A stretch of DNA of 59,671 nucleotides, from positions 1-59,671 of IMG/VR virus record IMGVR_UViG_3300032311_000698; one strand, written 5' to 3'. Numbering within the stretch: position 1 is the first letter of the stretch; each line of letters starts with the position of its first letter. This DNA comes from a virus. The notes beneath the pieces are model-generated. The model was not told where the DNA came from, did not search any database, and saw only the letters and a program-made list of their open reading frames with translations. Below, one piece after another: positions 1-59,671 of this stretch. Position numbers and translations under genes: made by a program.

Positions 1-123
1 AACCAGACTTAAAGACGTGCAGTCGGCATTGTCGATCTACAACTCTCTTCGCCGTGGCGACGAGAAATCGTCAGTTGTTCGCGCCCGTATCGATTCAATG
101 TTTGATGGTGCGGCTCCTTACGA
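1..123. repeat. Left copy of the terminal direct repeat (circular overlap)
   Basis: These 123 bases are identical to the last 123 bases of the window (59549-59671). The portal reading frame runs uninterrupted across the join. The simplest reading is an assembly overlap on a circular or circularly permuted genome, so one copy should be removed. A genuine short terminal repeat of this length cannot be excluded from sequence alone. Confidence 0.95.
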
Positions 124-2194
124 TGCGGGCAAGCTCGCCTCTAGCGGACAACAACTCAAGACAAACCTAAACTTCGGAGATGCCCAACGCTTGTTGGACA
201 TTTCGCTTTCGGCTTACGTCGATCTCTACAGTTCCCTCGAAAAGCTCGTCGAAGTGAAGGGAACGTTCGGAGAGAAAAGCCAGATGAGTTACAAAGAAGA
301 TGTGATCGCCGAAGAGGTGACGCACATGCTTCGCAACTGGCCAGAATTTCATAGCTCCTATCTCCGTCTCTGCACCACATTCATCAAGCACGGAGTTGGC
401 GTTGCCTACTTCGACAATCCAGACGAGTGGCGTTTTCGTGTCGGTAGCTTTGCTGATATCCTCATCCCTCGCCAGACCCCGTCTAGTGAGAACTCAGTCG
501 ATGTGGCTGTCATTCGTCGCGAATATCTTTTGCACGAACTCTACTCATTCGTCCGTAACGAAGAGGTCGCAGTTAAAGTTGGGTGGAACCCAGACGAAGT
601 AAAACGTATCATCACCAAAAACGTCAAGACAACTGGCCGACGCTATTCCGAAGGTGGTTCTCTCTACACAGATTGGGAAGCAATCCAACAGGAGCTGAAG
701 AATAATGACTTATATACCGGACTACAGAACCCCACTGTGTCCATTTTACACTACCTTATCCGCGAAATGGACGGCACTGTCTCGCACTTCATTTGCGCCG
801 AAGACTCCCCGAAAGACTTTTGCTACAAGAAACTTTCTCGTTATTCGTCGCCAGAACAGGCTTACGTCATGTTTACATACGGCGTTGGTTCCAACGGAAC
901 CTACCACTCCATACGTGGTTTGGGCCAGCGCATTTTCAACCACATCCAGACTAGTAACCGTCTCCGTTGCCAGATGATCGACGGCGCGATGCTGTCTTCC
1001 GCTGTGATGCTACAGCCGGAATCACAACGCGCTCTGGATGAGTTGCAGTTCACCTATTATGGTGCGTATGCCATTGTGTCACCTAACGTGAAGATCGTCG
1101 AGAAGGCGATCCCGAACTTGTCGCAAGCTGTGATGCCAGCGTTGCAGGATCTCACGACACAGCTTCAGCTCAATACCGACACCGTCTCGACCTACGGACC
1201 AAACCAGTCGTCTCCGTACAAGAACCAGATGCAAGTGGTCGCCGACATGGATGTCGCTACCAGACTGTCTGGCGCTTCGCTTAACTTGTTCTACGCAGCA
1301 TGGACTCGCCTGATGCGTGAGGTCGTCCGCCGTATCGTCGAAAACAAAAGGCCAGACTCAGTTATTAAGGAATTCTACAAACGTTGCGCCGATCGCGGTG
1401 TCGAGGCAGAGTTCATCAAGAAGCTCGACCTCAGCAAAACGAAGGCGGTTCGCTCTATCGGAAACGGCTCCTACGCAAACCGTCTTGTCGCTCTCCGTGA
1501 GATGCAGGCAATGGCTGGTACGTTCGATGAGGTCGGTCGCCGTAACCTTACTCGCGATATTGTCAGCACACGCGTCGGCCACGATCTTGCCGACCGCTAC
1601 GTTCCCGCCAATGTTGAGGAACGCCCAACCGTTGACCTCAAGATCGCGTTCTTTGAGAACCAGCAACTTCAGGCCGGACAGCCCGTTCCTGTTGTGCCAA
1701 ATGAGATGCACGGAATGCACTTGCAGACCCACTTGCCAGTGCTCAACCAGATCATCGAACAGATCAATGTCGGACAGGCGGATCCGCAACAAGTGTTGCC
1801 GATGCTCCAAGCGTTCTACCAGCATATCGGAGAAACGCTCCAGTTTGCCTCTGGTGACCCTTCGTTGCAATCGATGGTCAGTCAGGCCAAACAGATCATG
1901 CAATTCGCTGAGGAGGCTATTAACAACACTAGCAAGGCACTCCAGAAGATCCAGCGTGATCAAATGGCAGAGCAGGAGCAGACGGCTGCCGAAGGCGGGC
2001 AACCGCAACAGGCAGGACCGAATCCAATTGACCTCAAGATGCAAGAGCATCAAATGAAAATGGATATGGCTCGCCAGAAAGCAGAGCTTGACTTTCAAAT
2101 CCGCCAGCGTAAAGCTGACCAAGACGTCGCCATTCGCGACTCCAAAGCGGCGCTTGAATTCAGAAAAATGAATCCTCCCCAAGAGGAACAGTAA
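2..2194 (+). CDS. Portal protein (5' end wraps to 59478)
   Basis: Dodecameric vertex protein through which DNA is packaged and to which scaffold, terminase and tail bind. The frame is open from base 2, and its true start is the ATG at 59478 on the other side of the circular join, giving 754 residues. A GTG at 17 is only an internal codon. The C-terminal ~60 residues are rich in Gln, Lys and Met and strongly helical, like the long C-terminal helices (barrel) of P22-type portals. The central part contains a well-ordered portal-like segment around YGPNQSSPYKNQMQ. It is followed within 4 bases by a small gene and then the scaffold and capsid genes, the standard head-gene order. Identification rests on size, composition and position; I am fairly sure. 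Confidence 0.85.
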   Translation, partial: TRLKDVQSALSIYNSLRRGDEKSSVVRARIDSMFDGAAPYDAGKLASSGQQLKTNLNFGDAQRLLDISLSAYVDLYSSLEKLVEVKGTFGEKSQMSYKEDVIAEEVTHMLRNWPEFHSSYLRLCTTFIKHGVGVAYFDNPDEWRFRVGSFADILIPRQTPSSENSVDVAVIRREYLLHELYSFVRNEEVAVKVGWNPDEVKRIITKNVKTTGRRYSEGGSLYTDWEAIQQELKNNDLYTGLQNPTVSILHYLIREMDGTVSHFICAEDSPKDFCYKKLSRYSSPEQAYVMFTYGVGSNGTYHSIRGLGQRIFNHIQTSNRLRCQMIDGAMLSSAVMLQPESQRALDELQFTYYGAYAIVSPNVKIVEKAIPNLSQAVMPALQDLTTQLQLNTDTVSTYGPNQSSPYKNQMQVVADMDVATRLSGASLNLFYAAWTRLMREVVRRIVENKRPDSVIKEFYKRCADRGVEAEFIKKLDLSKTKAVRSIGNGSYANRLVALREMQAMAGTFDEVGRRNLTRDIVSTRVGHDLADRYVPANVEERPTVDLKIAFFENQQLQAGQPVPVVPNEMHGMHLQTHLPVLNQIIEQINVGQADPQQVLPMLQAFYQHIGETLQFASGDPSLQSMVSQAKQIMQFAEEAINNTSKALQKIQRDQMAEQEQTAAEGGQPQQAGPNPIDLKMQEHQMKMDMARQKAELDFQIRQRKADQDVAIRDSKAALEFRKMNPPQEEQ

Positions 2195-2197
2195 AAT

Positions 2198-2503
2198 ATG
2201 GCATCAAAGAAAATACCTCTGCCGATTCCTGTGGATCGGTGGTTCAACGACATTAAATCCGTGGAAGAGTTGCGTGAGACGCTCGACTCCGAATCGTTCC
2301 AAACAGCGGTCGCGATCTTGAAAGAGATCTCTGGCCCAACACACGCTACACTTGCTGACGCAGACACTAACAATCTCCGTCTTGCATGGTACGCTGGTTA
2401 TCGAGACGCCTTCAGCGACCTCCAGAAACTCACAAAGTTCCCCACCACTACTAGAACACAAACCACCAATACTGAATGGACTCATATAACGCCGAACCCG
2501 TAA
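2198..2503 (+). CDS. Small hypothetical head-region protein
   Basis: A 101-residue soluble protein starting 3 bases after the portal stop and overlapping the scaffold gene by 28 bases, so it is part of the head operon. The N-terminal 85 residues look globular and mixed alpha. A conserved-looking stretch (LRLAWYAGYRDAFSDL) suggests a compact helical domain, and the last 17 residues are a Thr/Asn-rich tail encoded by the overlap with the next gene. No Shine-Dalgarno site precedes the ATG (aaaatATG). No family is recognised; a role in head assembly is inferred only from its position between portal and scaffold. Confidence 0.7.
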   Translation: MASKKIPLPIPVDRWFNDIKSVEELRETLDSESFQTAVAILKEISGPTHATLADADTNNLRLAWYAGYRDAFSDLQKLTKFPTTTRTQTTNTEWTHITPNP

Positions 2504-3624
2504 CGGAATCCCCAGCCGTCGAACAGCTTTTAGATACCGCACCACAGTCATCTTTCGCAGATGCACTTGACGCTGCATTCGCAAAGCTCGATGTAACCCC
2601 ATCCGGCGACCCGAATCCTGAATCGTCCACCCCCGAACCATTAGCCACGGATCAGGATTCAGGGCAGACCACTACCGCCGCCGAATCCGTTGAAGACGAC
2701 CTGCTCGAGCAGCTGACCGAAGAGGTGGACTGGACCCCGAAAGCGGCCAACCGTTTCAAGCAACTTAAAGAGGAACTGAAAGGCAGCCGGTCCGAACTGG
2801 ACCGACTCCGCCAGCTCTCCAAGGAGCAGGAGTCAAAGCTACAAGAGCTGTCCGCCATCGCGGAGAACAAGGACATCGAACAGCTCCAGTCCCGCATCGC
2901 GGAGTACGAGCAAGAGAAGATGTTCACGAATCTTGAGCAGACGACCGCCTACCAAGAGGCCGTTACCAAACCACTCGCTTCTTTGATGGAGCAGGCAGAC
3001 CAGATCGCCGACAAATATGATATCGACTCAAACTCCCTCATTGACGTACTCGCGCTCGATAATCCAGAAGCGCAAGACGAGCGTCTTTCTGAGCTGATGC
3101 CACACGCGTCAGACCGCGATAAGGCCCGCATTTACCGCATTATTGAGGAAATCAACCCTATTTTGGAACGCCGCAAGTCGCTGTTTGACAACGTTGAAGA
3201 AGCCTCAAAAGAAGCGTTGCTGCTCGAAGAGACCCGCCAAAAGCAGGATCTGGTCGAACGCGCCCGCTTGCGGGACAACGTAACGCGCAACGTTATGGAG
3301 CGAATCACCGAAAAGCTCCCGTTTGTGAAGGCACTCGACGGTCTCGACATCAACGCGATCCAGAACAAAGCCGCTTCGGTCGATCCTTCGGTGATCCATC
3401 CGGTTGACTTTGCCTACAACGCGGTATCGGCACAGCTGTTGCCGCCCATGGTACGCGAATTGATGGCGATGCGGAAAGAGAACGAAGCCCTCACAGACAA
3501 ACTGGCTGAGTACGAGAACGCCGAACCGAAGATGTCCGGCGCTACCGGAAGTGGCAAACGTCCTTCCGGCGGTGTTGAAGGCAACTTCATCGACGCAATC
3601 AACCGTGCGTTTGGCGGGTCCTAA
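2476..3624 (+). CDS. Putative capsid scaffolding protein
   Basis: A 382-residue, very acidic protein. Residues 1-75 are low-complexity (Ser, Pro, Glu, Asp). About residues 80-150 are a long heptad-like coiled coil rich in Glu, Lys, Leu and Gln. The middle is helical, and the C-terminus ends in a Gly/Ser-rich linker and a short basic helix (FIDAINRAFGGS), the typical place for the capsid-binding helix of phage scaffolds. It lies directly between the portal and the capsid gene and is followed by a strong terminator. Scaffolds are too divergent to identify by motif, so this is inference from composition and position, but the fit is good. Confidence 0.7.
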   Translation: MDSYNAEPVTESPAVEQLLDTAPQSSFADALDAAFAKLDVTPSGDPNPESSTPEPLATDQDSGQTTTAAESVEDDLLEQLTEEVDWTPKAANRFKQLKEELKGSRSELDRLRQLSKEQESKLQELSAIAENKDIEQLQSRIAEYEQEKMFTNLEQTTAYQEAVTKPLASLMEQADQIADKYDIDSNSLIDVLALDNPEAQDERLSELMPHASDRDKARIYRIIEEINPILERRKSLFDNVEEASKEALLLEETRQKQDLVERARLRDNVTRNVMERITEKLPFVKALDGLDINAIQNKAASVDPSVIHPVDFAYNAVSAQLLPPMVRELMAMRKENEALTDKLAEYENAEPKMSGATGSGKRPSGGVEGNFIDAINRAFGGS

Positions 3625-3651
3625 CCGTTAAGCGATTTTACATCAATGTTA

Positions 3652-3680
3652 AAAGGGGGTTGACAACAACCCCCTTTTTT
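3652..3680 (+). terminator. Rho-independent terminator after the scaffold gene
   Basis: A perfect 11-bp stem (3652-3662 with 3667-3677, AAAGGGGGTTG / CAACCCCCTTT), a 4-base ACAA loop and a run of T to 3680. It lies 27 bases after the scaffold stop. It separates portal-scaffold transcription from the capsid gene. Confidence 0.92.
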
Positions 3681-3711
3681 CGTAGTTTTACAGCAACGAC
3701 GAATCCGACGG

Positions 3712-3740
3712 TTGCTCTGGCCATTAAGCAGTTCTATAAG
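3712..3740 (+). promoter_or_regulatory. Putative sigma70-like promoter for the capsid gene
   Basis: TTGCTC at 3712-3717, a 17-base spacer and TATAAG at 3735-3740. It sits between the upstream terminator and the capsid ATG at 3897, leaving a leader of about 150 bases. The -10 is good and the -35 is partial. The placement after a terminator makes it credible. Confidence 0.5.
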
Positions 3741-3752
3741 GATCGTAGTAAA

Positions 3753-3833
3753 ATGGACTTTGTTCCTAACAAAACACCCGCTAAATGGAAGATTGATCGG
3801 CCCGCTCTGTGCCATGAAACAGTTCTAATGTGA
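3753..3833 (+). CDS. Possible 26-residue leader ORF upstream of the capsid gene
   Basis: A small ORF (starts MDFVPNKTPAKWK, ends CHETVLM) lies in the capsid leader, 12 bases after the putative -10, with an AAGGA sequence about 10 bases before its ATG, which is unusual for this genome. It could be a leader peptide or chance. The rest of the 272-base gap (3625-3896) holds the terminator, the putative promoter and an A/T- and C-rich stretch before the capsid start, with nothing else recognisable. Confidence 0.2.
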   Translation: MDFVPNKTPAKWKIDRPALCHETVLM

Positions 3834-3896
3834 TCAATTGGAAGTAAGGCACTCTGTCTATTAACCCCCTTTTCTATAACCCCCACTTTTAATATT

Positions 3897-5228
3897 ATGT
3901 CCACATTCGATCTTGGCTCCGGCCTTACCGCAATCAACACCATCCTCGCTGAAGAAGCAAACCGTATCGGTCAGGATGTCTACAAGCGTACCCTCCACAC
4001 CTCTCCGTGGATGGATCTCGTTAAGCAGTCCGCCTTCCCTGAAGGCATGGGCTATCAACTGACCACCCTTGTGTATGACCGCACGATCCCCGCTACCGCT
4101 ACTTCCGGTTCCGGCGTTCAAGGCGTCACATGGAGCAATCTTGGAACCATCAACGCTAGTGCAAACGCCTTCAACACTTCGGACATCAACCAGCCCCTCA
4201 AGGACGCTGCTGACGATGTCCAAGGCGGTCGTGGTTCGTCTTCTACTGATCGTCGTTCGTATGTTCAGTTCAGCAAGCAACTCAAGCAGTACAGCATCAG
4301 CCGTGCCGTTATCGAGTCGCCACGCATCTCGCTCGAAGACCTCCGCTTTGCAGCACATCGTCAAGAGCAGCTTCGCGCTATCCTTGACGTGCTTACCGAG
4401 TCGAGCCGCTACACATGGGAAAACCGTTATCGCGACGAGTACGAGAAGACAGCAGCGAACCTTGTTCCCTGCCTTGCTACCAGCACTCCAATCGTGACTG
4501 TCATCGACCAATCGGCCACTACGCTGTTTGAAGGCAAACAGATCGCCGAAGTTGATTTCACCAACGACTTCGTTTCGAGCGGTTCGTCTGACGACTACAC
4601 GCCGACCGCCAACATCAGCAACAAGATCCTCGACACGCTGTACTTCCAGCTCGTCCGTCGTGGCGCTTCCGCTGAGTCGTACGGCAAGGAAAACGGTCGT
4701 CCGGTGTTCGCAGTCGTCCTCAGCTCTGAGGCTTCCTACGCGCTCCAAACCGAAGCTGGCTTCCGCGACGATGTTCGCTACAACAACTCGAAGGTGTCTG
4801 ACCTCATCGCTCCGTTGGGCGTCGAGAAATCGTTCCGTGGTTTCTACCATCTGGTTGACGATCTCGCTCCTCGCTTCACGATTGCTTCTGGTACAGCCAC
4901 TCGCGTTCAGCCCTACACCGTCACCAACGGCATCACCAGCTACAACGCTGCTTATGACACCGCTGACTACGAAGCCGCTTACATCATCCACCCGCATGTG
5001 ATGGAGTCGCAGATCCCGAACCCGATGTCGGGCTCGAACGGTCTGACCTTCAATCCCGTCAACTATCGCGGTGACTTCAAGTGGACCAACATCCTCAACG
5101 AAATCACTAACCCTGACGGCACGACTGGTTTCTTCCGTGGCATCCTTGCCAGCGCGACGAAGCCGATCAAGACTGAGTTGGGATATGTGATTCTGTTCAA
5201 GCGCAACAGCACCACCCCCGCTGCCTAA
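3897..5228 (+). CDS. Putative major capsid protein
   Basis: A 443-residue protein, the expected shell subunit. It follows the scaffold gene, has the usual size for a HK97-fold capsid protein, and its codon choice is strongly biased to C/G-ending codons (for example ctc, gtc, aac), as in highly expressed phage genes. The N-terminal ~60 residues include a helix (NTILAEEANRIGQDVYKRTL) that could be the N-arm. The C-terminal third contains DYEAAYIIHPHVMESQIPNP and ends in a beta-rich segment with KTELGYVILFKRN. It stands as its own unit: terminator and promoter upstream, perfect hairpin downstream. The family was not recognised by motif; the call rests on position, size and codon bias. Confidence 0.78.
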   Translation: MSTFDLGSGLTAINTILAEEANRIGQDVYKRTLHTSPWMDLVKQSAFPEGMGYQLTTLVYDRTIPATATSGSGVQGVTWSNLGTINASANAFNTSDINQPLKDAADDVQGGRGSSSTDRRSYVQFSKQLKQYSISRAVIESPRISLEDLRFAAHRQEQLRAILDVLTESSRYTWENRYRDEYEKTAANLVPCLATSTPIVTVIDQSATTLFEGKQIAEVDFTNDFVSSGSSDDYTPTANISNKILDTLYFQLVRRGASAESYGKENGRPVFAVVLSSEASYALQTEAGFRDDVRYNNSKVSDLIAPLGVEKSFRGFYHLVDDLAPRFTIASGTATRVQPYTVTNGITSYNAAYDTADYEAAYIIHPHVMESQIPNPMSGSNGLTFNPVNYRGDFKWTNILNEITNPDGTTGFFRGILASATKPIKTELGYVILFKRNSTTPAA

Positions 5229-5235
5229 TCAAATC

Positions 5236-5268
5236 GCTAAGGGGTTCCCATAACGGGAACCCCTTAGC
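5236..5268 (+). terminator. Perfect hairpin after the capsid gene
   Basis: A perfect 14-bp stem (5236-5249 with 5255-5268, GCTAAGGGGTTCCC / GGGAACCCCTTAGC) with a 5-base loop, 7 bases after the capsid stop. There is no T run after it, so it may be a 3'-stabilising or processing hairpin or a weak terminator rather than a classical one. Confidence 0.7.
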
Positions 5269-5286
5269 ACATCCCCCAATACGACT

Positions 5287-5712
5287 ATGCCTACGCTCGA
5301 CGACCTTCCAACTCTTGCAACGAATTCGACACCGACTGGCGATGACCTTCTTCCTGTTTACGACCTCACGGCGACTGGTTCGTCGAAAGTTCGTAAGCTC
5401 CCGCTGAACGCTATCTTCGGCCTCGCGCCTACTGGCGATGTTGTAACTGCTGTTGCTGGCACGATCACAGTGACCTCTAAGCTCACTCTGATTACTTCCG
5501 GCACGACCAGTACTGTCAACCTCCCGCTTCCTTCTGGAGTTATTCGTGACATCATCGTCATGAACGGTGGTTCCGGTACAGCTACTGCCACATCGGCGAC
5601 GGCGAACATCAAAACATCTGCTGCGACTACTGCCGCAACTACTGCTAATATCCTTACAGCTACTACCGCTCGCTTCTTGAGCGATGGTACTTTCTGGTAT
5701 CGCACCCACTAA
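5287..5712 (+). CDS. Small beta-rich structural protein (head decoration or fibre-like)
   Basis: A 141-residue Thr/Ala/Ser-rich, beta-strand-rich protein. The N-terminal 45 residues (DDLLPVYDLTATGSSKVRKLPL) resemble the leading segments of many phage fibre and decoration proteins. The C-terminal half is a Thr/Ala repeat that ends in FLSDGTFWYRTH, a pattern common at the end of phage beta domains. It lies directly after the capsid gene and is flanked by two perfect hairpins, so it is probably made in large amounts. A capsid decoration or head-fibre role is inferred from position; the family is not recognised. Confidence 0.55.
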   Translation: MPTLDDLPTLATNSTPTGDDLLPVYDLTATGSSKVRKLPLNAIFGLAPTGDVVTAVAGTITVTSKLTLITSGTTSTVNLPLPSGVIRDIIVMNGGSGTATATSATANIKTSAATTAATTANILTATTARFLSDGTFWYRTH

Positions 5713-5722
5713 ACCCTAATCG

Positions 5723-5753
5723 GGAACCCTACACTCCGATAGTGTAGGGTTCC
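5723..5753 (+). terminator. Perfect hairpin after the decoration-like gene
   Basis: A perfect 13-bp stem (5723-5735 with 5741-5753, GGAACCCTACACT / AGTGTAGGGTTCC) and a 5-base loop, 10 bases after the stop codon. It again lacks a T run, like the hairpin after the capsid gene. The two hairpins share the GGAACCC/GGGTTCC core. Confidence 0.65.
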
Positions 5754-5797
5754 TGCTCCCTGTATCCTGTATAGTGTAGCTCTAACACTCCTTTATT

Positions 5798-6640
5798 ATG
5801 GCTGACCTAACTGCTCTGGAAGCAATCGAAAAGCGTATCGCGGAATCTGGACGCCCGATGACACGTGCTGAATCAAGTACTCTCGCCCCCCTTCGTATTA
5901 AACGCCGCAGGGATGAAGATGCTATGGCAGAACAATCGCGTCCTAAGACACGTGCTGAAGCTGCCACACGAATGAAGCAAGCAACAGCTCCAGCTGAAGC
6001 CGATCGCTATAAAGGACTCCGCGACGTTGCAGCTAAAGTTGGAGAAGCCGTACTCGATACTGCCACTCAAGGCATGTATTCTGCCACTAAACTAGCTGCA
6101 CCAGCAGTCAAAAGTGCTGTTGAATTTTTGGGTCGTGAGTCCAGCCAGCCTGTGCGAAATCGCGCTGAAGCTGCGACTTACATGAAGAATCGTCAGACGG
6201 CTGCTACTTCGACTCCGGAATCTCCTGTTCCGGCAACTGCTCCAGTTCCTGCTACTGCTACTGCTACTGCTACCACCCCCGCGAATCAATCGACAGAAGC
6301 CCCCTCGCCGTCCTATGGGCGTTCCGATGAGGCAATCGCTGAAATGGAGGCAGCTCGAAATAAACCCACTTCTGCCCCCTCGCCGTCCTATGGGCGTTCC
6401 GATGAGGCAATCGCTGAAATGGAGGCAGCTCGAAATCAGGCTCCTAAAGCCGCTCCAGAGATCCCCGAAGACCGCATGAACGCCCTCTTCCGAAAAACGA
6501 TGGGAACTGCTTTCGATCCCAAATCCAAAATGGATGCTGGCAGGATGCAACAGCTCCGTGATTTCGTTAGCAACAATCCGGACGCTCTCAACAAGTCCGA
6601 CACTAAGATCGCACTAGACTACTACCGCACACTCAAATGA
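5798..6640 (+). CDS. Low-complexity Ala/Pro/Arg-rich protein with internal repeats
   Basis: A 280-residue protein of unknown function. It has several repeats: an (R)(P/N)-(M/K/R)-TRAE(S/A) motif near residues 25, 50 and 120; an Ala/Thr/Pro-rich linker around 135-165; and two exact copies of a 21-residue block containing SPSYGRSDEAIAEMEAARN around 168-213. The C-terminal ~60 residues look like a compact helical domain (RMNALFRKTMG, ending in ALDYYRTLK). The stop overlaps the next start by 4 bases (ATGA). It may be a head or internal virion protein, but nothing in the sequence proves it. Confidence 0.65.
   Translation: MADLTALEAIEKRIAESGRPMTRAESSTLAPLRIKRRRDEDAMAEQSRPKTRAEAATRMKQATAPAEADRYKGLRDVAAKVGEAVLDTATQGMYSATKLAAPAVKSAVEFLGRESSQPVRNRAEAATYMKNRQTAATSTPESPVPATAPVPATATATATTPANQSTEAPSPSYGRSDEAIAEMEAARNKPTSAPSPSYGRSDEAIAEMEAARNQAPKAAPEIPEDRMNALFRKTMGTAFDPKSKMDAGRMQQLRDFVSNNPDALNKSDTKIALDYYRTLK
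6299..6436 (+). repeat. Two exact 63-bp direct repeats inside a coding region
   Basis: Copies at 6299-6361 and 6374-6436 are identical over 63 bases (21 codons) and are separated by 12 bases. They encode the SPSYGRSDEAIAEMEAARN block twice. Exact identity implies a recent duplication or strong recombination between the copies. Confidence 0.95.
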
Positions 6641-6990
6641 AATCCCACATCCCTATTCCAGAAGGCTTGAAACTTCCTGCTGATGCAGAGACGAAGCCGT
6701 TTACCGCTGAAGTTGAATTCCTTGTAATGGACGGCATGTTGATGCCCGTTTCTGTTGCTGGAAAACCACTTCCTCAAGAAGAGCCAGAAATGGAAGAGGA
6801 AGGCGAGTACGAAGAAGAAGGCGCTGAAGGCGAAGCCGAAATGGAAGGCGAAGGCGAAGGCGAAATGTGCTCAGAGTGCGGCGGCGACAAAGAGAAATGT
6901 CGTTGTGGCAAGATGGGCAAAGGCAGTGGCGGAGAAGGCGGCGGATTCATGGTCGCTATCGAACGCGCACTGGCACAACCGAAGCGTTAA
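6637..6990 (+). CDS. Acidic Glu/Gly-rich protein with a Cys cluster
   Basis: A 117-residue protein. Residues 1-45 are an ordered N-terminal part (FTAEVEFLVMDGMLMPVSV). Residues 47-76 are almost entirely Glu, Gly, Ala and Met. Then comes a possible metal-binding cluster C-x2-C-x5-C-x-C (starting CSEC, ending CRCG) and a Gly-rich tail ending in a basic helix. The start overlaps the previous stop (ATGA), suggesting coupled translation. The function is unknown; the Cys pattern is consistent with a small zinc-binding knuckle. Confidence 0.6.
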   Translation: MKSHIPIPEGLKLPADAETKPFTAEVEFLVMDGMLMPVSVAGKPLPQEEPEMEEEGEYEEEGAEGEAEMEGEGEGEMCSECGGDKEKCRCGKMGKGSGGEGGGFMVAIERALAQPKR

Positions 6991-6993
6991 GCC

Positions 6994-7022
6994 TTGACAT
7001 AGAGCTGGCGAATAACTATATT
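6994..7022 (+). promoter_or_regulatory. Sigma70-like promoter giving a near-leaderless mRNA
   Basis: TTGACA at 6994-6999, a 17-base spacer and TATATT at 7017-7022. The ATG of the next gene is only 10 bases after the -10, so transcription would start within a few bases of the start codon. Confidence 0.75.
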
Positions 7023-7032
7023 TGCCATCGTA

Positions 7033-7374
7033 ATGTCCGCAGCAAACTACGATCTCTCCATCTCTTGCGGCGAGGACTTCAACTTCACGTTGCGAGTCCT
7101 TGACGCCTTTGACGACCCAATCAATTTTACTGGATCTAGCTACATTGCAGAGATCCGCGAGGAACACAAGAAGCCGCTCATTGCTGCCTTTACAGTAACT
7201 GTTGTAGGTGCAGCAACTGACGGAACACTCAAGTTTGCCTTAACGGATACCCAAACAAAGCTCATCAGCCCCACTCGAAAGTACAAGTGGGACTTCTTTT
7301 GGACCCAATCTGGCGTAACAACTAAACTTCTTTACGGCAGTGTGACTGCTGTATCCAACATCAGTAACTTGTAA
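7033..7374 (+). CDS. Small beta protein preceding a fibre (paralogue of 10112-10489)
   Basis: A 113-residue protein with a pattern like the N-terminal domain of phage baseplate upper (BppU-like) proteins: [18 protein letters not shown] at the start, an acidic middle with [11 protein letters not shown], and [11 protein letters not shown]...[13 protein letters not shown] at the end. The gene at 10112 has the same framework (NYDITIDRAAEYSFVL, FYADIRDANTKK, YEYDIFMRRGS...LLYGSVTVRANI). Each copy stands directly ahead of a fibre gene, so these are probably small adaptor or fibre-base proteins. Expression is from its own promoter; the fibre start overlaps its stop (TAATG). Confidence 0.65.
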
Positions 7375-9488
7375 TGGCCTCTAACGAATCATCTAAATAC
7401 AAGTTGTCCGTCACTGAAGGGGCTGAATACAAGTTGTCCGTCGTTGACGGTACAGAGCTTCAGTTATCGTTGAACGGAGCCACTGGTGCTACTGGACCAG
7501 CCAACGTTTTGACGATTGGCACTGTCACGACTGGAGAAACTGGTGTATCAGCCGCCGCCACTATTACTGGTTCCAGCCCTTCGCAAGTACTGAATCTAAC
7601 TTTGCCGAAAGGTAATACTGGTGCTACTGGCGCTACTGGACCAACTGGCGCTACTGGACCAACTGGCGCTACTGGACCAACTGGACCAACTGGACCAACT
7701 GGCCCAACTGGCGCTACTGGCCCGCAAGGACCAACTGGCGCTACTGGCCCAACTGGCCCGCAAGGATTGGCTGGAGATAAGTACCAGACCACTTCGTCAA
7801 CGAGTCTATTGATTCCAGCAATTGGATCGACAATTACTCTTACTGTTGGCACTGGTTTATCTTATAGCACAAACCAGACGGTTTTGATTTCTCACGATAT
7901 TAGCAACCACATTCACGCTGAAATTAATACCTATAATTCGACTACTGGTGTAATGACCGCTGTAGTCACAGATACTGATGGCAGCGGTACATACTCTTCA
8001 TGGGTTGTTAATCTCTCAGGCGCTGTCGGCGCGGCTGGTCCACAAGGCTCTACAGGCGCTACTGGCCCAACTGGCGCTACTGGTCCGACTGGCCCAACTG
8101 GCGCTACCGGAGCTACTGGTCCAACCGGAGCTACTGGCCCACAAGGACCGACTGGTGCTACCGGAGCCACCGGAGCTGCTGGCCCGAACACAATCACGAC
8201 TTCAACAACATCGAACCTGACTGGCTTTATCGCTGCGAACGGAACGGCAGTCAGCGGAGCAACAGCGGGAGCCACCGCAGCTACCGCCAACACGCTAGCT
8301 CTGCGGGATGCAACAGGCGGGTCGAACTTCGCAGCCGTCGGTGCTACGAGCATTACATCGAGCGGGGCAATCTCTGCGACTGGAGCCAACTCCAGCATCA
8401 CCACAAACGGATTGGACGCCTACATCTACACAGGCGGAGACAACGCCAGCATCGGCACAAACGGAGACAACGCCTACATCTACACAGGCGGAGACTACGC
8501 CAGCATCTACACAAACGGAGCCAACGCCACCATCTTCACAAGCGGAGCCAACGCCAGCATCAGCACAAACGGAGACAACGCCTACATCCAGTCTCGTTCC
8601 ACCTTCAAGCTATACAACGGCGATTACACTACCACGCTATCCCACAGCCCGACAGCCAACCGAGCGATTGCGTTCCCCGACAAGACGGGCTCGCTCGCGA
8701 TGATCGACGCGGAGACGCACACCGGAGCGCACGCGTTTAGCAGCACCACCCGCCCGACATCAGCAGGCACGGGCACGCCAGCGGCGACGAGCTTAGTCAC
8801 ACTTGCTGATGTAAGCAACTTTTCTCATTTCAGCCGCGATCTTTTCCGCAGCCTTACTCTTAACGCATCCGGTGTTGGTGCGACAGTTAGACGCAATACA
8901 GCCGTGATAGGAGTTTATGATGGCGATCTCTTAACAACCTCGATCAATGGATCATACGTTCGCACACAGATTGTTGGTGGATCTATTGATAATTATTATG
9001 ATAGTGTATCTGCTGTCTCTTTCTCCCGACCTTGGACTCTGTTTACAAAAGTAGCTCTTAATCTCACAGCTAATACTCAGTTCTACCTTGGAGTGGGAGT
9101 TGATGCAACTACAGGCATTCCATCATCCGGCACAAATATCGGCTTTCAATTCACTTCTAACAATGCTGTCAGACTCTGGAGATGCAACGGCGGCGCAGCG
9201 ACATTTTCCACGGCTGGCGCAGTTTCCAATCTACCGGTTTCCTACCCCTACACAGGGTTCCACTACATCTGGCTCGAATGTGTAGGAAATGGCACAATCA
9301 ATCTATATCTCAATTATGCCGCCTTTGGCTCCGCTCCCCAAATCAAACCATCAACTGCTCTCTGCACACTGACAGGCGTGGGAGCATCTGCAAGTGCGCG
9401 AGGGATCAGCAGTTTCCTCTATGCAACAGGCGCGCCCGGCGGATTTACATCCCATGCAATCGGAGATTGTCGATTCCTTGAATTTTAA
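7374..9488 (+). CDS. Collagen-like tail fibre protein
   Basis: A 704-residue fibre. Residues 1-35 contain a duplicated YKLSV(T/V)-(E/D)G motif. Residues ~80-134 and ~216-271 are G-x-y collagen repeats (mainly GAT/GPT/GPQ). Between them lies a beta domain starting [12 protein letters not shown] and ending [11 protein letters not shown], a segment found between collagen blocks in many phage fibres. Residues ~345-405 are an 8-residue beta-helix-like repeat (NAYIYTGGD-type). The last ~200 residues are a lectin-like beta-rich C-terminal domain that probably binds the host surface. It is preceded by the BppU-like small protein and followed by small genes of the second fibre module. Confidence 0.85.
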
Positions 9489-9493
9489 AATCC

Positions 9494-9838
9494 ATGACCA
9501 CACCACACACCACCGCCGCTACCATCGCTGAGATCATCTCCAGCGTGCCTGCATTCGTCGTCTCTCAGATGGCACGGGCATACAGCCTCGCCAACACGCC
9601 AGACCAGCAGCAGGCCATCCTCGACGCAATGCCCGATTTCGGAGTCACACCCGTGCAGGCGCTCACGCTTTACGTCACAATGCAGACCGCGCTGGCATCC
9701 ATCGGACTCGCTGCCAACCTGCCTGTCGCCGACCTGACGATTTTCCAATCGCAGCCGGATGGCAGCGTGCTTTATGTCGCACCGCCTGAGCCTGAACAGG
9801 AACCCTTAATCCTTGACCCTGAACCCTCTACCCTGTAA
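9494..9838 (+). CDS. Hypothetical helical protein, fibre locus
   Basis: A 114-residue protein, mostly alpha-helical and Ala/Leu/Pro-rich (TIAEIISSVPAFVVSQMARAY near the start). The C-terminal ~35 residues are Pro/Glu-rich (PPEPEQEPLILDPEP) and probably unstructured. It starts 5 bases after the fibre stop, and its 3' end carries the -35 of the promoter for the next gene. No family is recognised; a chaperone or accessory role for the fibre is possible but only inferred from its position. Confidence 0.55.
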   Translation: MTTPHTTAATIAEIISSVPAFVVSQMARAYSLANTPDQQQAILDAMPDFGVTPVQALTLYVTMQTALASIGLAANLPVADLTIFQSQPDGSVLYVAPPEPEQEPLILDPEPSTL

Positions 9839-9841
9839 CCT
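9813..9841 (+). promoter_or_regulatory. Promoter with very short leader
   Basis: TTGACC at 9813-9818, a 17-base spacer and TAACCT at 9836-9841, with the ATG of the next gene only 6 bases further on. The -35 lies inside the end of the preceding gene. Confidence 0.5.
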
Positions 9842-9847
9842 ACACCT

Positions 9848-10102
9848 ATGACTGATACTATCCTCAAACAAAACTCTGGTCGCGGCGGTGCTGTAATTGT
9901 GACCGCTACAACCGTTCCTGCTGGTGATTACTGTGCCATGCAGTGGGTTACTTCTGGCACAATTACGACGGCCCTCAACGCACCACTCCTTACCGGAACC
10001 CAAACGTCGATCACCTATCCAGCATTACTCCGCATTGATACCCCCATTACTGGCGGCACTGGCGTAATTACTGGAACAGCTATCTTCTACAAAGCTATTT
10101 AA
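9848..10102 (+). CDS. Small beta-rich structural protein
   Basis: An 84-residue Thr/Gly/Ala-rich protein with alternating hydrophobic and polar residues typical of small phage decoration or fibre-base domains (GGAVIVTATTVPAGDYCAMQWV, ending TGTAIFYKAI). It has its own near-leaderless promoter. It precedes the second BppU-like gene by 9 bases. The family is unknown; a structural role is inferred from composition and neighbours. Confidence 0.55.
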   Translation: MTDTILKQNSGRGGAVIVTATTVPAGDYCAMQWVTSGTITTALNAPLLTGTQTSITYPALLRIDTPITGGTGVITGTAIFYKAI

Positions 10103-10111
10103 GCTGAACCA

Positions 10112-10489
10112 ATGTTAGCCGCCAACTACGACATCACCATTGATCGGGCAGCTGAATACAGCTTCGTTCTGACTATCCAGAATCAGCTGAAGCAGCCGAT
10201 TGATCTGGACCCACCAGCGGCGGCAGCTTTCGACTTTTATGCCGACATCCGCGATGCCAACACTAAGAAAGAAGTGGTCTCGTTTACAGCAACAATCCTT
10301 GACGACGGCAACAACGGTCAAGTAGCCTTTAACCTTACCGAAGCCAACACTCTGTTGCTGAAGCCTTCTGGCAGCTACGAGTACGACATCTTCATGCGAC
10401 GCGGAAGCGTTATGGAACGTTTGCTTTACGGCTCCGTTACGGTTCGAGCCAACATTACCAAAGGAGCACCAGTAGACCCAATCAGTTAA
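10112..10489 (+). CDS. Small beta protein preceding the second fibre (paralogue of 7033-7374)
   Basis: A 125-residue protein sharing the same beginning, middle and end motifs as the 113-residue protein at 7033 (see there). The central insertion (PIDLDPPAAAAFDFYADI) is longer. It lies 4 bases ahead of the second fibre gene. The duplication of small protein plus fibre suggests that the fibre locus grew by duplication and that each fibre has a matching adaptor. Confidence 0.65.
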   Translation: MLAANYDITIDRAAEYSFVLTIQNQLKQPIDLDPPAAAAFDFYADIRDANTKKEVVSFTATILDDGNNGQVAFNLTEANTLLLKPSGSYEYDIFMRRGSVMERLLYGSVTVRANITKGAPVDPIS

Positions 10490-10493
10490 GACC

Positions 10494-11999
10494 ATGCCCT
10501 CAGATACCTACATCTTGACCATTTCCGACGCTGGAGTTTCAGTGCCCGCTACGGATTCCGTTACAAACGCTTCCGTCGCTGCTGGCGCAGCAATCGCGTT
10601 TAGCAAACTTGCTTCTCTGACTAGCGGAAACGTGCTTGTCGGAAACAGCAGCAATGTTCCAACATCCGTTGCCGTTACGGGAGACGTTACAATTTCCAAT
10701 ACTGGCGTGACATCGATTGCCTCTGGAGCCGTCGTCAACGCTGACATCAATGCTTCTGCTGCTATCGCACACTCGAAGCTCGCCTCTATGTCGAGCGGGA
10801 ACATCCTTGTCGGCAGCAGCGGCACTGTCCCTACGTCCGTGGCAGTTACTGGTGACATCACCGTCTCCAGCTCCGGTGTTACCGCGATTGCGAGCGACGC
10901 TGTTACGTTCGCGAAGATGCAAAACGTATCCGGCTACACGATTCTAGGAAAGCCCACCACAGGCTCCGGCGACGCCGCAGAGATTGGCTCCTCTTCCTTT
11001 ATGCTGGAATCGGGTACAGGATTCTTGAGACAGGCAGATGCCTCTACTGCCCGATCGACTTTGGGTTTGGGCACTCTCGCTACCCTAAACTCCTTAACGG
11101 TCGCTACTGGCGGCACTGGACAAACGTCCTACGCCATCGGAGATATTCTGTATGCGAGCGGTTCTACAACCCTATCGAAACTCGCCAGTGGGGCGGCTAA
11201 TACTGTGCTCCGTTCAACCGGACTCCTCACTGCCCCTTCGTATGGGAAGGTTGTCCTCACGACGGATGTTTCAGGCACTTTGCCTGTCGTTAATGGCGGT
11301 ACTGGTGCAGCTACTCTGACTGGTTACGTTAAAGGAACCGGAACGACAGCGATGACTGCGAGCGCGACCGTCCCAGTTGCTGATATTTCAGGGACTCTAC
11401 CCGTCGCCAGCGGCGGAACTGGCGCGGTTACTCTGACTGGTTACGTTAAAGGAACCGGAACGACAGCGATGACTGCGAGCGCGACCGTTCCAGTTGCTGA
11501 TATTTTAGGGACTCTACCAGTAGCTAGCGGTGGAACTAATCAAGTCTCCGTAGCTAGAGGTCAGATCTCCAAGATGACCAGCTTTACGGCTGTAACAGTA
11601 TCTTCAACCGGAACCTACTACCCACTCACAAACGCGGGAACTTTGGACTCCACGGTGAGCACAAACATGATCTTGGGCGCTACGAGCACTTTCTCCATTA
11701 GGAATACTTCTGGTGCGACTAGAGTGTTCCAAATCTATGCCAGTGTTGACGCCACCGCAAGCGCTGACGATATACTTGGGATCATGCTTTACGCGGGTGT
11801 GGCTGGGAGTTTGACTGCGAGAGTAGAAACTGAGTGCCGCGCTTACACCAATTCCACTAATGATGCAGCCAAGTTGGTTACATCATGGATGATCTCCCTC
11901 GCAAATAACGAAGAGGTTGCTGTTTACGTGGCGAACCACTCGGCGACACAAAACATAACAGCGCAAAGAGCTAGAATAGTGGCTCAGGCAGTTCTCTAA
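10494..11999 (+). CDS. Second tail fibre with VxSGGTG repeats
   Basis: A 501-residue fibre. The N-terminal ~130 residues contain two copies of a ~45-residue repeat (AxxAHSKLASMSSGNILVG followed by VPTSVAVTGD). Residues ~200-350 carry repeated LPVxxGGTG and TGYVKGTGTTAMTASATVPVADI units, the familiar repeats of phage side-fibre shafts. The last ~140 residues form a beta-rich C-terminal domain resembling a receptor-binding or trimerisation domain (NTSGATRVFQIYASVDATASADD). It is in the same cluster as the collagen-like fibre, so the phage probably carries two receptor-binding fibres. Confidence 0.8.
   Translation: MPSDTYILTISDAGVSVPATDSVTNASVAAGAAIAFSKLASLTSGNVLVGNSSNVPTSVAVTGDVTISNTGVTSIASGAVVNADINASAAIAHSKLASMSSGNILVGSSGTVPTSVAVTGDITVSSSGVTAIASDAVTFAKMQNVSGYTILGKPTTGSGDAAEIGSSSFMLESGTGFLRQADASTARSTLGLGTLATLNSLTVATGGTGQTSYAIGDILYASGSTTLSKLASGAANTVLRSTGLLTAPSYGKVVLTTDVSGTLPVVNGGTGAATLTGYVKGTGTTAMTASATVPVADISGTLPVASGGTGAVTLTGYVKGTGTTAMTASATVPVADILGTLPVASGGTNQVSVARGQISKMTSFTAVTVSSTGTYYPLTNAGTLDSTVSTNMILGATSTFSIRNTSGATRVFQIYASVDATASADDILGIMLYAGVAGSLTARVETECRAYTNSTNDAAKLVTSWMISLANNEEVAVYVANHSATQNITAQRARIVAQAVL
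11312..11505 (+). repeat. Two near-identical ~77-bp repeats in the second fibre gene
   Basis: Copies at 11312-11388 and 11429-11505 (period 117 bases) differ at only one or two positions. They encode the TGYVKGTGTTAMTASATVP unit twice. Such close identity could allow repeat-number change by recombination. Confidence 0.9.
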
Positions 12000-12021
12000 A
12001 TAAAGATTACTACCTACAATT

Positions 12022-13917
12022 ATGGCCATATCACAACTACCACAAGCACCGTATAGACAAGACCGCAAGATCTTCCCAACCCCGATTATTGGGGATGTCT
12101 TGTTTAGTGAAGTACGTGACTGTAATCGTGGTAATCCTTTCCCCGAATACGGTTCCCCGTATCCTAATGCCAATAAATGGCCAGATCATAAGCTCGTCTA
12201 CATCAAGCCAGTAGACATCGAGCGCAACGAGATCTTCGAGTTCTTCTACGCAGCTGATAGGGAGAATCAGGATCTCTACAACTTCTCTTCAGGATATCGA
12301 AACGTAGTTGGCAATGCTGGCGGTCGTGAGTTCCGTGTTGTTCAACGCTCTTACGTAACGCTACGTGAGAACTTTCAGCCGTTAGATATTGAGTTCGGGG
12401 CAGCGATGCCAAACGTTCCAGAAGGCAAGTTTGATGAAGTCGAGTACGTTTTCTTTGATCGCCAACAACAGCGGATCAATGAACAGGAACTGGATTCTCT
12501 GTACGTCGCTGAAGTACACACATATATCGAGATAGCATTTCTAGACTACAAGCTCTCATACGGAACGCAAAAGAGCGATCTCGTTCCAGAGAAGTTTAGA
12601 GCGGCTATCCCTCAGACGACAACGGAACAGATCGTAGAAGGACTCGCTGAACAGCCTACTCTTACTGGATCGCAGCTTTCCGTTACTGAAGACCAGATCA
12701 ATCCTGACATTAAACTCGTAAAGATCGTGTCCAGAGAAGAGCCGGACGACGATATTTCCTTAATTGGGAAGCGGGCTTATGTGGAGGGTGGCCCTCCCGC
12801 TAACACAATAGAAACGTATTCTAAAGATGAAATCGAAGTAGACACTGGCGTAAATGTTGTACAGTCTACTGTCACGCCGTTAGGAGACGGGAGTTTTGTC
12901 AAGGAAACGGTAGAAGTTGAGTCGTGGCCTGAGCTTAAAGGCTCTGAATGGGACTATCTGTTGAACACACAAGTTGTTAGCACACAACAAATGGTTGTTC
13001 CGCCGACAACCTTTAATGAACCAAACACTTCTTACAGAGCAGTAAACGAAGACCGTTCGCTGAAGATTGTCGAAGAAGCCCCAACAGATGCGCTTAATTC
13101 GTATCTTGTTTCTCTGCCTACGAGAACAGATATGCAGCTGCCAGCTGTTCTGAAATCTATTGAAGCTGTCTGGATATCTGATACAGCGATCAGTGATGGA
13201 GATTCATCAGGAACTGGAGTAATGCCGACTGGAGGTGGTGCTAGTCTACAGGCGCAAGCAAGTTCTACCGGAAGCGCGAAACAATCTGCTGTCCCATCGA
13301 TTACGACTGAGATTGAAAACGTCATAGGATCAGATATTTCGGCTACCGCTTATTTCTTTTACTATAATGCTGGAAACGGTTCTATGAATGAAACGAATCT
13401 AGTCAATAGACTTAGCACACTTATAGGACAATCCGTTAATGTGTGGCCGATCTTCAAAGCAAAGTCACACACTATTGTAACTAGAGGTGCATCAGTTTCT
13501 GCTGCGACGAAAGCCTCAGCAGACCAAACAAACGTAATCACTATCGACGGCACTACAGGAACATCTCAATCGAGTGGGGAAGAATTTTCGTGGGCTATCG
13601 ATAGAAGTGTGGACGTAATTAATTTAGGCCCAACAATCCACGCAGCATTAAACATTACTAACGCTAATCAGTATACTGGAATTTCTGCGACTTCTTCAGC
13701 CCGCGCTAGATTAACTGGAGATTTTGATGTGACGGCTTCTACAGCATATACGGCTAACGCACAAGTTAGTATTGTCCCCACTTCATTTCCAGCAACGAGC
13801 CCCGCCGATATTCCTCGATCTGGATTATATATCGTTAGTTCTAAAGCAGAGCCATTCAAATGGGGGTGGGTAAAATGTTTTGCACTAGTGGTAAATGCAA
13901 ATCAGTTCGCTTCTTAA
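12022..13917 (+). CDS. Tail structural protein (family not named)
   Basis: A 631-residue protein. The N-terminal ~200 residues are the most ordered and look conserved: PYPNANKWPDHKLVYIKP, then FEFFYAADRENQDLYNF and RVVQRSYVTLRENF, a pattern I associate with structural tail proteins of environmental phages. Residues ~350-450 are low-complexity and Ser/Thr/Gly-rich. The C-terminal ~150 residues are beta-rich and end with VKCFALVVNANQF. Codon use becomes more A/T-rich towards the 3' end. Its position between the fibres and the adaptor gene suggests a tail or nozzle component; the function is inferred. Confidence 0.6.
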   Translation: MAISQLPQAPYRQDRKIFPTPIIGDVLFSEVRDCNRGNPFPEYGSPYPNANKWPDHKLVYIKPVDIERNEIFEFFYAADRENQDLYNFSSGYRNVVGNAGGREFRVVQRSYVTLRENFQPLDIEFGAAMPNVPEGKFDEVEYVFFDRQQQRINEQELDSLYVAEVHTYIEIAFLDYKLSYGTQKSDLVPEKFRAAIPQTTTEQIVEGLAEQPTLTGSQLSVTEDQINPDIKLVKIVSREEPDDDISLIGKRAYVEGGPPANTIETYSKDEIEVDTGVNVVQSTVTPLGDGSFVKETVEVESWPELKGSEWDYLLNTQVVSTQQMVVPPTTFNEPNTSYRAVNEDRSLKIVEEAPTDALNSYLVSLPTRTDMQLPAVLKSIEAVWISDTAISDGDSSGTGVMPTGGGASLQAQASSTGSAKQSAVPSITTEIENVIGSDISATAYFFYYNAGNGSMNETNLVNRLSTLIGQSVNVWPIFKAKSHTIVTRGASVSAATKASADQTNVITIDGTTGTSQSSGEEFSWAIDRSVDVINLGPTIHAALNITNANQYTGISATSSARARLTGDFDVTASTAYTANAQVSIVPTSFPATSPADIPRSGLYIVSSKAEPFKWGWVKCFALVVNANQFAS

Positions 13918-13929
13918 TCCAATAAAGTT

Positions 13930-14535
13930 ATGGAAAAAGACAATGACATGGATGCGTTCATACGCGAAACTCTCAATTCCTATCAGAGAATTCGGGAAAA
14001 AGATCGTGCTCCAGTACAACAAACTAATATTTCTAGAACCTCAACTAATTTTGGATCAGGAGCACCCCCACTAACGCTTACATCAAACAACACTAGTTCT
14101 GGATCAGTCGGCGGCGGCGGATCTAGCGGAACTTTTCTAGCGTCGCAAGTAACAGACGAAGATGGAATGGTAATAATGATTAATGTTACTTCCGGAAGTT
14201 ACCATATCTTAAATACCAATACAGACGTACCAGCAACGAGCGGCGACGGCAAATATGTTTACGCTGTCATTAAACATAGCAATGCTGGTATCTTTGAAGA
14301 GTTTAATATTGAAGTATCTGAAGAGACAAAAGAACCGACTGAATTAGATGTGACCGAAAAATTTGTTGAGTTTTCAAATATCCTGTTGGCTGAACAAATG
14401 ACGGATAACTCTGTGACTCCTCCGGTGACCAAGATGGTGCAGCGCCGTGTCGGGAATCTTTCTCTTGTGCATCAAGTTGTCAGCGGCAGAATTTGTCTGT
14501 GGGCCTATTCGTCGGGAGGGACATCATTCTTATGA
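13930..14535 (+). CDS. Structural-region protein with Gly/Ser linker
   Basis: A 201-residue protein. The N-terminal 35 residues form a charged helix (MDAFIRETLNSYQRIREKDRAP). A Ser/Thr/Gly linker follows (GGGGSSG near residue 63), then a beta-rich domain (VMINVTSGSYHILN... and a C-terminal RRVGNLSLVHQVVSGRICLW). The coding sequence is clearly A/T-richer than the neighbouring capsid and fibre genes. The stop codon overlaps the next ATG (ATGA). A helix-linker-beta organisation suits an anchored tail appendage, but no family is recognised. Confidence 0.55.
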   Translation: MEKDNDMDAFIRETLNSYQRIREKDRAPVQQTNISRTSTNFGSGAPPLTLTSNNTSSGSVGGGGSSGTFLASQVTDEDGMVIMINVTSGSYHILNTNTDVPATSGDGKYVYAVIKHSNAGIFEEFNIEVSEETKEPTELDVTEKFVEFSNILLAEQMTDNSVTPPVTKMVQRRVGNLSLVHQVVSGRICLWAYSSGGTSFL

Positions 14536-15611
14536 ACGAATACCAATCAATCGAGATGCATCATTGGGCGTCACAAACTCTTTACGATTCCTATTCTGGC
14601 GACCCGCCATCTCTAGACCCTGAAAATTTCAACAGAAGTGCTTTTTCCGGTGGTCAAATCGCCTTCATCGAAGACGAAAACATTTCCTTTTACGAAGCCG
14701 AATTCAAAGAAAAGTATGGCCCCCCTGTAGATATCGACAGGAAATACTTGAGTATGATATTAGACAAAAAAAAATTAAAAGTGTCGTTGGATATAAATTC
14801 AGAATTTAATGCCGGAGAACCAAGTACCATAACTGGAAAACTCGAAGGGTCTTTTGATTGTTGCGATATATACATATATTCAAGTTTTTATGATATAATA
14901 TTCAAGGGCGCAGCTTGGTGTCGAAGAGACATATCAAGCAGAGCGGCTCAATTAAACCCTAAGGGAGACAATGGTTCATTCTTTGACACACAAATAGGTG
15001 CAGATTTCGATGGTTCTTCCGTCCCCTTAGATGAACTCGACCCTTTCAGTTGGGGAAATATAGGTCAAGGCGTGCAAAATATCGGGGGCTCCCTAATACC
15101 ACAAATGCTTCCTACGGCTGTGTGGTCTGCGGCTCACGAAGCCATGCAATTCGATCCTGAAACCGGTGAAACGATAATTGTTCCGTTAGTTAATTACAGC
15201 ACGAGTAATAGTAATGAGTTGTCTGGAAACTATATTTATAATGCAAGCGTCTATTCAGACTACTATGCCGTAGCTGCCATAGAGTGTGTTGTCGGTTTCA
15301 TTGTTGTAACCCCAACTAAGGTTTATGCGTTTCCAAGCGTCAACGGGGGTTTTGTGGCGGACGATGACGCAATCGGTGTACCGTTTACTTCGGTAGAAAC
15401 AGATACATATCCTGCGCTTAACACTGAGGATCCTTCTACCCCAATCTCTTTCCCATCTTATGCGTCGTCAACCATGACGTTTTTGGGAGTGGAAATCCCC
15501 ATATACTTTTATTATCCAGAGGGAGATTCTACCGGACCCACACTTGAAACATACGAAGGGCTATCCCTAATAGGGACCTCATTCGACATATCGGTCGAAG
15601 AGGAATACTGA
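14532..15611 (+). CDS. Hypothetical structural-region protein
   Basis: A 359-residue protein. I chose the ATG at 14532 because it overlaps the previous stop by ATGA; an upstream TTG at 14493 would overlap more. The protein is acidic and rich in aromatic residues and Ser, with beta-pattern segments (SAFSGGQIAFIEDENISFYE). It has many Tyr/Asn residues in the middle and ends in LIGTSFDISVEEEY. Its DNA is A/T-rich, unlike the capsid region, which suggests a different origin. No function can be assigned. Confidence 0.55.
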   Translation: MNEYQSIEMHHWASQTLYDSYSGDPPSLDPENFNRSAFSGGQIAFIEDENISFYEAEFKEKYGPPVDIDRKYLSMILDKKKLKVSLDINSEFNAGEPSTITGKLEGSFDCCDIYIYSSFYDIIFKGAAWCRRDISSRAAQLNPKGDNGSFFDTQIGADFDGSSVPLDELDPFSWGNIGQGVQNIGGSLIPQMLPTAVWSAAHEAMQFDPETGETIIVPLVNYSTSNSNELSGNYIYNASVYSDYYAVAAIECVVGFIVVTPTKVYAFPSVNGGFVADDDAIGVPFTSVETDTYPALNTEDPSTPISFPSYASSTMTFLGVEIPIYFYYPEGDSTGPTLETYEGLSLIGTSFDISVEEEY

Positions 15612-15622
15612 ACCCTTTACCC

Positions 15623-15651
15623 TTGACCCCCAACCCTTTTTCCTGTAATCT
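15623..15651 (+). promoter_or_regulatory. Promoter with very short leader
   Basis: TTGACC at 15623-15628, a 17-base spacer and TAATCT at 15646-15651. The ATG at 15658 is 6 bases after the -10. The layout is the same as at 9813-9841. Confidence 0.55.
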
Positions 15652-15657
15652 GCCCCC

Positions 15658-16587
15658 ATGCCAGCCATGACCGTAAAGTCTCTGTCCGACCAGTTGTCGA
15701 ACTATTGTTCGCCTGATCAGCAGTTTTTGCCAGTCCTAAATCTCGTCCTGCCCCGACTATACGCGATGGGCTACTGGCGGGATCTCTGCTACGAGCTGGA
15801 GATTACCACTCCGAACGGCTATTTCTCCCTGCCAGCAGAGGCCGAATCGATCATGTGCGCCACTGTGGACGGCACTCCTAAGAATCTGTGGGCCCAATGG
15901 CACGACTACAAAATCGCTGGAGTTCCCAATAACTACAAAACCTTCCCGATTTTCGGTGTTGTTGATGACGGTTACGGACCCGTAAAGGAAGTCCTGCCCA
16001 ACGATACCAACCATACTTTGCGTTTGGAGCCCATCTCGCCCAACACAACTTTGCCAAACGACGGCTACGTACATGTCGTTTATGAGCGGGTAAGTGGCTC
16101 AATAAGCAACTATTCCTACGATATCAGCAATGCCGCCTCAATGCTGTCGCCCCATACGGACATCCGTAAAGTGGTCGAAGTCCGCTTTGAGGGCATTCCG
16201 GTGAACGTCCGTCTCGTCGGAACAGATGGCACATACACCTACACTCTTGCAGAAGGAAGAGGAGATTTCGTCGCCCGATACAGGCGTTTCCGCACTAACG
16301 AGCCGAACAATGGAGCTACTCAGAAGGTCTTCCTGCTCCTCAAACGGGCGTTCCTGCCACTGATGGACGAGTCCGATATTGTCTATTTGGGCAACGTGAA
16401 CGCCATTAAGTGCGCGATTCTGGCCACTACAGCGGAAGACAACGCTGACATCGAACGCTCTGGCTACCACTGGCAAGTCTGCCGCCAGCTACTGGAGGAG
16501 GAAAAAGATGCCTCCAGAGGCGGTGCGCGACAAGTCTTTACCATCGATCCTTATTCAGGAAACGGGACTCCCTACAACATGTACTAA
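15658..16587 (+). CDS. Putative head-tail adaptor / tail tubular protein
   Basis: A 309-residue protein. The N-terminus (SLSDQLSNYCSPDQQFLPVLNLVLPRLYAMGYW) is helical, then a beta-rich middle leads to YRRFRTNEPNN and KVFLLLKRAFLPLMDESDIVYLGNVNAIKCAI. The final helix (YHWQVCRQLLEEEKDASRGG) fits the helical bundle of short-tail adaptor or tubular A proteins. Length and context (before the lysis cassette, no long-tail genes in the genome) agree. An alternative start is the ATG at 15667. The assignment is an inference of moderate strength. Confidence 0.55.
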   Translation: MPAMTVKSLSDQLSNYCSPDQQFLPVLNLVLPRLYAMGYWRDLCYELEITTPNGYFSLPAEAESIMCATVDGTPKNLWAQWHDYKIAGVPNNYKTFPIFGVVDDGYGPVKEVLPNDTNHTLRLEPISPNTTLPNDGYVHVVYERVSGSISNYSYDISNAASMLSPHTDIRKVVEVRFEGIPVNVRLVGTDGTYTYTLAEGRGDFVARYRRFRTNEPNNGATQKVFLLLKRAFLPLMDESDIVYLGNVNAIKCAILATTAEDNADIERSGYHWQVCRQLLEEEKDASRGGARQVFTIDPYSGNGTPYNMY

Positions 16588-16592
16588 GTAAA

Positions 16593-16835
16593 ATGATTAG
16601 CGACCACTTAACTACTGACTTATCCACCAGCCCTATGTGGTCATACACTAACGGCTTTACTGGAATTGCTGCCTCTACACTAGCCCTAATCACTTCATTT
16701 CAGGAACAACTGGACTGGTGGGTACGCTTTAGCGGCAGCGTTATTCTACTTGCAATCAGTATTATTTCACTGTATAACATGATCAGCCAGCTCATTACGA
16801 AATGGCGCAAGAGAAATAACCCCACAGACAAATGA
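16593..16835 (+). CDS. Holin-like membrane protein
   Basis: An 80-residue protein with two hydrophobic segments (about residues 22-38 and 45-67, FSGSVILLAISIISLYNMI), a short polar N-terminus and a basic C-terminal tail (KWRKRNNPTDK). This is the classical layout of a class II-type holin. It stands two genes upstream of the amidase endolysin, and its stop overlaps the next small membrane gene (ATGA). It would form the membrane hole that lets the amidase reach the cell wall. The name is by topology and context, not by sequence family. Confidence 0.65.
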   Translation: MISDHLTTDLSTSPMWSYTNGFTGIAASTLALITSFQEQLDWWVRFSGSVILLAISIISLYNMISQLITKWRKRNNPTDK

Positions 16836-16984
16836 GAACAACCGCACTAGGCATCCTGACTATCGTTGCTACGCTTTCGAGCGTTGGCATCCAAATCCTT
16901 AAAGGAGGTGCGCCCGACTTTATTGGCGCATTTGCAGCAGTTACTGCTGGTATCGGCTTGATCAAGGCCAAAGACGCTAAGTAA
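16832..16984 (+). CDS. Small membrane protein, second holin or antiholin candidate
   Basis: A 50-residue protein overlapping the previous stop by ATGA. It has an N-terminal hydrophobic segment (LGILTIVATLSSVGIQIL), a Gly-rich turn and a second hydrophobic stretch (FIGAFAAVTAGIGLI) ending in KAKDAK. Its position between the holin-like gene and the amidase makes it a plausible partner (antiholin or second holin). Only the short length and lack of family match limit confidence. Confidence 0.6.
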   Translation: MRTTALGILTIVATLSSVGIQILKGGAPDFIGAFAAVTAGIGLIKAKDAK

Positions 16985-17006
16985 TCCACAGAAAGGTATT
17001 CACCGC

Positions 17007-17576
17007 ATGCCTAAAAAGATCGCAATTTGTGTAGGCCACAGCCGTTCAGGCGACAAGGGTGCGGTGAATACCGACTGTGTCACTGAATGGGCCTTCAACA
17101 AACCGCTGGCAGATCGCACAGCGGAACTTCTTCGTGACGCAAAGCATGATGTCAAAGTCTGGTCCAAATACAATGGCTCCGAATACAGTAGTGCAATGAG
17201 TTGGATCGCGAAGCAGATTCAGGAATACGGAGCTGATGTCGCTATCGAGCTTCACTTCAACTCCGCCGGACCGAACGCTGAGGGCCACGAGTTCTTGCAT
17301 TGGCATCGCTCTGGCCGCTCTGCCCGACTCGCTTCTTGCTTCCACTTCTCGTTCAAAGAGTTTTTCCCAACTAGAAAAGCTAGAGGACCAAAAGCCATAT
17401 CTGGCATGAATAGGGGTTCCGCTTTCCTTCAACGGACCCACTGTCCGGCTGTCATTCTCGAACCCTATTTCGGCAGCAATGTCGAAGAGACCGCTTTTTA
17501 TTCCGCACGTCGCGAGGAACTTGCCAGAGCTTACGCAGACGCCATCCTCAACTGGCTCGCATCAGAGAGACCGTGA
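17007..17576 (+). CDS. N-acetylmuramoyl-L-alanine amidase (Amidase_3-type endolysin)
   Basis: Cleaves the bond between N-acetylmuramic acid and the stem peptide to lyse the cell. The 189 residues show the zinc-site layout of Amidase_3: GH at H11, E27 in VTEW, H83 in ELHFNS, and the catalytic Glu E152 in ILEPYFGSN. It is a single catalytic domain without a recognisable cell-wall binding domain and without a signal peptide, so release depends on the holin. The gene has a weak AGAAAGG sequence 9-10 bases before the ATG and overlaps the next gene by 4 bases (GTGA). Confidence 0.9.
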   Translation: MPKKIAICVGHSRSGDKGAVNTDCVTEWAFNKPLADRTAELLRDAKHDVKVWSKYNGSEYSSAMSWIAKQIQEYGADVAIELHFNSAGPNAEGHEFLHWHRSGRSARLASCFHFSFKEFFPTRKARGPKAISGMNRGSAFLQRTHCPAVILEPYFGSNVEETAFYSARREELARAYADAILNWLASERP

Positions 17577-17719
17577 AACCAGACCCATCCAAATCCAAGT
17601 CCAAGAAACAGGTCGCCTATCTACTCTCCAAAGTAAGCCCGCTCTCCAAGAAGCAGCAGGGCAAGCTGAAGGGCGAGCTACACAGCGGAACCGTTAAGGT
17701 CAAGAAGGAGAAGATGTGA
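17573..17719 (+). CDS. Small Lys-rich protein overlapping the endolysin
   Basis: A 48-residue, very basic protein (KPDPSKSKSKKQ, then LSPLSKKQQGKLKGELH-like helix) that starts with GTG and overlaps the amidase stop by GTGA. The start overlap suggests translational coupling. It resembles the small Lys-rich proteins often seen near phage lysis genes, but the function is unknown. Confidence 0.5.
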   Translation: MKPDPSKSKSKKQVAYLLSKVSPLSKKQQGKLKGELHSGTVKVKKEKM

Positions 17720-17765
17720 GTAGTAGGTCAAGCCAGACTTGATCTATTTAACGCATTTCAAACTT

Positions 17766-18071
17766 ATGAAAAACAAGTGGCCAAAGACCATCATGGTTGC
17801 AGGTAGGCGGGTACGTCTACTCTTCTGCGATCTCGATGACACTTACGGCCAATATAAGCACGACCTCAAGACCATTGAGATTAGTCGTGCGATATCAGAC
17901 TCTGCCAAATTGATCACGATCCGCCACGAACTGATGGAGGCTGCATTGCTTCTTTCCGGAGTAGGATTCGCTGATCGGTATGAGCAGGAACCAGTGGTTC
18001 GTTGTATGGAGGAAATCTTTTTTCCAGCATACGAAGGATTCCTAAAACGTATAGCCAAATCTAATGCTTGA
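17766..18071 (+). CDS. Small HExxx (metallopeptidase-like) protein
   Basis: A 101-residue protein. The core reads LITIRHELMEAALLLSG: an H-E pair on a helix with an acidic residue four positions on, as in the zinc-site helix of small ImmA/IrrE-like and related phage proteins. Further Glu residues follow (CMEEIFFPAYEGFL). I chose the ATG at 17766; an upstream TTG at 17739 would add 9 residues without support. It is between the lysis genes and the nuclease-like gene, which it overlaps by 8 bases. Whether it is a peptidase is not shown; the second metal ligand is not obvious. Confidence 0.55.
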   Translation: MKNKWPKTIMVAGRRVRLLFCDLDDTYGQYKHDLKTIEISRAISDSAKLITIRHELMEAALLLSGVGFADRYEQEPVVRCMEEIFFPAYEGFLKRIAKSNA

Positions 18072-18618
18072 TCAATTCAAACCCGTTGCAGACGGGGGGT
18101 TTATAGAGTTCCGTCCTTCTGGCGAGGATTTTAAGTTGGCAGCTGAACGGTCTGAGCGGATGGGCGTTCTAGCAAACTCTTACACAAGAGGAGCGGGCCG
18201 GATGAGTGGGATGCTTGGAGAGATTGCGGTAGAGAAATATCTTGGTGGGATAATCGACCACTGTGAAGGATTCTCCAAGAGCTACGACCTAAAGACAAAT
18301 TCCGGAATCACGATCGAGGTCAAAACAAAGAGGGCTCGCTCTATTCCAAAGCCTGAATATGTGGCTTCAGTTGAATTAAAAAAGACACACATGTTCGAGA
18401 ACGATCTATTTGTGTTCCTTCGTTCACATGATTCGATGGTAAAATTGTGGATGCTTGGATGGATCAAGACCAATTCTTTCAAGCGGAGAGCGGACTTTAA
18501 AAAAGCAGGTGAACCCGACGGAGATAGCGGGTTCACCTTTCGTGTGGATGGCTATCACATCCCGATCAGTAAGCTCAAGAAGATGGAGGATCTCCAAAGC
18601 TATCTTGGCTCCTGCTGA
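18064..18618 (+). CDS. PD-(D/E)XK nuclease-like protein
   Basis: A 184-residue protein. RMSGMLGEIAVEKYLGG is followed by SYDLKTNSGITIEVKTKRARS, which has the layout of the PD-(D/E)XK nuclease core: a Glu on the first helix (GE), an Asp in YDL and the E-V-K triad. The C-terminal half is basic. It overlaps the preceding gene by 8 bases and the convergent primase-helicase gene by 44 bases. It could be an endonuclease for replication or packaging, or a restriction-like enzyme. The core motif is good, the biological role is open. Confidence 0.6.
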   Translation: MLDQFKPVADGGFIEFRPSGEDFKLAAERSERMGVLANSYTRGAGRMSGMLGEIAVEKYLGGIIDHCEGFSKSYDLKTNSGITIEVKTKRARSIPKPEYVASVELKKTHMFENDLFVFLRSHDSMVKLWMLGWIKTNSFKRRADFKKAGEPDGDSGFTFRVDGYHIPISKLKKMEDLQSYLGSC

Positions 18619-20749
18619 TATCGTACTTCGGATTCATATTGACCTCCCACATCTTCCCGCCTCCTTGCCCGAACGAACGGACTGGGCGGACATGCGTGTT
18701 ACTTCTGAAGGCTTCTTCCATCGTGGCCATGCCACGGCGAACGAATTCAAGGTTGCCAGACATGCCGACGGCGCGACCGTTGTTGAGGTCGTGGAGAGCA
18801 ACTTGGAATTCGGTGAGCGTTCCGGTCCAATGGGTAAGGTCTTTGTTGTAGTCGCGGAGACGCTTCACAAAGAACTCGACCAGTTCAGCCACAGAGCTAC
18901 GGCTTGAGTTGTCGTAGGCAGCAGATGCAATGGTTTCGTCGATATAACTCTTCACACCGAAACGGCTGGCATCGTCGATCTCCGCCGGAACATCCCAATC
19001 CAAAAGCCACTTGGCGAAGTATGGGAGTTCCGAAGCGATCACCTGTTCCAGTTTACCATTCGGAGGGAAGCTACTTGTTGCTTTATTGCTAATCCGCAGT
19101 GCCATCAATTTATCCCTGTTACTGGAATCCAGAGACGGGATAACTGAAAGGCTGTTCGCGTCCATGTTCAATGAGAAGATTACCCGTCCGGTCCAAGGAA
19201 CCGAAATGGCGTCAACATATTTAGCGTGGTACTCGATACGCGGATTGGCAACTGCACGTTTAATGAGTTCGGTAGCTTTCCGCTGGTCTTGGAAAGAAGC
19301 CGCTGACGTCGTGTCGTCAATCACCCACGCAGCTACGCGAGCCAAGTCTTTGTTGAATCTGGTCTGTCCAGACAGATAGTCCGAAGCGTCTGCATACCCA
19401 CCGACGAGTTGCGAGATAACCCTATTTGACAGGAGCGACTTACCCTTATTCGTGGGGCCGACAAGCAGCATAGCCTGTCCTTGGACGAACTGACGATTGA
19501 GTACCGCTGAGTAAAATCGCTTCAGCCACGCATACAAGTATTCAACGGTTGGCCTGCTTCCGGAATTATGGAACAGTTGGCCGAGCCATTGATTGATGAA
19601 CGGCCAATTTGCTACATCTCCGTTGTCGGCGGGCTCGATCGGGTTGATGTTGGCATTGTTGAGGATCCGGTGACTGTTGTATGTCACAACACGATCGTTC
19701 GAGAAAACCACTGGAGCGATCTCGTCGATACGATTCTGGTTGTTAATTACCAAAATTGCTGCTTCCAGCTCCGACAACGGCTGCCCCTTCTTCGGCTTTG
19801 GATTGAATCCAAACTGGCGAAGTTCGAGAATAAGCTGGTCCTTGGGGATATCTACAGCGGTGCTATGGAGAAGTTTGTAGTGACACTTTCCGTTGAACCA
19901 ATATTGATCGAGGAGATTGCCGAGTTTCTTTTGCTCATAGTCTTGAACAAACTTCGCGCCCAAAATCTCTCGCCATGAGACGAAGCCTTTTCCGGCACGG
20001 TCGCTGTAACAGACTACGCCATCTTCGACAATCTGACACCCCTCACGATCGATGCCATCATCGATCCAGAATAGTGGGCCGCGAGATCCGATATCGAATT
20101 CCCCAACCCAACGATTCGGGAAACGCTTTTGGATTTCAGATTCCAACACATCCATCGGGATGGACGTCTCGCTAGTCTGTGGTGGCTTTTCTTTCGCCGC
20201 TTTCATCAAAGCTGTTTGGTAGACAGCTGACGGGACTTTACCGCCGATCTTGACCCAATCTTCTCCGAGTTCAAAGTACTGATTCGGTTTGAGTGACGTG
20301 GTATCGAACCCAGCGAAGACGCGGTCTACCTTCAACGAATCTTTGAGATGCTTCATGAAGATCTCGAACATCTCCATCGTAATGGGGAGGCGGTCTTCAA
20401 ATTCCCATACAAGGCGTACATAACCAGAATAGGTTTTTGAACGCCACGTCGGCATCTTGTCTCCACACTTCATCTTGATAGCGTTGTCGATGGTATCCCA
20501 ATCGACTGGCGCGTCATAGTCTGCAACAACTCCATAGATTGCCGCCGGAGGGTTCTCATTGGTTACTCGTTTAGACGGAGCATCTCCTTCGACGGTACTA
20601 TAGAATACGTGGTCGGTACTGGCGTCTGAACACCATGATCGGTAGGCGGCTTTGCTTTTGTGTTTTTGTTTTGGTTTTGGGAGTCCGCTCAAGTCGGACG
20701 ATTTCTTAGCTTCTGATGAACGTAGGTTCTTAATGTATCGGTATGTCAT
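18575..20749 (-). CDS. Primase-helicase (D5-like) protein
   Basis: A 724-residue replication protein. The N-terminal ~190 residues resemble an archaeo-eukaryotic primase-type module (VVADYDAP near residue 75, VRLVWEFEDRLP near 111, FDTTSLKPNQYFELG near 148). The middle contains a D5-like region. The C-terminal ATPase has Walker A GPTNKGKS (431-438), Walker B WVIDD (475-479) and a downstream sensor region (RVIFSLNMDANSL), which is the SF3/D5-like helicase pattern. It would open the fork and lay primers for the polymerase gene just upstream, with which it overlaps by ATGA. It is convergent with the nuclease-like gene over 44 bases. Confidence 0.8.
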   Translation of the reverse strand: MTYRYIKNLRSSEAKKSSDLSGLPKPKQKHKSKAAYRSWCSDASTDHVFYSTVEGDAPSKRVTNENPPAAIYGVVADYDAPVDWDTIDNAIKMKCGDKMPTWRSKTYSGYVRLVWEFEDRLPITMEMFEIFMKHLKDSLKVDRVFAGFDTTSLKPNQYFELGEDWVKIGGKVPSAVYQTALMKAAKEKPPQTSETSIPMDVLESEIQKRFPNRWVGEFDIGSRGPLFWIDDGIDREGCQIVEDGVVCYSDRAGKGFVSWREILGAKFVQDYEQKKLGNLLDQYWFNGKCHYKLLHSTAVDIPKDQLILELRQFGFNPKPKKGQPLSELEAAILVINNQNRIDEIAPVVFSNDRVVTYNSHRILNNANINPIEPADNGDVANWPFINQWLGQLFHNSGSRPTVEYLYAWLKRFYSAVLNRQFVQGQAMLLVGPTNKGKSLLSNRVISQLVGGYADASDYLSGQTRFNKDLARVAAWVIDDTTSAASFQDQRKATELIKRAVANPRIEYHAKYVDAISVPWTGRVIFSLNMDANSLSVIPSLDSSNRDKLMALRISNKATSSFPPNGKLEQVIASELPYFAKWLLDWDVPAEIDDASRFGVKSYIDETIASAAYDNSSRSSVAELVEFFVKRLRDYNKDLTHWTGTLTEFQVALHDLNNGRAVGMSGNLEFVRRGMATMEEAFRSNTHVRPVRSFGQGGGKMWEVNMNPKYDISRSQDSFGDPPSS

Positions 20750-22506
20750 TTTGTGTATTTAGTGAGAATTGCTCCTTCAGCAGCGAGTGGGATATCTGGA
20801 ATCCACTCCGGTGGGGTAGACATAATCTTGATCACGCGCTGGAGATCGAGATTAGCAGTTTCTTCTGGAACTTCCAGCACTACTTCATCGTGGACGTGGA
20901 AAATAATTTTCAAGCCCGCATCGTGAATCCGGCAAAGCATATCGCAGAAGATGTCTCTGGCAAGGGCTTGGCTGGCGTTTTCGGCCAGCAGGCCGCCGTA
21001 GACCTTGACGGGCATTTTCTTGGAATGCTTATTCATCATGGCTATATATTGTGTACGTCCTTTCTGAGACACAGCCTGTAGATGCCCGTAGTTCAGGGAC
21101 CGCCCAGACGGGAGGTCGATTGAGAACTCATCTTGCTGATCTCTCGACAGACCCATGTTTTCGTTGTACTTGCGCCAGAGAGACACAACCTTTTTCATTT
21201 TGGTCCTGTAAAGGTTGACTGCGCCTTCCGCTTCGAGCGGATCCATCTTGGAGATCATGGCGAACTTCTCCGGACCGCAGCCGTAACCGCAGCCGAGAAC
21301 GATTGCCTTGACCATGTGACGGGTCTTCGGATCATTCTCCCGCATCGACCCTTTATCCTTATTCCAGAGTCCGAAACGGACTGCGAAGGCTTCGTAGATG
21401 TCGTCGCTCGCTGCGATCTCTGCCATCGTATCTTTGTCTTCGGCGAGCCAGCAGAGGGTACGTACTTCGATCTGCGAGAGGTCAACCGCCAACAGACGGT
21501 ATCCTTTCGCGGGTGCGATGAGCGATCGAAGGTCAACGCCGAACATCTCTCCGCGTGGGAGGTTTTGAAGATTCAGGTTTCCGCCGGATCCGGAGAACCT
21601 TCCGGTGTGGGCTCCGAAATACATCAGTCCGCCGTAGAATCTCCCATCGCCCATCGTCGCCTTATCGAAGGATTCAAGTTTCCGTTTAAGGGAGTTGATG
21701 CGCCTATAGTTACGGACAGCATTGATCCATGGATATTGTTCGCTGTTGGAATCTAAAAACTCATTGGCTTCGTCGCTGTCCAGCGCAAGGCTTGCCGGAG
21801 GCTCCAGACCGTTCTTCCGGCACTCATCGTTGAACGCGATGCGGCTGAGTACTGGTCTTTCACCAACCCAAGGAATAGCTTCCTCTGTGTTGAAAAGGGT
21901 TTGATTGATTCCGGCAATGCTTTCGTGGAGCAGATCTGCGTTAATCGGGATGCCATTGAAGACAGCTTTGCGGTTGACGAAGCTGATTCTCCGCTCACGT
22001 TCCGACCACTTGTCGGATAGTTTCTGCCAAAGCTCCAAGCAGTAATCGGAGTCCTTGATCGCGTATTCAATAACCTCTTTCTGGAAATCGGCGGTCATGG
22101 CAGACCACTTCTTTCCGCTCATGTTGTCCCGCGTGGATTTGTCCACCGTTATTCCGAGCACTACAGCGGAAGCGTTTTTAAGACTTCTCGGAAGTCCGAG
22201 ACAGGCTACCATGTCGGCGGTGCAGTGCCACTCTGCGAAATCGATGGCGGGCCACCATTTGTTTTCAACTCCGAAATAATACAGGTGTTGGTCGAAAGAA
22301 GCGTTGTGAGAAAGGATACGATTGCCGTTTAATATTGACCAATCAAAATCGGCAGGAGCGCCACAAAATTTAGTACCGTCATCTCCAACTACCGACATGA
22401 GGTAGGCGTCGAAGTTGGGGTGGGAGAAATAGCCGCGAGGGCCAAAAGTAGTGATTGAACACTGTTTGTCGTAGTACGACTCGAAGTCTAGAGCGTAAGT
22501 TTTCAT
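20746..22506 (-). CDS. Family A DNA polymerase with 3'-5' exonuclease
   Basis: Replicative polymerase, 586 residues from the ATG at 22506 (MKTYALDFES); a longer frame to 22617 would overlap the preceding gene and the hairpin between them. Exonuclease motifs: D7 and E9 in DFES, HNASFD (D72), YAIKDSDY. Polymerase motif A AVDLSQIEVR (D342), motif B R396-x3-K400-x3-L404-x3-Y408, motif C HVHDE (D540). The position equal to E. coli Pol I Phe762 is Leu404. The gene overlaps the primase-helicase by ATGA and is preceded by a strong hairpin. Residue assignments are read directly from the sequence. Confidence 0.95.
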   Translation of the reverse strand: MKTYALDFESYYDKQCSITTFGPRGYFSHPNFDAYLMSVVGDDGTKFCGAPADFDWSILNGNRILSHNASFDQHLYYFGVENKWWPAIDFAEWHCTADMVACLGLPRSLKNASAVVLGITVDKSTRDNMSGKKWSAMTADFQKEVIEYAIKDSDYCLELWQKLSDKWSERERRISFVNRKAVFNGIPINADLLHESIAGINQTLFNTEEAIPWVGERPVLSRIAFNDECRKNGLEPPASLALDSDEANEFLDSNSEQYPWINAVRNYRRINSLKRKLESFDKATMGDGRFYGGLMYFGAHTGRFSGSGGNLNLQNLPRGEMFGVDLRSLIAPAKGYRLLAVDLSQIEVRTLCWLAEDKDTMAEIAASDDIYEAFAVRFGLWNKDKGSMRENDPKTRHMVKAIVLGCGYGCGPEKFAMISKMDPLEAEGAVNLYRTKMKKVVSLWRKYNENMGLSRDQQDEFSIDLPSGRSLNYGHLQAVSQKGRTQYIAMMNKHSKKMPVKVYGGLLAENASQALARDIFCDMLCRIHDAGLKIIFHVHDEVVLEVPEETANLDLQRVIKIMSTPPEWIPDIPLAAEGAILTKYTK

Positions 22507-22528
22507 GTTATTTTTAGGCAAAAAGATG

Positions 22529-22561
22529 CCCCACGCGTAGCAGATATAACTACACGTGGGG
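22529..22561 (-). terminator. Hairpin with U-rich tail between the small gene and the polymerase
   Basis: A 12-bp stem (22529-22540 with 22550-22561, one G-U pair) and a 9-base loop, followed on the minus strand by CATCTTTTTG. It lies 12 bases after the stop of the upstream small gene and 22 bases before the polymerase ATG. It could be a partial terminator (attenuator) that reduces transcription into the polymerase gene. Confidence 0.75.
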
Positions 22562-22573
22562 TCTTTGGTTTTA

Positions 22574-22780
22574 TTACTTGAATTCGACGACGTTTTCCGG
22601 AGTCGTGTCGAGTTCAAACTCTAGTTGCTCTGGGATACTCTGCAAAGCGAGTCCCATTGCTTCGGTGAAACTGATGATGCGGTCTCGTTGTGCGGTAAGT
22701 TTCTCAATGTTCTGAGAAAGTTCTGCGATAACTTTGGACGCGTGTTCAATTTCTTCTCTGATGATTTGATGTGGAGTCAT
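22574..22780 (-). CDS. Small coiled-coil protein
   Basis: A 68-residue helical protein (IREEIEHASKVIAELSQNIEKLTAQRDRI), probably a short coiled coil, with an acidic C-terminus. It lies 4 bases after the stop of the single-strand-binding-like gene and just before the hairpin upstream of the polymerase. A replication accessory role is possible by position only; no family is recognised. Confidence 0.65.
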   Translation of the reverse strand: MTPHQIIREEIEHASKVIAELSQNIEKLTAQRDRIISFTEAMGLALQSIPEQLEFELDTTPENVVEFK

Positions 22781-22784
22781 AATA

Positions 22785-23429
22785 TTATGCGTTAAAGGAT
22801 GAGAGGAATTCTGCGACTGCTTCTGGCGTTTGGTTGTTTGTCGCCGTCAGAGACGGGACGTACCAGCTGTATTTGCCCTTCTCCATAAGTTGAGTCTGGA
22901 AACTCCAGATACGGTTTTGGATCGGTGTGGTGCGGTTAAAGGCAGCGAATGTAGCCAGACGTTTGAAGGTCTGCCTATATGCGTCTTTAGCCACATACAG
23001 TTTAGCAAGCGCATAGTTCTCGTCACCAATCGGAAACGCATATGCTTCATCATCGGTATTACCTTCCGGCTGTTTGAAGAGCAGGATGATATCGGCAAAT
23101 TCAAGGATCGGCCAGTCTGAGTCCAGAGCCAATTTCTTGGAATCGTCTGGGGTAGTTGCGATACGTGGGATCATATCGGAATCAAACGGGACGTCTTCTT
23201 TCCATGCCTTCGTTGCGGACACCACTACGACCTCACCAGTTTGTTCTGGCTTGAGTAGCGTGTATTTCTTATCCAATACAAGGCTGCCAGTAGAGGCTTC
23301 GATGTCGGATGTTTTTTGGACGACATTGACACGTGGGATGTCGATATCACTTGCGTCAATCATCAAGCCGCTCTGGTTGGTGATAACGTTATTATTTTGT
23401 GCGACTAGCACTTCGGTTTCTTCACTCAT
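22785..23429 (-). CDS. Putative single-stranded DNA-binding protein
   Basis: A 214-residue protein next to the Cas4-like nuclease and the polymerase. It begins with a disordered stretch and then SDIDIPRVNVVQKTSDIEASTGSLVLDKKYTLL, continues with GEVVVVSATKAWKEDVPFDSD and a core YALAKLYVAKDAYRQTFKRLATFAAFN, and ends with a flexible tail ending in EAVAEFLSSFNA. This layout and neighbourhood match a family of phage replication or recombination ssDNA-binding-like proteins that I recall next to similar nucleases. No DNA-binding motif is diagnostic, so the function is inferred. Confidence 0.55.
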   Translation of the reverse strand: MSEETEVLVAQNNNVITNQSGLMIDASDIDIPRVNVVQKTSDIEASTGSLVLDKKYTLLKPEQTGEVVVVSATKAWKEDVPFDSDMIPRIATTPDDSKKLALDSDWPILEFADIILLFKQPEGNTDDEAYAFPIGDENYALAKLYVAKDAYRQTFKRLATFAAFNRTTPIQNRIWSFQTQLMEKGKYSWYVPSLTATNNQTPEAVAEFLSSFNA

Positions 23430-23467
23430 GTTATTAGCTTCTAGCTTCTGTTGTTTGTTGTTTGTGG

Positions 23468-24583
23468 TTACGACAGCGTGTATCGCGTGTCGGATGTTTC
23501 GATGATGCCCGCATTTTGACAGGCGTCAACAAAATCTTGAGAAATTTTTTTCTTTTCTGATTTTTCTACTTTGTCCGCAATTACTTTGGACACTTTGTTC
23601 ATGGAGACGGTAGCTGATTCCAGTACTTCTTCGAAATTAAGGCCGAAATCCATAGCGATGCCAACTAGAGTTTGGTTGTCAACAATCTTTTTTGTAGACC
23701 CCATCGAGCGGAGCCGAAGGGACGGGAACTCAGTTCCGTTCTTCGCAAGCTCGACGGTTCTGGCGCGTAGCCTATCCGACCAGTTCGACACTACCTTTGC
23801 AACAGCCCAAAGTTCTTCAAGTACCGCTGGATCTTCGGTGTTCTCCAAATCTACATCGGGAAGTTGTGGGTCAATCTTTCTCGCCACTTCCAGAACAAGC
23901 CCGCCCAAAGCCGGACAGATGTCTTCGTAACGGCAGAAGCGGCAATTGGGAGTTGGTGTCAGATCTTCCAGAGCTGGCTTGCCACCGATCCACTTTGGTC
24001 TTGTGGCTTCTGCTTTGAGGATAGCGGTGCTGAGTTCCTGTACCAGTGAGTCGTAGTGTTCCGATCTCTTGAATGTGTAGTGAAGAGACTGGTCGTGTTG
24101 CGGCACATAGAACACGAATGTAATTTCCTCTACATCGGGAAACTTCTGGAACGCTCCGACGACATACGCTTTCGCTTGCCAGTTCTTTTCCGGTGGGTCG
24201 ATGATACTGATGCCCGTCTTGTAGTCTGCCATCACAGCGTTTCCGGATTCAAGAATCAGGAATCGGTCGCACGTACCCCATGTCTCTGTACCGTTGAGGG
24301 TTACAGTAACTTGAATCTCGTTGTACTCCTCAGTGATGTTTCCAAAGTTATTCAGGAACTCTTTTTCCATCGCTACGATCTTCTCGTAGATATCCAGTTC
24401 CTGTTCGTTGTGTAGGGCGGACGGGTCGAAGATCTCCAACGCCTCATGGATTCGAGTACCCATTTCAGCGGCAGCGTTTGTGCCTTCCCGTCCGTGGAAT
24501 CCCGCACATTTCGATACGTACTTGAGGGACGATGGCGAGAACTCTGCGTGTCCACGCGAGCTGTGGTCTGGTTGTTGTTTCAT
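23468..24583 (-). CDS. Cas4/RecB-like (DUF2800-type) exonuclease with iron-sulphur site
   Basis: A 371-residue nuclease for recombination or end processing. The active site is readable: H46 (RIHEAL), D106 (GTCDRF), D120-x-K122 (MADYKTG) and Q136 (QAKAYVVG), the RecB/Cas4 pattern. Cys26, Cys214, Cys217 and Cys223 (SKC at the front and CRFCRYEDIC later) match the four ligands of a 4Fe-4S cluster in Cas4-like proteins. The C-terminal ~140 residues are helical with a Lys-rich segment. It precedes the ssDNA-binding-like gene and overlaps the upstream small gene by ATGA. No CRISPR array is present, so it is a phage recombination nuclease. Confidence 0.88.
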   Translation of the reverse strand: MKQQPDHSSRGHAEFSPSSLKYVSKCAGFHGREGTNAAAEMGTRIHEALEIFDPSALHNEQELDIYEKIVAMEKEFLNNFGNITEEYNEIQVTVTLNGTETWGTCDRFLILESGNAVMADYKTGISIIDPPEKNWQAKAYVVGAFQKFPDVEEITFVFYVPQHDQSLHYTFKRSEHYDSLVQELSTAILKAEATRPKWIGGKPALEDLTPTPNCRFCRYEDICPALGGLVLEVARKIDPQLPDVDLENTEDPAVLEELWAVAKVVSNWSDRLRARTVELAKNGTEFPSLRLRSMGSTKKIVDNQTLVGIAMDFGLNFEEVLESATVSMNKVSKVIADKVEKSEKKKISQDFVDACQNAGIIETSDTRYTLS

Positions 24584-24849
24584 TCGGTTACGATGATCAA
24601 AAGTTTTTCGTTCCGCTCAATAGAGACAATCTTTTTGTTTGGCAATTTCGGGTGGTATTCCCGCAACGATGTGCCGACACTAATGAACGGCCCGCCAGAA
24701 GGATCAACAAAACTGATTCCGTTTTCATCGCTCCCGAATCGGGCTACAGGATTCACGAACGAGATCAAATACTTTTTGGGTTTTAGTTTGGTAAGGGTAC
24801 ATGAATGGCCATTACGGCCCATGATTTTAAACGGTTCAATTTTCTTCAT
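24580..24849 (-). CDS. Small protein with a GPFI motif
   Basis: An 89-residue basic protein, starting MKKIEPFKIMGRNGHSC. It has a motif ISFVDPSGGPFISVG also seen in weaker form in the 78-residue protein at 26890-27126 (ISIVDEAAGPFIEMRQ), so the two may be distant paralogues. It overlaps the nuclease gene by ATGA and the upstream gene by 14 bases. The function is unknown; small soluble early protein is all that can be said. Confidence 0.6.
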   Translation of the reverse strand: MKKIEPFKIMGRNGHSCTLTKLKPKKYLISFVNPVARFGSDENGISFVDPSGGPFISVGTSLREYHPKLPNKKIVSIERNEKLLIIVTE

Positions 24850-25024
24850 CTTCTTTAATTTGTTGTGTAATCTCTTTGATTGCGATTTCTAGCAAATCCA
24901 TTTCTGCTGTGAGTATTTGTGTAGATCCTAACTTTTCTTTTTTGGCTCTTCTGAAATAAGCCTCTTTAAGGGCAGTCAGGATTAGTTTCTGTATTATTTG
25001 TTTCTCTATCTGTTCTGTTTTCAT
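24836..25024 (-). CDS. Small helical protein
   Basis: A 62-residue, Lys/Glu-rich, fully helical protein (MKTEQIEKQIIQKLILTALK, ending IKEDEEN). It overlaps its downstream neighbour by 14 bases and its upstream neighbour by 59 bases. The overlaps are typical of this dense early cluster. No family is recognised. Confidence 0.5.
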   Translation of the reverse strand: MKTEQIEKQIIQKLILTALKEAYFRRAKKEKLGSTQILTAEMDLLEIAIKEITQQIKEDEEN

Positions 25025-25145
25025 GTGATTGTTCTAAAGCTATTTGTCTCCACCTCTCAGCCTCTGCTTTCCATAACGCTGCTTCTTTGATCGCTGCGTT
25101 TTTGTCGGCAATAATCGTTGAGATGGCGTCGTCTACAGCACTCAT
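24966..25145 (-). CDS. Small helical protein (59 residues)
   Basis: A 59-residue protein (MSAVDDAISTIIADKNAAIK, WKAEAERWRQIALEQ). Its ATG overlaps the stop of the zinc-ribbon gene upstream by ATGA, which is the main support, but it overlaps the downstream 62-residue frame by 59 bases, so one of the two may be wrong. It appears to be a short coiled coil. Confidence 0.45.
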   Translation of the reverse strand: MSAVDDAISTIIADKNAAIKEAALWKAEAERWRQIALEQSHENRTDRETNNTETNPDCP

Positions 25146-25354
25146 GATCGATTTTTAATTTTACGTTTGATGATGTTAAAGAGGGACATGTGTGCGATAA
25201 TTGAATCGAAATGTCGAAGACTTTTTTCGCACGACGGACAGACAGGTTCTCTCAGCCGTTCATCCGGTGCGTTGTTACGGCGTCCCTTTCGACCGCACAT
25301 CTTGCAGGTGTAGCGACGTGATGGCAACTTAGTAGAACTCTGGTGGTTTGACAT
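25142..25354 (-). CDS. Small zinc-ribbon protein
   Basis: A 70-residue basic protein with C-K-M-C and C-P-S-C pairs (CKMCGRKGRR ... CPSCEKSL) that suggest one zinc ribbon. I start it at the ATG at 25354 because a longer frame to 25429 would overlap the upstream gene deeply. It is followed by ATGA overlap with the 59-residue gene. DNA- or RNA-binding is a reasonable but unproved role. Confidence 0.6.
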   Translation of the reverse strand: MSNHQSSTKLPSRRYTCKMCGRKGRRNNAPDERLREPVCPSCEKSLRHFDSIIAHMSLFNIIKRKIKNRS

Positions 25355-25574
25355 TTCTGAAGGGGTTTCCGCTTTTAGGTGGGTGTACTCCGTCCATCCA
25401 GAACGTCTGCGCTTGCGTTGTTCTGGCAAAGCCCACGCACATCAGGATCTCGAAATACGCTGACGGGTATTGTTCGGCCAGACGCATGGCTTCTGCCTGT
25501 GCGGCTTCAAGTGTGGCGTGGCGTACTTTAGGTGCGCTATTGTTGTATCGGTATACGTAGTAGTATGGTTTCAT
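25329..25574 (-). CDS. Hypothetical protein with aromatic N-terminus
   Basis: An 81-residue protein with a distinctive start (MKPYYYVYRYNNSAPKVRH), then an Ala-rich helix (EAAQAEAMRLAEQYPSAYFEIL), and ends in PFRNVKPPEFY. It sits in the overlapping leftward early cluster. The fold resembles a small alpha/beta domain, but the family is unknown. Confidence 0.55.
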   Translation of the reverse strand: MKPYYYVYRYNNSAPKVRHATLEAAQAEAMRLAEQYPSAYFEILMCVGFARTTQAQTFWMDGVHPPKSGNPFRNVKPPEFY

Positions 25575-25578
25575 AGAT

Positions 25579-25731
25579 CTATTTGTTGGAAGCCCACATC
25601 AGTCCGACATTGGCTAGTGCATAAGCACACCAGACTAATGCCCACGGATAGTTACCGCCCATAGCGTGGGACACGCCGACTGCTGCGTACAGAACGGTAA
25701 CTACGCCGATGATGTGGGATTCGTCAATCAT
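25579..25731 (-). CDS. 50-residue membrane protein (paralogue of 58277-58429)
   Basis: A 50-residue protein with two hydrophobic stretches around a Gly-Asn turn (IIGVVTVLYAAVGVSHAM and PWALVWCAYALANVGLMWA). It aligns without gaps over all 50 residues to the protein at 58277-58429, with 26 identities, including VGVS, PWALVW and ANVGL. The two genes lie on opposite strands more than 30 kb apart. Its ATG overlaps the stop of the upstream gene by one base. Small phage membrane proteins like this can modulate host functions, but nothing in the sequence names one. Confidence 0.7.
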   Translation of the reverse strand: MIDESHIIGVVTVLYAAVGVSHAMGGNYPWALVWCAYALANVGLMWASNK

Positions 25732-26147
25732 TAGTTATAGTTTTCTTCGCGAAACATTTTGCTGAGTTTCCGAACGGCGTTGCCTGAATGGATGATGTTG
25801 AGGTCGTTGTAAAGCTCAATTAACAATCCTCTGTATTCGTCGCGCTCGCGTTCCAGCTTTTGGCATAAAAAAACAATTGGATTTTCATATGTAATTTTGT
25901 TGGCATTAACCCAAACATCCTCCTGTAAGAATTTAAGATGCTTGTTTGCCTTTACACACTTGTCGGTTTCTGGTGTGTCACTCATTGTTTGGTCGGGTTG
26001 GTCGGGTTGGTCGGGTTGGTTATCGTCAACGTCTTCGCCGCAATCACGACAATAATAACCCATCGGTACAGAGCGCGAAAAGAACGGCTCATTGTTGCTT
26101 CCGCAATGTGGGCAATAGACGTGATTTGTTTCTGGTGTGTTACTCAT
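25731..26147 (-). CDS. Zinc-ribbon plus Ea22-like fusion protein
   Basis: A 138-residue protein made of two parts. Residues 1-~42 form a zinc ribbon (YCPHCGSN ... YYCRDCGED). A PDQPDQPDQ linker follows, then MSDTPETDKCVKANKHL and a helical part ending in CQKLERERDEYRGLLIEL, like Ea22-type phage proteins. Both halves begin with MS(N/D)TPET, and the DNA encoding it is repeated (20 bases at 25966-25985 and 26128-26147). The start has a strong AAAGGAGGG site that lies inside the 3' end of the upstream gene. It is probably the product of an in-frame fusion. Confidence 0.65.
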   Translation of the reverse strand: MSNTPETNHVYCPHCGSNNEPFFSRSVPMGYYCRDCGEDVDDNQPDQPDQPDQTMSDTPETDKCVKANKHLKFLQEDVWVNANKITYENPIVFLCQKLERERDEYRGLLIELYNDLNIIHSGNAVRKLSKMFREENYN

Positions 26148-26565
26148 CGCTCCCTCCTTTCACGGCGGTGAGGGCTGCATTGATTCGATTTTCAATTTCA
26201 TTCCACCCATCAAATTGAACATTCCTACGATGACTTTCTGGAAGTCTCCAGTAGTCATATGGCTCTTCTCCTTTTCGATATTTCATGACATCTTTCAAAG
26301 CCTCCGCCAGCCTGTCGCGCTGCTCTTCAGCGTCTTGCGCTGCGTAGATTCGTGATTGCTGTCCCTCGATGAATTCGTTGATTATCTCTGGAGTGCCGCC
26401 CCAACTCATGAGCGTTCTCCATTCGTTCAGTTCCTCCATGGCCTCAATCGCATCGTCTATCGCTTTGCCGATTTCCCACGGATCGGGTTGATCCCTATCC
26501 TCATCTGCCCTTCTCCACAGGTTATAGTCACGCAGAGTCCAGATGGCGTGTTGAAGATTACTCAT
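26140..26565 (-). CDS. Hypothetical early protein ending in GGSDE
   Basis: A 141-residue acidic protein (MSNLQHAIWTLRDYNLWRRA; DDAIEAMEELNEWRTLMSW; AEEQRDRLAEALKDVMKYR). Its ATG at 26565 has a strong AAGGAGGG site 5-6 bases upstream, which sits inside the end of the preceding gene. Its own last codons (KGGSDE-stop) likewise contain the Shine-Dalgarno site of the following gene. A longer frame to 26655 would run far into the upstream gene, so I used the internal ATG. No family is recognised; the helical middle recalls small phage proteins of the Ea22 type. Confidence 0.65.
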   Translation of the reverse strand: MSNLQHAIWTLRDYNLWRRADEDRDQPDPWEIGKAIDDAIEAMEELNEWRTLMSWGGTPEIINEFIEGQQSRIYAAQDAEEQRDRLAEALKDVMKYRKGEEPYDYWRLPESHRRNVQFDGWNEIENRINAALTAVKGGSDE

Positions 26566-26893
26566 CGCTCCCTCCTTCCCACTTGTTAATGGTTTTGAGA
26601 AATGCTTCGGCGCGGTGGGCCGCTGTTGCGCTAACACTTTCAAACCATTCACCATTTTGACGAATGGTTTTAACTAATTCACAAGCATAGTCTGCGTGTG
26701 ATTCATCGCTTAAAATCTTCTCCGCTTCGTGCATTGCGTTGAGGTCGTTGCAGTAGTTGGGAAGGTCTCCGCATTGGAGTTCTGAAAATCCGTCAGGATC
26801 ACCGCTGAAGTCAGGGTCAACCCACAAGTCTTCGTGGTAGTGTTTCCACCCACACGCTTTTGCAATGGCGATGTTTATGCGTTTGTTGGTCAT
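26558..26893 (-). CDS. Phage ABA-sandwich-like small protein
   Basis: A 111-residue protein. It starts MTNKRINIAIAKACGWKHYH, has LPNYCNDLNAMHEAEKIL in the middle, and ends with AEAFLKTINKWEGGSDE. This arrangement (ACGW, then PxYCxDLNAMHEAE, then AEAFLxTxxKW) matches a widespread phage domain described as an ABA-sandwich domain. The start at 26893 overlaps the upstream stop by ATGA and has a GGAGG site. The function is unknown. Its C-terminal GGSDE and stop are part of the repeated junction. Confidence 0.7.
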   Translation of the reverse strand: MTNKRINIAIAKACGWKHYHEDLWVDPDFSGDPDGFSELQCGDLPNYCNDLNAMHEAEKILSDESHADYACELVKTIRQNGEWFESVSATAAHRAEAFLKTINKWEGGSDE

Positions 26894-27126
26894 GACTTTG
26901 CCTCCAGCTTCTCGATTTCTTGAATCAACTTGCCCACAGCCTTCGCGATGTGGGGCCACTCAACGAGGTCAAAGCGGAGATTTTTTTCTTCGCCGTTCTC
27001 TGCGATCTGCCGCATTTCGATAAAGGGTCCGGCGGCTTCGTCCACGATGCTGATCTCTGTGGCTTGCTCGCTAAAGATCGAATGGCCTTTCGGCAGTACT
27101 GTTATTCTTGATGTTATTGTGTTCAT
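26890..27126 (-). CDS. Small acidic early protein with GPFI motif
   Basis: A 78-residue protein (MNTITSRITVLPKGHSIFSEQATEISIVDEAAGPFIEM...). It shares an IS(F/I)VDxxxGPFI segment with the 89-residue protein at 24580-24849. The C-terminus is a helix ending in LIQEIEKLEAKS, and the last codons supply the GGAGG site for the next gene. The role is unknown. Confidence 0.6.
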   Translation of the reverse strand: MNTITSRITVLPKGHSIFSEQATEISIVDEAAGPFIEMRQIAENGEEKNLRFDLVEWPHIAKAVGKLIQEIEKLEAKS

Positions 27127-27136
27127 ATTATTTAAT

Positions 27137-27688
27137 TTATTGTGGTTCTAATTCAATAGATTTTTCTTTGTACTCAGCTGCGGAAATAGTGAGGCCAAAC
27201 ATTCTCAATACTTGATTTGCTTTCCCGATCTGAAGCGTAGGCTTTGATTTTTCTAAATCAATAATAAAACGTATTCCAGTTCCTGCATATCCGGCGAGCT
27301 GTTTCTGAGTCAAACCCAAAGACTGTCGTCTGTACTTTACTATTTGAGATATTGGCGAATATTCTGTTGGTTGGGTGGGAGTCTTTAATTCTTTTGACTT
27401 CTTTGGGATTGGGTTTTTTAGTTTGTGTTTATTTACCAAATTGAAGCCCATAAGTTTCGCTCTGTAGATCTCTACCGACTCTAACTCAAGAGCTTGTTCT
27501 TCGTTGTCATAGCAGTGAACTATTTCAACTTCGCGATCCATATTGCAAGAAGATATAATTTCTTTACGCACAGCTAACCATTCGTCACTCCTGCCACAAG
27601 TCTCATAAGCTCTATCACCAACGCCTTTTCCAACATAGAAAATGGCTTTAGTGACTGGATGCTTGTGGCGGTAAACATAATATAACAT
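27137..27688 (-). CDS. GIY-YIG-like nuclease fused to a HipB-type HTH
   Basis: A 183-residue protein with two domains. Residues 1-90 look like a GIY-YIG nuclease: YYVYRHKHP at the start, FYVGKG (17-22), R26, E70 in the LELESVEI helix, and NLVN near 83. Residues 113-167 are a helix-turn-helix of the XRE/HipB type (IVKYRRQSLGLTQKQLAGYAGTGIRFIIDLEKSK). The linker is Lys/Pro-rich. The combination is unusual: a nuclease domain with a type of DNA-binding domain better known from antitoxins. It lies next to the tRNA-Thr gene. It could be a self-limiting homing nuclease or a regulator; I cannot tell which. Confidence 0.7.
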   Translation of the reverse strand: MLYYVYRHKHPVTKAIFYVGKGVGDRAYETCGRSDEWLAVRKEIISSCNMDREVEIVHCYDNEEQALELESVEIYRAKLMGFNLVNKHKLKNPIPKKSKELKTPTQPTEYSPISQIVKYRRQSLGLTQKQLAGYAGTGIRFIIDLEKSKPTLQIGKANQVLRMFGLTISAAEYKEKSIELEPQ

Positions 27689-27792
27689 GGTATTAAAATA
27701 TAAAGCAGCCTTTTTGCTCAGAGTGCGCGGCTCGATCCACTGACCGCTACTGCCAAAACTGTCGTGTTTCTCCCAACCGGTACGGGAAATTG

Positions 27793-27866
27793 TGGAGCCC
27801 CATGAAAGAATCGAACTTTCGTCAGATGATTACAAATCAACCGTTTTACCATTAAACTAATAGGGC
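27793..27866 (-). tRNA. tRNA-Thr (anticodon UGU)
   Basis: 74 bases folding as a complete cloverleaf: acceptor GCCCTAT/ATGGGGC (7 pairs), D stem GTTT/AAAC, anticodon stem with one T-T mismatch around loop TTTGTAA (UGU, reads ACA), T stem GAAAG/CTTTC with loop TTCGATT, and a genome-encoded CCA end. The discriminator base is T. It is probably supplementary to the host tRNAs for ACA codons. Confidence 0.9.
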
Positions 27867-27872
27867 GGAGAA

Positions 27873-28028
27873 TTATTTTTTCCAGACCCAACGCTTTGGT
27901 TTTTTGGATTCCAAATACGCTTCATAGTCCAGTTTGTTTTTGCAGCCTAATGGTCCCCTACAGGCGCTCCTTAAAACACCAATGCTGGCGCAGGAACACT
28001 GGTAGGTGACTTTAGGCTTTCGTTGCAT
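27873..28028 (-). CDS. Small Cys-rich basic protein
   Basis: A 51-residue protein (MQRKPKVTYQCSCASIGVLR, RGPLGCKNKLDYEAYLE, KPKRWVWKK). It has Cys residues at 11, 13, 23 and 29, which could bind one metal ion. It ends 6 bases upstream of the tRNA 5' end and starts just after the 65-residue gene. The tRNA could be processed from the same transcript. The function is unknown. Confidence 0.5.
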   Translation of the reverse strand: MQRKPKVTYQCSCASIGVLRSACRGPLGCKNKLDYEAYLESKKPKRWVWKK

Positions 28029-28030
28029 AA

Positions 28031-28228
28031 CTAGATACTGTGGTCCTCAAGAAATTCACGCTTGAACATGGACTCAGTGATGTCTGGATGCCATGCCATG
28101 TAGGTCATGACTGTCCGAAACACTGTGACAAGTTCCTCTAGCGGAACATCACGTGGAAACGAGAACTCCATCTTGCTTCCTTCATGTGGAATCTCCACGC
28201 TAATCTTCATTCGTCGGTCGTTGTTCAT
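28031..28228 (-). CDS. Small hypothetical early protein
   Basis: A 65-residue protein (MNNDRRMKISVEIPHEGSKM, then FSFPRDVPLEELVTVFRTVMTYMAWHP). The ATG overlaps the upstream stop by ATGA. A second ATG lies six codons in. Beta-alpha pattern, no family recognised. Confidence 0.6.
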   Translation of the reverse strand: MNNDRRMKISVEIPHEGSKMEFSFPRDVPLEELVTVFRTVMTYMAWHPDITESMFKREFLEDHSI

Positions 28229-28965
28229 GGTTGTGGGTCTGGATATTTGATGTCGCAGTCTTCACAGATGTACCCGTAAAGCCAATGATAAATTTTACGG
28301 CGACCACATTTGCATTCGTCGTCGATTTGAGATTCTGGTATAAGATCACAATTTGTGATGAAGACGCGGTATTCTGGTACAGTGCCTTCTTCAAGGTCGC
28401 AATCTGCGACCTTACGGCGGTACAAATCAATGGATTCCACTTCTATTCCCATAGCCTTTACTATGCTCGTTTCTTTCCATTCGCCAACTTGTTCATCAAA
28501 GAACTCGTCGCCTTCTTGAATGAACTCTCCTTCTTTAAGGACGCGGTATTCTGGTACGGTGTCTTCGTCAAGCGGACCCCAAAAGTCTTCGTACGACGCG
28601 CCTACTTTCGGAGAACCTTCCTCAGTTTCGTCGTTAGTGGGTCGCTTGTTCCTGTCATCCTGTAGCTTGCCACAGTACTCTGCATCCATGAGGATGTTCG
28701 CGCTACAGGCAATGTGTGCCAGATGCGTGATACCGGATTCAGGGTCCAAGTCTTCCCCGTCACGCCATGCGTTCAAGTGACGCAGGATTGCGTTGACATA
28801 AGTGCTGGCACATACGCCAGTCTCGCGCCAGTTCCACGGACCGTACCTCTCTGCGCCAAACTTGTGGACCCATGCGGTCTGTTCCATTGCGTACGGTGGG
28901 ACTAATCCCAGTGGGGCTTTAAGGGAGCCCGCTTGCCCTTTGGGGTCATTGTATTGTGTTTGCAT
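28225..28965 (-). CDS. dATP/dGTP pyrophosphohydrolase-like protein with zinc-ribbon tail
   Basis: A 246-residue protein. Residues ~30-95 contain KFGAERYGPWNWRETG, TYVNAILRHLNAWRDGED and GITHLAHIACSANILMD, the pattern of the dATP/dGTP diphosphohydrolase N-terminal domain found in phages. The C-terminal part has two copies of a (D/G)TVPEYRV motif and ends in a zinc-ribbon-like CKCGRRKIY ... YICEDC. It would hydrolyse dNTPs and so shape the nucleotide pool. No PurZ-like gene is visible, so the DNA is probably not diaminopurine-containing. The start is at 28965, overlapping the previous gene by 20 bases. Confidence 0.75.
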   Translation of the reverse strand: MQTQYNDPKGQAGSLKAPLGLVPPYAMEQTAWVHKFGAERYGPWNWRETGVCASTYVNAILRHLNAWRDGEDLDPESGITHLAHIACSANILMDAEYCGKLQDDRNKRPTNDETEEGSPKVGASYEDFWGPLDEDTVPEYRVLKEGEFIQEGDEFFDEQVGEWKETSIVKAMGIEVESIDLYRRKVADCDLEEGTVPEYRVFITNCDLIPESQIDDECKCGRRKIYHWLYGYICEDCDIKYPDPQP

Positions 28966-29164
28966 TTAGTGTGTCTATTTTCTGTTTGTATTCTGCTGCC
29001 TTATCAAATTTTCCTTCTTCGATTGCTGTGTTGTACATCTTCAGCCGTTCTGCAAAAGTAAATTCCCTCTGCTTGCGGAAGATCTCATCGAAATTATTTC
29101 TGAATGATTCGCCGTCTACGTGACGGGGAAGATCTCCTTTTCCTGCTCCAGTTCCAAATGACAT
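28946..29164 (-). CDS. Small UVR-motif-like protein
   Basis: A 72-residue protein that starts MSFGTGAGKGDLPRHVDGES and includes LKMYNTAIEEGKFDKAAEYKQKID, which resembles the short UVR helical motif found in UvrB/UvrC and other proteins. Such short proteins with a glycine-rich start are common in phage early regions. It is upstream of the pyrophosphohydrolase-like gene and overlaps it by 20 bases. Confidence 0.55.
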   Translation of the reverse strand: MSFGTGAGKGDLPRHVDGESFRNNFDEIFRKQREFTFAERLKMYNTAIEEGKFDKAAEYKQKIDTLNANTIQ

Positions 29165-29235
29165 CGTATAGTGTGGTTAAGATTTCAGTCAAAATAATCG
29201 CGGCCCAATAAGAGTAAAGAAAAAAGTTTGAAATT

Positions 29236-30531
29236 TTACGCGCCATGAATTGCCTCCAAATTTCCAGTCTTGATCCGTATTGCTTTCATCACGTGCTCTT
29301 CAATAGTTCCGGCGGCGACAAGCACCTTTTGTAGCGCGTCTGACTTTGCTCCGTTGCGGTGTATCCGGCCCAATACTTGCAGGTAGTCCTTAGCATTGAA
29401 CGTGGGGCAGATGAGGGAGATGCGCGGGCGGACTCCGTTGATATCGTGTAGCGACAGACCAGTACCACCAGCGGCGATATTGACTACGATGCAGTTGGCT
29501 TTGTCGCTTTGGAAGTCATCAATCGCCTGTTGTCTCTGAGTCGCTGTCTGGTTGCCATCAATTTTAGGACAGTGTAAAAGTCCAATTAGAGCATTTAAAC
29601 TATCCGTAAAGTTGACGAAGATCACAACGCTGTTTCCGCCGTCTATGAAGTCCTCTGCCATCTCAGCGATGTCTGGCACTTTGAAGGACTCTGCCAGTTG
29701 GCGGGCTTTGAGGATATTGACCAGCACATGTTCGCTATTTGCTACCGTACCATTTAGTATGTACTCGTCGATAATCGCTGGCGTGAGACCCAATTGTTCA
29801 TAAGCTTTATCGATCTTCTTCAGATCTTTGAATTCGGTCGGCTCGACGAAAACACGATTGTCGCGGAAGCTATCTGGAAAATCTGCGGGCGTCAGCTTGT
29901 TGCAGTTTACTCCGTACATTGTGTGTCGGAGCGGAGCCAGCTTTGTTTTGGTCGCCAGCTTCCAGCCGCCCCAATCGTCCTGATAGCAGCCGTATTTCAT
30001 CATCCAGCTGTACCAGCTAGTCAGTCCGTTCTCTGGCTTGTTGAGTGAGTGTAATCCCAATAGATATCCCAAAGCCCGCATCTCAGTAGGGTCTTCAGCG
30101 GCAGTGGCGGACATGCCGTGCACGGCGTACTTCTGCTGTACCAGCGCGATTACGAGTTGGGCGTTTAGCGTGTATGGTCCTTTACACTTGTGGATCTCGT
30201 CTACCAGCACAAGCGTGTCTGGCGGCAAAGCCCAACGCATGATCTTCTTACCAGCTTTGGACATCCATTTCGTCTTGCCACCACGGATCTTCTCAAAGTT
30301 CGTTACGAATAGTGGCGTTATTCCATGTGCCATAAACTCACGCTCCCATGATGGGATAACCGCTTTCGGACAAAGTACAGCGACAGGCTTTCCAAAATCT
30401 CTGGCCAAATGGACTGCGACCACTGTCTTACCCGTACCGACACTAGAACTATCAAGAGTATTAACTCCGTTCTTGTGACAGCAAATAAAGAACTCTTTCG
30501 CATCGCTTTGTTTTGGGAACAGTGTTTTCAT
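29236..30531 (-). CDS. SF2 DNA/RNA helicase
   Basis: A 431-residue ATP-dependent helicase starting at the ATG at 30531; a GTG four codons upstream is less likely. Motif I VGTGKT (31-36), motif II DEIH (111-114), motif III SATA (141-144), motif V GGTGLSLHD and motif VI QVLGRIHRNG near the end are all in order. The size and the motifs fit SNF2-like/DEAD-box SF2 enzymes used in replication, recombination or restart. A short inverted repeat (30542-30566) lies just before the start. No Shine-Dalgarno site is present. Confidence 0.9.
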   Translation of the reverse strand: MKTLFPKQSDAKEFFICCHKNGVNTLDSSSVGTGKTVVAVHLARDFGKPVAVLCPKAVIPSWEREFMAHGITPLFVTNFEKIRGGKTKWMSKAGKKIMRWALPPDTLVLVDEIHKCKGPYTLNAQLVIALVQQKYAVHGMSATAAEDPTEMRALGYLLGLHSLNKPENGLTSWYSWMMKYGCYQDDWGGWKLATKTKLAPLRHTMYGVNCNKLTPADFPDSFRDNRVFVEPTEFKDLKKIDKAYEQLGLTPAIIDEYILNGTVANSEHVLVNILKARQLAESFKVPDIAEMAEDFIDGGNSVVIFVNFTDSLNALIGLLHCPKIDGNQTATQRQQAIDDFQSDKANCIVVNIAAGGTGLSLHDINGVRPRISLICPTFNAKDYLQVLGRIHRNGAKSDALQKVLVAAGTIEEHVMKAIRIKTGNLEAIHGA

Positions 30532-30541
30532 TCGAGGAGTC

Positions 30542-30566
30542 ACTTACTCGATAGTTCGGAGTAAGT
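30542..30566. repeat. 8-bp inverted repeat upstream of the helicase gene
   Basis: ACTTACTC (30542-30549) and GAGTAAGT (30559-30566) form a perfect inverted repeat around a 9-base spacer, 11 bases upstream of the helicase ATG on the minus strand. It could be an operator or a small hairpin in the leader. Confidence 0.55.
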
Positions 30567-30590
30567 CCAGAAAAAAATTCAAAAATCTTT

Positions 30591-30869
30591 CTAGTCCTCT
30601 GAAATAGCGTCTTCTGGATCGGCCCACGACATGAAGGCAGGGGTGTTCTCTCCAACCCATGCGCCCTCCACGTTGTAGTAGAAATATTCGATGGCGTCCT
30701 CTTCCGTCATTTCGCGTTGCAAGATCTCAAGGCATTTCTCAAAACTGTAAACGGCAAAGGGCTTGCCGAACTGACGGGCGATTCCCATGAACGCTTCTTC
30801 AAAGCCGTCAGCAAGGATGACTTCTTCTTCGTCGTCAAGGCATTGTTCAAGTGTAGATGCAATGTCCAT
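30591..30869 (-). CDS. Conserved-type phage early protein
   Basis: A 92-residue acidic protein starting at the ATG at 30869. It has LEQCLDDEEEVILADGFEEAFMGIARQF, AVYSFEKCLEILQREMTEEDAIEYF, and YNVEGAWVGENTPAFM. This arrangement (DGFE-A, CxEIL-MxEEDAxE, GAWVGExTP) is a widespread phage protein family of unknown function. A longer frame to 31061 would overlap the next gene, so the shorter start is preferred. Confidence 0.72.
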   Translation of the reverse strand: MDIASTLEQCLDDEEEVILADGFEEAFMGIARQFGKPFAVYSFEKCLEILQREMTEEDAIEYFYYNVEGAWVGENTPAFMSWADPEDAISED

Positions 30870-30873
30870 AAGA

Positions 30874-31221
30874 TTACTTTCTTTTAAGTGGTGAAACTTT
30901 TGCGCCCATTCCGACACGGGCTTTTTCCAAAATTTTGCGTTTCTTTTCTGACGCTGACATTTCATTCGCCGTCTTTGGCGTATCACCAGAAACTCGTTTT
31001 GTTGGGCGGCAGTATTCTGTTTTCTCTCCAGCGCCGCAAGGCTTGCCTGTTTTCTGGTCAACCCACTTCTCGCGCTCCCAACGCTTCAGGCTGGTTCCGG
31101 CTTCCGTTTTCTTGACATTGCCCGATCCCTTTCGGCATTTGGCAATTGCTTGTGAAGCGCGAGCAGACGGGAATACGTCGTACTGCGCCTTTACTTTTTT
31201 GTAGCAACTATCTTTTGGCAT
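30874..31221 (-). CDS. DUF5872-like protein
   Basis: A 115-residue basic protein. It has SCYKKVKAQYDVFPSARASQ, KRWEREKWVDQKTGKPCGAGE and NEMSASEKKRKILEKARVG, which is the DUF5872 domain layout seen in phages and giant viruses. The Cys residues at the front could be structural. The function is unknown. It overlaps the resolvase gene by 14 bases and lies 4 bases from the 92-residue gene. Confidence 0.8.
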   Translation of the reverse strand: MPKDSCYKKVKAQYDVFPSARASQAIAKCRKGSGNVKKTEAGTSLKRWEREKWVDQKTGKPCGAGEKTEYCRPTKRVSGDTPKTANEMSASEKKRKILEKARVGMGAKVSPLKRK

Positions 31222-31696
31222 AACGTTGTCTAGTGTACTGCGCTATGAGGAAAGCGTCAACTATGCCATCATGAGGCACAGTGCAACGGTTGTTCTTGCG
31301 CCAGTCCTCATCTGGAGCAAGTTCTTGCGCCTTCTTTAGCGCGAAGACTTTTGTCTGCGATTTGGGCACTTTACCCAACAAAGACTTCTGCCAGTCCAAT
31401 ACTTGAATAGGCTTTACTTCGAGTTCATGTGACTCGCACATGCCCATAATCTTGCCAAATGAAATGCCCATCGAGCGCATCGCTTGTGAGGACTTCGCGT
31501 GTTTCAATGGTTCCTCGATCGCGATCAAGGGTACAGTGTGCAAGTCAGTGATCCAGTCGTAGATTGTTCTGGTATCGACTTCGCGCTTTCCGGCACGTTC
31601 AAAAGTCGGCATCGCAAACTTGTCGATGACGGAACCATCGTGTGCTGATGTAGCACACAGTCCGCCGTCGAGTCCGTTGTCGATGCCTATAATCAC
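31208..31696 (-). CDS. RuvC-like Holliday junction resolvase
   Basis: A 162-residue endonuclease that would resolve branched DNA before packaging. The RNase H-fold site is visible: D6 in IIGIDNGLDGG, E61 and E62 in IAIEEP, and H142, D143 and D147 in PHDGIVDAFLIAQY. A basic patch follows in the middle (GKVPKSQTKVFALKK). It overlaps its upstream neighbour by ATGA and the DUF5872-like gene by 14 bases. Length agrees with phage resolvases. Confidence 0.85.
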   Translation of the reverse strand: MIIGIDNGLDGGLCATSAHDGSVIDKFAMPTFERAGKREVDTRTIYDWITDLHTVPLIAIEEPLKHAKSSQAMRSMGISFGKIMGMCESHELEVKPIQVLDWQKSLLGKVPKSQTKVFALKKAQELAPDEDWRKNNRCTVPHDGIVDAFLIAQYTRQRYAKR

Positions 31697-31971
31697 CGCC
31701 GTTTCATTGTCAGTTGATCAATAATTTCAGAGCGAACGATGACGCCGTTTCCTTTTGCAGGAGCCCACTTGTCTTCGTATTTTCCAAGAGAAGCCAAAAA
31801 GAATACTTCTCTAGCGGTAGTTGGGATCACTCGATAATACGTCCCGCGTAATTCTACTGAATCGAAAGCGTAATCATCTACCGTAATCATTTTGCGTTTC
31901 TTCACCACCTCAGGATTCTTGCTTTCAATTCTTGCGAGAAACTGAATCGGGCTGCTGTGTAGTTCAATCAT
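31693..31971 (-). CDS. Small hypothetical protein upstream of the resolvase
   Basis: A 92-residue protein starting at the ATG at 31971 (MIELHSSPIQFLARIESKNP). It contains VDDYAFDSVELRGTYYRVIP and a beta-rich centre. A longer frame to 31998 adds nine residues by running further into the small terminase. It overlaps the small terminase end by 8 bases and the resolvase by ATGA. No family is recognised. Confidence 0.55.
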   Translation of the reverse strand: MIELHSSPIQFLARIESKNPEVVKKRKMITVDDYAFDSVELRGTYYRVIPTTAREVFFLASLGKYEDKWAPAKGNGVIVRSEIIDQLTMKRR

Positions 31972-32641
31972 CGTTTTGTTCTTCGTTTGGTATATCAATC
32001 ACTGTTGCTTTTTTCTTTACTCGAACAGCTCCATCTCCGCGATCGGCTTCGGTGTTGTTAAGAATGGAAATGTCAATGTGCATCTTGCTTTGGCCCCCAC
32101 CGTTCTTGGAGTTGAGTCCCAAGTTGCGGCGAATCAATTGGTCGAGTTCGGAGAGTTCCCGAACAGTTCTCGGACCACGTAGATTCTTCATGCTGTCCCG
32201 CATGAGCTTCACGCCAGCCGCCGCGATATAATGCTGGTACTTGTCTGCCGGAGTGGACTGCGATTCGGCGATCTCAAGGAGGCTCTTCTCTTCTTCAATC
32301 ACGGCATCGTGCATCGCCAGTCGGACCGCTTCGCCAGTCTTATTTTTAAGATCTTCCTCAAGGGTGTCGGCCAATGGATCGACTGGCTCTGCGTCAGGAT
32401 CAGCGATCGAATCAAACGGGTTTACCCTCTTCCTGATTCCGGCTTCCCGAATCCATTTGTGGATTGTGCTTTGGCTGACCTTCAGATCTCTGGAGATTGA
32501 AGTCACCATGTAGTCCTGTTGGTACAGGTCCAATGCACGCTGGCGAAGTCGAGAAGACTCTGCCGCAATCTGCTCTTTCGACTGTTTGGGCTTGCTCTTT
32601 ATGCCTTTTTTCTTCAGTACATTTTTTGTGTTGCTGCTCAA
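31964..32641 (-). CDS. terS: Terminase small subunit (putative)
   Basis: A DNA-recognition subunit of the packaging motor. About 225 residues if it starts at a TTG at 32641, the best in-frame start that does not run into the divergent large subunit; the start is uncertain. An early helix-turn-helix (RALDLYQQDYMVTSISRDLKVSQSTIHKWIREAGIRKR) fits TerS. A helical middle follows (AVRLAMHDAVIEEEKSLLEI, SMKNLRGPRTVRELSELDQLIRRNLG). The end is basic and flexible. It is transcribed away from the large subunit, which is unusual. The call rests on the HTH and on position. Confidence 0.7.
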   Translation of the reverse strand: MSSNTKNVLKKKGIKSKPKQSKEQIAAESSRLRQRALDLYQQDYMVTSISRDLKVSQSTIHKWIREAGIRKRVNPFDSIADPDAEPVDPLADTLEEDLKNKTGEAVRLAMHDAVIEEEKSLLEIAESQSTPADKYQHYIAAAGVKLMRDSMKNLRGPRTVRELSELDQLIRRNLGLNSKNGGGQSKMHIDISILNNTEADRGDGAVRVKKKATVIDIPNEEQNDD

Positions 32642-32696
32642 GATGATGTGAATTAAAGTGGGGCCAACAAAAAATTCAAGAAAATTTTTCTGAAAA

Positions 32697-34484
32697 ATGA
32701 CAAATAAATCGAATCCTGCTCGGAGTGTTCTGGAGCCGCGTATTGACCCGACATCAAAAAAGATGGACGTCGGCGGTCTATTCATTAGGCCGACTAACCT
32801 GATAACGGCTCTGCTTTACGGCTTTGCCAAGCACGATCGTCCGGCGGCGAAGGAGTATTATTTCTGGCGCATTTGCGACGAGCTTTGGAACAACGACGAC
32901 CTTCCGGAAAAGCTGATGGTCCGCCATCCGTGGGCAGACCGCATGATCAAGAACGCGATTCGCAATAAATATCTAGCGGTTGGCGGTTCGGCTTCGTCTG
33001 GTAAATCGCATACAATGGCGGCGTGGGGCATCGTGAACTTCCTTTCACAGCCGCAGAATACCCTGATCCTTGTAACCAGCACCACGCTTCGGGAAGCACG
33101 GAAACGGATCTGGGGTTCCATTATCTCGCTCCTCACAGTGGTCGAGGACGCACCGATCAAGATTCGGGATTCGATTGGAAACATTGCCTACATCAACGAA
33201 AAGGGGGACCTTATTGAAAAAGCTGGCCTGTCACTTATCGCGGCAGAGAAAAGCAAGACACGTGAAGCGGTCGGCAAGTTCATCGGTATCAAGCAGAAAC
33301 GGGTGATCCTCATCGGTGACGAGCTTTCCGAACTGTCAGAGGCTATCCTCAACGCCGGACTTACCAACCTTTCCAAGAACCCTGATTTCCAAATGATCGG
33401 GATGTCCAACCCGAACAGTCGGTTCGACGCTTTCGGTGTCTGGTCTCAGCCGAAAAATGGTTGGGACTCGATCGACGCACAGATCGACGACGAGTGGGAC
33501 ACCAAATGGGGCGGCAAGTACATCCGTCTGGACGGCGAACGGAGCCCCAACATTATGGCCGGAGAGACCCTCTATCCTTGGCTCCCGACGGCGGAGAAGC
33601 TGGCGGAGGACAGGGCTTTGCTCGGACCAGAATCTCGCGGCTACATGCGGATGGTCCGCGCCGTGTTCTTCGATTCCGAAGAAACTGAAGGGATCTATTC
33701 AGAGGCGGAGCTGGCAAGGAGTGGCTCGCTCGGCAAGGTACAGTGGGCCGGAAAGCCTATCCCGATCGCCGGACTCGATCCAGCCTTCACCAACGGCGGA
33801 GACCGAACGATCCTCTATACGGGAAAGGTCGGCTACGATGTGAGCGGTCAATATGTTTGCGAGCTTGGGGAGGCAATCCACTTGAACGACGATGCCACCA
33901 ATAAGGCTATCCCTCGTACATACCAGATCGTCAAACAGATTAAGGACCACTGCGAGAAGCGCGGCATCCTTCCGGAAAACGTGGCGGTTGACTCGACCGG
34001 AGCTGGAGCCCCATTCTGCGACGTGCTTGCCGGAGAGTGGTCCTCTGGATTCCTCCGCGTAGGATTCGGAGGAAAGGCGTCAGACAAGCGTGTCAGCGCA
34101 AACAGCAGTCTGGTCGGGGAGGAACTCTACGTGAACCGTGTATCCGAACTCTGGTTCGTGGGCAAGGAGCTGGTCCGCACCAGACAACTGTTTGGAATTT
34201 CCGGAGACTTGGCCCAAGAGATCTGTGCCCGAAACTACGAGCTGGTCAAGGGAGGCACGCTCCGCGTGAAGATCGAGTCCAAGCTAGACTTCAAATCACG
34301 GTTTGGCCGATCGCCCGACTTGGCGGACGCTGCCTTCCTCTGTCTCGATCTCGCCCGCCAGAGGCACGGAGTGGTGGCGGTGGAGCCACTTCCGGAAAAC
34401 AAATCCGGTACGTTCCGCCGGACCAACTCGTTCCAGTCTCTCCGGAACGCGCTCAGTTCGGACATGACGATGGCTCTCGATTAA
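32697..34484 (+). CDS. terL: Terminase large subunit
   Basis: The packaging ATPase/nuclease, 595 residues. Walker A GGSASSGKS (96-104), Walker B VILIGDE (203-209), then the nuclease domain: D361 in IAGLDPAF, D432 in AVDSTGAGA and D541/D544 in SPDLADAAF. The order and spacing fit standard TerL proteins. It would pump genomic DNA into proheads and cut it. The gene begins the rightward module and is divergent from TerS. No Shine-Dalgarno site is visible (ttctgaaaaATG). Confidence 0.93.
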   Translation: MTNKSNPARSVLEPRIDPTSKKMDVGGLFIRPTNLITALLYGFAKHDRPAAKEYYFWRICDELWNNDDLPEKLMVRHPWADRMIKNAIRNKYLAVGGSASSGKSHTMAAWGIVNFLSQPQNTLILVTSTTLREARKRIWGSIISLLTVVEDAPIKIRDSIGNIAYINEKGDLIEKAGLSLIAAEKSKTREAVGKFIGIKQKRVILIGDELSELSEAILNAGLTNLSKNPDFQMIGMSNPNSRFDAFGVWSQPKNGWDSIDAQIDDEWDTKWGGKYIRLDGERSPNIMAGETLYPWLPTAEKLAEDRALLGPESRGYMRMVRAVFFDSEETEGIYSEAELARSGSLGKVQWAGKPIPIAGLDPAFTNGGDRTILYTGKVGYDVSGQYVCELGEAIHLNDDATNKAIPRTYQIVKQIKDHCEKRGILPENVAVDSTGAGAPFCDVLAGEWSSGFLRVGFGGKASDKRVSANSSLVGEELYVNRVSELWFVGKELVRTRQLFGISGDLAQEICARNYELVKGGTLRVKIESKLDFKSRFGRSPDLADAAFLCLDLARQRHGVVAVEPLPENKSGTFRRTNSFQSLRNALSSDMTMALD

Positions 34485-34536
34485 GGATTCAGGATTCGGG
34501 ATTCGGGTTGGGGTTTTTCGCGTCTATTTCTGGCGG

Positions 34537-34698
34537 TGTATTTACATTGTAGTTTGATTGTCATTCTGTACCCCCCACTTGAAAACTTTCTATAGAATAG
34601 AATAAACTGATTGGGTTATAGCCCAATCAGTTTAATGGAGTATAGAAAAAGTTTTTATATAGGGATCTTGAAAGGGATCAAACTACAATGTAAATACA
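34537..34698 (+). repeat. Nested palindromic control element, copy 1
   Basis: The 263-base gap from 34485 to 34747 contains three levels of inverted repeat. Outer: a perfect 21-bp inverted repeat (34537-34557 with 34678-34698). Middle: a stem between 34582-34594 and 34641-34655. Inner: a 13-bp stem (34603-34615 with 34622-34634, TAAACTGATTGGG / CCCAATCAGTTTA). Bases 34582-34634 (53 bp) are identical to 58782-58834. It stands between TerL and a near-leaderless promoter. It may act as a bidirectional terminator, operator or replication or packaging site. The first ~50 bases of the gap (34485-34534) hold short GGATTCGGG repeats. Confidence 0.85.
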
Positions 34699-34711
34699 TC
34701 CACCAAAAACG

Positions 34712-34739
34712 TTGACATTCGTTCCGGTGTATGTACAAT
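34712..34739 (+). promoter_or_regulatory. Promoter with 8-base leader
   Basis: TTGACA at 34712-34717, a 16-base spacer and TACAAT at 34734-34739. The ATG at 34748 follows after 8 bases, so transcription probably starts at or next to the ATG. The -10 repeats part of the outer arm of the nested palindrome (ACAATGTAAATA). Confidence 0.78.
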
Positions 34740-34747
34740 GTAAATAA

Positions 34748-35041
34748 ATGGCTACCCAACGATTTAAGAGACTACCTTCCGGTCAGATCCAGTATATGGG
34801 CGAGAAGTACGCTGGCTTCAATAAGCCGAAGAAAGCACCGTCCGGCTCCGAAAAGAAGTTTGTGGTTCTGGGAAAAGAAGGAGATAAGGTCAAAAAGGTT
34901 TCGTTTGGCGCGAGAGGGTATGAGGATTTCACCCAACACAAAGACCCCAAACGCCGCGCTAATTTCCGTTCGCGCCACAATTGCCAGACGGCTAACGACA
35001 AAACGACTGCCCGCCATTGGGCTTGTAAGTATCTTTGGTAA
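34748..35041 (+). CDS. DUF5754-like small basic protein
   Basis: A 97-residue basic protein. The C-terminal half (VKKVSFGARGYEDFTQHKDPKRRANFRSRHNC ending TTARHWACKYLW) is the layout of a family seen in marine phages and giant viruses (DUF5754-like). The N-terminus is a Lys/Arg-rich leader with RFKRLPSGQIQYMGEKYAG. DNA or RNA binding is plausible. It is driven by its own near-leaderless promoter. Confidence 0.75.
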   Translation: MATQRFKRLPSGQIQYMGEKYAGFNKPKKAPSGSEKKFVVLGKEGDKVKKVSFGARGYEDFTQHKDPKRRANFRSRHNCQTANDKTTARHWACKYLW

Positions 35042-35047
35042 ATTGTA

Positions 35048-35076
35048 TTGACAATGTAAGTCAAAGCCCCTATGAT
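35048..35076 (+). promoter_or_regulatory. Promoter with 8-base leader
   Basis: TTGACA at 35048-35053, a 17-base spacer and TATGAT at 35071-35076, then 8 bases to the ATG at 35085. This is the best match to consensus in the window. Confidence 0.82.
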
Positions 35077-35084
35077 CTCGCGCC

Positions 35085-35810
35085 ATGGCTGATCCGAAAT
35101 CTTTTGCTTCCACATACGCTGTCGCTTCGACTGACAAAGACACGCTTAACAAGCGTAGAGATTTGGCCTCTCGTTTGTTTCAAGCCAAGCAAGCGGGCAA
35201 GACTATGGAAGAAGCCCTCACATCTGAATCTGGAGTTGACGTCGGAAACCTCCAGAAGGGTTCCGTTGACACGAAGATGGGGACTGGACTCACTGAAGAA
35301 GAGGTCGCTGGGTTCGCCGAACGGCTCTACGCTGGAAAGTATGGCGGTCAGTCAGCAACCCCAACTACGGCTCAAGGATCCGGATCCGGATCCGGATCTG
35401 TATTTGATCAACAAGAGAAAGTAGCGCAAGCCGCTTCAGCAGCTTCTGGCGCATTTGGTGGTCCCAATTCCAAAGGGTCTTCGAGTCAATCTCAAGTCTA
35501 TACGCCACGTCTCGATAGATATGCTGCTATGCAGAGTAGACCGTTTGGATCAACGTCTTCTTTCGGACAAAGTAGACCGGTCGGATCGCGATCAAATCTC
35601 AGTGAGCCAAAGATCAAGACACAAGCCTACCGCGAGCAACAAGCTGCCTTGGGCCAGCAGACCCAAGCGATGAATCAGGAAGCTCTCGACATGAAAAAGA
35701 AAGAGCTAGAATTTAAAAAGACGATGTTGCGGAATGCCCAAAAAGAAGCTAGTAGCCCTACTGGATTCAGCTCCTCAACCATGGCATACTTTGGAGGAGT
35801 TCAAAAATAA
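35085..35810 (+). CDS. Putative internal virion protein (small)
   Basis: A 241-residue, largely unstructured protein: charged helix (residues 20-60), a Gly-Ser repeat near 97-105 (repeated GGATCC/TCCGGA hexamers in the DNA), a Ser/Arg/Phe-rich middle, then a long C-terminal coiled coil (QQAALGQQTQAMNQEALDMK...). The next gene overlaps its stop by one base (TAATG) and the giant gene follows. Its position in this group suggests a proteinaceous part of the ejected internal complex, like small internal proteins of podophages, but this is inferred. Confidence 0.55.
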   Translation: MADPKSFASTYAVASTDKDTLNKRRDLASRLFQAKQAGKTMEEALTSESGVDVGNLQKGSVDTKMGTGLTEEEVAGFAERLYAGKYGGQSATPTTAQGSGSGSGSVFDQQEKVAQAASAASGAFGGPNSKGSSSQSQVYTPRLDRYAAMQSRPFGSTSSFGQSRPVGSRSNLSEPKIKTQAYREQQAALGQQTQAMNQEALDMKKKELEFKKTMLRNAQKEASSPTGFSSSTMAYFGGVQK

Positions 35811-36823
35811 TGGACGCGTTTTCTTATAGTTCAGATATTGCACCTCTGCAAAGAAATTATTTTGCTGATGTAGCAGCGGCTAGAGGGTTGTCAGAAAATG
35901 AAAAGTCAATGCTCACTTCTCAATACGCTTCCAAGATGGAAGCCAGCTTGGACAGCCAAATCAAATCTGCTAATTCTTTGATCGATGCTCAAGCTAGCGA
36001 GCTTAACTTTCGTGAGCAGCAATTCAAACTGAAGCAAGCTGCTGATGCTGCGAAACTGGAGCGCGATGCTTTGATCGCTATTCCAGAAATCACTAAACAA
36101 ATCACTGGTATTATGGCCGACCCATCTCTTGATGACGCCACAAGAAAAGCGAAAATCGCTGAATACAAATTCCAGAATGTTGGTCTTGTCTCTAATAACA
36201 AGACTGTTAGCAATGTATTTACGACAGCCGAAGGAACTATTGAAGCTCGCACAGCAGAAAGCAAAGCAGATAGAGATCGCGTAAACGCTTTGATCAATCC
36301 TCTTATTCAAACTGGTGAATCTGAAACTCTCAAAAAGGTTCTTGAAGGCAAGAATATCCCGATGGCTAACGATTACATCATAGTAGCTGAAGCCGTCGGC
36401 GCGTCCAAAAAAGCGGAAGCCGAACAAAAAGGAGCGAGAGCACAGCGTACTGAATTGTTAAAAAGAGAGGCAGCGCAGCAAACCGCACAAGTCGGAATAC
36501 TTAACAATTACATGAGCACTCTCCGCAGTCTCGCTCCGCAAGAAGCAGGTGTCGGCGGAGAGATCGGAACTCTTAAAGGCGGGCCAACCACAACGGCTGT
36601 GCCACAAGCACAACCATTCAAGTTTGCGCCAGAGAATCGTGTCGAACTCGAAGAAATGATGCGCGACCTCAACCCGATGCTTGAGAATGAAGACCTCTCA
36701 AAATACTCGGATGAAAATCTTTATCGTTCTGCTGTTCGTAGTACCACATCCTCTCTCAAAAAACTGTCGGGATTTCAATCCGGATTCCCCAGTAATAGAT
36801 TCTCGGCTAATCCATCCCAATAA
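35810..36823 (+). CDS. Putative internal virion protein (coiled-coil)
   Basis: A 337-residue, Ala/Glu/Lys-rich protein. Residues ~20-105 are a long coiled coil (MEASLDSQIKSANSLIDAQASELNFREQQFKL...), then globular helical sections with AEYKFQNVGLVSNN and RDRVNALINPLIQTG, and a helical C-terminus. It starts by a TAATG overlap with the previous gene and is separated from the giant protein by about 25 bases. The pattern fits an internal core or ejection protein of podophages. Confidence 0.6.
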   Translation: MDAFSYSSDIAPLQRNYFADVAAARGLSENEKSMLTSQYASKMEASLDSQIKSANSLIDAQASELNFREQQFKLKQAADAAKLERDALIAIPEITKQITGIMADPSLDDATRKAKIAEYKFQNVGLVSNNKTVSNVFTTAEGTIEARTAESKADRDRVNALINPLIQTGESETLKKVLEGKNIPMANDYIIVAEAVGASKKAEAEQKGARAQRTELLKREAAQQTAQVGILNNYMSTLRSLAPQEAGVGGEIGTLKGGPTTTAVPQAQPFKFAPENRVELEEMMRDLNPMLENEDLSKYSDENLYRSAVRSTTSSLKKLSGFQSGFPSNRFSANPSQ

Positions 36824-36848
36824 CAACAACAAATAACCAGTGTCTGCT

Positions 36849-39800
36849 ATGTCAGAGCTTGATCAACTACTAAAACAAGATCCCGACTTCCTCCCTCTTA
36901 ACGATTGGAAAAAGGATAACGATACCGGAGACGAAATTAAAAACCGCAAGAATTATGCGGACTATGTTCGTGGAGAATACGTATCCGCTGGAGCATACAG
37001 CGACCGGATCGAGAATGAGATCCAGCAATCTACATTTGCCAGCTCGGTCAGCGACGGAGTTATCAGGGCGGATGATCAAAACGCAAAGGCTTTGTTGTTT
37101 ACACCGGACGAGCCCGATCTGGATACCAAACTCCAGACTATCCAGACCAATCTCGATACTACAGATCCAGCTTGGGACGCAGCCACGAAGTACCTCACGT
37201 TCAAAAAACTCAATCCGGACGACGCCGCATTGCCGGAAGATGTTCGCGCAAAGGGTGAACAGTATCTTGTAGACGCGCAATCCATCGCCGATACCGGATA
37301 CCGCAAGGCTGTTAAGTCAGCTGTCCGTAGCGGCGAACTCCCACTCGCCAAAGTCAAGAACGACAAAGGCGAGTACGAGATTCTTGTTTCACCGACGGCG
37401 GATGCTATGAATATGGCAGAGGCTATTCGCGCCAGTAAGAAGGGCGGCGTATCGTTTGCTGACGCTTCCGCTGTGCAGTCGAAACTTTCCACTCCAATTG
37501 GATTCAACGAGCCTATCTACAAGTTTGAGCGTTATACACAAGCTGCTTCGATGATCGAAGAGTACGCAAAGAAAGATTCGCATACATCCAAAATCATCCA
37601 GAACTATTCTGAAGAACTCGCTGCCGCTGATAAAGACGGACGCGCACCAAAATCTTTTGATGAATACGCTGGCTCTATCCGTTTTCAATTAAACAAGAGC
37701 GGCCTCATTCCGGAAGACGATGCCTTGTCAAATGAGGAGGTGTCGAAGGCACTTACACAGATCGCATATAACAACGCGAATGCAGGCGGTCGATTCAAAC
37801 TCTACGACAAACCAGAAGAGGCTTACAAGAATGTTCGCAATGTAGGATTTGGCATGGCCTTCGTGCACCCAGCAGCGTTGGTTAATGATAATCTTTTTTC
37901 TCAATCGGTGACAGATAACCCTAACCTTTCTGCCGACCAGAAAAAGATTCTTGAAGCCCGCCGTGAACCAGCACTTCAACAACAGTTTGATTCTACTAAC
38001 GATCTACTGTCCAAGTCATCAAAGTCGGACGAGTGGCTAAACGCGTTGCAATCTGGCCGCGTCTCTGGCAAAAAAGATACAGAGATCCTAAAAGAATTCG
38101 TATCAAATCCCGACAACTTCAGCGAGATTCAAGACCGCCTAGTTGGAGTTGGTAAATCAATCGTGGACGGTGTCGGCGAGATGGCCGCTGCTATCCCAAT
38201 GATGATGGGCGCAGATTGGGCACGCGACTACATGGTAGGCAACATCAAAGAGCGGAGCAATCGCCGCGAAGTCGCTCGTTTGTTCGGTGCAGAATACGGA
38301 GTCGTGCAAGATATCGCAGAATCACTTGCTCCGATGTTGGCCGACGTTGCCGCAACTGGATTGCTTGCAGCCGCTACCGCACCAGCCGCTGGCGTCGGCG
38401 GTGCTGGCTTCCTCGCCGCCAAGCAGGGAGCACGACTCACTGCAAAGGGGCTGCTCAAAGGGATGACCTCTAGTGCCTTGCGCCAGTTACCAACAGAGAC
38501 TGCCGAAGCCGCAGCTGAAAGGCTCGTTGCCCAAGGACTCATTAAGGCGTCCACAACCGAAGCCGGACTCAATGGAGCACAAGCCGCAATTAAAGGATTC
38601 AACAGCGAACTAGCTAAGACAATTGGTGGCACATCTGCCGTCGCACTCCCCGCATTCAACCGCTCTGCCGGAGCTACATATGCTTCGGTCTATGCGACAC
38701 TCGAAAACAACAAAGACCTTACTCCGGAAGAGAAGCACAATCGCGCACTCGGAGCCGGACTCATGGCTGGTGCAACTACCGCTCTCATAACTGGAGCGTT
38801 TGGTGCTTTCGGACGTGGCGGTCTTGAAGATGCCCTACTCAGCGGAGCCTCCCGCAAACAGATTAAGAATGTGGTCGCCCGTCTCGCCAATGTTGATGAC
38901 ATTCCGGATGATGTTTTCAATAAAGTTATTTCCAAACAGGTTTCTGAAACCCTTAAAAAGTATGGAACTTTCGATGCTGCTAAAGGAGTTGGCAAACAAA
39001 TTTTTAAGAACTCCGTTGATGAAGGGGCTGAAGAAGCTCTCGATCAATTTGTTAATAACTTCATCACAGATGCCGCCACAGATGAAGACACTCCATTCCT
39101 TGAAAAACTTGAACAAGCCGGACGCGCCGCTCTAATCGGCGGCATTATCGGTGGTGGCGTTCCCGCCATTAAAGCAATAAAGGGAGCTGTCATGGAACGT
39201 CCTGATATTGGAGTGCAGATCGGAGTCGAGACAGAGTTCGCTAGAGGTGTTAGCAACAAGCTGACAGAAAGCGGGAGCCCACTCACAGCTCAGACTGTCT
39301 ACAGTATCCTCACCGCCCCACGCCGCGCACGTGCTCCAATCGCTCAAGCAATTCTTGACCAGTCTCGCCAGCCAGCTATTGCCGATGAAGTAGCGACTGA
39401 AGTAGATACCGAAGTCGAAGATATCCAAACCCCAACAGCAGAGCAGATTACGGAGGCTCTTAACAATTCGACGTCTCCCGATACCGTTGCTAAAACAATT
39501 GTTGATGAGCGCGGCCAGTCGCAGTTTGCCTTTGTGGAAGATATCCCGACAACCGAAGTTGCCAAAAGAGGCCGTACAGTACGCAAGCCCGCTGGCCCTA
39601 CCAGTCCGGTGGCGCAGCAATTAGAGTTCGATTACACATCGAAGCAAGACAAGAAACCCCAAGACCAACTTGATCTTGGACTCGACACTTCAAGTCCAGA
39701 GAAGCCGAAGATAAAGAAGACGCGCACAGCATCTTCCACTAAAAGTATTAAGAAGGCAAAACTCGCAGAGCAGCTTGGACTTGATTTTGATTCCGCTTCG

Positions 39801-42800
39801 GTTGACGAACAGAACAACCACATCAACGCAAACTATTCAGATGAGGATCTGACAGATCAAGATAAGGCCGACCTGAACGCCGAACTCGCAGCAGAGCAAC
39901 TCCCAACTGAAGAGCGCAACCGGATGTTGATTGAACTCTTCGGGGCGATTGAGTCGCAACAGACAAAAGCCCCAACAACGAAGGGCAAGAAAGCTACAAA
40001 GAATATTCCTGCTCAAGCTACTGCCCAACCCCCTATCCTCGGCGCAGCTATTGGGGCGAAGGAACCGATGTTTTCTCCAGACGAGTTCATCGATGACGAG
40101 ATGATCGGCCAAGAAGTTGCCTCTCTAACAAGGATCGCCACACTCGGATATCCAGTCCGGTTGGAGCGGAAGGCTCTTCATGGGATGCCCCAACGTGGGA
40201 CTTATCCAAAAGGATATCTTGTTGGAAAGTCGGACATGGTCGCTAGAAAAATTAGCGAGCTGTATCCAGTTCGTGTTGATAAAAACGCAGTCGAAGCGGA
40301 GACTATTGTTAGCAAAGAAAAAGTTTCGTTCTATGACCCCAAAGTCAAATCGGTTGTTCGCAGAACACCGAAGGCTTCTATTGATAAGAGCGGAGTGGGT
40401 ATCTTCAACAACGATCCCGTCTCCATGAAGCTGCTTCTAGACCGCCGAATTCCGGTTGTCATTCCAGACAGTTTTGTTTCGGTTCTCAACCCATCTTTCC
40501 GCACATATACATCCGGAGGAGTCCGCTTCTTGAACGACATCGTGATGACTAATCCGGAAACCGGAACCGGATTCGTGTCCGTTCTTACCAAAGAAGATCA
40601 AGTTATTTCTAGCGAGCCAAACTATAAGTACTACGCAAACTTGTCATCCTTTACTGCGCTGTTCAATCCAGAGATTACTAGCCGTTCCGTTCCCAACCTA
40701 AGAGGTGGGTCCGGCGAAGTTACTCTCGACGAAATTATTCAAGACGCAGATCAACTTGCTGCCGCTGCTTCTAGTGGCAGGCCGAATAGTGCCTATGGAG
40801 ATCCAGAGAAAGCCCGCGCTACTCTTCGCGTTATCGTGAAGCCAAGAAAGGGGACACTTGAAACAGAGTTCTTTGAAGCTGCTGTGCCAGCATTTAATAT
40901 GTCGGTACGCAAAGAGGCCATCATCCACGAACTCCGTCTTGGAATGGATAAATTCTCGGAACGCAAGTCCGGAGAAGCGACACCAACACTCAAGACAGAC
41001 AAAATCGCAGCCGCTATCGACGACTTGGTTTCACGAACCAAAGTCGATAAAGACATAGCGGCTCGAAATATTGCTGGTATATTTGGTTCGGACATTGATC
41101 CAGAGACTGAGCCAGATCTAGTACTGCAAAAGTTTATCGAGAATGAGGTGCTTGTCCGCCCTCCCTTTATGCCAACCTTCCGCGAGATCGGTGCTAAAGT
41201 TGGTAACGCATTTGCTGAACAACAACGTAGCCGCGATATCTTTTCTAGGAAAGCATTGTTCGAGACCACCGATCCGACCGATCTGGCGCAGATCCAAGAC
41301 GATACCGAACTCTTCGATCCAGAGGCCGAAGCGGCGGACAATACATTCATTGCTCCTACCACACCGTTCGAGGCTCCGGATTCGAGTTTGATTGGGAAGG
41401 CTCTGAAAGAAGCCACGTTCGATGCCGCCGATGCTCTGGACTCCGATCCAGAGATGCGTTCCCAGATTGACAGACTGCTTCGCCGGACTGTGTTCAAAGG
41501 CAACAGCGCAATCGACATCACCAAACTTAGTTCGACCGACGCGTTCGGGATGCTCGCATCTTGGATGTCTTCCGGAAACTATAACACCAATCCGGATGCA
41601 ATTAAATTCCAGCGCGATCTTCGTGACGGTGTTTATGTAAGCGGGGACAGGATGCGTCGAGTGATGAAGATGATGTACTTGAGTTCCAAGACTATCGAAG
41701 GCGATCCAACAAAGGATGTCGCCTATGTCGAATCCATTCGCGAGAACTTGGAGAGTTCGTTCGGTCGCTCCGTCTCTAGACAAGAGGCTTCCGACTATCT
41801 CAAATCAATTGGTAATGCTATTCAACCACTCTGGTCTCGCTCCTATGTTCGCGGAGAACAAATCGCTTACGCACGCCAACAGAACGATGCAGAGGTAGCC
41901 CTCCTTGGACTGAAGACCAACGATCCGGAGTCCGTCATTAAAGCACTCAAAACAATCGCCTCTTCCGAACCGGACGCGAACAAGCGTCTGCTCGCCAAAC
42001 TCCTCTTGGAGAATCAAGGATACATCAGACAGGTCGAGTTCACTCTGGATGAGTCGCCACTCCAATATGCTGGTGCTTACATGAAGGCGTCCAATGGATC
42101 GCCAATGATCTCTGTCAACTTGGACGGACACAACGGACGCGGTCTTGTTGATGTACTCCTCCATGAGTACACCCACGCATTTGTTAGCATCTCCGTTGCC
42201 AGCCCGAACGAGAACCTAAACGCTGCCCAACGCGGATCGCTTCAACGGATCAACGGTATCCTTGAGTTGGCTCGACGCTTCGCCGCTGACAACGGAATCA
42301 CAGATCCGACTCTGACCGACGGGCTCGAGAATGTTAATGAGTTCGTTACACATTTCTTTACCAGCACAGATTTCCAAGGATTCTTGAAAGCCCTGTTGCC
42401 TCCGGCGAAACAGCGTGGCTTCTTTGCCCGCATGGTTGATGCCGTGCTTGATATGTTTGGTCTCGGAAGGTCGAATCAATCGGACTACCAGAAAGCGTTT
42501 ACCGATATCGTTGACCTTACTAAAGAAGCCGTTCTCCGCGCTCCGATGACTCCGGCTGGTCTGATCAACCGTATCGCTGGCCCCGCATCCCGAACCCTGC
42601 AACAGGTTTCCGAAGCCGCTAAAGCGATCAATGATACAATTCGCCCGACTCAAGTTGCGGCTGAAGTTGAAACGACAGCGGTTGAAGCCGACATCGTTGC
42701 TGAACAGGAGACCGAAGCGATTGTGCAAGGGATTACGGAACAAGACATTGCTCCGTCCGTAAATAGCACGACTGCCGAAACATTGGCGAAAGTCAAGGAC

Positions 42801-45800
42801 ATGATCCGCATGGTTCGCCGAATGGTTCCTGCGGAATTTGAACTCGAAATCAGAACCGATTTGCCATACGCCGCCGCGTTCCAAGGCGGTAAGATCTTGC
42901 TCAATCCAAACGCGATGTCCGGTGTCGTAGCTGGTCTCGACGACGTCTCCGCTAGGGGAATAGTCGAAGGTATCATGACGGAGGAAGCCGCGCACGCCGC
43001 ATCCTACAACGCGCTCACACAGCAAGAGCTTGATAACTATGTCGCTACATTGAAGGAGTCTGACTTCGACGATGTCATCGATAGGTACTACCAGACAGAT
43101 GAACTGAAGGTCGCCGCCAAAGCACGGATCCGTTCTGAGGATCCGACCACCGCTGCACGCGAACGCGAAGGCTTGGCTGAAGAATTGCTCCGGATGCACT
43201 CACAGAAAGTGACACGTGGATTCACTACCGAAGAAGACTACATGTTCTGGCGTAGCAAGCCTTCGCTACTCAAGATCATTGGCCGCTACATGAAGGGATT
43301 CATTAACCGCTACATGGCTGGTAAGTCTGTCGCTACCATGAACGGTACGCAACGTGCAACGCTTCAGCGGATGATCACCGAAGTTCGTGCCATCAACGCT
43401 GGCTATCGCCTCACTCCGAACACGCTGGAGTTTGATGCGCGTAACCCACACGCGACAATGGCGCAGATTGCGACACAGTTTGGGGCTGTCATAACTGAGG
43501 AGCCTAAAACAACAAGAGGTCAGGTCTATCTCACATCAGCTCTTGAAGTGCTATATGCAGATAGTTCTCGCCTCCCAAAACCTAAAAGCAAAAAGTCAAT
43601 ATCATCTGTTGCTAACGAAATAGCAGCTGCTGCGCCAGAGTATTGGGGTCGAATCATAACAAGCCAAGACATTACTCCGGAGGAAGAAGTCATTATCGTC
43701 AACAACGGCGTCGAAGAGTTTATTGCAGCTTTCAACGATAGCGGGAAAAATGCGGCAGACTGGTATTCTACAGCCATTGAAATCGCTATGGAAGTGGCTT
43801 CAATTATCCATCCAGAACTTTCTGATCCAGCAGCGGCCCGCCGAGTCGCGGCATTCGCGCAAGCAGAAGATCCCGTTCAAGCTGCCCGACTAGCAATGAG
43901 GATGGCGTTGGCCATAACGTCCCAAAATATCAACGTAACCCAAAATGCAGGTTACGCAGAAGAGCAATTTGCTATCCTTAAACGAGATGGTAAATTCGAT
44001 TCAAAGAAAGAATATGGCGCTAAAGCAGCCGCGATCCGCAGCAATCTGGAATTGGCTAACATTCTCGTATCGAAGTATGGCTACAAAAGAGCAGAAGAAT
44101 TCATCCGCAAACAGTTTACCGTCAAGGATCTTGAAACTCAAGCGAGCGCAATTCGGAACAAAAAAGTCAGTATTGATGGCCTAAAAGAAGACGTGGTTAA
44201 TGGAGCCGCTATCTTCGGGCCGAAGATTGGTCAAGGGTTTCTTCAAAACTTGATGGCGAACTTTGATCCCGTCACTATTGACTTGTGGATGCGCCGCACA
44301 TGGGGTCGCTGGACGGGAGATGTTGTAGGAGATGGCGTGACCGACAAACGATTAGCGCGATTGATTGAAGCTGCGCGGGAGTCCGGTATCAAGTTACCTC
44401 CATCAGTCAATAAGCTCCGTGTTATCGAACGACAGGATGTATTGGCAAGTGGCAAACTTGGTCAACCTTACAGATCCGTATCCGATAAAACTCTGGAGTT
44501 ACTTGAGCAAGATGAAGACTTCCGAAGTGGTATCAATGAATTGTCGCGGCAGCTTGTCGGGGAATGGGAAAAAATGTTTAGTCTACTCAAGAAGCCTATT
44601 TCTTCTAATCTCTACAATAGAATCCTAAACGGAGAAGCGGACTACAAGACCGCTGTTAAAGAACAAAAAAGATTTGACGACAAACTAACCGTCATCCTCT
44701 TCAAACAGGAAAAAGCGAAAGCAGAGATCGGGAGAAAAAAAGCTGCGGAGAAAGGCGAAGAATTGCCGCCGTTTGAAAAAAATGTTGACGCATGGAGGAA
44801 GAGGAAATATGCTGAGGCCGGACGGAACATCCTGCTTGAAAACGAAAAAATCTCCAGCATCAAACCAGCGTGGGCTAATGCCGCATCATCCATCAAAACA
44901 AAACTTAACCCGATTGATGCCCCATCTCGGAAAGACAGGGAGGTTATCACTCGCGTTGTAAATTCAATTAGGGAAGAACTTAACAAGAGAGGATACCCCA
45001 CTACGAATGCAGATGTTCAAGCCGTTCTATGGTATCCAGAAAAAGACCTCTGGGCTAAACTAGCAGGCGAAGAAGAAAGCGAACTAAAACTATCTTATGA
45101 CGACGAATTCATTAAAATTGCCACGCAGCGTGGACTCGGACAGCAAGCTCGACAAGCCGCTGAAAACATCAGAGCCAATCGAGCCACACGAAATAACCAA
45201 AGGAATGTCCAGCCAGCAGATAGAAGACTTTCTGGACAGGCTGATGGCGTTACCAGACAGATCAGAGCAACCCAAATAGGATCCGAACAATATGGAGAAT
45301 CTACAGTTGGAGCAAGAACTCCCCTACAAAAGACCCCCGAAAGGGTGGGACCCGAAAACCGAAGCAGCCAAATTCAACGGCAAAATCTTCGGCCCAACGC
45401 TGAACCAAACCCCTTCGTTCAAGAAAGAGTCTCCTCCTACAACTCAAAGTACGGACTTGGAGAAGTAGTCCAAGGTCACTATGTTCCTTTGGATCAAGAG
45501 AGATCCAAAAAGATTGCGGCAATCTATGAAGCATTGCCTGTCTTTGATTCTGGAGAAGAGACACAACAAGCATACACAGCTCTTGCAAAAGAGATCCAGC
45601 AACAATGGGACTACGCCATTCAAGAAATGGGTATTTCATTCGAGCCATGGACTCAAGAAGGCCAACCATATAATAGTTCTCGCGAAATGGTTAGAGATGT
45701 TCGCGACAATAAACATCTTTGGTTCTTTACGGGAGGCGAGCCCCACCCTCTCCTCAACCAACCCGATGAAGATGGGCTTACTATTAACGACAAATTAAGA

Positions 45801-48800
45801 GCAATCCATGATTTGTTTGGGCACGCCGCAGAAGACTATCAATTTGGAGCGAGGGGGGAAGAGAACGCGTGGCTCAAACACAGTCAAATGTTCTCGTCAC
45901 TAGCTCAACTCGCACTCACTACTGAGACACGTGGTCAAAATTCATGGGTTAATTTTGGCCCGCAGAACTTTGGTCCTAATGGCGAGCGATTAGATATTGC
46001 CCCCGAAGACAGACCGTTCGCCTTACAAAAAGTTGGTTTGCTCCCACCAGAATTCTCTGAATGGAAATCACTTCTCAGAACTTCTCCCTCAATTATTGCT
46101 ACTCAGTTTGGAGCTGGCGGCGAAAGCGTAGCAAGTCAAGTCATCTCAATCCCAAGGAAATACGGAACTCCGATCGAGATTCATAAGATAAATTCTATTT
46201 ATGATGCAGACGGCAACCATGCTAATGACTTGTCTAAACTAATTTCTTCTGTGCGGGATAAGGCTTCTAAAGTAGATGGAAAAGTTTACGGTAAGAAATT
46301 CTTGGTAATTGTTGACGGAGACAGAAAAGAGATCTCTACGATATCCGCACTAAACAATTATCTCAGTGGAATTACTGGAGATGAAGGAGTCCGCGTCTTC
46401 AAGAATGGTAACAATCAAATTGCAATAAATTACGATTGGCAATACGATATGGCGTTACTGCCGGAAGAGCAGGCAGAAGCCAAAAAACAATTCCAAGACT
46501 TAACACAAAGCCGAACACTCGCTACCCAATTCGGCGCGGCTTCACAACTGCCCGTTGGATTCGATGCTGACACCATCGACTACAGCAACTTCCTTGAGTC
46601 GCTTGAGATGCCGATGATGGAGATCGGCACTTACCAGTCGCCAAAGGGAATGCTCGACAAGTTGCTCAAAGGCGAACTCGATCCAAGAATCCTGCGCCTT
46701 AAAAACCAGCGCGACTTCTTCAACAAGGCTACCTTTGATCTTGCCGAACGATACAAGACCAAGCTCGACGCGATCATCAAGAGGGACTTCGGTGGTATCG
46801 AGAACGCTCCAGTCGATCTTATCCAAGACGCAACTGGTTCGACAAAGGGACTCGCTCTTCCGGAAGATGTACTCACACAGATCGAAGATGACTTCAACTA
46901 CGATCTCGATGTCATCGATACCGACGACACGCTGACCGCAGAGGACAAGAGGATAGCACGCGGCATCGCCATGATGAATCGGGACAAGACAATTCTCGAT
47001 GCAGAGAAGACATTGGCCGACTCGATCCGTACCAGACGGGACGACGCACTCGGCCAGCTCGCCACTCAATCGCCAGATCTTGTTAAGCATATCGTCCAGC
47101 TCCGTACCTTAACCGACGAGATGTCGAAGAAGGTAGCGAGCCTGTACGGATTCCCACCAGAACTCAAAGCGAAGTTCGATAACCAGCTCGGCATCTATCT
47201 CACCAGAACATACAAGATGTTTGATGAGATCGGATTCGGCGAGAAGGTTCTCGACGATCCAGACTACGAAACTGTTCGTGACGCCGCGATTAACTTCTTC
47301 GAGAAGCAATTCATCGACAGCGAAGTTCGCCGCCGTATCTCTGGAGCGAACGGAGTTCCGCGAGCGCAAGCCGAAGCTGAAGCGAAGCGTGAGCTTGGAC
47401 TCAAGACGATGGGTGGCAGGACATATGGCCAGCTCATGATGGAAGAGTTTATCAACAGCTACGACAAGACTGGCAAGGCGATCTCTGCGACCAACATGAG
47501 CCGCCAGCTCAAGCCGTTGCTCGACAATGTCCAACTGAAGCGCGACCTTCCGAAAGAGATCCGCGATCTTCTTGGAGAGAAGGGAGCCGAAACCGGAGTG
47601 GATAACCTGATCCGTTCTCTCATCACTACTGGTTCGATGGCGGCGAACCAATCGTTCCTCAACAATGTCCGCGACATCGGTCGTGCCGGAGGATGGCTCA
47701 TCACCGCTACCGAACTCGCTGATGGCAAGAAGAAGGACTACGATACATTCGGTAAGTACAAGTCAATCAGAGAGTCAACAAGCTCAAGCTACGATCCGCT
47801 CGGCGAACTCTACGGCCCGCCGGAAATGGTTGACGCTTTCCGTAAGGTGTTCTCTCCAGACGGGATCCGGTTCAACCAGACCGCCGCGCAAGAGGTAGTC
47901 GGCAAGACGATCGGTGTTGCCGCCCGCCTGTCCGGCGCGGCGATGGCGGCGAAGACTCTCGGCTCGATTGGATTCTATGTCCGCAACGTTGTATCGAACG
48001 CCCTCTTCTTCGCTCCGGCCCAAGGCTTCGTGAACTTCAAGTCGATGGCGAAGAAGGCTTACGATGAAGTTTGGAGCAACGCGATTATCGATCCAGCAAA
48101 GATCGATTCCTACCGCACCAAGCTGATATCACTCGGAGTTATCGGTGATGATATCAATACCAGTATCATGACGGCGATGCTTCGCGGCGGCAACAGCGTG
48201 GACGATATCGAAACCAAACTCGGAGAGCTTATCGACACCGCGAAGAAGGGGGCAAAGCCCCTGCAATGGCTGTCGCAACGCGCTCAAGTTTTGTCCGGAT
48301 CGGTCGATGCATTCTACAAGATCGCTTACTATGAGAATGAACTTCGGGTCTTGAAGGAAGCCCGCGCCGTTGATACCGGAACATTGGCTTCGGCCTCTGA
48401 CTCACAGCTTGAGCGGATGGCTGCGGACAAAGTACTGGCTACCGCGCAGTCATCGTCGCAAGCACCACCTCTTGTGCAAGAAGTTACCAAGTCCGGTATC
48501 GGACTGCTGTTCGCTCCGTTCCTCCGGTTCAAGGTTGAGGTTCCCCGCATCGTCCTCAACACCTACAAGACGGCGATGGCGGAGATGAAGTCTAGCAATC
48601 CGGTCTTGAAACAACGCGGCATCACGCGCTTTGCTGGAATGACAGCGATGCTTTCGGGCGTCTCGGCCATCGTTCCAGCCGTCGCCAGCGCGCTCGCCGG
48701 AATCGGAGAAGACGAAGATGATGCGCTCCGCTCATCCGTTCCAGAGTACTTGAGGAACCACACCTTCTTCTACCGCCGCAAGGCTGATGGCCAACTCCAA

Positions 48801-49625
48801 TCGTGGGACTTCACATTCCTCAATCCGTTCTCGATCTTGGCCGACCCGACCATGCGTTCGATGGAGCAATTGTTCAGAGGCAATCCGGCAAAGGCGGCGG
48901 CGAAGTTTGTTGAGGTAGCGATCTTCGACCAGTACTTGGACGATCAGATCCTATCGTCCGCCGTTCAAAGCCTCCGCGATAACGAGAACCCATCGACCAA
49001 GAAGCCGATCTATGAGGAGAAGCTGGACAACGCTGGCATCGTGTTGCTGAAGTCGTTAGGGTTCCTGTTCAAGGAAGCGTACCAGCCTTCGGTCATGAAG
49101 CGTGCGATCGAGTCTTACCAAGCGGTCGGCGCGGACTACACAGAGTTTGACGATAGTCCGGCTGGCATCTTGATGAGAGAATTCTATCCTGTTAAACGCC
49201 ACGACATCGAACTCGACAAGCAACTCCGCAACTATCTGGCGGACACACGCGATGTATTCAATCGGGTTAGTGAGCGGAAGAACGCATTGTTCAGCAAGAA
49301 GGCGATGGAGAACGACGATGTCAAGGATGTCATCCAATCGGAGATCGAAGACAAAGCGAAGATCAACGAGGATGTCTACAAGAAACTGCGCGGCTTTGAA
49401 GGTCTCGGCCTCACGCCACAGCAACTCTATCAGATCACGACCGGAATGGGCTACGGCAAAGACCGCACCCGTCTGCTGTTCAACAAGATTATGGATCGTC
49501 CAGTTCTCAATCCAGAGTTCATCAAGCGGTTGTCCGATCCAGAGAACGAGCAGGGAGCAGAGCGTCTCAAGGCCGCACTTGAAGTCCTCCAAGGCACGCC
49601 ACGATACATCATGCTTGAGCCGTAA
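36849..49625 (+). CDS. Giant polyvalent internal protein (4,258 residues)
   Basis: The largest gene, about 21% of the genome. I start it at the ATG at 36849; a GTG at 36840 is possible. In order: a helical N-terminus; hydrophobic Ala/Gly-rich segments (about 439-457, 492-527, 634-655, 761-782) suited to membrane insertion; an acidic Thr/Pro linker; a zincin-type motif HEYTH at residues 1772-1776 (DNA 42162); a related EEAAH at 2045-2049 in which the first His is replaced; modular segments with an A/T-rich character, including GPKIGQGF...DLWMRRTWGRWTGDV and an HDLFGH motif (2987-2992); and a long C-terminal helical region with VRNVVSN, LRFKVEVPR and SWDFTFLNPFSI. Such polyvalent giants are seen in environmental podophages; it is probably carried in the head and ejected to act in the host. 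It is convergent with the next gene (2 bases apart). Confidence 0.85.
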   Translation: MSELDQLLKQDPDFLPLNDWKKDNDTGDEIKNRKNYADYVRGEYVSAGAYSDRIENEIQQSTFASSVSDGVIRADDQNAKALLFTPDEPDLDTKLQTIQTNLDTTDPAWDAATKYLTFKKLNPDDAALPEDVRAKGEQYLVDAQSIADTGYRKAVKSAVRSGELPLAKVKNDKGEYEILVSPTADAMNMAEAIRASKKGGVSFADASAVQSKLSTPIGFNEPIYKFERYTQAASMIEEYAKKDSHTSKIIQNYSEELAAADKDGRAPKSFDEYAGSIRFQLNKSGLIPEDDALSNEEVSKALTQIAYNNANAGGRFKLYDKPEEAYKNVRNVGFGMAFVHPAALVNDNLFSQSVTDNPNLSADQKKILEARREPALQQQFDSTNDLLSKSSKSDEWLNALQSGRVSGKKDTEILKEFVSNPDNFSEIQDRLVGVGKSIVDGVGEMAAAIPMMMGADWARDYMVGNIKERSNRREVARLFGAEYGVVQDIAESLAPMLADVAATGLLAAATAPAAGVGGAGFLAAKQGARLTAKGLLKGMTSSALRQLPTETAEAAAERLVAQGLIKASTTEAGLNGAQAAIKGFNSELAKTIGGTSAVALPAFNRSAGATYASVYATLENNKDLTPEEKHNRALGAGLMAGATTALITGAFGAFGRGGLEDALLSGASRKQIKNVVARLANVDDIPDDVFNKVISKQVSETLKKYGTFDAAKGVGKQIFKNSVDEGAEEALDQFVNNFITDAATDEDTPFLEKLEQAGRAALIGGIIGGGVPAIKAIKGAVMERPDIGVQIGVETEFARGVSNKLTESGSPLTAQTVYSILTAPRRARAPIAQAILDQSRQPAIADEVATEVDTEVEDIQTPTAEQITEALNNSTSPDTVAKTIVDERGQSQFAFVEDIPTTEVAKRGRTVRKPAGPTSPVAQQLEFDYTSKQDKKPQDQLDLGLDTSSPEKPKIKKTRTASSTKSIKKAKLAEQLGLDFDSASVDEQNNHINANYSDEDLTDQDKADLNAELAAEQLPTEERNRMLIELFGAIESQQTKAPTTKGKKATKNIPAQATAQPPILGAAIGAKEPMFSPDEFIDDEMIGQEVASLTRIATLGYPVRLERKALHGMPQRGTYPKGYLVGKSDMVARKISELYPVRVDKNAVEAETIVSKEKVSFYDPKVKSVVRRTPKASIDKSGVGIFNNDPVSMKLLLDRRIPVVIPDSFVSVLNPSFRTYTSGGVRFLNDIVMTNPETGTGFVSVLTKEDQVISSEPNYKYYANLSSFTALFNPEITSRSVPNLRGGSGEVTLDEIIQDADQLAAAASSGRPNSAYGDPEKARATLRVIVKPRKGTLETEFFEAAVPAFNMSVRKEAIIHELRLGMDKFSERKSGEATPTLKTDKIAAAIDDLVSRTKVDKDIAARNIAGIFGSDIDPETEPDLVLQKFIENEVLVRPPFMPTFREIGAKVGNAFAEQQRSRDIFSRKALFETTDPTDLAQIQDDTELFDPEAEAADNTFIAPTTPFEAPDSSLIGKALKEATFDAADALDSDPEMRSQIDRLLRRTVFKGNSAIDITKLSSTDAFGMLASWMSSGNYNTNPDAIKFQRDLRDGVYVSGDRMRRVMKMMYLSSKTIEGDPTKDVAYVESIRENLESSFGRSVSRQEASDYLKSIGNAIQPLWSRSYVRGEQIAYARQQNDAEVALLGLKTNDPESVIKALKTIASSEPDANKRLLAKLLLENQGYIRQVEFTLDESPLQYAGAYMKASNGSPMISVNLDGHNGRGLVDVLLHEYTHAFVSISVASPNENLNAAQRGSLQRINGILELARRFAADNGITDPTLTDGLENVNEFVTHFFTSTDFQGFLKALLPPAKQRGFFARMVDAVLDMFGLGRSNQSDYQKAFTDIVDLTKEAVLRAPMTPAGLINRIAGPASRTLQQVSEAAKAINDTIRPTQVAAEVETTAVEADIVAEQETEAIVQGITEQDIAPSVNSTTAETLAKVKDMIRMVRRMVPAEFELEIRTDLPYAAAFQGGKILLNPNAMSGVVAGLDDVSARGIVEGIMTEEAAHAASYNALTQQELDNYVATLKESDFDDVIDRYYQTDELKVAAKARIRSEDPTTAAREREGLAEELLRMHSQKVTRGFTTEEDYMFWRSKPSLLKIIGRYMKGFINRYMAGKSVATMNGTQRATLQRMITEVRAINAGYRLTPNTLEFDARNPHATMAQIATQFGAVITEEPKTTRGQVYLTSALEVLYADSSRLPKPKSKKSISSVANEIAAAAPEYWGRIITSQDITPEEEVIIVNNGVEEFIAAFNDSGKNAADWYSTAIEIAMEVASIIHPELSDPAAARRVAAFAQAEDPVQAARLAMRMALAITSQNINVTQNAGYAEEQFAILKRDGKFDSKKEYGAKAAAIRSNLELANILVSKYGYKRAEEFIRKQFTVKDLETQASAIRNKKVSIDGLKEDVVNGAAIFGPKIGQGFLQNLMANFDPVTIDLWMRRTWGRWTGDVVGDGVTDKRLARLIEAARESGIKLPPSVNKLRVIERQDVLASGKLGQPYRSVSDKTLELLEQDEDFRSGINELSRQLVGEWEKMFSLLKKPISSNLYNRILNGEADYKTAVKEQKRFDDKLTVILFKQEKAKAEIGRKKAAEKGEELPPFEKNVDAWRKRKYAEAGRNILLENEKISSIKPAWANAASSIKTKLNPIDAPSRKDREVITRVVNSIREELNKRGYPTTNADVQAVLWYPEKDLWAKLAGEEESELKLSYDDEFIKIATQRGLGQQARQAAENIRANRATRNNQRNVQPADRRLSGQADGVTRQIRATQIGSEQYGESTVGARTPLQKTPERVGPENRSSQIQRQNLRPNAEPNPFVQERVSSYNSKYGLGEVVQGHYVPLDQERSKKIAAIYEALPVFDSGEETQQAYTALAKEIQQQWDYAIQEMGISFEPWTQEGQPYNSSREMVRDVRDNKHLWFFTGGEPHPLLNQPDEDGLTINDKLRAIHDLFGHAAEDYQFGARGEENAWLKHSQMFSSLAQLALTTETRGQNSWVNFGPQNFGPNGERLDIAPEDRPFALQKVGLLPPEFSEWKSLLRTSPSIIATQFGAGGESVASQVISIPRKYGTPIEIHKINSIYDADGNHANDLSKLISSVRDKASKVDGKVYGKKFLVIVDGDRKEISTISALNNYLSGITGDEGVRVFKNGNNQIAINYDWQYDMALLPEEQAEAKKQFQDLTQSRTLATQFGAASQLPVGFDADTIDYSNFLESLEMPMMEIGTYQSPKGMLDKLLKGELDPRILRLKNQRDFFNKATFDLAERYKTKLDAIIKRDFGGIENAPVDLIQDATGSTKGLALPEDVLTQIEDDFNYDLDVIDTDDTLTAEDKRIARGIAMMNRDKTILDAEKTLADSIRTRRDDALGQLATQSPDLVKHIVQLRTLTDEMSKKVASLYGFPPELKAKFDNQLGIYLTRTYKMFDEIGFGEKVLDDPDYETVRDAAINFFEKQFIDSEVRRRISGANGVPRAQAEAEAKRELGLKTMGGRTYGQLMMEEFINSYDKTGKAISATNMSRQLKPLLDNVQLKRDLPKEIRDLLGEKGAETGVDNLIRSLITTGSMAANQSFLNNVRDIGRAGGWLITATELADGKKKDYDTFGKYKSIRESTSSSYDPLGELYGPPEMVDAFRKVFSPDGIRFNQTAAQEVVGKTIGVAARLSGAAMAAKTLGSIGFYVRNVVSNALFFAPAQGFVNFKSMAKKAYDEVWSNAIIDPAKIDSYRTKLISLGVIGDDINTSIMTAMLRGGNSVDDIETKLGELIDTAKKGAKPLQWLSQRAQVLSGSVDAFYKIAYYENELRVLKEARAVDTGTLASASDSQLERMAADKVLATAQSSSQAPPLVQEVTKSGIGLLFAPFLRFKVEVPRIVLNTYKTAMAEMKSSNPVLKQRGITRFAGMTAMLSGVSAIVPAVASALAGIGEDEDDALRSSVPEYLRNHTFFYRRKADGQLQSWDFTFLNPFSILADPTMRSMEQLFRGNPAKAAAKFVEVAIFDQYLDDQILSSAVQSLRDNENPSTKKPIYEEKLDNAGIVLLKSLGFLFKEAYQPSVMKRAIESYQAVGADYTEFDDSPAGILMREFYPVKRHDIELDKQLRNYLADTRDVFNRVSERKNALFSKKAMENDDVKDVIQSEIEDKAKINEDVYKKLRGFEGLGLTPQQLYQITTGMGYGKDRTRLLFNKIMDRPVLNPEFIKRLSDPENEQGAERLKAALEVLQGTPRYIMLEP

Positions 49626-49627
49626 GA

Positions 49628-49999
49628 TCAATCGTCGGCCATCCCGAACGCGTCCATGTAGAGGCGCAGCGGGATGGCATGACAGATACGATCAACAGCG
49701 GCACGGCAATCTTGCTGGGCCTTCACTTCTATCGCGACAAAGCCAATCTTATCTAGCATTTCAACAAACCAGTTTTGGTTTGCCAGCTTCGACAGCTTGG
49801 CACATGTGCTGTGGGTCGTGCTTGTGACGCGATTAACGACGACGGCAATCTCTGCATAGGTCATACCGGAATCCCGCATCGCGTACATGGCGACCTGTCG
49901 CCACGCGGTGGGTTCCTTTTTCCTGCTGGTTAATATCTCAACGCACGGCAGGCGCGATGCCTTCGATGCCGACTTAATTATAGGGTGGTGTGCTTTCAT
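49628..49999 (-). CDS. DnaA domain IV-like HTH protein
   Basis: A 123-residue basic protein. The middle (KEPTAWRQVAMYAMRDSGMTYAEIAVVVNRVTSTTHSTCAKLSKLAN) matches the DnaA C-terminal DNA-binding domain in layout: a basic start, RQVAMYAMR, a Y-x-E-I helix, and a T-HST element in the position of RDHSTV. It lacks the AAA+ domain. It could bind origin or regulatory DNA. The start is preceded by a tiny MKTETI leader frame that overlaps its ATG (ATGA). Its stop faces the giant gene. Confidence 0.7.
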   Translation of the reverse strand: MKAHHPIIKSASKASRLPCVEILTSRKKEPTAWRQVAMYAMRDSGMTYAEIAVVVNRVTSTTHSTCAKLSKLANQNWFVEMLDKIGFVAIEVKAQQDCRAAVDRICHAIPLRLYMDAFGMADD

Positions 50000-50032
50000 A
50001 TTGTTTCAGTCTTCATTGGTTATGCGAATCTG

Positions 50033-50308
50033 TTACTCGGAAAAGTTGCTAGTCACATATAGGATAGCTTTGTCCACCGATTTGAGGAAGTTCGCGGTAT
50101 CCCCCCAGTCCTCTTCAAGCTCCGGATCCAGAATGGAGTAGACGATAGCGCGTGCGAATGCGTCCCTTGTTCCGGAGAGATGGAGCTTTGTCGATCGGCT
50201 CGACATCGACGGAGTGAAGGCGATGACTGCCCATCCGTTGGTTTCTTTGCGGGCCTTGATCTCGACTGGTTGGTTATCGATCTCGATGATAGTCTGTGTA
50301 GGATTCAT
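50033..50308 (-). CDS. Small hypothetical protein
   Basis: A 91-residue protein (MNPTQTIIEIDNQPVEIKARKETNGWAVIAFTPSMS...). The beginning looks like a small beta barrel or beta sandwich, the rest is helical (AIVYSILDPELEEDWGDTANFLKSVDKAIL). It is one of a series of short leftward genes with no recognised family. Confidence 0.55.
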   Translation of the reverse strand: MNPTQTIIEIDNQPVEIKARKETNGWAVIAFTPSMSSRSTKLHLSGTRDAFARAIVYSILDPELEEDWGDTANFLKSVDKAILYVTSNFSE

Positions 50309-50338
50309 GGTTAAGTATTGTGGTTGGTGGTTGGTGGT

Positions 50339-50494
50339 TCAGAATGAGACGGCGAGTATGGTTATGATTGCGACAAGCGCGAGTGACCACAGGATAGCAA
50401 GTGACAACGCCTTGGCCGGACTGGAGTAGTCCTGCTCTGTTGGTATGTACAGGGCTGGACTTCTCTTGGCTTTGTCGTTTTCGTCTTGACTCAT
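50339..50494 (-). CDS. Small single-span membrane protein
   Basis: A 51-residue protein starting at the ATG at 50494 (MSQDENDKAKRSPALYIPTE) with one hydrophobic segment at the C-terminus (ALSLAILWSLALVAIITILAVSF). The charged front is probably cytoplasmic. A longer frame to 50554 is possible. Its role is unknown. Confidence 0.5.
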   Translation of the reverse strand: MSQDENDKAKRSPALYIPTEQDYSSPAKALSLAILWSLALVAIITILAVSF

Positions 50495-50566
50495 TGTTGG
50501 TTGAGGGTTTGGGTTTGAGATATTGTGTAAGATTATTTTCGGTTTGGCAAGCATGGTATTAGGGGG

Positions 50567-50836
50567 TTAGTGGTTTAGGATTGCGTGGAATGCCAGCAGG
50601 ATCATGGCCTTTCGTTTGGCCGGAACCATGTCCAGATTCAATTCTATCTTGGATCTATGGGCCGCGCCTATCTGTCTGAATAGCTTAATGAATAGCGGGT
50701 CAGACGGCAACGGCTCATGATCTGGATAGCCAAGCTGGATTCGGACGGCGGAATCAAATTCCTTCTGCCACTCTAGCTCTGCCTTCTGTTTGGCCATGAT
50801 GTTGCGGGCGATCGTGTTTGCAAGTTCGTTGCTCAT
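50567..50836 (-). CDS. Small helical hypothetical protein
   Basis: An 89-residue protein, mostly helical (MSNELANTIARNIMAKQKAELEWQKEFDSAV...; HRSKIELNLDMVPAKRKAMILLAFHAIL). It starts 4 bases before the tiny membrane gene stop upstream and is a member of the same short-gene series. No family is recognised. Confidence 0.55.
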   Translation of the reverse strand: MSNELANTIARNIMAKQKAELEWQKEFDSAVRIQLGYPDHEPLPSDPLFIKLFRQIGAAHRSKIELNLDMVPAKRKAMILLAFHAILNH

Positions 50837-50840
50837 GGTT

Positions 50841-50960
50841 CTATGGGGTAGATAGGTTGTCGTCGTCGTTCGATGTCACGATGTAGATCACCAGCATGAG
50901 GACGCCGAACGATATTAATGCAGGGACTGCTTCGGTAATTGATTCGATGTCGAGTGTCAT
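50841..50960 (-). CDS. Tiny membrane protein
   Basis: A 39-residue protein (MTLDIESITEAVPALISFGV, then LMLVIYIVTSNDDDN) with a single hydrophobic segment. Its ATG overlaps the stop of the upstream 57-residue gene (ATGA), which is the main support for it being real. Confidence 0.5.
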   Translation of the reverse strand: MTLDIESITEAVPALISFGVLMLVIYIVTSNDDDNLSTP

Positions 50961-51130
50961 ATGCCTCTGGTTCTATGGTTAAGGATTCGGGATACAGCGT
51001 GCAGGATTCCGGATAGGGGTTTCAGTCTGCGTTGCCATTGCTGTTGCCGTTCGTGCCGTTGGCGTAGGCCGTCGATGATTGCGAGTGTCAGATGGACATC
51101 GCGCCCGATTGTTATGTGGTTGGTACTCAT
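50957..51130 (-). CDS. Small basic protein
   Basis: A 57-residue protein (MSTNHITIGRDVHLTLAIID, then a basic Gln/Arg-rich helix and RILNHRTRGI). It overlaps the tiny membrane gene by ATGA and follows the 69-residue gene by about 8 bases. A longer frame on the same strand in another phase (to 51317) is a shadow. Confidence 0.5.
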   Translation of the reverse strand: MSTNHITIGRDVHLTLAIIDGLRQRHERQQQWQRRLKPLSGILHAVSRILNHRTRGI

Positions 51131-51138
51131 ATTGTTTA

Positions 51139-51348
51139 TTAGTATTGGAAGTTAGGGGAGCAGTAGCGAATCTTGTAGTCGGTGACCGACATGATCTCAT
51201 GTTCAAAGGTAAGCTCTGGCTCTTTGCTTTGCTTCCAGTCGATGAAGTCTGACATCTCTTTGTCGGCGGCGAAGAATACATTCCTTGAATTGTCAGACCA
51301 TGTAAGGACAATGACATTCACTTTGTCTGCGTAGATTCTTGGAGTCAT
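51139..51348 (-). CDS. Small hypothetical protein
   Basis: A 69-residue protein (MTPRIYADKVNVIVLTWSDN, SRNVFFAADKEMSDFIDWKQ) with a beta-alpha pattern. The ATG overlaps the upstream stop by ATGA. The function is unknown. Confidence 0.55.
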   Translation of the reverse strand: MTPRIYADKVNVIVLTWSDNSRNVFFAADKEMSDFIDWKQSKEPELTFEHEIMSVTDYKIRYCSPNFQY

Positions 51349-51605
51349 GGTACGATGTGGTTAGGTTGATCGAAGCCAACGACAAGGGTCGGAGGTTCCG
51401 GTTGTGGCTGTGCATCGAGCGTCGCTTGGGCCAACTGCTTGCACTCATCGAGCGAGTCGAGCAGTCGGTCGCTGACTGGGCGGTCGTTGAAGAACAACCG
51501 CCAGCCCCACTTCGGCTTGCCGCTTCTGGTAGCTATTGCCACCCGTTCAAATTCAAAGCGTCCGCATTGGGATAGGTATCCGATCTCGTTTCTTTTAAGT
51601 TTCAT
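51345..51605 (-). CDS. Small hypothetical protein
   Basis: An 86-residue protein (MKLKRNEIGYLSQCGRFEFER, GWRLFFNDRPVSDRLLDSLDECKQLAQATLD) with a short Pro/Gln linker near the C-terminus. It is next to the 172-residue gene and overlaps the following gene by ATGA. No family is recognised. Confidence 0.55.
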   Translation of the reverse strand: MKLKRNEIGYLSQCGRFEFERVAIATRSGKPKWGWRLFFNDRPVSDRLLDSLDECKQLAQATLDAQPQPEPPTLVVGFDQPNHIVP

Positions 51606-51614
51606 GGTATCGAG

Positions 51615-52133
51615 TTAGTTAAATTCTTTGAGGAGTTGCTCGTCGCTCTTTCTGGTGTAGAGGAAGGTTTGGCTGTAGCTTACCCACACTCCGTCTCTCT
51701 TGCCTTCCTCATGGCGGAGGGTCAGACCTTCGTACTTGTCGAAGTCGCCGCCGAACGCCTCTGCTGGAATGATGCGGGCGGGAAACTTGTTCGCGGACTT
51801 TCCAATCTGCTTGACCTTATGCTCGATGACAACGCGCCGAATAGGGGCGGCGTGATTCTCCTTGGTGAAATCCACAAAGGCGTGGGCCAGTCCTTCGATG
51901 AGGTCATCGAGTTCTTGGAACACATCGGTCATCGGACTGCATGAGACATCAAGGTATCGTTCGATCGGATCCCATATCACCAGCTCTTGCTGGTCGGAGA
52001 TGGCCCGCTTGTCGCCGCCGTCGATGTCGGCGAGTACCGCGTTTCGGATCCGGCTCCCACTCCAGTCGTCATGGCATGACGATAGGAAGAATGTGCTGGC
52101 GAGTTTGTATGCGTTATCAAATAGCGTATTCAT
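51615..52133 (-). CDS. Hypothetical protein next to the VWA/AAA cluster
   Basis: A 172-residue protein (MNTLFDNAYKLASTFFLSSC; DQQELVIWDPIERYLDVSCS; DLIEGLAHAFVDFTKENHAAPIRRVVIEHKV). The last third contains a lysine-rich segment and ends LYTRKSDEQLLKEFN. It precedes the metallopeptidase/VWA gene on the same strand with a 68-base gap, so it may belong to that unit, but no known domain is visible. Confidence 0.55.
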   Translation of the reverse strand: MNTLFDNAYKLASTFFLSSCHDDWSGSRIRNAVLADIDGGDKRAISDQQELVIWDPIERYLDVSCSPMTDVFQELDDLIEGLAHAFVDFTKENHAAPIRRVVIEHKVKQIGKSANKFPARIIPAEAFGGDFDKYEGLTLRHEEGKRDGVWVSYSQTFLYTRKSDEQLLKEFN

Positions 52134-52201
52134 ATGTTTGTCTTTCTGTTTGTATTTGTAGTTTGTTCCGCGTGATCGGATGCGCGGCCCCCGTTTGTTT
52201 G

Positions 52202-53653
52202 TCAGCGGTGGGTGAATGATACCACCTCACCGAAGGTGTATGGCTTGGCAATGTCTGTGCCGTAGTCGAGCCAGAGAACCGGAGCTTGCGGCTGGCGCAC
52301 GCTGTCCCAATCATACGCCTCGCCATCGGTGAGGTACACGATGCCGTCAACCTCCGGAGCATTGGCTTCGATCCAGTCGAAGGCTGGCTGGAACGCTGTG
52401 CCGCCGCCGCCCTTGAGTGTCGGTGGGATCACATCTCCGGCAAAGTATTCGTCGGCCTGTTGCACGCGCCAGTCGCACGCGATGAGGTGAACGCTGGACA
52501 CTTGCCCTTCGTCGAGCGCGTGTTGGACTTCGCCAAGCATCTCGATCAGCAGGGACTGCGGCACGCTGATGCTGGTGTCAATCACCACCGCCACGCTGTT
52601 GAGCGCACGGCGTTGGCGGCCAGCCGCGATCACGCCAGTCGAGAGGAACACCGGAGCGTTCAGCGGTGCTTCCCATCCGTTGCGGTTGGAGCTGGTGAGG
52701 AACTGGCGGAGGTGCGCGGCCCAGTCGGTTCCGGTTCCCTTGTGGCGGAGCTTGTCGATCGTGCGGTTCTGACCGCCACCACCGATTCCGGCGCGTGCGT
52801 TGATCGCGTCTTCAAGCATCTGCCTCTCGTTGTCCGACTCGATCTCGCGTTCAATATCGTCAATCGACTCGCCCGCTCCGGCTTCCGGCTCGGCCAGATC
52901 ATCGCCGCCACCGCCGACCCAATCCTTGCCAAGGATGTCGGAGTCAGATTGCTTGCCGCCAGCTTCGCCGTCCGCGCCGCCATCGTCGTCCTGCTGATCG
53001 CTGTCACCGCCAGTCCCTTCGGCATCGGCATCGCCATCGTCGTCCTGCTGATCGCTGTCACCGCCAGTCCCTTCGGCATCGGCACCGCCATCACCATCGC
53101 CATCGTCGTCCGCGCCATCGTCTTGCGGCTGTGGCTGTGGCTGTGGCTGTGGCTGTGGCTCCGGCCCGTCTTGCTCGCCATCTGGCTTCATGATCCGCTG
53201 GTAGACTTCCTCTGCGCTGAAGTCGGCGGATACCGACTCGTCGAACAGGATGCCCTCGATGAAGGGGAAAGGCACGAAGCCGTGTGCCGTGTTGACTTCG
53301 GTGTTACGCGCCTTGATCAGCGCGTTGATCACATAGTCAGCCGCAATGTTCGCGGTCTTGGCATCGGCCAAGAGGCGGAGCCGGAGCGCGTGGTTCAAGA
53401 GCGCGTGCAAAGCCTCATGCACCAGAAGGAAAGCGGTGAGGCCGACCGGATCGCTTGTCTTGTCGAGCTTGGCAAGGCCAGCCGGATTGAGCAAGAGGCG
53501 GCGTCCATCGGTCGCGCCGTAGGAAGTGGCATCGGTCGCCTCCCAACGGAGGGCGAGGAGCTTGCCGTAGGCGAGCGGCCAATGCTGGGAGACGCGGCGC
53601 ATCGCGGCGGAGAGGGTGGGTGTGTGGTCGGTGTTCATGGTTTCAGTCTTCAT
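52202..53653 (-). CDS. DUF2201-type metallopeptidase/VWA protein
   Basis: A 483-residue protein, partner-type protein for MoxR-like AAA+ ATPases. Residues 79-83 read HEALH, a zinc site, with NIAADYVIN (about 102-110) following as in DUF2201 N-terminal domains. Residues ~165-260 are a very acidic and Gln/Pro-rich linker containing two copies of AEGTGGDSDQQDDDG. The C-terminal VWA-like domain has a MIDAS set DTSIS (359-363), GGGGTAF (416-422) and LTDGEA (441-446). Two ATG starts (53653, 53638) are possible. A clear leftward promoter (TTGACA at 53690-53695, TAACTT at 53667-53672) and a 13-bp hairpin (53686-53725) precede it. Confidence 0.85.
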   Translation of the reverse strand: MKTETMNTDHTPTLSAAMRRVSQHWPLAYGKLLALRWEATDATSYGATDGRRLLLNPAGLAKLDKTSDPVGLTAFLLVHEALHALLNHALRLRLLADAKTANIAADYVINALIKARNTEVNTAHGFVPFPFIEGILFDESVSADFSAEEVYQRIMKPDGEQDGPEPQPQPQPQPQPQDDGADDDGDGDGGADAEGTGGDSDQQDDDGDADAEGTGGDSDQQDDDGGADGEAGGKQSDSDILGKDWVGGGGDDLAEPEAGAGESIDDIEREIESDNERQMLEDAINARAGIGGGGQNRTIDKLRHKGTGTDWAAHLRQFLTSSNRNGWEAPLNAPVFLSTGVIAAGRQRRALNSVAVVIDTSISVPQSLLIEMLGEVQHALDEGQVSSVHLIACDWRVQQADEYFAGDVIPPTLKGGGGTAFQPAFDWIEANAPEVDGIVYLTDGEAYDWDSVRQPQAPVLWLDYGTDIAKPYTFGEVVSFTHR

Positions 53654-53666
53654 TGGTTACGGGTTC

Positions 53667-53695
53667 AAGTTACAGGGTACAGGATGGGGTGTCAA
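53667..53695 (-). promoter_or_regulatory. Leftward promoter for the VWA protein gene
   Basis: On the minus strand, TTGACA at 53690-53695, a 17-base spacer and TAACTT at 53667-53672. The ATG at 53653 is 13 bases past the -10. The -35 is inside the right arm of a hairpin. Confidence 0.7.
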
Positions 53696-53725
53696 ACTAT
53701 TTTCTTTTATTAAGTTCGACACCCC
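53686..53725 (-). terminator. Hairpin between the DUF3150-like and VWA genes
   Basis: A 13-bp stem with one G-T pair (53686-53698 with 53713-53725, core GGGGTGTC/GACACCCC) and a 14-base A/T loop, 8 bases after the stop of the upstream gene. On the minus strand no T run follows. It may be a weak terminator or processing site overlapping the next promoter. Confidence 0.6.
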
Positions 53726-53733
53726 TTCCGATA

Positions 53734-54612
53734 TCAGATGCCCAAGTCGGCGAGGGTTTGCTCCGCCTTGCGGTGAGCCTCCGCGATGCGATCGGCGGCG
53801 GCGTCACGCTGGCCCTTGGTAAGGCTGGCGGCATCGGTCACATCCTCAACCGACTCGCGGAGAGACGCGACCAGCTTGTCAAGTTCGGGCAAGGCCAGCC
53901 AATTCTTCGCGGCGATGTCATCGGCGGCGGCGCGGATTTTATCGAACCGCTCTTGCCGGATCCGCTTGCCGTTGCGAACTTGCTCAACCGACTCGGCCAG
54001 ATTGGCAATGAGGTCGCGCACCGGATAGCCGTGGGCGGCGAGCAGGTCAGAGCGCACAGCCTGCTCCGACGATGCGCGGACACGGGCGGCGGTCTCGGCT
54101 GTTACCGATTCCAACAGCGTGCCAGCGATCGGCGCGGGTTGGCCAAGCCATGTGAGCGAGATCGTGAAGCGGTTGGCAAACTCTTCAGCGGTTGGCCATT
54201 CGACTTCCCATGCGAGCTGGCCAAGATCATTGCGAGCCGCCGCCACAAGGTGCGGCCACTCCGCCACGATGTCTTGCCGGATCGTGACCAGCTTGGCCAC
54301 GGCGTCATCGAAGATCTGCTGGACTGCGTCCACATCTTTCGCCTGCACATAGGACGCCCCCTCAATTGAAGGGCAAGGCAGGGCGTGCTTGCGGATCGCC
54401 GCTTGGGTGGTGTTGACCAGCGCGGCGGCGCGGCCAACGGCGGAGCCTTTGCGCTCGATGATAGTGGCACGCACGCGGGCCGACTTATTCGATGCGCCAT
54501 TGTCACGCGCCAGCTTGGCAGTCGCGCCCTTGTGGAGCGTGGAGGTTGAGGGCGCGGTGCTGGAAAGTTTTACAAGAACCAGCGAGTTGATTTGATTGAG
54601 GTTGGTTTGCAT
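53734..54612 (-). CDS. DUF3150-like protein (middle gene of the trio)
   Basis: A 292-residue, helical, Ala-rich protein. Residues ~88-160 (KDVDAVQQIFDDAVAKLVTI, EWPHLVAAARNDLGQLAWEV, EWPTAEEFANRFTISLTWLG) recall the DUF3150 family, which occurs beside MoxR-like ATPase and VWA genes in some bacteria and phages. The first ~75 residues are basic, the C-terminus is a coiled coil. It may form or deliver the substrate for the AAA+/VWA machine. Preceded by a repeated promoter element. The family name is tentative. Confidence 0.55.
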   Translation of the reverse strand: MQTNLNQINSLVLVKLSSTAPSTSTLHKGATAKLARDNGASNKSARVRATIIERKGSAVGRAAALVNTTQAAIRKHALPCPSIEGASYVQAKDVDAVQQIFDDAVAKLVTIRQDIVAEWPHLVAAARNDLGQLAWEVEWPTAEEFANRFTISLTWLGQPAPIAGTLLESVTAETAARVRASSEQAVRSDLLAAHGYPVRDLIANLAESVEQVRNGKRIRQERFDKIRAAADDIAAKNWLALPELDKLVASLRESVEDVTDAASLTKGQRDAAADRIAEAHRKAEQTLADLGI

Positions 54613-54647
54613 AATTTTTATTTTCTATTTCAATTTGGGGTGGGGTT

Positions 54648-54691
54648 GCCGCCACTTTACAGGCGGGCGGCGTGCCGTCAATGTTATTTTC
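54648..54691 (-). promoter_or_regulatory. Repeated intergenic promoter element, copy A
   Basis: A 44-base block identical to 55850-55893. On the minus strand it carries TTGACG (54676-54681), a 16-base spacer and TAAAGT (54654-54659), and a GC-rich inverted repeat (GCCGCC/GGCGGC). It would drive the DUF3150-like gene, whose ATG is at 54612. Confidence 0.7.
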
Positions 54692-54708
54692 TTGGATGCC
54701 CTATCTGT

Positions 54709-54725
54709 TAGTGCGGGCCGCACTA
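54709..54725 (-). terminator. TAGTGC-GGGCC-GCACTA hairpin, copy A
   Basis: A short perfect palindromic hairpin (stem TAGTGC/GCACTA, loop GGGCC), 6 bases after the stop of the MoxR-like gene. One of four such hairpins in the leftward cluster (also 55911-55927, 56795-56823, 57572-57592). It has no T run after it. Confidence 0.7.
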
Positions 54726-54731
54726 GTGGAA

Positions 54732-55811
54732 TCACACGCCTTGCATTTGCTGGCGGCGTGGGTGCTGATCGAGCGGCAAGCCACAGCGGAGCGCGGTGGC
54801 ATAGCCGTAGGCGCGGATCTCTCCGCGAGCGGGCAGGAGGATCCGTTCGACCAGCCAGTCGAGCGCACCGCTTGCAACGGCCACCGCCGGATCAGCGGCA
54901 GTCTCTCGCTTCGCGATGCGGAGCGCGGCGTGGGTCAGGGCCTGTTGGCTTGCCGGATCGGCGGGCATATCTTCCGCGCCGGAGCGGATCGCGTTGAGCT
55001 TCGGCATGAGGTCGCCGACCAGCTTGATGAAGGCGTAGGCGGCACGGCCAGCGGCCTCACCGACGAAGCCCTCCAACACAAGCGCGGCCAGCCTATCGTC
55101 GAGCTGGTCATCGAGCATCGCACGGCACGCCGCTTCCCATGAGCGCGGAGTCGGGTGCGGCGATCCGTCCCAAGGCTGTGGAATGTCCGGTGAGAAGTGA
55201 TCGACGCCGTGTTGGTCTCCGCCTTGGAATTTCAAAAAGGTGAAGATCGGCGATGCCGCCAGCCCTTCGCCTGCCGCCCAGTCGAGCCAGTCATCGAGGG
55301 TAGGCTCGACCGCGTAGCTGGCACAGCGGCTGACAAGCGGAGCGGTTGGCACAGCGGAGCGTGCCCCATCGGATCGGCGGTTTCCGGTGATCATGATCTT
55401 GACATTCCGGCCAAGCTCATGCACGCCGATCTTGGGCGGGCCGCCATCGGTATTGAAGAGCGAACGGCACAGCGACTGAATCGATGAATCCCATTCCGGA
55501 AACTCATCGAGCACCAGCAGGACGCGCTTGTCACCGACCCGCTTTGCGGTGGGCCATTGCTCCGGCTCGATGAAGTAGCCCTCGCGAGATTCGAGAACCG
55601 GAACGAGATAGCCAACCGCATCTTGCGGGAGGGATCCGGATAGGTTCACCACCGCGACTTCATCAAAGCCAAGGGCTGGCGCAATGGTGTTGGCGGCGAT
55701 GCTAGTTTTGCCGACTCCGCCTTTGCCGTAGATGGCGAAGAAGCGGTTCGATGCGAATGCGATACGGGCGATGTCAGCGGCTTGGCTGATTTTGATTTGG
55801 GGCAGTTTCAT
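54732..55811 (-). CDS. MoxR-like AAA+ ATPase
   Basis: A 359-residue ATPase of the MoxR/CbbQ type. GKGGVGKT (29-36) is Walker A, VLLVLDEFPEW (97-107) Walker B, MITGNRRSDG (140-149) sensor 1 and a basic VSRC (160-163) follows, in the usual MoxR order. The C-terminal ~120 residues are helical. With the DUF3150-like and VWA proteins it would form an ATP-driven remodelling or insertion machine for a partner protein or metal cofactor. It has its own promoter repeat upstream and a hairpin just after the stop. Confidence 0.88.
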   Translation of the reverse strand: MKLPQIKISQAADIARIAFASNRFFAIYGKGGVGKTSIAANTIAPALGFDEVAVVNLSGSLPQDAVGYLVPVLESREGYFIEPEQWPTAKRVGDKRVLLVLDEFPEWDSSIQSLCRSLFNTDGGPPKIGVHELGRNVKIMITGNRRSDGARSAVPTAPLVSRCASYAVEPTLDDWLDWAAGEGLAASPIFTFLKFQGGDQHGVDHFSPDIPQPWDGSPHPTPRSWEAACRAMLDDQLDDRLAALVLEGFVGEAAGRAAYAFIKLVGDLMPKLNAIRSGAEDMPADPASQQALTHAALRIAKRETAADPAVAVASGALDWLVERILLPARGEIRAYGYATALRCGLPLDQHPRRQQMQGV

Positions 55812-55849
55812 GTTTCAGTGTTTGTTGGGGTTGGTATTGGATTGGGTGA

Positions 55850-55893
55850 GCCGCCACTTTACAGGCGGGCGGCGTGCCGTCAATGTTATTTTC
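55850..55893 (-). promoter_or_regulatory. Repeated intergenic promoter element, copy B
   Basis: Identical over 44 bases to 54648-54691. It contains the leftward TTGACG (55878-55883) and TAAAGT (55856-55861) with a 16-base spacer and drives the AAA+ gene (ATG at 55811, a 44-base leader). Confidence 0.7.
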
Positions 55894-55910
55894 CAAGATT
55901 CTTTTTCCGT

Positions 55911-55927
55911 TAGTGCGGGCCGCACTA
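55911..55927 (-). terminator. TAGTGC-GGGCC-GCACTA hairpin, copy B
   Basis: Same sequence as copy A. It overlaps the last base pairs of the stop region of the next upstream gene (stop at 55925), so it acts as a 3'-end hairpin for that gene. Confidence 0.68.
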
Positions 55928-56353
55928 GCAAGCGATCATTGACTCATGCGCTCCGGCAAAGGAGCCGGATCCAAGTCGGGCGAAGTCGATGCGGCCAGTC
56001 CGTAAGAAAGCCACAAGTTCGCGGTGTCCGATGTAGGTGAAACAGCCCGACTCGAAAACGATTTCGACATGTTCGCCGCAATCGAATGCGCTGAAGATGA
56101 TTTCCGGCGTTTCATGGTGCGGTGATCCATGCTCAACTTTCATGCCGCGTGTGGCGGCGTTAAAGTCGGGGGCATCGGGCATCGCGGCGTCGATAAATGC
56201 GACCTGCTCGTGGCGGGCGGCGTCCATCTCGGCGAGTAGGGCGAGCGCGGCTTGCAAGTCATCATCCGCCGCCATCGGGTGAGTGATGGCGCGAAGCGCG
56301 GCGAGCATTTCCGGCGCGAAGTCGGCCAGCGTTTTCGGTGTGTCGTTTTTCAT
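55925..56353 (-). CDS. Hypothetical acidic protein
   Basis: A 142-residue protein starting at the ATG at 56353 (MKNDTPKTLADFAPEMLAAL). It is Ala-rich and acidic, with AALALLAEMDAARHEQVAFID, then a beta part FSAFDCGEHVEIVFESGCFTY and an end RLGSGSFAGAHESMIAC. It starts 1 base after the 48-residue membrane gene stop. It is directly upstream of the AAA+ trio and may belong to it. The function is unknown. Confidence 0.6.
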   Translation of the reverse strand: MKNDTPKTLADFAPEMLAALRAITHPMAADDDLQAALALLAEMDAARHEQVAFIDAAMPDAPDFNAATRGMKVEHGSPHHETPEIIFSAFDCGEHVEIVFESGCFTYIGHRELVAFLRTGRIDFARLGSGSFAGAHESMIAC

Positions 56354-56354
56354 G

Positions 56355-56501
56355 TTATAGGATTGCGTTGGTGATTGAGTAAGCCACAAGCCAAATGGCG
56401 GCGGCGGTTGCGATGGTGGTGGTGATCACTTGCACATCACTCCAGCGGAGGATCGAGTGCGAGCGGCGGCGGTTGCGGTTTGTCGGCGGTTTCGGGTTCA
56501 T
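56355..56501 (-). CDS. 48-residue basic membrane protein
   Basis: A 48-residue protein with an Arg/Pro-rich front (MNPKPPTNRNRRRSHSILRW) and one hydrophobic segment (VITTTIATAAAIWLVAYSI), giving an inside-positive single-span topology. It sits just before the 142-residue gene. Its role is unknown. Confidence 0.5.
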   Translation of the reverse strand: MNPKPPTNRNRRRSHSILRWSDVQVITTTIATAAAIWLVAYSITNAIL

Positions 56502-56532
56502 GGTTCTGGTATCGTGGTTCATGGTTCAAGAT

Positions 56533-56760
56533 TCAGCGAATGAGGCCGAAGCCTTTAGTCTCTTCATGGGTTAGCAGAATGCCAAATTTCCATTGCCGCT
56601 TCTGCTCCGGCGTTGCCCATCGGCCAAAGCACACCCATCGGTGACGCTTGCCACTTGCGGGCGTGGGGATGTTCCAAGCCGGAGCGGTGCGTGTTCCTGC
56701 TGGGATGTGGATAGTCGCGCCGGAAATGTCGGCGATGGTGATGCGTGTCGCGGTCTTCAT
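56533..56760 (-). CDS. Small hypothetical protein
   Basis: A 75-residue protein (MKTATRITIADISGATIHIP, GRWATPEQKRQWKFGILLTH, EETKGFGLIR) with a beta-rich front and a basic centre. The ATG is preceded by the recurrent TGAAATC motif. It stands alone between the 48-residue gene and the 183-residue gene. No family is recognised. Confidence 0.5.
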   Translation of the reverse strand: MKTATRITIADISGATIHIPAGTRTAPAWNIPTPASGKRHRWVCFGRWATPEQKRQWKFGILLTHEETKGFGLIR

Positions 56761-56794
56761 GATTTCAATTTGTGGGGTTGTGGGGTTGTGGGTT

Positions 56795-56823
56795 GCCCAC
56801 TAGTGCGGGTTGCACTAGTGGGC
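56795..56823 (-). terminator. ACTAGTGC hairpin, copy C
   Basis: The most complete member: a 12-bp stem (56795-56806 with 56812-56823, GCCCACTAGTGC / GCACTAGTGGGC) and a 5-base loop GGGTT. It lies 10 bases after the stop of the 183-residue gene. Confidence 0.75.
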
Positions 56824-56833
56824 GGGGAGTAAA

Positions 56834-57385
56834 TCAGCCGATGGTGGGTTCAATGAAATTCCACAAACGGCTTCGCGCATCGGTGAGTCCTGCAATTTCA
56901 AGAGCACCCGCGATGACTTCCAGCTCGATGCTGGCCAGCAAGGCGGCGAGCGTTTCAGCGGTGTGCTTTGTGCCGTCTTCAACAAGGCACTCGACTTCGT
57001 CGTCGTCGCCTTCGCCTTCGCCTTCGTCGTCGGCATCGGCCTCCGGCTTGGCGGGCTTGGGTTCGATGGCGGCGGTGAGCAGGGCATCAGCGGCTTTCAA
57101 ATGGCCAGCATCGGAACGCTTGCCGCGAAGGCGGATGCCACATTCATTCAGCGTGCGGCTGATAGTCGATGGCACACACGCCTCGCCGACCGATTCCTTC
57201 ACTATCGCGGAGATGTCCTTTTCGGAGATTTTTGCTTTGGCGAGGATCGCCACTTGTTCGCGGATCACCGATGCGATCGATGCTTTGGCTTGGACAATGG
57301 CGACGAGTGATGCGGTCGCGGCGGCGGTGATAGCGGCGGCGGCGGTTTCGATGGCGGCGGTTTGTGTGGCGGAGTATTCGTTCAT
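56834..57385 (-). CDS. HTH-like regulatory-looking protein
   Basis: A 183-residue protein starting at the ATG at 57385 (MNEYSATQTAAIETAAAAIT); a longer frame to 57451 is unlikely. It has an Ala-rich helical front, then KISEKDISAIVKESVGEACV and PSTISRTLNECGIRLRGKRSD, which look like a helix-turn-helix for DNA binding. An acidic stretch (EADADDEGEGEGDDDEVECL) and a helical end follow. It sits next to the repeat-rich candidate origin, so it may act there or as an early regulator. The ATG is preceded by the recurrent TGAAATC motif and a TATACT just before it. Confidence 0.55.
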   Translation of the reverse strand: MNEYSATQTAAIETAAAAITAAATASLVAIVQAKASIASVIREQVAILAKAKISEKDISAIVKESVGEACVPSTISRTLNECGIRLRGKRSDAGHLKAADALLTAAIEPKPAKPEADADDEGEGEGDDDEVECLVEDGTKHTAETLAALLASIELEVIAGALEIAGLTDARSRLWNFIEPTIG

Positions 57386-57455
57386 GATTTCAGTATATTG
57401 GATTGTTGATCGGCACTTGTCTGGCAGGCCCCGCCGTTTGTCGATGTTCAACTAT

Positions 57456-57592
57456 CCATTGCAGGACAGCTTGTCGGCGGCTGTTCACCGCTGACAATTA
57501 CCCATTGCAGGACAGCTTGTCGGCGGCTGTTCACCGCTGACAATTACCCATTGCAGGACAGCTTGTCAGCGACTAGTGCGGGCCGCACTAGT
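57456..57592. repeat. Iteron-like 46-bp tandem repeats with hairpins
   Basis: Two complete 46-base units (from 57456 and 57502) and a partial third (from 57548). Each complete unit contains an inverted repeat TTGTCGGCGG/CCGCTGACAA around CTGTTCA. A hairpin (57572-57592, ACTAGTGC/GCACTAGT) follows in the third. The region is non-coding and separates divergent transcription units. It is a good replication-origin candidate. Confidence 0.8.
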
Positions 57593-57606
57593 GAGGCCGG
57601 ATCCGT

Positions 57607-57662
57607 GAGACAGGCAACCGGAGACAGGCAACCGGAGACGGGCAACCGGAGACGGACAACCG
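57607..57662. repeat. Four tandem 14-bp repeats
   Basis: Four copies of a 14-base unit (consensus GAGACAGGCAACCG, 57607-57662) with small differences in the last two. They are directly after the iteron-like block and probably bind a protein. Confidence 0.85.
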
Positions 57663-57664
57663 GA

Positions 57665-57720
57665 TCCATGATCCATGATTCATGGCTCATGATTCATGGC
57701 TCATGATTCATGACGCAGGA
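57665..57720. repeat. Tandem 14-bp repeats built on TCATGA palindromes
   Basis: Four 14-base units (TTCATGGCTCATGA-type) with a TCATGA palindrome in the middle two. They continue the repeat series from the previous block. The rest of the gap (57721-58007) has no coding sequence; it holds a scattered GC-rich segment and then an A/T-rich stretch. Confidence 0.75.
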
Positions 57721-57969
57721 AACCGGAAGCGGGGCCAAGCGGCATCGCGGCAAGGCCGACTCACCCGCTGGCTAGCAAAGCCGGAGGCCCGCACCCTGAT
57801 TCCGGATGCCTGATCCATGATTCACTATCCAACAAGTTACCAAACCGGAAAGGAAAAGCGGCGGGAAAGCCGTAAGCCGTTGATTTTCAATGGCTAGCCG
57901 ACTCCGTTTTACACACATTGTCACAAGTTTAGAGCCGACACGCCACCCGTCACTGGTCAGTTTTTCGTG

Positions 57970-57997
57970 AGAGACATATATGTATATATGCGTCTCT
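57970..57997. repeat. Hairpin with alternating AT loop
   Basis: AGAGAC (57972-57977 region) pairs with GTCTCT around an A/T loop of ATATATGTATATAT. It is just upstream of the TTGACA at 58008. It could be an operator, a terminator or part of the origin. Confidence 0.6.
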
Positions 57998-58007
57998 GAG
58001 AAAAAAT

Positions 58008-58035
58008 TTGACAATGGTCCGGCTTTGGCTAGTCT
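58008..58035 (+). promoter_or_regulatory. Promoter with 5-base leader
   Basis: TTGACA at 58008-58013, a 16-base spacer and TAGTCT at 58030-58035, with the ATG at 58041 five bases further. The -10 is only a moderate match. Confidence 0.6.
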
Positions 58036-58040
58036 TGGGC

Positions 58041-58280
58041 ATGCCCGACCCACGAAAGCAAGAGTACTACTTGAAAAACAAGGAAGCCCGAATCTCGTAT
58101 CAGCGATCCTATTACGAGAAGAACAAACACATCATCGTTCGGAAGCGAGAGGTGCGAGGCTTCCTTGATCCAGAGGAGCGGGAAGCGATGAAGCAATACA
58201 ACAAGAGCTACTACGCGAAGAACAAAGACCGGATCAAGGAACAACGGAAAAGGAAACGGGAATCAGGAATAACGAAATGA
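58041..58280 (+). CDS. Small basic protein with repeated YYEKN/YYAKN motif
   Basis: A 79-residue protein from the ATG at 58041 (MPDPRKQEYYLKNKEARISY). It repeats (S)YYxKNK three times (YYLKNK, YYEKNK, YYAKNK), an alternating basic helix pattern typical of HNH-associated or DNA-binding phage proteins. A longer frame with TTG at 58008 would begin inside the promoter, so I use the ATG. Its stop overlaps the next ATG (ATGA). Confidence 0.65.
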   Translation: MPDPRKQEYYLKNKEARISYQRSYYEKNKHIIVRKREVRGFLDPEEREAMKQYNKSYYAKNKDRIKEQRKRKRESGITK

Positions 58281-58429
58281 GTTTCGAGCAGATAGTTGTT
58301 GGAATCGCGATGGCCCTATACGCGATGGTGGGCGTAAGTTATACGATTAAGGGCGACATGCCTTGGGCTTTGGTGTGGTTTTCATATGCGACGGCCAATG
58401 TCGGACTCATATGGGCGGCGAAAAGCTGA
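58277..58429 (+). CDS. 50-residue membrane protein (paralogue of 25579-25731)
   Basis: A 50-residue membrane protein, MSFEQIVVGIAMALYAMVGV then SYTIKGDMPWALVWFSYATA and NVGLIWAAKS. It aligns over its whole length with the protein at 25579-25731 (26 of 50 identical). It overlaps the previous gene by ATGA. The pair shows an ancient duplication with opposite strands; a shared function in the membrane is likely. Confidence 0.75.
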   Translation: MSFEQIVVGIAMALYAMVGVSYTIKGDMPWALVWFSYATANVGLIWAAKS

Positions 58430-58476
58430 CCGTCAAGATCGTTCGAGTGACCGGAATCACGGCTCAGGATGGGGTT

Positions 58477-58510
58477 CTGATAAGTGATTTGTTGCTTTTT
58501 CACTTATCAG
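58477..58510 (+). repeat. 11-bp stem hairpin in the control region
   Basis: CTGATAAGTGA (58477-58487) pairs perfectly with TCACTTATCAG (58500-58510), loop 12 bases. A second hairpin follows immediately. The gap 58430-58978 is 549 bases without a gene. Confidence 0.8.
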
Positions 58511-58540
58511 CTTATCCAACATCCCGACATGTTGCATAAG
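58511..58540 (+). repeat. Second hairpin in the control region
   Basis: CTTATCCAACAT (58511-58522) pairs with ATGTTGCATAAG (58529-58540) with one mismatch, 6-base loop. It is directly followed by two C/T-rich runs ending in CCTTTTT, so the two hairpins may form a terminator. The part from 58570 to 58770 is A/T-rich, with a CGGTG/CACCG inverted repeat near 58685, and nothing else recognised. Confidence 0.65.
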
Positions 58541-58774
58541 ACCCCCCATTTTCCCCCCTTTTTAGGCCCATCTGTTTAATCGACTTTTATAGGACTTGTT
58601 ACTCTTTTAGTTTATTTGGCTCTTTTTAGGGCTTATTAACGCATATTATTTGCATTTACGCACGATAAACGGAGCGGGATTCACGGTGCGGGAATCACCG
58701 CAAAGCCTTACAGGATGCGGGTTGCAGCGTCTTACCCCTTAAAATGCGTATACGTTTGTGCTGGTGCTACGACC

Positions 58775-58861
58775 CACTTCAAAAACTTTCTATAGAATAG
58801 AATAAACTGATTGGGTTATAGCCCAATCAGTTTATAGTAGTTATAGAAAAGTTTTTATATA
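58775..58861 (+). repeat. Nested palindromic control element, copy 2
   Basis: This has the same inner 13-bp stem (58803-58815 with 58822-58834) and outer AAAAACTTTCTATA / TATAGAAAAGTTTTT stem as copy 1. Bases 58782-58834 are identical to 34582-34634, with flanks similar (CCACTT before; TATAGAAAA and GTTTTTATATA after). It lacks the 21-bp outermost inverted repeat of copy 1. It lies upstream of the module that leads to the portal. Confidence 0.9.
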
Positions 58862-58876
58862 TAGGGGAGAAAATAA

Positions 58877-58961
58877 CTTGACTTTTAGGGGGCCGCTATC
58901 TTTTTCACTACAGAAAATTATTTTCTCACAGCAAGAAAAAGATCTTGACTTTTAGGGGGCC
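58877..58961 (+). repeat. Two 18-bp direct repeats with TTGACT
   Basis: CTTGACTTTTAGGGGGCC occurs at 58877-58894 and 58944-58961. Each contains a TTGACT that could be a -35 element, though neither has a strong -10 at 16-18 bases. They could bind an activator or regulate the gene at 58979. Confidence 0.75.
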
Positions 58962-58978
58962 AATATCACCTTACCGCC

Positions 58979-59437
58979 ATGCCGATTATTCCCAACGCCA
59001 CAAATTACACCATAGACTCCGACAACCGCCTCTACCGCGACGGCAAGCGACTTCGTGTGCGCCGTTCCGCTAACGGAGTCTTCGGGAGGGTCGAGTGCGA
59101 CGATGGGATCCGACGCCGACTCAACTTCGCTTCGGTTGTCGGGTCGCCAGAAACGCAGCTCACCCACGAATATGTCTTCGAGCGGGAGAACGCCCGTCTG
59201 CATGATGGCTTCCCAGACTACGCTGTCACCAACTACGGCGATGTCTATTGCTTGCGTAAATCGAAAAGTGGGGTGCACGCCAACAGCTACTACATCGTTC
59301 CGGACTTCCTGCACGGCCCAACCAACAAGCGGTACATCTCGATCCGCCGCGCTGACGGGAGACGCTACCAGATTCGTCTCGCTCGATTCGTTCGACATGT
59401 GTGGGGAGATGACGCAAATTTCAACCAAGAAGAATAA
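58979..59437 (+). CDS. NUMOD4-like protein upstream of the portal
   Basis: A 152-residue protein. The C-terminal half (FPDYAVTNYGDVYCLRK, YISIRRADGRRYQIRLARFVRHVWGDD) matches the NUMOD4 pattern, which normally sits next to HNH nucleases, and the N-terminal half (YTIDSDNRLYRDGKRLRVRR) looks like a related repeat. There is no HNH motif here, so it is probably a DNA-binding protein rather than a nuclease. It lies in the control region before the portal, whose promoter begins 5 bases after its stop. A regulatory or packaging role is possible. Confidence 0.6.
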   Translation: MPIIPNATNYTIDSDNRLYRDGKRLRVRRSANGVFGRVECDDGIRRRLNFASVVGSPETQLTHEYVFERENARLHDGFPDYAVTNYGDVYCLRKSKSGVHANSYYIVPDFLHGPTNKRYISIRRADGRRYQIRLARFVRHVWGDDANFNQEE

Positions 59438-59441
59438 GGTC

Positions 59442-59469
59442 TTGACATCTTTTCTGTAAAACTTACTAT
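59442..59469 (+). promoter_or_regulatory. Promoter for the portal (8-base leader)
   Basis: TTGACA at 59442-59447, a 16-base spacer and TACTAT at 59464-59469, then 8 bases to the ATG at 59478. The spacing to the ATG equals that of the promoters at 34712 and 35048. Confidence 0.78.
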
Positions 59470-59477
59470 CCACGCGA

Positions 59478-59671
59478 ATGTCATCTACGCATCTCGATAT
59501 CGACGGTCTTGCTTTAGAAGCATTAGACGAGAAGGGTAAACCGGTCGAAACCAGACTTAAAGACGTGCAGTCGGCATTGTCGATCTACAACTCTCTTCGC
59601 CGTGGCGACGAGAAATCGTCAGTTGTTCGCGCCCGTATCGATTCAATGTTTGATGGTGCGGCTCCTTACGA
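59478..59671 (+). CDS. Portal protein, 5' end (continues at base 2)
   Basis: The first part of the portal gene: it starts MSSTHLDIDGLALEALDEKG and continues through the terminal repeat into the frame at base 2. These first 29 codons precede the GTG at base 17. Together with the part at 2-2194 the protein is 754 residues. The leader is 8 bases, so no Shine-Dalgarno site is available. Confidence 0.88.
   Translation, partial: MSSTHLDIDGLALEALDEKGKPVETRLKDVQSALSIYNSLRRGDEKSSVVRARIDSMFDGAAPY
59549..59671. repeat. Right copy of the terminal direct repeat
   Basis: Identical to bases 1-123. See the left copy. The repeat ends inside the portal gene, at an arbitrary point of the frame, which supports an assembly overlap over a biological terminal repeat. 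Confidence 0.95.

Follow-up and report, generated by a model that had tools for sequence, protein, structure and literature searches.

A MoxR-type ATPase, a DUF3150-superfamily protein and a zincin-VWA protein as a conserved gene set of phages and plasmids

The locus and its three proteins

The window analyzed here is an entire virus record of 59,671 bases, which carries three consecutive genes on its minus strand at 52202-55811. A sequence-only reading had described three leftward genes with a series of quoted motifs, and the open reading frame listing of the window contains all three frames at the same coordinates, with every one of those motifs present. From the upstream end, the genes encode an AAA+ ATPase of 359 amino acids (54732..55811, minus strand), a helical protein of the DUF3150 superfamily with 292 amino acids (53734..54612, minus strand), and a 483-amino-acid protein (52202..53653, minus strand) in which a predicted N-terminal zincin-like metallopeptidase domain is joined through an acidic linker to a C-terminal VWA domain (DUF2201). 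The G+C content of this trio is 62%, compared with 50% in the rest of the window genome; in most relatives the trio is likewise richer in G+C, by a smaller margin. The three genes lie on the strand opposite to the terminase gene and to a giant open reading frame of 4261 amino acids (36840-49625, plus strand), which takes up a fifth of the genome, contains HEYTH-like motifs, and has a single PHROG match (phrog_3170).

The Walker A (G29-T36) and Walker B (D102, E103) motifs, sensor-1 (N144) and two conserved arginines (R162, R223) are all intact in the window ATPase, in which the corresponding stretches read GKGGVGKT from residue 29, VLLVLDEF from residue 97 and TGNRR from residue 142. Among 27 diverse members of the family, K35, N144, R162 and R223 are invariant and D102/E103 nearly so. 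In a PHROG search the protein matched phrog_1297 ('ATPase') with E = 1.8e-37. Searched as a single sequence, it gave Pfam matches below the cut-off; matches to AAA_3, AAA_5 and bpMoxR were found among its family members, and the best PDB relative of the family profile was the AAA+ ring of midasin (3e-34). By sequence comparison the ATPase thus falls closest to the MoxR/midasin clade, and its original description as a MoxR-type ATPase is supported by the PHROG match, the midasin profile match and the conserved catalytic residues.

The third protein carries HEALH at residue 79, DTSIS at 359, GGGGTAF at 415 and LTDGEA at 441. These belong to a predicted zincin site (H79 E80 xx H83 xxxx H88, with D106 and N110) and to a complete MIDAS in the C-terminal VWA domain (D359, S361, S363, T419 and D443). 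Both Pfam domains were matched well above their curated cut-offs (DUF2201_N, 7.7e-17 and 62.2 bits against 23.2; DUF2201, 6.4e-17 and 62.3 bits against 26.4), phrog_1314 was matched at E = 1.1e-51, and a structural model of the protein matches VWA folds, among them NorD of the NorQD complex. Matches of this order (1.8e-37 for phrog_1297, 1.1e-51 for phrog_1314 and about 7e-17 for the two DUF2201 domains) mean that the ATPase and VWA motifs are not chance occurrences. Of 84 long VWA-family proteins, 83 contain HExxH and all contain DxSxS, and in a diverse 30-sequence alignment H79, E80, H83, D106, N110, D359, S361, S363, T419 and D443 are invariant, which bears out the combination of HEALH with a VWA MIDAS set that had been read from the sequence. 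Since catalytic and metal-binding residues are retained across members, the motor and metal sites look to be under selection, and we infer that the zinc site cleaves protein. The label 'HNH endonuclease', carried by phrog_1314 and by several GenBank records, was taken as a misannotation, the domains being those of a DUF2201 metallopeptidase/VWA protein. The acidic linker (52963-53165) consists of coding repeats, a 54-bp unit and QP repeats, and its length differs among relatives.

The middle protein required family-level evidence. On its own it gave no Pfam match to DUF3150 at E ≤ 1, and single-sequence searches with it returned nothing from phage records or genome contigs. When relatives were collected from viral contigs and built into a family of 30, 13 members matched PF11348 (DUF3150) at E ≤ 0.1, the best at 4.8e-8. 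A profile of the close family aligned with a set of proteins from plasmids and a cyanophage, annotated DUF3150s among them (hhalign probability 96.4, E = 1.1e-9). An AlphaFold model of the protein was confident and mostly helical (pLDDT 88.5), and a Foldseek search of BFVD matched it to a viral protein named DUF3150 (A0A6J7WV52; E = 2.7e-11, TM about 0.69). A fold search of the PDB with this model gave no match at E ≤ 1e-3, which leaves the protein with no detectable relative of solved structure. Taken together, the PF11348 matches of the family, the profile-profile alignment and the match of the model support membership of DUF3150 at the superfamily level. It is at that level that the earlier mention of a DUF3150-like segment proved right, a relationship not visible from the single sequence. 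An alignment-based search of genome contigs recovered one MAG contig; a DUF3150 search of 297 genomes of that MAG's phylum gave no match, with the control genomes also silent.

A quite different reading, in which the ATPase and VWA proteins would be cobaltochelatase subunits of the CobST type, with which the phage raises cobalamin synthesis in its host, draws on the annotation of phage AAA+/VWA pairs as CobS/CobT and on the statement that CobT is often misannotated as a peptidase (PMC8651126). Neither Pfam nor NCBIfam yielded a CobS or CobT model match at E ≤ 1, however, and a 'porphyrin biosynthesis' PHROG reached 0.031, against 1.8e-37 for phrog_1297. We dismissed this reading on these family searches (Pfam, NCBIfam and PHROG) and consider it very improbable. 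To our knowledge, neither CobT nor CobN has an HExxH site or a DUF3150 partner.

Promoter-like elements and gene-end hairpins

Promoter-like sequences precede each of the three genes. A 44-bp element with the structure TTGACG-16-TAAAGT lies upstream of the ATPase gene (55850..55893, minus strand) and is kept in the related loci L001, L002, L003, L014 and L018. A second, identical copy upstream of the DUF3150 gene (54648..54691, minus strand) is kept in L001-L003 only, its place in L014 and L018 being taken by a hairpin. Searching with the 37-bp core of these elements gave exactly two matches, against none expected by chance. Upstream of the VWA gene is a TTGACA-N15-TGTAAC element (53669..53695, minus strand), of which TTGACA is kept in L001-L003, L014 and L018. 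A scan for sigma-70-like promoters found nine matches where shuffled sequences gave 5.2 ± 2.3, and the matches are individually unremarkable.

In this clade the ends of genes are often marked by near-perfect hairpins, typically 8-13 nt past the stop codon and without a T run. One lies between the DUF3150 and VWA genes (53686..53725, minus strand) and holds the TTGACA inside its 3' arm; the predicted RNA fold of the region (53654-53740) has z = -4.3 and is retained in L002 and L003 and partly in L001. The palindrome TAGTGCGGCCCGCACTA directly follows the ATPase stop codon (54709..54725, no strand assigned) and is kept at gene ends in L001-L003. It recurs at the end of the gene upstream of the trio (55911..55927, no strand assigned), whose stop codon is at 55925. 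In all, it occupies four window sites (eight matches over both strands) against 0.06 expected. Palindromic hairpins stand at 54709, 55911, 56801 and 57574 in the window and are also found in L014, L018, L012, L015, L035 and L038. One hairpin sequence often recurs within a genome, as TAGTGCGGCCCGCACTA does in the window and CCCGACTATCCCGCGACGGGATAGTCGGG in L035. Over 18 loci, mean z was -3.7 after ATPase stops and -2.8 after DUF3150 stops, compared with -0.5 inside genes, and such hairpins are also present at other genes of these phages. An Rfam search matched tRNA alone. The palindromic hairpins may act in this phage clade as terminators of a non-canonical kind or as protection of 3' ends, and because of them separate short transcripts of the trio genes are plausible in the closest relatives.

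The proposal that each gene has its own promoter rather than belonging to an operon can therefore be kept in part. The elements are real and, with the hairpins, set the genes apart in the closest phages, but the repeated element is confined to these close relatives, and a promoter for every gene fits them alone. Intergenic gaps of 7-30 nt in L031, L034, L042, L073 and other relatives point instead to ordinary operons there, and the promoter scan of the window stays near its shuffled controls.

Two other repeated sequences were seen in the window. A hairpin, TAAACTGATTGGGTTATAGCCCAATCAGTTTA, is present in two intergenic copies 24 kb apart (34603-34634 and 58802-58835). At 57449-57662, upstream of the gene at 56834-57451, three copies of a 46-bp element are followed by 14-bp repeats.

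Conservation in viruses and occurrence on plasmids

Related loci were gathered by iterative profile search of fetched loci, with identical copies removed. All three genes were found together in 48 non-identical loci. The order ATPase-DUF3150-VWA occurs in 23 of the 43 viral and MAG loci, with ATPase-VWA-DUF3150 and DUF3150-ATPase-VWA found in 10 each. Pairwise protein distances of the three families are correlated (Spearman 0.71-0.78; permutation maximum 0.15). On a maximum-likelihood tree of 61 ATPases, some with long branches, the presence of DUF3150 requires four changes compared with 19.2 when labels are shuffled; contig fragments may hide genes, which makes the label 'pair' weaker than 'trio' in this comparison. 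In a search of 29 full records, the majority of them picked as pairs, 28 lacked DUF3150. Annotated examples with the pair alone are Acinetobacter phage nACB1 (Schitoviridae), Bacillus phage G and Roseobacter phage CRP-7. Most neighbours of the trio have no known function, and the annotated ones, too few to assign the module to a process, comprise three DNA polymerase matches, one RNase H match and isolated matches to terminase and structural proteins.

The description of a complete three-part set held in these comparisons, in which the expected domains were found and the genes were conserved together. Its attribution to a phage proved too narrow, as the same trio is present on about 40 plasmids, mostly of Burkholderiales. 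A search of plasmid records with a cyanophage DUF3150 returned 42 records. Separate searches with the ATPase, DUF3150 and VWA proteins of Cupriavidus plasmid pRK1-1 returned 40, 42 and 109 records respectively, and the Burkholderiales records coincide in all three, nearly all with adjacent coordinates; in Simplicispira the ATPase is about 3.6 kb apart. Two Rhodovastum plasmids also carry the trio. Several plasmids have a PRTRC cassette on the upstream side of the trio and type IV secretion genes on its downstream side; of seven trio plasmids searched for VirB4, four were positive. Since the three genes are inherited together across many viruses and bacterial plasmids, they very probably encode a genuine protein machine of mobile elements.

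The plasmids also bear on a reading already proposed in the literature, namely that the module is a chaperone-protease of virion assembly, which folds and cleaves structural (tail or ejection) proteins of the phage. A pair of MoxR and N-terminal-metallopeptidase-VWA proteins is described in group 2.2 jumbo phages, and a role in virion assembly has been put forward for it, by analogy with ATV (Iyer et al., 2021; PMC7824862). In the archaeal virus ATV, the MoxR protein p618 interacts with the VWA protein p892 and with virion and tail proteins (PMC4124505), which supports a tail role for this archaeal analogue, and the giant 4261-aa product of the window could itself need processing. Against this, no terminase was detected on any of seven trio plasmids by a search that was positive in the window and in phage G and that missed phage MinM2, its sensitivity thus being limited. 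N4 genes 24/25, core genes of that phage group, are transcribed in the middle rather than the late phase (PMC4193335), and the trio of the window is on the strand opposite to both the giant open reading frame and the terminase gene. The occurrence on plasmids, together with the failure to detect terminase there, argues against a purely virion-assembly role, and we consider virion assembly an unlikely explanation of the trio. The occurrence on plasmids also argues that a virion part is not the general client of the machine.

Relation to known systems and a proposed function

Several known systems share parts of this arrangement. The jumbo-phage pair has the same domain architecture as the window ATPase and metallopeptidase-VWA protein, and the passage on it in PMC7824862 names no DUF3150 component; the window set differs in belonging to a phage genome of about 60 kb and in being shared with plasmids. 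In N4 and other Schitoviridae, the core genes 24/25 encode an AAA+ ATPase and a vWFA protein, adjacent or near to one another, and homology to the ATPase and VWA protein was detected in this phage group. Unlike the window, the N4-like locus of Acinetobacter phage nACB1 has no DUF3150 between or near the pair. The ATV proteins p618 and p892 resemble the window by description, in that a virus pairs a MoxR ATPase with a VWA protein; according to PMC7824862, no peptidase domain is present in the archaeal system. Cyanophage MinM2/Pag-Yong1 and Burkholderiales plasmids such as pRK1-1 carry members of all three families, arranged as in the window; these trios are known from annotation only, and their proteins have low sequence identity to those of the window.

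A phage pair without DUF3150 is thus already published (PMC7824862; PMC4193335), and the tail or virion hypothesis is not new, contrary to the earlier suggestion that a tail function would be. The three-gene set is seen in annotation and absent from searchable full-text papers; a full-text literature search, with most subscription journals outside its coverage, found no paper containing 'DUF3150'.

MoxR ATPases cooperate with VWA partners (PMC7159879), and the MoxR-vWA ternary conflict systems likewise join MoxR and VWA to a third protein, which is VMAP, iSTAND, FtsH or a beta-propeller (PMC7159879). In the window, by contrast, the third protein is helical and DUF3150-like, and the VWA protein has, in place of variable effectors, a zincin that stays constant. 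The recurrence of MoxR-VWA cores in conflict systems (PMC7159879; PMC12839542), and the fact that phages and plasmids share the trio and both face the problem of entry, would suit a counter-defence or host-takeover device, acting soon after infection or plasmid entry begins on a defence or regulatory protein of the host, which it would remodel or degrade. Yet conservation and vertical coherence, not a patchy distribution, characterize the trio, which on plasmids adjoins backbone PRTRC genes. A search for known anti-phage defence systems with PADLOC, which covers defence more than counter-defence, gave only a weak match of the ATPase to mad8 (E = 0.002), and a known defence system was rejected. 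We regard such a device as improbable, and slightly more so than virion assembly.

Because MoxR ATPases and their VWA partners act in protein remodelling or metal insertion (PMC9976466; PMC13036017), we propose, with a probability of roughly 0.55, that the trio is an ATP-driven protein-remodelling, and probably processing, machine of phages and plasmids, for which we infer a complex, a peptidase activity, an adaptor role and a shared client. The ring-forming MoxR/midasin-type ATPase would be the motor, with the zincin-VWA protein as its co-chaperone, whose MIDAS may grip the client or dock on the ring. The N-terminal metallopeptidase site would cut the remodelled client or be gated by it, and the DUF3150 protein would serve as a client-specific adaptor or scaffold. 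The client would be something common to phages and plasmids, for example machinery for replication, maintenance or transfer, or a host factor encountered early, and not solely a virion part. At slightly below even odds we place the more specific claim that MoxR, DUF3150 and zincin/VWA constitute one undescribed three-component system of tailed phages and plasmids whose substrate is a protein of replication, partition or transfer, or one of the host, and which does not act in virion assembly. N4-like phages have MoxR-VWA genes in their core set and jumbo phages carry them recurrently, with virion assembly as a working proposal and no proven function there. Because plasmids, conjugative ones included, also carry the zincin-VWA machine together with a conserved third protein, that proposal can be tested outside the virion, and DUF3150, a family of unknown function, gains a fixed partnership.

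The genes at the two ends of the window (positions 1 and 59671) adjoin each other in a related locus (L002:1-2679), and the window genome is therefore probably circular or circularly permuted, with the window near complete. In a further relative (record G040, locus L040; 47758-50385), a homologue of the DNA polymerase encoded in the window is interrupted by about 820 bp inside a single open frame of 877 amino acids, a pattern such as an intein would give.
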